Shown here: positions 1 through 10,419 of the stretch, piece by piece
How the letters are laid out: every line of letters begins with the position of its first letter
How positions within the stretch are numbered: the first letter of the stretch is position 1
Origin: Gemmatimonadota bacterium
Lineage (GTDB): Bacteria; 4572-55; J002
Length of the DNA: 10,419 bases
Assembly: GCA_003697105.1 (NCBI GenBank)
Contig: RFFQ01000087.1
Span: 1-10,419 of the forward strand
Direction of reading: 5' to 3'
Position numbers and translations under genes: made by a program
The notes under the pieces: model-generated
Seen by the model: only the letters and a program-made list of their open reading frames with translations
The model's database searches: none
Told to the model about the DNA's origin: nothing

Positions 1-680
1 AGCATACCGGGGTCAGCGGCGTTGATTTCCGTAAACCACCCATCTACCAGGCCGCCATCAAAGCTGATGTCGTCTGCGGTGATGCTGATCACGGCGGCAT
101 CGTAGGCAATTTCTGCTTCAAACGCGAAGACCCCATCTTCCCCGCACTCTTCGCTGACATAACCGGTCGTCAACGGCACGGTCACGGTGGTTTCCCCTTC
201 GGGAATAATGCCACTACCAGCGGTGACTTCAATGGGTTCGTCACAACCGCCACCGCCGCCTTGGACTTCAATGGAGCCGTCAATTGCGATGGAGGTGGGA
301 TCGCCTTCATTGTATTGGAAGGTCAGATCCAGCGTCGAGGTGCCAGCACCGACCGCTGTCCATGTCATGTTAAACAGCGTTCCTTCACCCACCAGCGGCT
401 GGGTATTGAAGCCGTTCACCACCAGCATACCGGGGTCAGCGGCGTTGATTTCCGTAAACCATCCATCTACCAGACCGCCATCAAAGCTGATGTCGTCTGC
501 GGTGATGCTGATCACGGCGGCATCGTAGGCAATTTCTGCTTCAAACGCAAAGACCCCATCTTCCCCGCATTCTTCGCTGACATAACCGGTCGTCAACGGC
601 ACGGTCACGGTGGTTTCCCCTTCAGGGATAATGCCACTACCGGCGGTGACTTCAATGGGTTCGTCACAACCGCCACCGCC
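1..680 (-). repeat. Near-identical tandem cohesin modules inside the scaffoldin gene
   Basis: Bases 1-257 match 424-680 at an offset of 423 bases (141 codons), with only seven differences. Each difference falls at a third codon position and leaves the amino acid unchanged. Identity stops abruptly at 257/680, where one copy runs into a Gly-rich linker and cohesin 3 while the other meets the PKD boundary. An older and less perfect copy pair exists in the first two modules: 1081-1160 and 1501-1580 are almost identical at an offset of 420. This shows growth of the protein by internal duplication, or gene conversion between modules. Such repeats are also a place where assemblies collapse, so the copy number beyond the left edge should be treated with care. 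Confidence 0.93.
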
Positions 681-1844
681 ATCAGTGACGGTGATATAAT
701 CCACTTTGGTTTCGGTATCTTCTAAAGTACCATCGGAAACCGTCAAGCTGACCGTATAAACGCCGGAAACATCATAGGTATAGGTTGGGTTTTGCATCTC
801 AGAGTCGATAGTGCCGTCGTTATCAAAATCCCACTCCCATGAAGTGATCGGGTTGGAACCGGGCACTGACAGATCGGTGAAAGCCACTTGAAGCGGAGCA
901 TTGCCGGATAAGACATCCGCTTCAAAATCAGCGGAAGGGGGGGTATCACCACCAATAACCGTGATTTCACCGTCAATCGCGTTGGCTTCTGGGTCACCTT
1001 CATTGTAGGTAAAGGTTAAATCCAGTGCGGTTGTACCGCCGCTTTCACCCGTCCAGTTGATGGTGAAAAGCAAGCCTTCTCCGACCAGCGGTTGGGTGCT
1101 AAAGCCATTGACCACCAGCATTCCGGCGTTATCGGCATTGATTTCGGTAAACCAGCCATCCACCAGACCGTCATCAAAATCCACATCATCGCGGGTAACG
1201 GACAAAATATCTGCATCATAGGCAATTTCGGCTTCAAACGCGAAGACACCGTCTTCCCCGCAATCTTCGCTCACATACGCCGTGGTGACTTCTGACATGA
1301 ATGTTTGACCCGGTTCAGAGATGGTCCCGCCGCTAATTGCCACGTCAATGGGTTCATCGCAACCACCGACTTCACCTACTTGCACCGAACCATCGATAGC
1401 GATGGAGGTGGGATCGCCTTCGTTATAGGTAAAAGACATATCGAGGGCGGTTGTACCTTCCCCCACAGCGGTCCAGGTGATATTAAAGAGCAAGCCCTCG
1501 CCGACCAGCGGCTGGGTGCTAAAACCATTGACCACCAGCATTCCGGCGTTATCGGCATTGATTTCGGTAAACCAGCCATCAACCAACCCACCATCAAAAT
1601 CCACATCACCGCGTGCGACGGAAAGAATGGCGTTATCATAAGCGATCTCAGCTTCAAAGGCGAAGACCCCATCTTCCCCGCAATCTTCGCTGACGGGTCC
1701 TGTCGTAACCGGCGTGGTTAGGGTTTCCCCAACGTTCATAATGACGCCGCTACCGATGGTAACTTCAATCGGTTCATCACATTGGGCGTACCCCATTGAG
1801 GTTACGAACAGTAACGTAAAAAGTGAAAAGAATAAACGCTTCAC
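1..1844 (-). CDS. Secreted multi-cohesin scaffoldin-like protein with a PKD domain (3' end beyond the window)
   Basis: The frame stays open from a GTG at 1844 to the left edge, giving 614 full codons and no stop. The GTG is preceded by a strong AGGAGG about 8 bases upstream. Residues 1-20 are a signal peptide (MKRLFF..., hydrophobic core, ending GYA). Four cohesin-like modules follow at about residues 22-157, 162-297, 393-528 and from 534 on (cut by the edge). A PKD domain (about 303-387, with the SWEWDFDNDG motif) separates the second and third. Each module opens with CDEPI and contains a second Cys in a (D/E)CGEDG motif, then FAFEAEIAYD, LVDGWFTEIN, QPLVGEG and YNEGDP segments, ending in a DG-x-I/V strand typical of cohesins. 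Gly-rich linkers join some of them. Cohesins bind dockerins, and the gene directly upstream encodes one, so a scaffolding role is inferred. The C-terminus, including any sorting signal, is not visible. The fold assignment rests on pattern recognition only. Confidence 0.85.
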   Translation of the reverse strand, partial: MKRLFFSLFTLLFVTSMGYAQCDEPIEVTIGSGVIMNVGETLTTPVTTGPVSEDCGEDGVFAFEAEIAYDNAILSVARGDVDFDGGLVDGWFTEINADNAGMLVVNGFSTQPLVGEGLLFNITWTAVGEGTTALDMSFTYNEGDPTSIAIDGSVQVGEVGGCDEPIDVAISGGTISEPGQTFMSEVTTAYVSEDCGEDGVFAFEAEIAYDADILSVTRDDVDFDDGLVDGWFTEINADNAGMLVVNGFSTQPLVGEGLLFTINWTGESGGTTALDLTFTYNEGDPEANAIDGEITVIGGDTPPSADFEADVLSGNAPLQVAFTDLSVPGSNPITSWEWDFDNDGTIDSEMQNPTYTYDVSGVYTVSLTVSDGTLEDTETKVDYITVTDGGGGCDEPIEVTAGSGIIPEGETTVTVPLTTGYVSEECGEDGVFAFEAEIAYDAAVISITADDISFDGGLVDGWFTEINAADPGMLVVNGFNTQPLVGEGTLFNMTWTAVGAGTSTLDLTFQYNEGDPTSIAIDGSIEVQGGGGGCDEPIEVTAGSGIIPEGETTVTVPLTTGYVSEECGEDGVFAFEAEIAYDAAVISITADDISFDGGLVDGWFTEINAADPGM

Positions 1845-1851
1845 AACAAAA

Positions 1852-1858
1852 TCCTCCT
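1852..1858 (-). promoter_or_regulatory. Strong Shine-Dalgarno of the scaffoldin gene
   Basis: Read on the minus strand this is AGGAGGA, followed by seven bases and then GTG at 1844. It decides the non-ATG start, because no in-frame ATG lies close by and the residues that follow form a good signal peptide. The 68-base gap to the dockerin gene upstream has no evident terminator, which supports co-transcription. Confidence 0.8.
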
Positions 1859-1912
1859 AAATAAAGAAATGTGGTGCAAAAAAGACTAATCCATCAATAA
1901 TTTGAGCCGTGG

Positions 1913-2506
1913 TTAACGCCCGCTCGGTTCCCAATTTAATGTGACATCCCCAATCAAGATGCCGACAAAATTCACTTCGCGGTCTTCACCACCGGCAAGA
2001 CCCACTTCGATGGCTTCATTGGGTGAAAATGCCCAATCACCTGCCGGAAATTCGTCCAAAATACCGACCGAAAATTGTAAAATTCGGGCGGCATCAAACG
2101 GCGTAATATTACCATCACCGGTCACATCTGCCGCAATTTGTTGGTATTCATCCAAGTCGATCAATCCGGCTGAAAAACGAGCCGCATTTGCCGCATCAAA
2201 CGGACCAATGGCATCCCCTTGATCCCCAAATTTGGAAGGGGTAATGATGTAGTCCCCATCCGCCGCAGCGTCTAAGACATAGCTACCATCGGCATCGCTT
2301 TCCGCTTGGTCACTACACGCACCTTCAAACTCCAGTAACACCCCGGGAACACCAAAATCATTATCCGGGGTCATGACCATCCCATGGAACGCATTGGGTC
2401 CCGAGCATTCTCGTAAATCACCAACGGGACGATCCGCCGCAAACACAGAACCGGCAACAAAAAACACAAGAGTGAGTGTCAGCAAAGATAAAGTTTTGTA
2501 AGACAT
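1913..2506 (-). CDS. Secreted dockerin type I-like protein
   Basis: The 197-residue product starts with a signal peptide (MSYKTLSLL..., cleavage near VFA-A at residue 23). Residues about 38-92 resemble a carboxypeptidase-regulatory-like beta-sandwich (GVPGVLLEF, DADGSYVLDAAADGDYIITP), with a possible C34/C64 disulfide. Residues about 94-150 form a dockerin-like pair of EF-hand-type segments. The second loop is canonical (DVTGDGNITPFD, 127-138, followed by AARILQFSVGI). The first (FGDQGDAIGPFD, ending at 104, followed by AANAARFSAGL) lacks Asp at loop positions 1 and 5. The C-terminus (VGILIGDVTLNWE) resembles tails common in secreted proteins of FCB-type candidate phyla. No catalytic domain is visible. 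It lies between two cohesin genes, so it probably links the two proteins or docks on either, bound through calcium. The start is supported by AGGAGA upstream. The partner assignment is inferred from position. Confidence 0.85.
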   Translation of the reverse strand: MSYKTLSLLTLTLVFFVAGSVFAADRPVGDLRECSGPNAFHGMVMTPDNDFGVPGVLLEFEGACSDQAESDADGSYVLDAAADGDYIITPSKFGDQGDAIGPFDAANAARFSAGLIDLDEYQQIAADVTGDGNITPFDAARILQFSVGILDEFPAGDWAFSPNEAIEVGLAGGEDREVNFVGILIGDVTLNWEPSGR

Positions 2507-2545
2507 CGTGTGAGTCTCCTATAACTAAACGTAAAAAGTGAAAAA

Positions 2546-3352
2546 TTACCGTAACAACATTAATTTTTGATCACCAATTCGATCCGCATTGAGGCCCAAC
2601 TGTGCAATATATACCCCACTTGGGGCCAGTTGATCTGTTGTCGTGGTACCGTCCCAGCGAACGCGATAAGACCCAGCGGACTGAAATTGATCGACCAGCG
2701 TGGTTACTAATCGCCCCTTCAGATCAAAAATCGCTAGATGGACAATCCCCGGTGATGCAATCGCATAAGAAAGGGTGGTCTGCGGATTGAAGGGGTTGGG
2801 ATAATTTGGTTTCAGCACGGAAACCGGGGGGATGAAGGTGTATGGGGTTTCAGGATCAACGTGAATGGGTATGACACTCAAGCGGGGTGGGGGGATGGGG
2901 AGTTCAATCAGGGGGCTTCCTTCATTATAAATACATTCGATGATTATATCGGTCTCACCAAACGCAACGCCCGTCCAGGTGAACTCAAATAAGGTACCGC
3001 TACCCACCAAAGGCACTGTTGTGAACCCTACGACTGTAATTTCACTATCAGCTTGGCTATTTGCAAACCACGTCCACCCGTCGAGTAACTCGCCTGCAGA
3101 AACATCTTCCGGCGTAATGCTAACAATACGCTCATCGAAATAGAGTGTCGTGTGTATGGCAACAACCCCCGGCGGGTCTGAATCTCCACAATCGGCGGCA
3201 ACATATGCTGTGGTCAATTGAGTTGTAACCGTACCCCCCGGCTCGTCAATGGCGGCGTTTTCCATACCGATTGCGATGGGTTCATCACAAGCAAAGGCGC
3301 CCCTACCCACGCACAGCAATAACACTAAATATAAAACAAACAACTTGGACAT
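2546..3352 (-). CDS. Secreted cohesin-like protein with C-terminal FlgD-like/type IX sorting module
   Basis: The product has 268 residues. A signal peptide (residues 1-21, ending RGAFA) precedes one cohesin-like domain at about 22-165. This domain shares the CDEPI opening, LTTAYV, a DCGD Cys at 55, the LLDGW segment, VPLVGSGTLF and YNEG with the modules of the scaffoldin gene, so both belong to one family. After a Pro-rich linker, residues about 178-268 contain NYPNPFNP (183-190), FDLKGRLV, WDGT and SGVYIAQL, ending DQKLMLLR. This is the FlgD-Ig-like/type A C-terminal domain that in the FCB group directs type IX export and surface attachment. It is the first gene of a three-gene set, with 39 bases to the dockerin gene and a 254-base leader upstream. 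A cell-surface anchor for the dockerin protein is the likely role, by inference. The residue before C22 does not make a proper lipobox, so a lipoprotein is unlikely. Confidence 0.85.
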   Translation of the reverse strand: MSKLFVLYLVLLLCVGRGAFACDEPIAIGMENAAIDEPGGTVTTQLTTAYVAADCGDSDPPGVVAIHTTLYFDERIVSITPEDVSAGELLDGWTWFANSQADSEITVVGFTTVPLVGSGTLFEFTWTGVAFGETDIIIECIYNEGSPLIELPIPPPRLSVIPIHVDPETPYTFIPPVSVLKPNYPNPFNPQTTLSYAIASPGIVHLAIFDLKGRLVTTLVDQFQSAGSYRVRWDGTTTTDQLAPSGVYIAQLGLNADRIGDQKLMLLR

Positions 3353-3393
3353 AACGATAAGCGTATCTCCTGAAAATCCAATAAATTGAGGAA

Positions 3394-3508
3394 GGTAATT
3401 CGGAATTGAAATGCGAGAAAGGTATCATATATGGGGGGGCAATGTTTTGTGACACAGAAACACATCATTCTGTGCATGCTTTTGGGAAAAGTTCAATCCG
3501 GAATTGAA
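3394..3508 (-). promoter_or_regulatory. Leader of the cohesin/dockerin cassette with a duplicated dyad
   Basis: The 254-base gap between leuS and the cassette holds no gene that I can support. Two related 17-base sites occur 98 bases apart, at 3394-3410 and 3492-3508. The second is a near-perfect dyad (TTCAATCC-G-GAATTGAA on the plus strand). The first shares the right half and the following bases, with 14 of 15 identical between 3401-3415 and 3499-3513. A TATGAT -10-like hexamer lies at 3424-3429 on the minus strand, but no good -35 is present at 16-18 bases. Paired operators around a promoter are possible. The support is pattern only. Confidence 0.3.
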
Positions 3509-3567
3509 ACGCGTTCGCAAAATAATATAACTGATTGTAAAACGCAAGCAGTTTTTAGCCAGATTCC

Positions 3568-3601
3568 GGTGTGTCCGGCGCTTCCCCGTGCCGGACACAC
3601 C
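3568..3601 (-). terminator. Strong hairpin just after leuS (no U-tract)
   Basis: GGTGTGTCCGGC (3568-3579) and GCCGGACACACC (3590-3601) form a perfect 12-bp stem with a 10-base loop, starting five bases past the leuS stop. No T-run follows on either strand, so it is not a canonical intrinsic terminator. It may act as a U-less terminator, as a 3'-end stabiliser of the leuS message, or as a partial barrier before the cohesin cassette. Confidence 0.5.
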
Positions 3602-3606
3602 ATCCA

Positions 3607-6081
3607 TTATTTCACGACCAGATTGACCAGACGACGGGGCACATAAATGGATTTGATAATGCGTTTACCGGTGGTGTACTTCTGAATTTTTTCGCTGGAG
3701 GTTGCCAGTTCTAATGCTTGATCTTTCGTCACATCTGCCGGCACCGTTAGATCATCTCGTTTTTTTCCATTCACCTGTACGACCAGCGTTATCGTATTTT
3801 CCTTTGCCCAATCGGGGTTGTGACCTAGCCAAGCTTGCTGGTGAATGCTGTACGCCCCCCCGATATGATGCCAGATTTCCTCCGCCATATAGGGGGCAAA
3901 GGGTGCCATCAAATGGATTAAAATTCGGCAACTTTCGCGGTACACATCTGTGATACCGTGTCGGTCTTTATAGGGGGTCAGCACATTCACCAACTCCATC
4001 AGGGCGGCGATTGCGGTGTTAAATTGCATCCGTTCGATATCAAATGTCACTTTTTCGATAGTTTGGTGGGCTTTGCGCATCACCGCTTTATCCTCAGCGG
4101 AGAGGCGGTCAAAATCGATTGGAATGGGTTGTGTCGAAAACTGATCCCAATGTTCATCAAACAGACGCCAAACTCGTCGAGCAAAGCGATCTACGCCAGC
4201 AATAGAAGCCTCGCTCCAACTGACTTCATAATCAAATGGGGCTAAAAACATCAGGTACATCCGCAAGACATCAACGCTGTATTCTTCTGCGACTTCATCT
4301 GGGGTAATTACGTTATTTTTGGATTTAGACATTTTGCCACCATCCTCCGCCAGCAACATCCCCTGATTCCGCAAAGCAGCGAACGGTTCACCAAACGAGA
4401 CCAAACCGGCATCTTGCATCACTTTTGTCCAAAAGCGGGCATATAACAGGTGCATTACGGCATGTTCTGCCCCGCCGACATACAAATCGACGGGTAGCCA
4501 GTACTCGACGGTCTCCCGGTCAAACGGGGCGGTGTCCAGGCGAGGGTTCGGGAAGCGTAAAAAATACCACGAAGAGCAGGCAAACCCGTCCATTGTGTCC
4601 GTCTCCCGCGTGGCATGCCCCCCACACTGGGGACAGGTGGTGTTGACGAAGCTCTCTACCCGAGCCAAAGGCGATTTTCCGTCGCCTGCCGGCGTAAAAT
4701 CGACATCCTCCGGGAGCAACACCGGTAGTTGATCTTCCGGTACGGGTTGTTCCCCGCAGGACTCACATAATACCACCGGAATTGGTGCACCCCAATAGCG
4801 TTGGCGTGAAATTAACCAATCCCGCATTTTATAATTGACCGTACGCTTTCCACGACCTTCGGCTTCCAACCAATCACAAATTTTTTCATAAAATTCCCGG
4901 TTGGGCAGCCCGTTGTATTCTTCGGAGCAGTTCACCATTGTCCCATCCCCGGTGTATGCCTGACCTTCAACCACGGCGTCAGGATTTTCGGGTTCGATGA
5001 TCTTCCGAATTTCGATTCCATATTTTTGTGCAAATTCATAATCCCGCTGGTCGCCATACGGCACACACATAATCGCCCCGGTGCCATAGCCCATCAATAC
5101 ATAATCAGCAATCCAGATCGGTATTTTTTCATCATTCACCGGATTGATGGCATACGCGCCGGTAAAGACCCCCGTTTTTTCCTTTTCCGTGCTCATCCGG
5201 TCAATCTCGGATTCCGTGCGGGCTTTTTGGATGTACGCTTCCACTTCAGCCCGGCGGTCTGCGGTGGTGAGTTCGGGCACGAGAGGGTGTTCTGGAGCCA
5301 ACACCATAAAGGTTGCACCGAAGAGTGTGTCCGGGCGCGTTGTAAAGACTTCAATCGGCACACCGTTTTTTGCCATAAACGTTACTTGTGCCCCCGTGGA
5401 ACGTCCAATCCAGTTGCGTTGCATGATTTTAATCGGCTCGGGCCAATCTAGCTCGTCTAGGTCGTTCAACAACCGCTCCGCGTAGGCGGTAATCTTAAAA
5501 AACCATTGTTCCAACGGTTTTTTGGTTACCGGTGTATTTTCATGCCGCCAACAACAGCCATTGATAACCTGCTCATTTGCCAGTACCGATTCGCATCGAT
5601 CACACCACCACTGCTCGGATTTTTTACGATATGCCAAGCCTCGTTTATACAACAGCAGAAAGAACCATTGGGTCCATTTGTAATAATCGGGATGGGTACT
5701 GTTGATTTCCCGATCCCAATCATAGGAGGCGCCGATCAATTGCAACTGGCGGCGATAGGTAGCGGCGTTTTTTCGGGTGGTCTCTGCAGGGTGAACACCC
5801 ATTTGAATGGCGTAATTTTCCGCCGGAAAGCCGAACGCATCCCAACCCATCGGGTGCAAAACGTTGTAACCGCGCATCCGGTAATAGCGGGCAATGACAT
5901 CCGTTGGTATGTAGTTACGGCAATGTCCGACACTGAGTCCCGACCCAGAGGGGTACGGGAAAAAATCCAAACAATAAAATTTGGGTTTATCAGACACATC
6001 ATCCGTTTTGTAGATTTTGCTATCTAACCACTTTTGACGCCATTTCGGCTCGTACTCGTGAGGATTGTAAGAGACTTGCAT
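3607..6081 (-). CDS. leuS: Leucyl-tRNA synthetase
   Basis: This class Ia synthetase charges tRNA-Leu with leucine in the cytoplasm. About 824 residues are visible, slightly short of the usual bacterial 850-880 but complete at both ends. Seen in order (numbered from the upstream GTG at 6090; subtract 3 for the ATG chosen here): a HIGH-type motif PYPSGSGLSVGH (45-56), a zinc-type cluster C163/C166/C179-C180/H183, the CP1 editing domain with TTRPDTLFG (250-258) and VPYGDQRDYEF, a second Cys cluster CESC...CPQC (442-489), DWLISRQRYWG (424-434), and GKMSKSKN (585-592). The anticodon-binding domain and the C-terminal domain (VVQVNGKKRDDL) follow. ATG at 6081 is chosen because AAGGA ends 11 bases upstream of it; GTG at 6090 would leave only two bases of spacing. 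Editing-site sequence VPYGD replaces the commoner VPxHD. Confidence 0.97.
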   Translation of the reverse strand: MQVSYNPHEYEPKWRQKWLDSKIYKTDDVSDKPKFYCLDFFPYPSGSGLSVGHCRNYIPTDVIARYYRMRGYNVLHPMGWDAFGFPAENYAIQMGVHPAETTRKNAATYRRQLQLIGASYDWDREINSTHPDYYKWTQWFFLLLYKRGLAYRKKSEQWWCDRCESVLANEQVINGCCWRHENTPVTKKPLEQWFFKITAYAERLLNDLDELDWPEPIKIMQRNWIGRSTGAQVTFMAKNGVPIEVFTTRPDTLFGATFMVLAPEHPLVPELTTADRRAEVEAYIQKARTESEIDRMSTEKEKTGVFTGAYAINPVNDEKIPIWIADYVLMGYGTGAIMCVPYGDQRDYEFAQKYGIEIRKIIEPENPDAVVEGQAYTGDGTMVNCSEEYNGLPNREFYEKICDWLEAEGRGKRTVNYKMRDWLISRQRYWGAPIPVVLCESCGEQPVPEDQLPVLLPEDVDFTPAGDGKSPLARVESFVNTTCPQCGGHATRETDTMDGFACSSWYFLRFPNPRLDTAPFDRETVEYWLPVDLYVGGAEHAVMHLLYARFWTKVMQDAGLVSFGEPFAALRNQGMLLAEDGGKMSKSKNNVITPDEVAEEYSVDVLRMYLMFLAPFDYEVSWSEASIAGVDRFARRVWRLFDEHWDQFSTQPIPIDFDRLSAEDKAVMRKAHQTIEKVTFDIERMQFNTAIAALMELVNVLTPYKDRHGITDVYRESCRILIHLMAPFAPYMAEEIWHHIGGAYSIHQQAWLGHNPDWAKENTITLVVQVNGKKRDDLTVPADVTKDQALELATSSEKIQKYTTGKRIIKSIYVPRRLVNLVVK

Positions 6082-6127
6082 CAGTTTCACGGTCCTTCTG
6101 AAAATAGTTTGAGATTCAACTTGAAAA

Positions 6128-6243
6128 ATCGATCCGGTATCGATGGGGTCTTTGCAAAGATCAGAACATACATCATTTTATAGAGGGACGCAATAATTTT
6201 TGCGGAGCGACAAAAGCTGTCCCGTGTCGTCATGGGTATCCGC
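6128..6243 (-). promoter_or_regulatory. leuS leader: hairpin, AT-rich -10-like site and a dyad
   Basis: The gap of about 180 bases between the CheA-like gene and leuS holds no gene. On the minus strand it contains, in order, a bulged stem (6239-6243 with 6202-6206, then 6225-6230 with 6207-6212) shortly after the kinase stop, without a T-run. Next comes TATAAAA at 6176-6182, a possible -10 without a convincing -35. Last is a 17-base dyad at 6128-6144 built on two ATCGAT hexamers around CCGGT. No T-box features (specifier loop, AGGGTGG-type sequence) are apparent. leuS may have its own promoter here, but the evidence is weak. Confidence 0.3.
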
Positions 6244-6259
6244 GAATCATTTCGTCAAA

Positions 6260-8968
6260 CTAGCCGATCAGACTTTCCACAGTGGAAAGCAAATTGGACT
6301 GTTCAAATGAACTTTTGACGATGTACGCATCCGCACCGACTTCGATCCCGCGCTGTTTATCCGCTTCCGTATCCAGCGAGGTTACAATGATGATCGGTGT
6401 GTGGCGGTAGCGTTCCAGTTGGCGGAGTTTAGCGGTCAAATCGAAGCCGTTTAGGCGAGGCATTTCCACATCGGTCACGATCAGGTCGAACTCGGTTTTT
6501 TGGCACTTGTCATACCCTTCCTGCCCATCGCGGGCGGTATCCACGTCATAGCCGTAGGCTTCCAGTACGCTTTTTTCGATCTCGCGGGTATTCAGGGAAT
6601 CATCCACTACCAGAATCCGCGGGGTGTGGTGTTGGGTCACGGGAACGCTTTTTTTACGACGCCGGGCTAGGGAGGTATGGCTGGTTTTGATTAAATCCGG
6701 TACATGCAGAATGCTAACCACCTCATTGGTACTGGTCACCGTCACGCCAGAGATATTGGGAATACGTCCGAGATGGTCTGGAATAGACTTGACGACGACA
6801 TCCTCTTCATCAATGATGTCATCGACAACTAACCCAATTTGGTCTTCACCGGCATAGGCTAAAACAACGGTTAAATGATTGTCATCGCGGGGGACACCTT
6901 CTTCAGGTAGTTGAAGCAAATCTGCCAGATGTGTTAACGGGATGATCTGATTGTCCAACCGGAAGGCATCGCGATCGACAATCTGAATCACCTCTTCTAA
7001 TGCAATCCGCAAGGTTAACCGAATCGAGGTGATCGGGATGGCAAAGCGCATCTTCCCGGACTTAATGAAGAGTACCCGCAACATGGTCAGTGTCAGGGGT
7101 AGGGTAATGCGGAACATCGTACCTTTACCTTCATCGCTGATAATGCTAATAGTACCTTTTAGCTCCTCAATATACGTACGGACGACGTCCATCCCGACGC
7201 CCCGCCCTGAAACATCAGTGATGATAGGAGTGGTCGTCAGTCCGGGCAAAAAAATCAGTTGGCGAAGGTCATTTTCTTTCATCTGATCCGCTTCTTCCGG
7301 TGTGATGAATCCTCGCTTGAGTGCCTTTTCCCGGATCGCGGCACTGTTGATGCCTTTGCCGTCATCTTCAATCTCGAGCACAATCGATCCACTTTCGTAG
7401 TATGCCCCGATGCGCAGGATGCCGGTAGCATCTTTGCCCGCCCGTAACCGGTCTGCTGGCAGTTCAATGCCATGGTCAATCGCATTGCGGATAAGGTGAA
7501 TCAGCGGGTCATTTAATTTTTCGATGATCTTTTTGTCTAATTCGGTTTCCTCTCCTTCAATCACCAACCGGACTTGTTTACCCAATGTTTTTGCCAGATC
7601 ACGCACGGCGCGGGGATATTTATCAAAAATAGTCGAAATGGGCTGCATCCGCAAATTGAGCGTATTCTCCTGCAAGTCACTAATAATATTGTTGAGTCGC
7701 GCCACCTGGTCTCGAGACTGTTTAAAGAGAGTGTCAATTCGGGTAGCCAGATGCAGGAGTTGGGAATTTGGTTCGGGGATGTCTTGCAAATAGCGTCGCA
7801 TGAGCAAGCGGATCGTGCGGAGTTCATCCTGCTGGTATGCGATCTGCCCCTGGCTGACCAGCAACTCCCCCGCTAACTTGATGGTGTGATCCAATTTATC
7901 CGTACTGACCCGAATGGTCTCAACGATCTGGACGTTCTGCGAGGTGGTGTTGGATGGGGTTGGTGGCTTTTCTGGTTCCGGTTGCGGTCTGGCGGTGGGT
8001 TGTGCGGCAGATGGTAAAGGGGTTTCCGCCGGTTTGGGCACAACCGGTGGCGCAGATTCCATCTGCGGTAGGTGAAACGGTTCACCATTGACGGCTTGCT
8101 CCAAAGCCTCCGTCAGGGGGGATACATCGGCGTCCGCTTCTGTACCGGCACTCACTCGATCTACAAGTTCCTGAATGGTGTCTAATCCCATGAAGAGCAG
8201 TTCGCAAACCGGTTCGGTGGCGTCGATCTGTTTGGTTTTAATTGCACCGAGCACATCTTCCATTTTATGCGCCACGGCTCCGATGTTACGAAAAGAGAGC
8301 ATCCGAGCCGACCCTTTCAGGGTATGCGCCGAGCGAAAAATCTCGGTCAGATTTTCCATATCATCCGGTGCCTTTTCGAGCCGGAGCAAACCCTCATTCA
8401 ATTTTTGGATTATTTCTTGAGCTTCGGTGATAAACCGGCCGGTGAAGACCGATGTATCAAATGTTTTTTTGGGAGCCGGTACGCTTGAGGGTGACGCCGC
8501 GGGCTCTGGCGGCAGTTGGGAAGGCGGTGATGCGTTCGCCACTGGTGGCACAACGTCTGGGGTTAGCGGCGAGGGTACTTCTCCGGCGGCGGTTTGTTCC
8601 AGCAGGTCAATCAGATAGGTCACGTCGGCGTCATCAGTGCCGGTCGTCTTCACCTGATCGACTAATGCCGCGATGCGATCCAAACCTTGAAACAGCACAT
8701 CAAGCCGTTCAGGGGTTGCCGCGAAGGTCTGATTTTTGAGGGCACCGAGGACATCCTCCATTTTGTGGGCTAGCGTGCCAATATGTTTAAACCCGATCAT
8801 GCGGGATGAACCTTTTAAGGTATGCGCAAACCGGAAAATTTCGGTCAGATTTTCAGCGTCATCCGGGGCGGATTCCAATTTAAGAAAGCCTTCGTTTAAC
8901 TTTTGAATCAATTCGGTGGCTTCTTCCACAAATTTTCCGATGAAGATGGATTTATCAAACGCTTTCAT
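6260..8968 (-). CDS. CheA-like hybrid histidine kinase with two HPt domains and a C-terminal receiver
   Basis: The 902-residue cytoplasmic protein has no membrane segment. Domains in order: HPt 1 (about 1-125, FAHTLKG, H49), a Pro/Ala-rich linker, HPt 2 (about 168-295, SAHTLKG, H215), a second Pro-rich linker (300-345), a CheA-type dimerisation segment (about 347-440), and a HATPase with N-box HLIRNAIDHG (491-500), G1 DDGKGI (535-540) and GRGVGMDVV (588-596). A CheW-like domain (about 625-765) and a receiver (783-902) follow; the receiver has acidic D789/D790, phospho-acceptor D833, T863 and K885, all present. The CheY/CheB-binding P2 domain of classical CheA is absent. This build is typical of CheA-type kinases of Pil-Chp-like or other non-flagellar pathways. 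Its start lies 8 bases after the preceding histidine kinase stop without a strong ribosome site, suggesting translational coupling. Signal input and output are unknown. Confidence 0.93.
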   Translation of the reverse strand: MKAFDKSIFIGKFVEEATELIQKLNEGFLKLESAPDDAENLTEIFRFAHTLKGSSRMIGFKHIGTLAHKMEDVLGALKNQTFAATPERLDVLFQGLDRIAALVDQVKTTGTDDADVTYLIDLLEQTAAGEVPSPLTPDVVPPVANASPPSQLPPEPAASPSSVPAPKKTFDTSVFTGRFITEAQEIIQKLNEGLLRLEKAPDDMENLTEIFRSAHTLKGSARMLSFRNIGAVAHKMEDVLGAIKTKQIDATEPVCELLFMGLDTIQELVDRVSAGTEADADVSPLTEALEQAVNGEPFHLPQMESAPPVVPKPAETPLPSAAQPTARPQPEPEKPPTPSNTTSQNVQIVETIRVSTDKLDHTIKLAGELLVSQGQIAYQQDELRTIRLLMRRYLQDIPEPNSQLLHLATRIDTLFKQSRDQVARLNNIISDLQENTLNLRMQPISTIFDKYPRAVRDLAKTLGKQVRLVIEGEETELDKKIIEKLNDPLIHLIRNAIDHGIELPADRLRAGKDATGILRIGAYYESGSIVLEIEDDGKGINSAAIREKALKRGFITPEEADQMKENDLRQLIFLPGLTTTPIITDVSGRGVGMDVVRTYIEELKGTISIISDEGKGTMFRITLPLTLTMLRVLFIKSGKMRFAIPITSIRLTLRIALEEVIQIVDRDAFRLDNQIIPLTHLADLLQLPEEGVPRDDNHLTVVLAYAGEDQIGLVVDDIIDEEDVVVKSIPDHLGRIPNISGVTVTSTNEVVSILHVPDLIKTSHTSLARRRKKSVPVTQHHTPRILVVDDSLNTREIEKSVLEAYGYDVDTARDGQEGYDKCQKTEFDLIVTDVEMPRLNGFDLTAKLRQLERYRHTPIIIVTSLDTEADKQRGIEVGADAYIVKSSFEQSNLLSTVESLIG

Positions 8969-8976
8969 TGGCTAAC

Positions 8977-9885
8977 CTACATTTCGGACTCGGATGTCGT
9001 TGCTTCCGTAACCGGTTCTACAGAGAGTACCGGTAAGCCCACGTGGAAGGTTGACCCGTGTTGGGGGGTACTTTGCACCGAAAGAAAACCGCCCATTAAT
9101 TCCACCATCTTTTTGACGATGCTCAAGCCCAAACCGGTACCATCATACTGGCGAGAGCGAGACATATCGACCTGATAAAAGCGTTCAAAAATCAGGTCGA
9201 GGTGTTCCGGTGCGATCCCAATACCCGTATCCGTCACATCGATGCAAAGGGTATTGGCTTTCAACTGAACATGAACCGTCACGGAACCTCCGGGCGGGGT
9301 GAACTTGATGGCATTGGAGAGCAAATTTGTCATGACCGTCTGAAAGCCGTTACGATCAATGTAAATATGGCATGTCTCCGGGTGATACTCAAACCTCAAA
9401 TTGACTGCTGACCGGTTGGCAATATGCGTAAAATAGCGCTCTAACACCTGGATCATCTGTTTCAATTCGGCAACCTCAACCTGAACTTCTCGCTGGTTGG
9501 CATCCAGCGTATTCAGGGTCAAAAGGTCATCGATCAGTGCCAGTTCATGGCCAGCTTGATCAATAATCAATTGTAGAAGTTCCTGCGCTTCTGCTTTTTG
9601 GAAGGAATCGAACATGTCATACAATAGCTGGGCATTGCCGGAGATCGTCGTCAACGGGGTACGTAATTCATGCGAGATATTATCCAAAATCTCCTTTCGG
9701 GTCCGTAATGCCGATTCCTTTTCTGTCAATGCAGTGTCACACTTCACCTTGAAACGGTGCAGTTCCTCACATGCCCATTGTATCATGTTATACAGTTCTT
9801 CTGAAATCGGTTGCTGGCGAAGTAGGGCTTGTATCTGTCCCAAATTGGATTCTAATGAAGATGTCAGGGAATTGGTTTGTGACAT
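8977..9885 (-). CDS. Soluble sensor histidine kinase (HisKA-HATPase)
   Basis: The 302-residue protein has no signal peptide or membrane helix. Residues 1-55 are a helical N-terminal region of unknown role, 55-65 a likely coiled segment leading into HisKA with the H-box DNISHELRTPLTTI (68-81, phospho-acceptor H72). The ATP-binding domain carries N-box NLLSNAIKF (187-195), G1 DTGIGI (219-224), the F-box FERFYQ (233-238) and G2 GTGLGLSIVKKM (249-260). All catalytic motifs are intact. No PAS, GAF or other recognisable sensor is present, so it may take input from a partner protein. It is the first gene of a two-gene operon with the CheA-like kinase, which carries the only receiver in the pair and is therefore a plausible phosphorylation target; that link is inferred. 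The Shine-Dalgarno is poor (GGGTG); an overlapping out-of-frame ATG sits at 9889. Confidence 0.93.
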   Translation of the reverse strand: MSQTNSLTSSLESNLGQIQALLRQQPISEELYNMIQWACEELHRFKVKCDTALTEKESALRTRKEILDNISHELRTPLTTISGNAQLLYDMFDSFQKAEAQELLQLIIDQAGHELALIDDLLTLNTLDANQREVQVEVAELKQMIQVLERYFTHIANRSAVNLRFEYHPETCHIYIDRNGFQTVMTNLLSNAIKFTPPGGSVTVHVQLKANTLCIDVTDTGIGIAPEHLDLIFERFYQVDMSRSRQYDGTGLGLSIVKKMVELMGGFLSVQSTPQHGSTFHVGLPVLSVEPVTEATTSESEM

Positions 9886-9947
9886 GCATACACCCGGTTA
9901 CAAACATTTATGCGGATAAAAATCGTCTAGTTTCCTCAACGCTAACC

Positions 9948-9976
9948 ATACTAATTGTTTATCAAAATTTCGTCAA
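9948..9976 (-). promoter_or_regulatory. Sigma70-like promoter of the kinase operon
   Basis: On the minus strand TTGACG (9976-9971) is separated by exactly 17 bases from TAGTAT (9953-9948). This matches five of six and four of six consensus bases. Transcription would begin near 9941, giving a leader of about 55 bases to the kinase ATG at 9885. It lies downstream of the terminator of the preceding gene, where a promoter is expected. No other feature is seen between 9977 and 10022. Confidence 0.55.
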
Positions 9977-10023
9977 TTCATTTTTACAGCAGTGACTACA
10001 CGGTAACAGGGTTGCATCCCGAT

Positions 10024-10056
10024 AAAAAAACCGCGCATCGTCATACGTGCACGGTT
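10024..10056 (-). terminator. Intrinsic terminator after the selenoprotein gene
   Basis: On the minus strand ACCGUGCA (10055-10048) pairs with UGCGCGGU (10037-10030), an 8-bp stem with one G-U pair, and an outer A-U pair can extend it. The loop has ten bases and six U follow (10029-10024). It sits 35 bases past the stop at 10091, so the SelW-like gene is a single-gene unit separate from the kinase operon. Confidence 0.8.
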
Positions 10057-10090
10057 CATGCTAAGCTTTAATAGACTGGTAAAACAGAAG

Positions 10091-10309
10091 TTATTTAGGA
10101 ATTAAACCAACAAGTTCCCCTTCTTCAGGGAACCGTCCGGTCTCCTTTTTGGAGTAAACCAATTTTCCATCTACTTTCACATCGAAAATCCCCCCAGAAC
10201 CTTTAATCAGTTCGGGTTCGATGCCCAATGCTTCCTTAATTTCTGCAGCCGCCCGGGCTGCGCGAGGATAGTAGTTTCAAACAACACAATATTCAATAGT
10301 AATCTTCAT
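10091..10309 (-). CDS. SelW/Rdx-family selenoprotein (in-frame TGA read as selenocysteine)
   Basis: Reading from ATG at 10309 to TAA at 10091 gives 72 residues if the TGA at 10279-10277 (codon 11) is read as selenocysteine: MKITIEYCVV-U-NYYPRAARA, then a continuous family-like sequence with LIKGSGGIFDVKVDGKLV and YSKKETGRFPEEGEL. Rdx/SelW proteins are small thioredoxin-like redox proteins with a CxxC or CxxU motif directly after the first strand, then a PRA helix, a G-S-G-G-x-F strand and a SKKETGRFP segment. All are present, with the TGA exactly where the second Cys or Sec belongs (C8, U11). GGAGGT lies about five bases upstream of the ATG. Length fits the family. Stop-terminated gene finding would miss it. 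Its exact substrate is unknown; family members are linked to glutathione or thioredoxin-dependent redox. The alternative is a point-mutated pseudogene, which the intact flanking frame and hairpin argue against. Confidence 0.88.
10245..10279 (-). promoter_or_regulatory. Candidate bacterial SECIS element
   Basis: The UGA (10279-10277) is followed by 15 bases and then a perfect 6-bp stem, GCAGCC (10261-10256) with GGCTGC (10250-10245), closing a five-base CGGGC loop. The loop begins 21 bases after the UGA, within the range known for bacterial SECIS hairpins, and has the G residues in the apical loop that SelB recognition usually needs. Being inside the coding frame, it is also constrained by the PRAARAAA helix, so the codons partly explain its GC content. 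Confidence 0.6.
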
Positions 10310-10313
10310 AGAA

Positions 10314-10319
10314 ACCTCC
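10314..10319 (-). promoter_or_regulatory. Shine-Dalgarno of the selenoprotein gene
   Basis: GGAGGT on the minus strand, four bases from the ATG codon at 10309. It fixes the start and shows that the short frame is translated despite the early TGA. Confidence 0.75.
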
Positions 10320-10326
10320 ATGTTTG

Positions 10327-10419
10327 AAAGGATGAAGGCGGAAGGATGAAGGATGATTGCCTTACCTTCGCTTCCGCGATACTACTAAAGGATGAAGGCG
10401 GAAGGATGAAGGATGATTG
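10327..10419. repeat. Two 33-base direct repeats built from heptamers
   Basis: Bases 10327-10359 recur without a mismatch at 10387-10419, at an offset of 60 with 27 unrelated bases between. Inside each copy the sequence steps by seven: AAGGATG, AAGGCGG, AAGGATG, AAGGATG, then ATTG. This resembles the short tandemly repeated heptamers known in some bacteria, such as cyanobacterial STRR sequences. The spacer carries CTTCCGC (10371-10377), which can pair with GCGGAAG in either flanking copy (10338-10344 or 10398-10404). The second copy ends exactly at the window edge, so the array may continue. It lies in the leader of the selenoprotein gene. Confidence 0.85.

Follow-up and report, generated by a model that had tools for sequence, protein, structure and literature searches.

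Bacterial selenoproteins of the SelW-like type, with a CxxU motif, have been known for some time. In the Sargasso Sea set of 2005 they formed the most abundant selenoprotein family, with 48 genes (PMC1088965), and the GOS survey counted 427 SelW-like homologues with selenocysteine (Sec) vs. 56 with Cys (PMC2398784). In 2006, SelW-like selenoproteins were described in Geobacter, Desulfotalea, and other bacteria, with the observation that organisms containing Sec have few Cys forms or none (PMC1794560). A 2026 review equates the family with PF10262, gives CxxU as its motif, and treats it as predicted with high confidence (PMC13188914). The bacterial SECIS element lies directly 3' of the UGA, within the coding region, and its apical loop is commonly small and includes a guanosine (PMC1088965).

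Here we analyzed a stretch of 10,419 nucleotides from a Gemmatimonadota bacterium (the window). A gene on its minus strand (10091..10309) resembles the SelW-like genes of the Sargasso Sea and GOS sets in family, size, and a CxxU motif with predicted Sec as U, as well as in a putative hairpin 3' of the UGA with a loop guanosine and in the predominance of the Sec form over the Cys form; it differs from them only in its host lineage and in a less usual apical loop. We are almost certain that this gene is intact and encodes a bacterial selenoprotein of the SelW-like type, its UGA at codon 11 being read as Sec, on the basis of the sequence itself, the family assignment, the conservation of the TGA, the presence of the decoding machinery, and the predicted fold.

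Gene Layout and Family Assignment

The frame (10309..10091, minus strand) comprises 72 codons including Sec and runs from an ATG (10309-10307) to a TAA (10093-10091), with a Shine-Dalgarno sequence GGAGG (10315..10319) located 5 nt before the start. A single in-frame TGA (10277..10279) follows the first ten codons, and the read-through product is MKITIEYCVVUNYYPRAARAAAEIKEALGIEPELIKGSGGIFDVKVDGKLVYSKKETGRFPEEGELVGLIPK, in which codon 11 forms the motif C8-V-V-U11 with Cys8 (TGT, 10286..10288). The first-pass annotation had proposed a minus-strand frame with a good Shine-Dalgarno sequence and one TGA at the U of a CxxU motif; its coordinates proved exact, and the TGA does occupy that position (10279-10277). 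Downstream of the gene, RNA folding predicted an intrinsic terminator (10024..10055, minus strand) consisting of a hairpin and a T-run (fold of 10060-10022: -16.6 kcal/mol, z = -4.45), and therefore the SelW-like gene looks like a single-gene unit. The genes that come next on this strand are those for a histidine kinase, a CheA-like hybrid, and LeuRS.

The read-through product matched the Pfam family PF10262 (Rdx) with E = 1.3e-20 and 73.8 bits (cut-off 22.6), residues 2-70 covering profile positions 1-72 of 74, i.e., the full length. The cut-offs of two NCBIfam models were passed as well, TIGR02174 CXXU_selWTH (60.7 vs. 34.2) and NF041051 SelTWH_Campy (93.5 vs. 88), the latter being named for Campylobacter, to which the host does not belong. 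Sequence searches of solved structures retrieved C17orf37 (MIEN1) and bacterial SelW-related proteins. AlphaFold2, used with 34 window and locus proteins, gave a model of the read-through protein with a pLDDT of 95.3, and its top Foldseek matches were SelW-related crystal structures (best 2fa8, TM 0.85, E 4.4e-07). The solved Rdx proteins 2fa8, 2ojl, 2oka, 3dex, and 2p0g have the fold predicted here (TM of about 0.85-0.90, normalized by query length) at ~30-38% identity, their chains being longer, and the window gene has the proposed Sec codon where these chains carry what is presumably the second Cys of the motif. The SelW/Rdx-like assignment made at first reading, for which a family search had been advised, is thus upheld by Pfam, NCBIfam, and the predicted fold. 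A search of plasmids for the SelW-like protein yielded weak relatives only (E 7e-6 to 9e-6).

Conservation of the TGA Codon among Relatives

Relatives were sought in 84,980 species genomes with query peptides that did not include the TGA position. The scan returned 79 relatives, and the codon aligned with U11 was TGA in 78 of them and TGC in the remaining one (L084, Thermodesulfovibrio), which provides a Cys homologue of the kind that the first-pass annotation had suggested looking for. Cys8 was retained in 79/79 relatives and was invariant in alignment A1. The relatives carry the labels Desulfobulbaceae, Planctomycetota, Gemmatimonadetes, Verrucomicrobia, Gammaproteobacteria, Krumholzibacteriota, Zixiibacteriota, Acidobacteria, and Actinomycetes, among others. 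The sole other genome of the phylum examined (G001, same class, other family) has TGA at the same codon and also encodes selA.

Downstream of the TGA, the first and second codon positions were conserved between the window and its relatives and the third was not, with identities of 0.80, 0.83, and 0.34 for positions 1, 2, and 3 in the comparison with L029. The part 3' of the TGA is therefore translated in frame, under purifying selection. The read-through frame is not due to chance, given the E-value for PF10262, the share of relatives with TGA, and this pattern of codon-position conservation.

Selenocysteine Machinery in the Same Genome

The genome carrying the window (4.18 Mb in 199 contigs, 96.85% complete, 0.66% contamination) contains selA, selB, selC, and selD, the four genes whose presence had been proposed as a check, and this gene content supports the earlier suggestion that the organism decodes Sec. 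SelB scored 383.8 bits (cut-off 242) in an open frame of 637 aa without stops and contains a SelB beta-barrel together with two winged-helix domains of the SelB type; the latter bind the SECIS. SelA reached 585 bits in an open frame of 506 aa, also without stops. The tRNA-Sec scored 63 bits (cut-off 47), with anticodon TCA (UCA in RNA) and a discriminator G before the CCA at its 3' end.

SelD (355.9 bits) displayed a single in-frame TGA in the context TQLVACAG-U-ASKIAPGVL, at the catalytic Cys/Sec site (C17 in E. coli). It is thus itself a predicted selenoprotein (L011; G000:C12:941-1864, minus strand). Matched stretches of the molybdopterin oxidoreductases (PF04879), AhpC-TSA (PF00578), and CMD/AhpD (PF02627) of the same genome contained no in-frame TGA, so that SelD and the SelW-like gene were the only selenoproteins found in this non-exhaustive search.

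Putative SECIS Hairpin

The region 3' of the TGA was analyzed in 77 distinct sequences with the TGA, one of them that of the window, against a null in which codons were redrawn synonymously according to local usage. The family hairpin lies 14-15 nt after the TGA in a fixed register and forms on average 5.84 of 7 pairs, vs. 4.38 ± 0.11 in the synonymous shuffles; the resulting z of 13 is overstated, because the sequences are related and the statistic ignores kinship. Pairing across the 77 sequences was 0.83 at the true register, vs. 0.66 at the best slid register. In the loop, column 22 was G in 77/77 sequences, column 23 was T in 61/77, and column 25 was T in 74/77. On this comparison of sequences, the family-wide hairpin clearly exceeds what synonymous codon choice yields. 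The single Cys homologue (L084) also forms 6/7 pairs, so the hairpin provides no contrast between Sec and Cys forms.

In the window, the putative SECIS hairpin (GCAGCC-CGGGC-GGCTGC; 10245..10261, minus strand) lies 15 nt 3' of the TGA, in the register of the family hairpin, and displays six continuous pairs (GCAGCC/GGCTGC) with the invariant loop G kept; taken alone, it is not significant (z = 0.85; P = 0.28 under synonymous codon choice). Its apical loop CGGGC is without T at columns 23 and 25. G at column 23 occurs in 14/77 sequences and C at column 25 in 3/77, window included, and a related loop, CGGGT, was found in L076. The SelD gene of the same genome has the hairpin CCAGG-GGT-CCTGG, with a more canonical GGU loop. 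An Rfam scan of the region returned nothing meaningful (best E 0.14, below the gathering score).

Other Features of the Window

Upstream of the SelW-like gene, a short repeat of the CATCCTTCCGCCTT type is present in two copies of 33 nt that do not differ from each other (10327-10359 and 10387-10419), and the last base of the second is also the last of the contig. The 21-mer core of this repeat occurs 41 times in the genome (up to one mismatch), in clusters and often with a spacing of 14 or 21 nt, vs. 0 occurrences in the reversed control; it is a dispersed short tandem repeat that probably caused the assembly to break at the contig end. On the other side of the SelW-like gene, positions 6260-9885 encode the histidine kinase, followed by the CheA-like hybrid, which combines two Hpt domains with CheW and a receiver. 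At the far end of the window, a minus-strand frame of 614+ aa (1-1844), cut by the window end, contains repeated modules of ~140 aa that by eye resemble cohesins. Its DNA repeats are spaced at 420 and 693 nt; one pair is 97% identical, which suggests a recent duplication. Its neighbor at 1913-2506 appears dockerin-like by eye and had no Pfam match.

Discussion

The family of the SelW-like gene is of a well-known and common type, and the gene is a well-supported, ordinary member. In principle, this could be an Rdx gene of the Cys type in which the TGA arose by nonsense mutation (a pseudogene) or through an error of sequencing, and both the existence of a Cys homologue with TGC (L084) and the fragmented 199-contig assembly from which the window derives would fit such an origin. 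The TGA stands exactly at the active-site codon in 78/79 relatives from many phyla and in G001, though, and this conservation rules out error or mutation in practice; the remainder of the frame has no defect and evolves under purifying selection, and the genome holds the complete Sec machinery. We hardly give this explanation any weight, and just as little a genetic code in which TGA is generally a sense codon (Trp, Cys, or Gly) and no selenoprotein would be made. The latter would agree with the stop codons of the six window genes checked, SelW-like gene included, all of which end in TAA or TAG (0/6 TGA), but the long conserved genes for SelB (637 aa), SelA (506 aa), LeuRS (827 aa), and the CheA-like protein (902 aa) are without in-frame TGA and a tRNA-Sec with anticodon TCA exists, which makes such a code unlikely; among the genes examined, TGA appeared only at Sec sites, those of the SelW-like gene and SelD.

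A different question is posed by the apical loop. The gene may be a genuine Rdx selenoprotein gene whose Sec insertion has become inefficient through drift of the SECIS loop to CGGGC. Reduced insertion of this kind is possible, the loop being the one observation in its favor: at columns 23 and 25 it differs from most of the family, and the SelD hairpin retains the more canonical GGU. The continuous six-pair stem in the correct register, the retained loop G, the occurrence of G at column 23 and C at column 25 in other members of the family, and the CGGGT loop of L076 speak against it, and we regard it as improbable. Somewhat less improbable, albeit still doubtful, is that the SelB of this lineage reads a more relaxed set of loops, including CGGGC without the usual uridines; if true, the loop tolerance of SelB would be wider than in the standard model, with SelD keeping GGU.

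According to the reading that we prefer, an intact selenoprotein gene, the UGA at codon 11 would be decoded as Sec by SelB and tRNA-Sec(UCA), guided by the stem-loop within the coding sequence just 3' of the UGA, with Sec supplied through SelA and SelD. The product would be a small protein of thioredoxin-like fold in which C8-x-x-U11 probably carries out the predicted thiol/selenol redox chemistry, most likely in an antioxidant or oxidoreductase function linked to glutathione or thiols.

The SelW-like gene leaves the general understanding of selenoproteins unchanged. A gene caller treating TGA as a stop would truncate or drop it. For the organism, its gene content and two TGA-containing genes point to Sec decoding in a lineage in which two genomes were sampled for the whole phylum.
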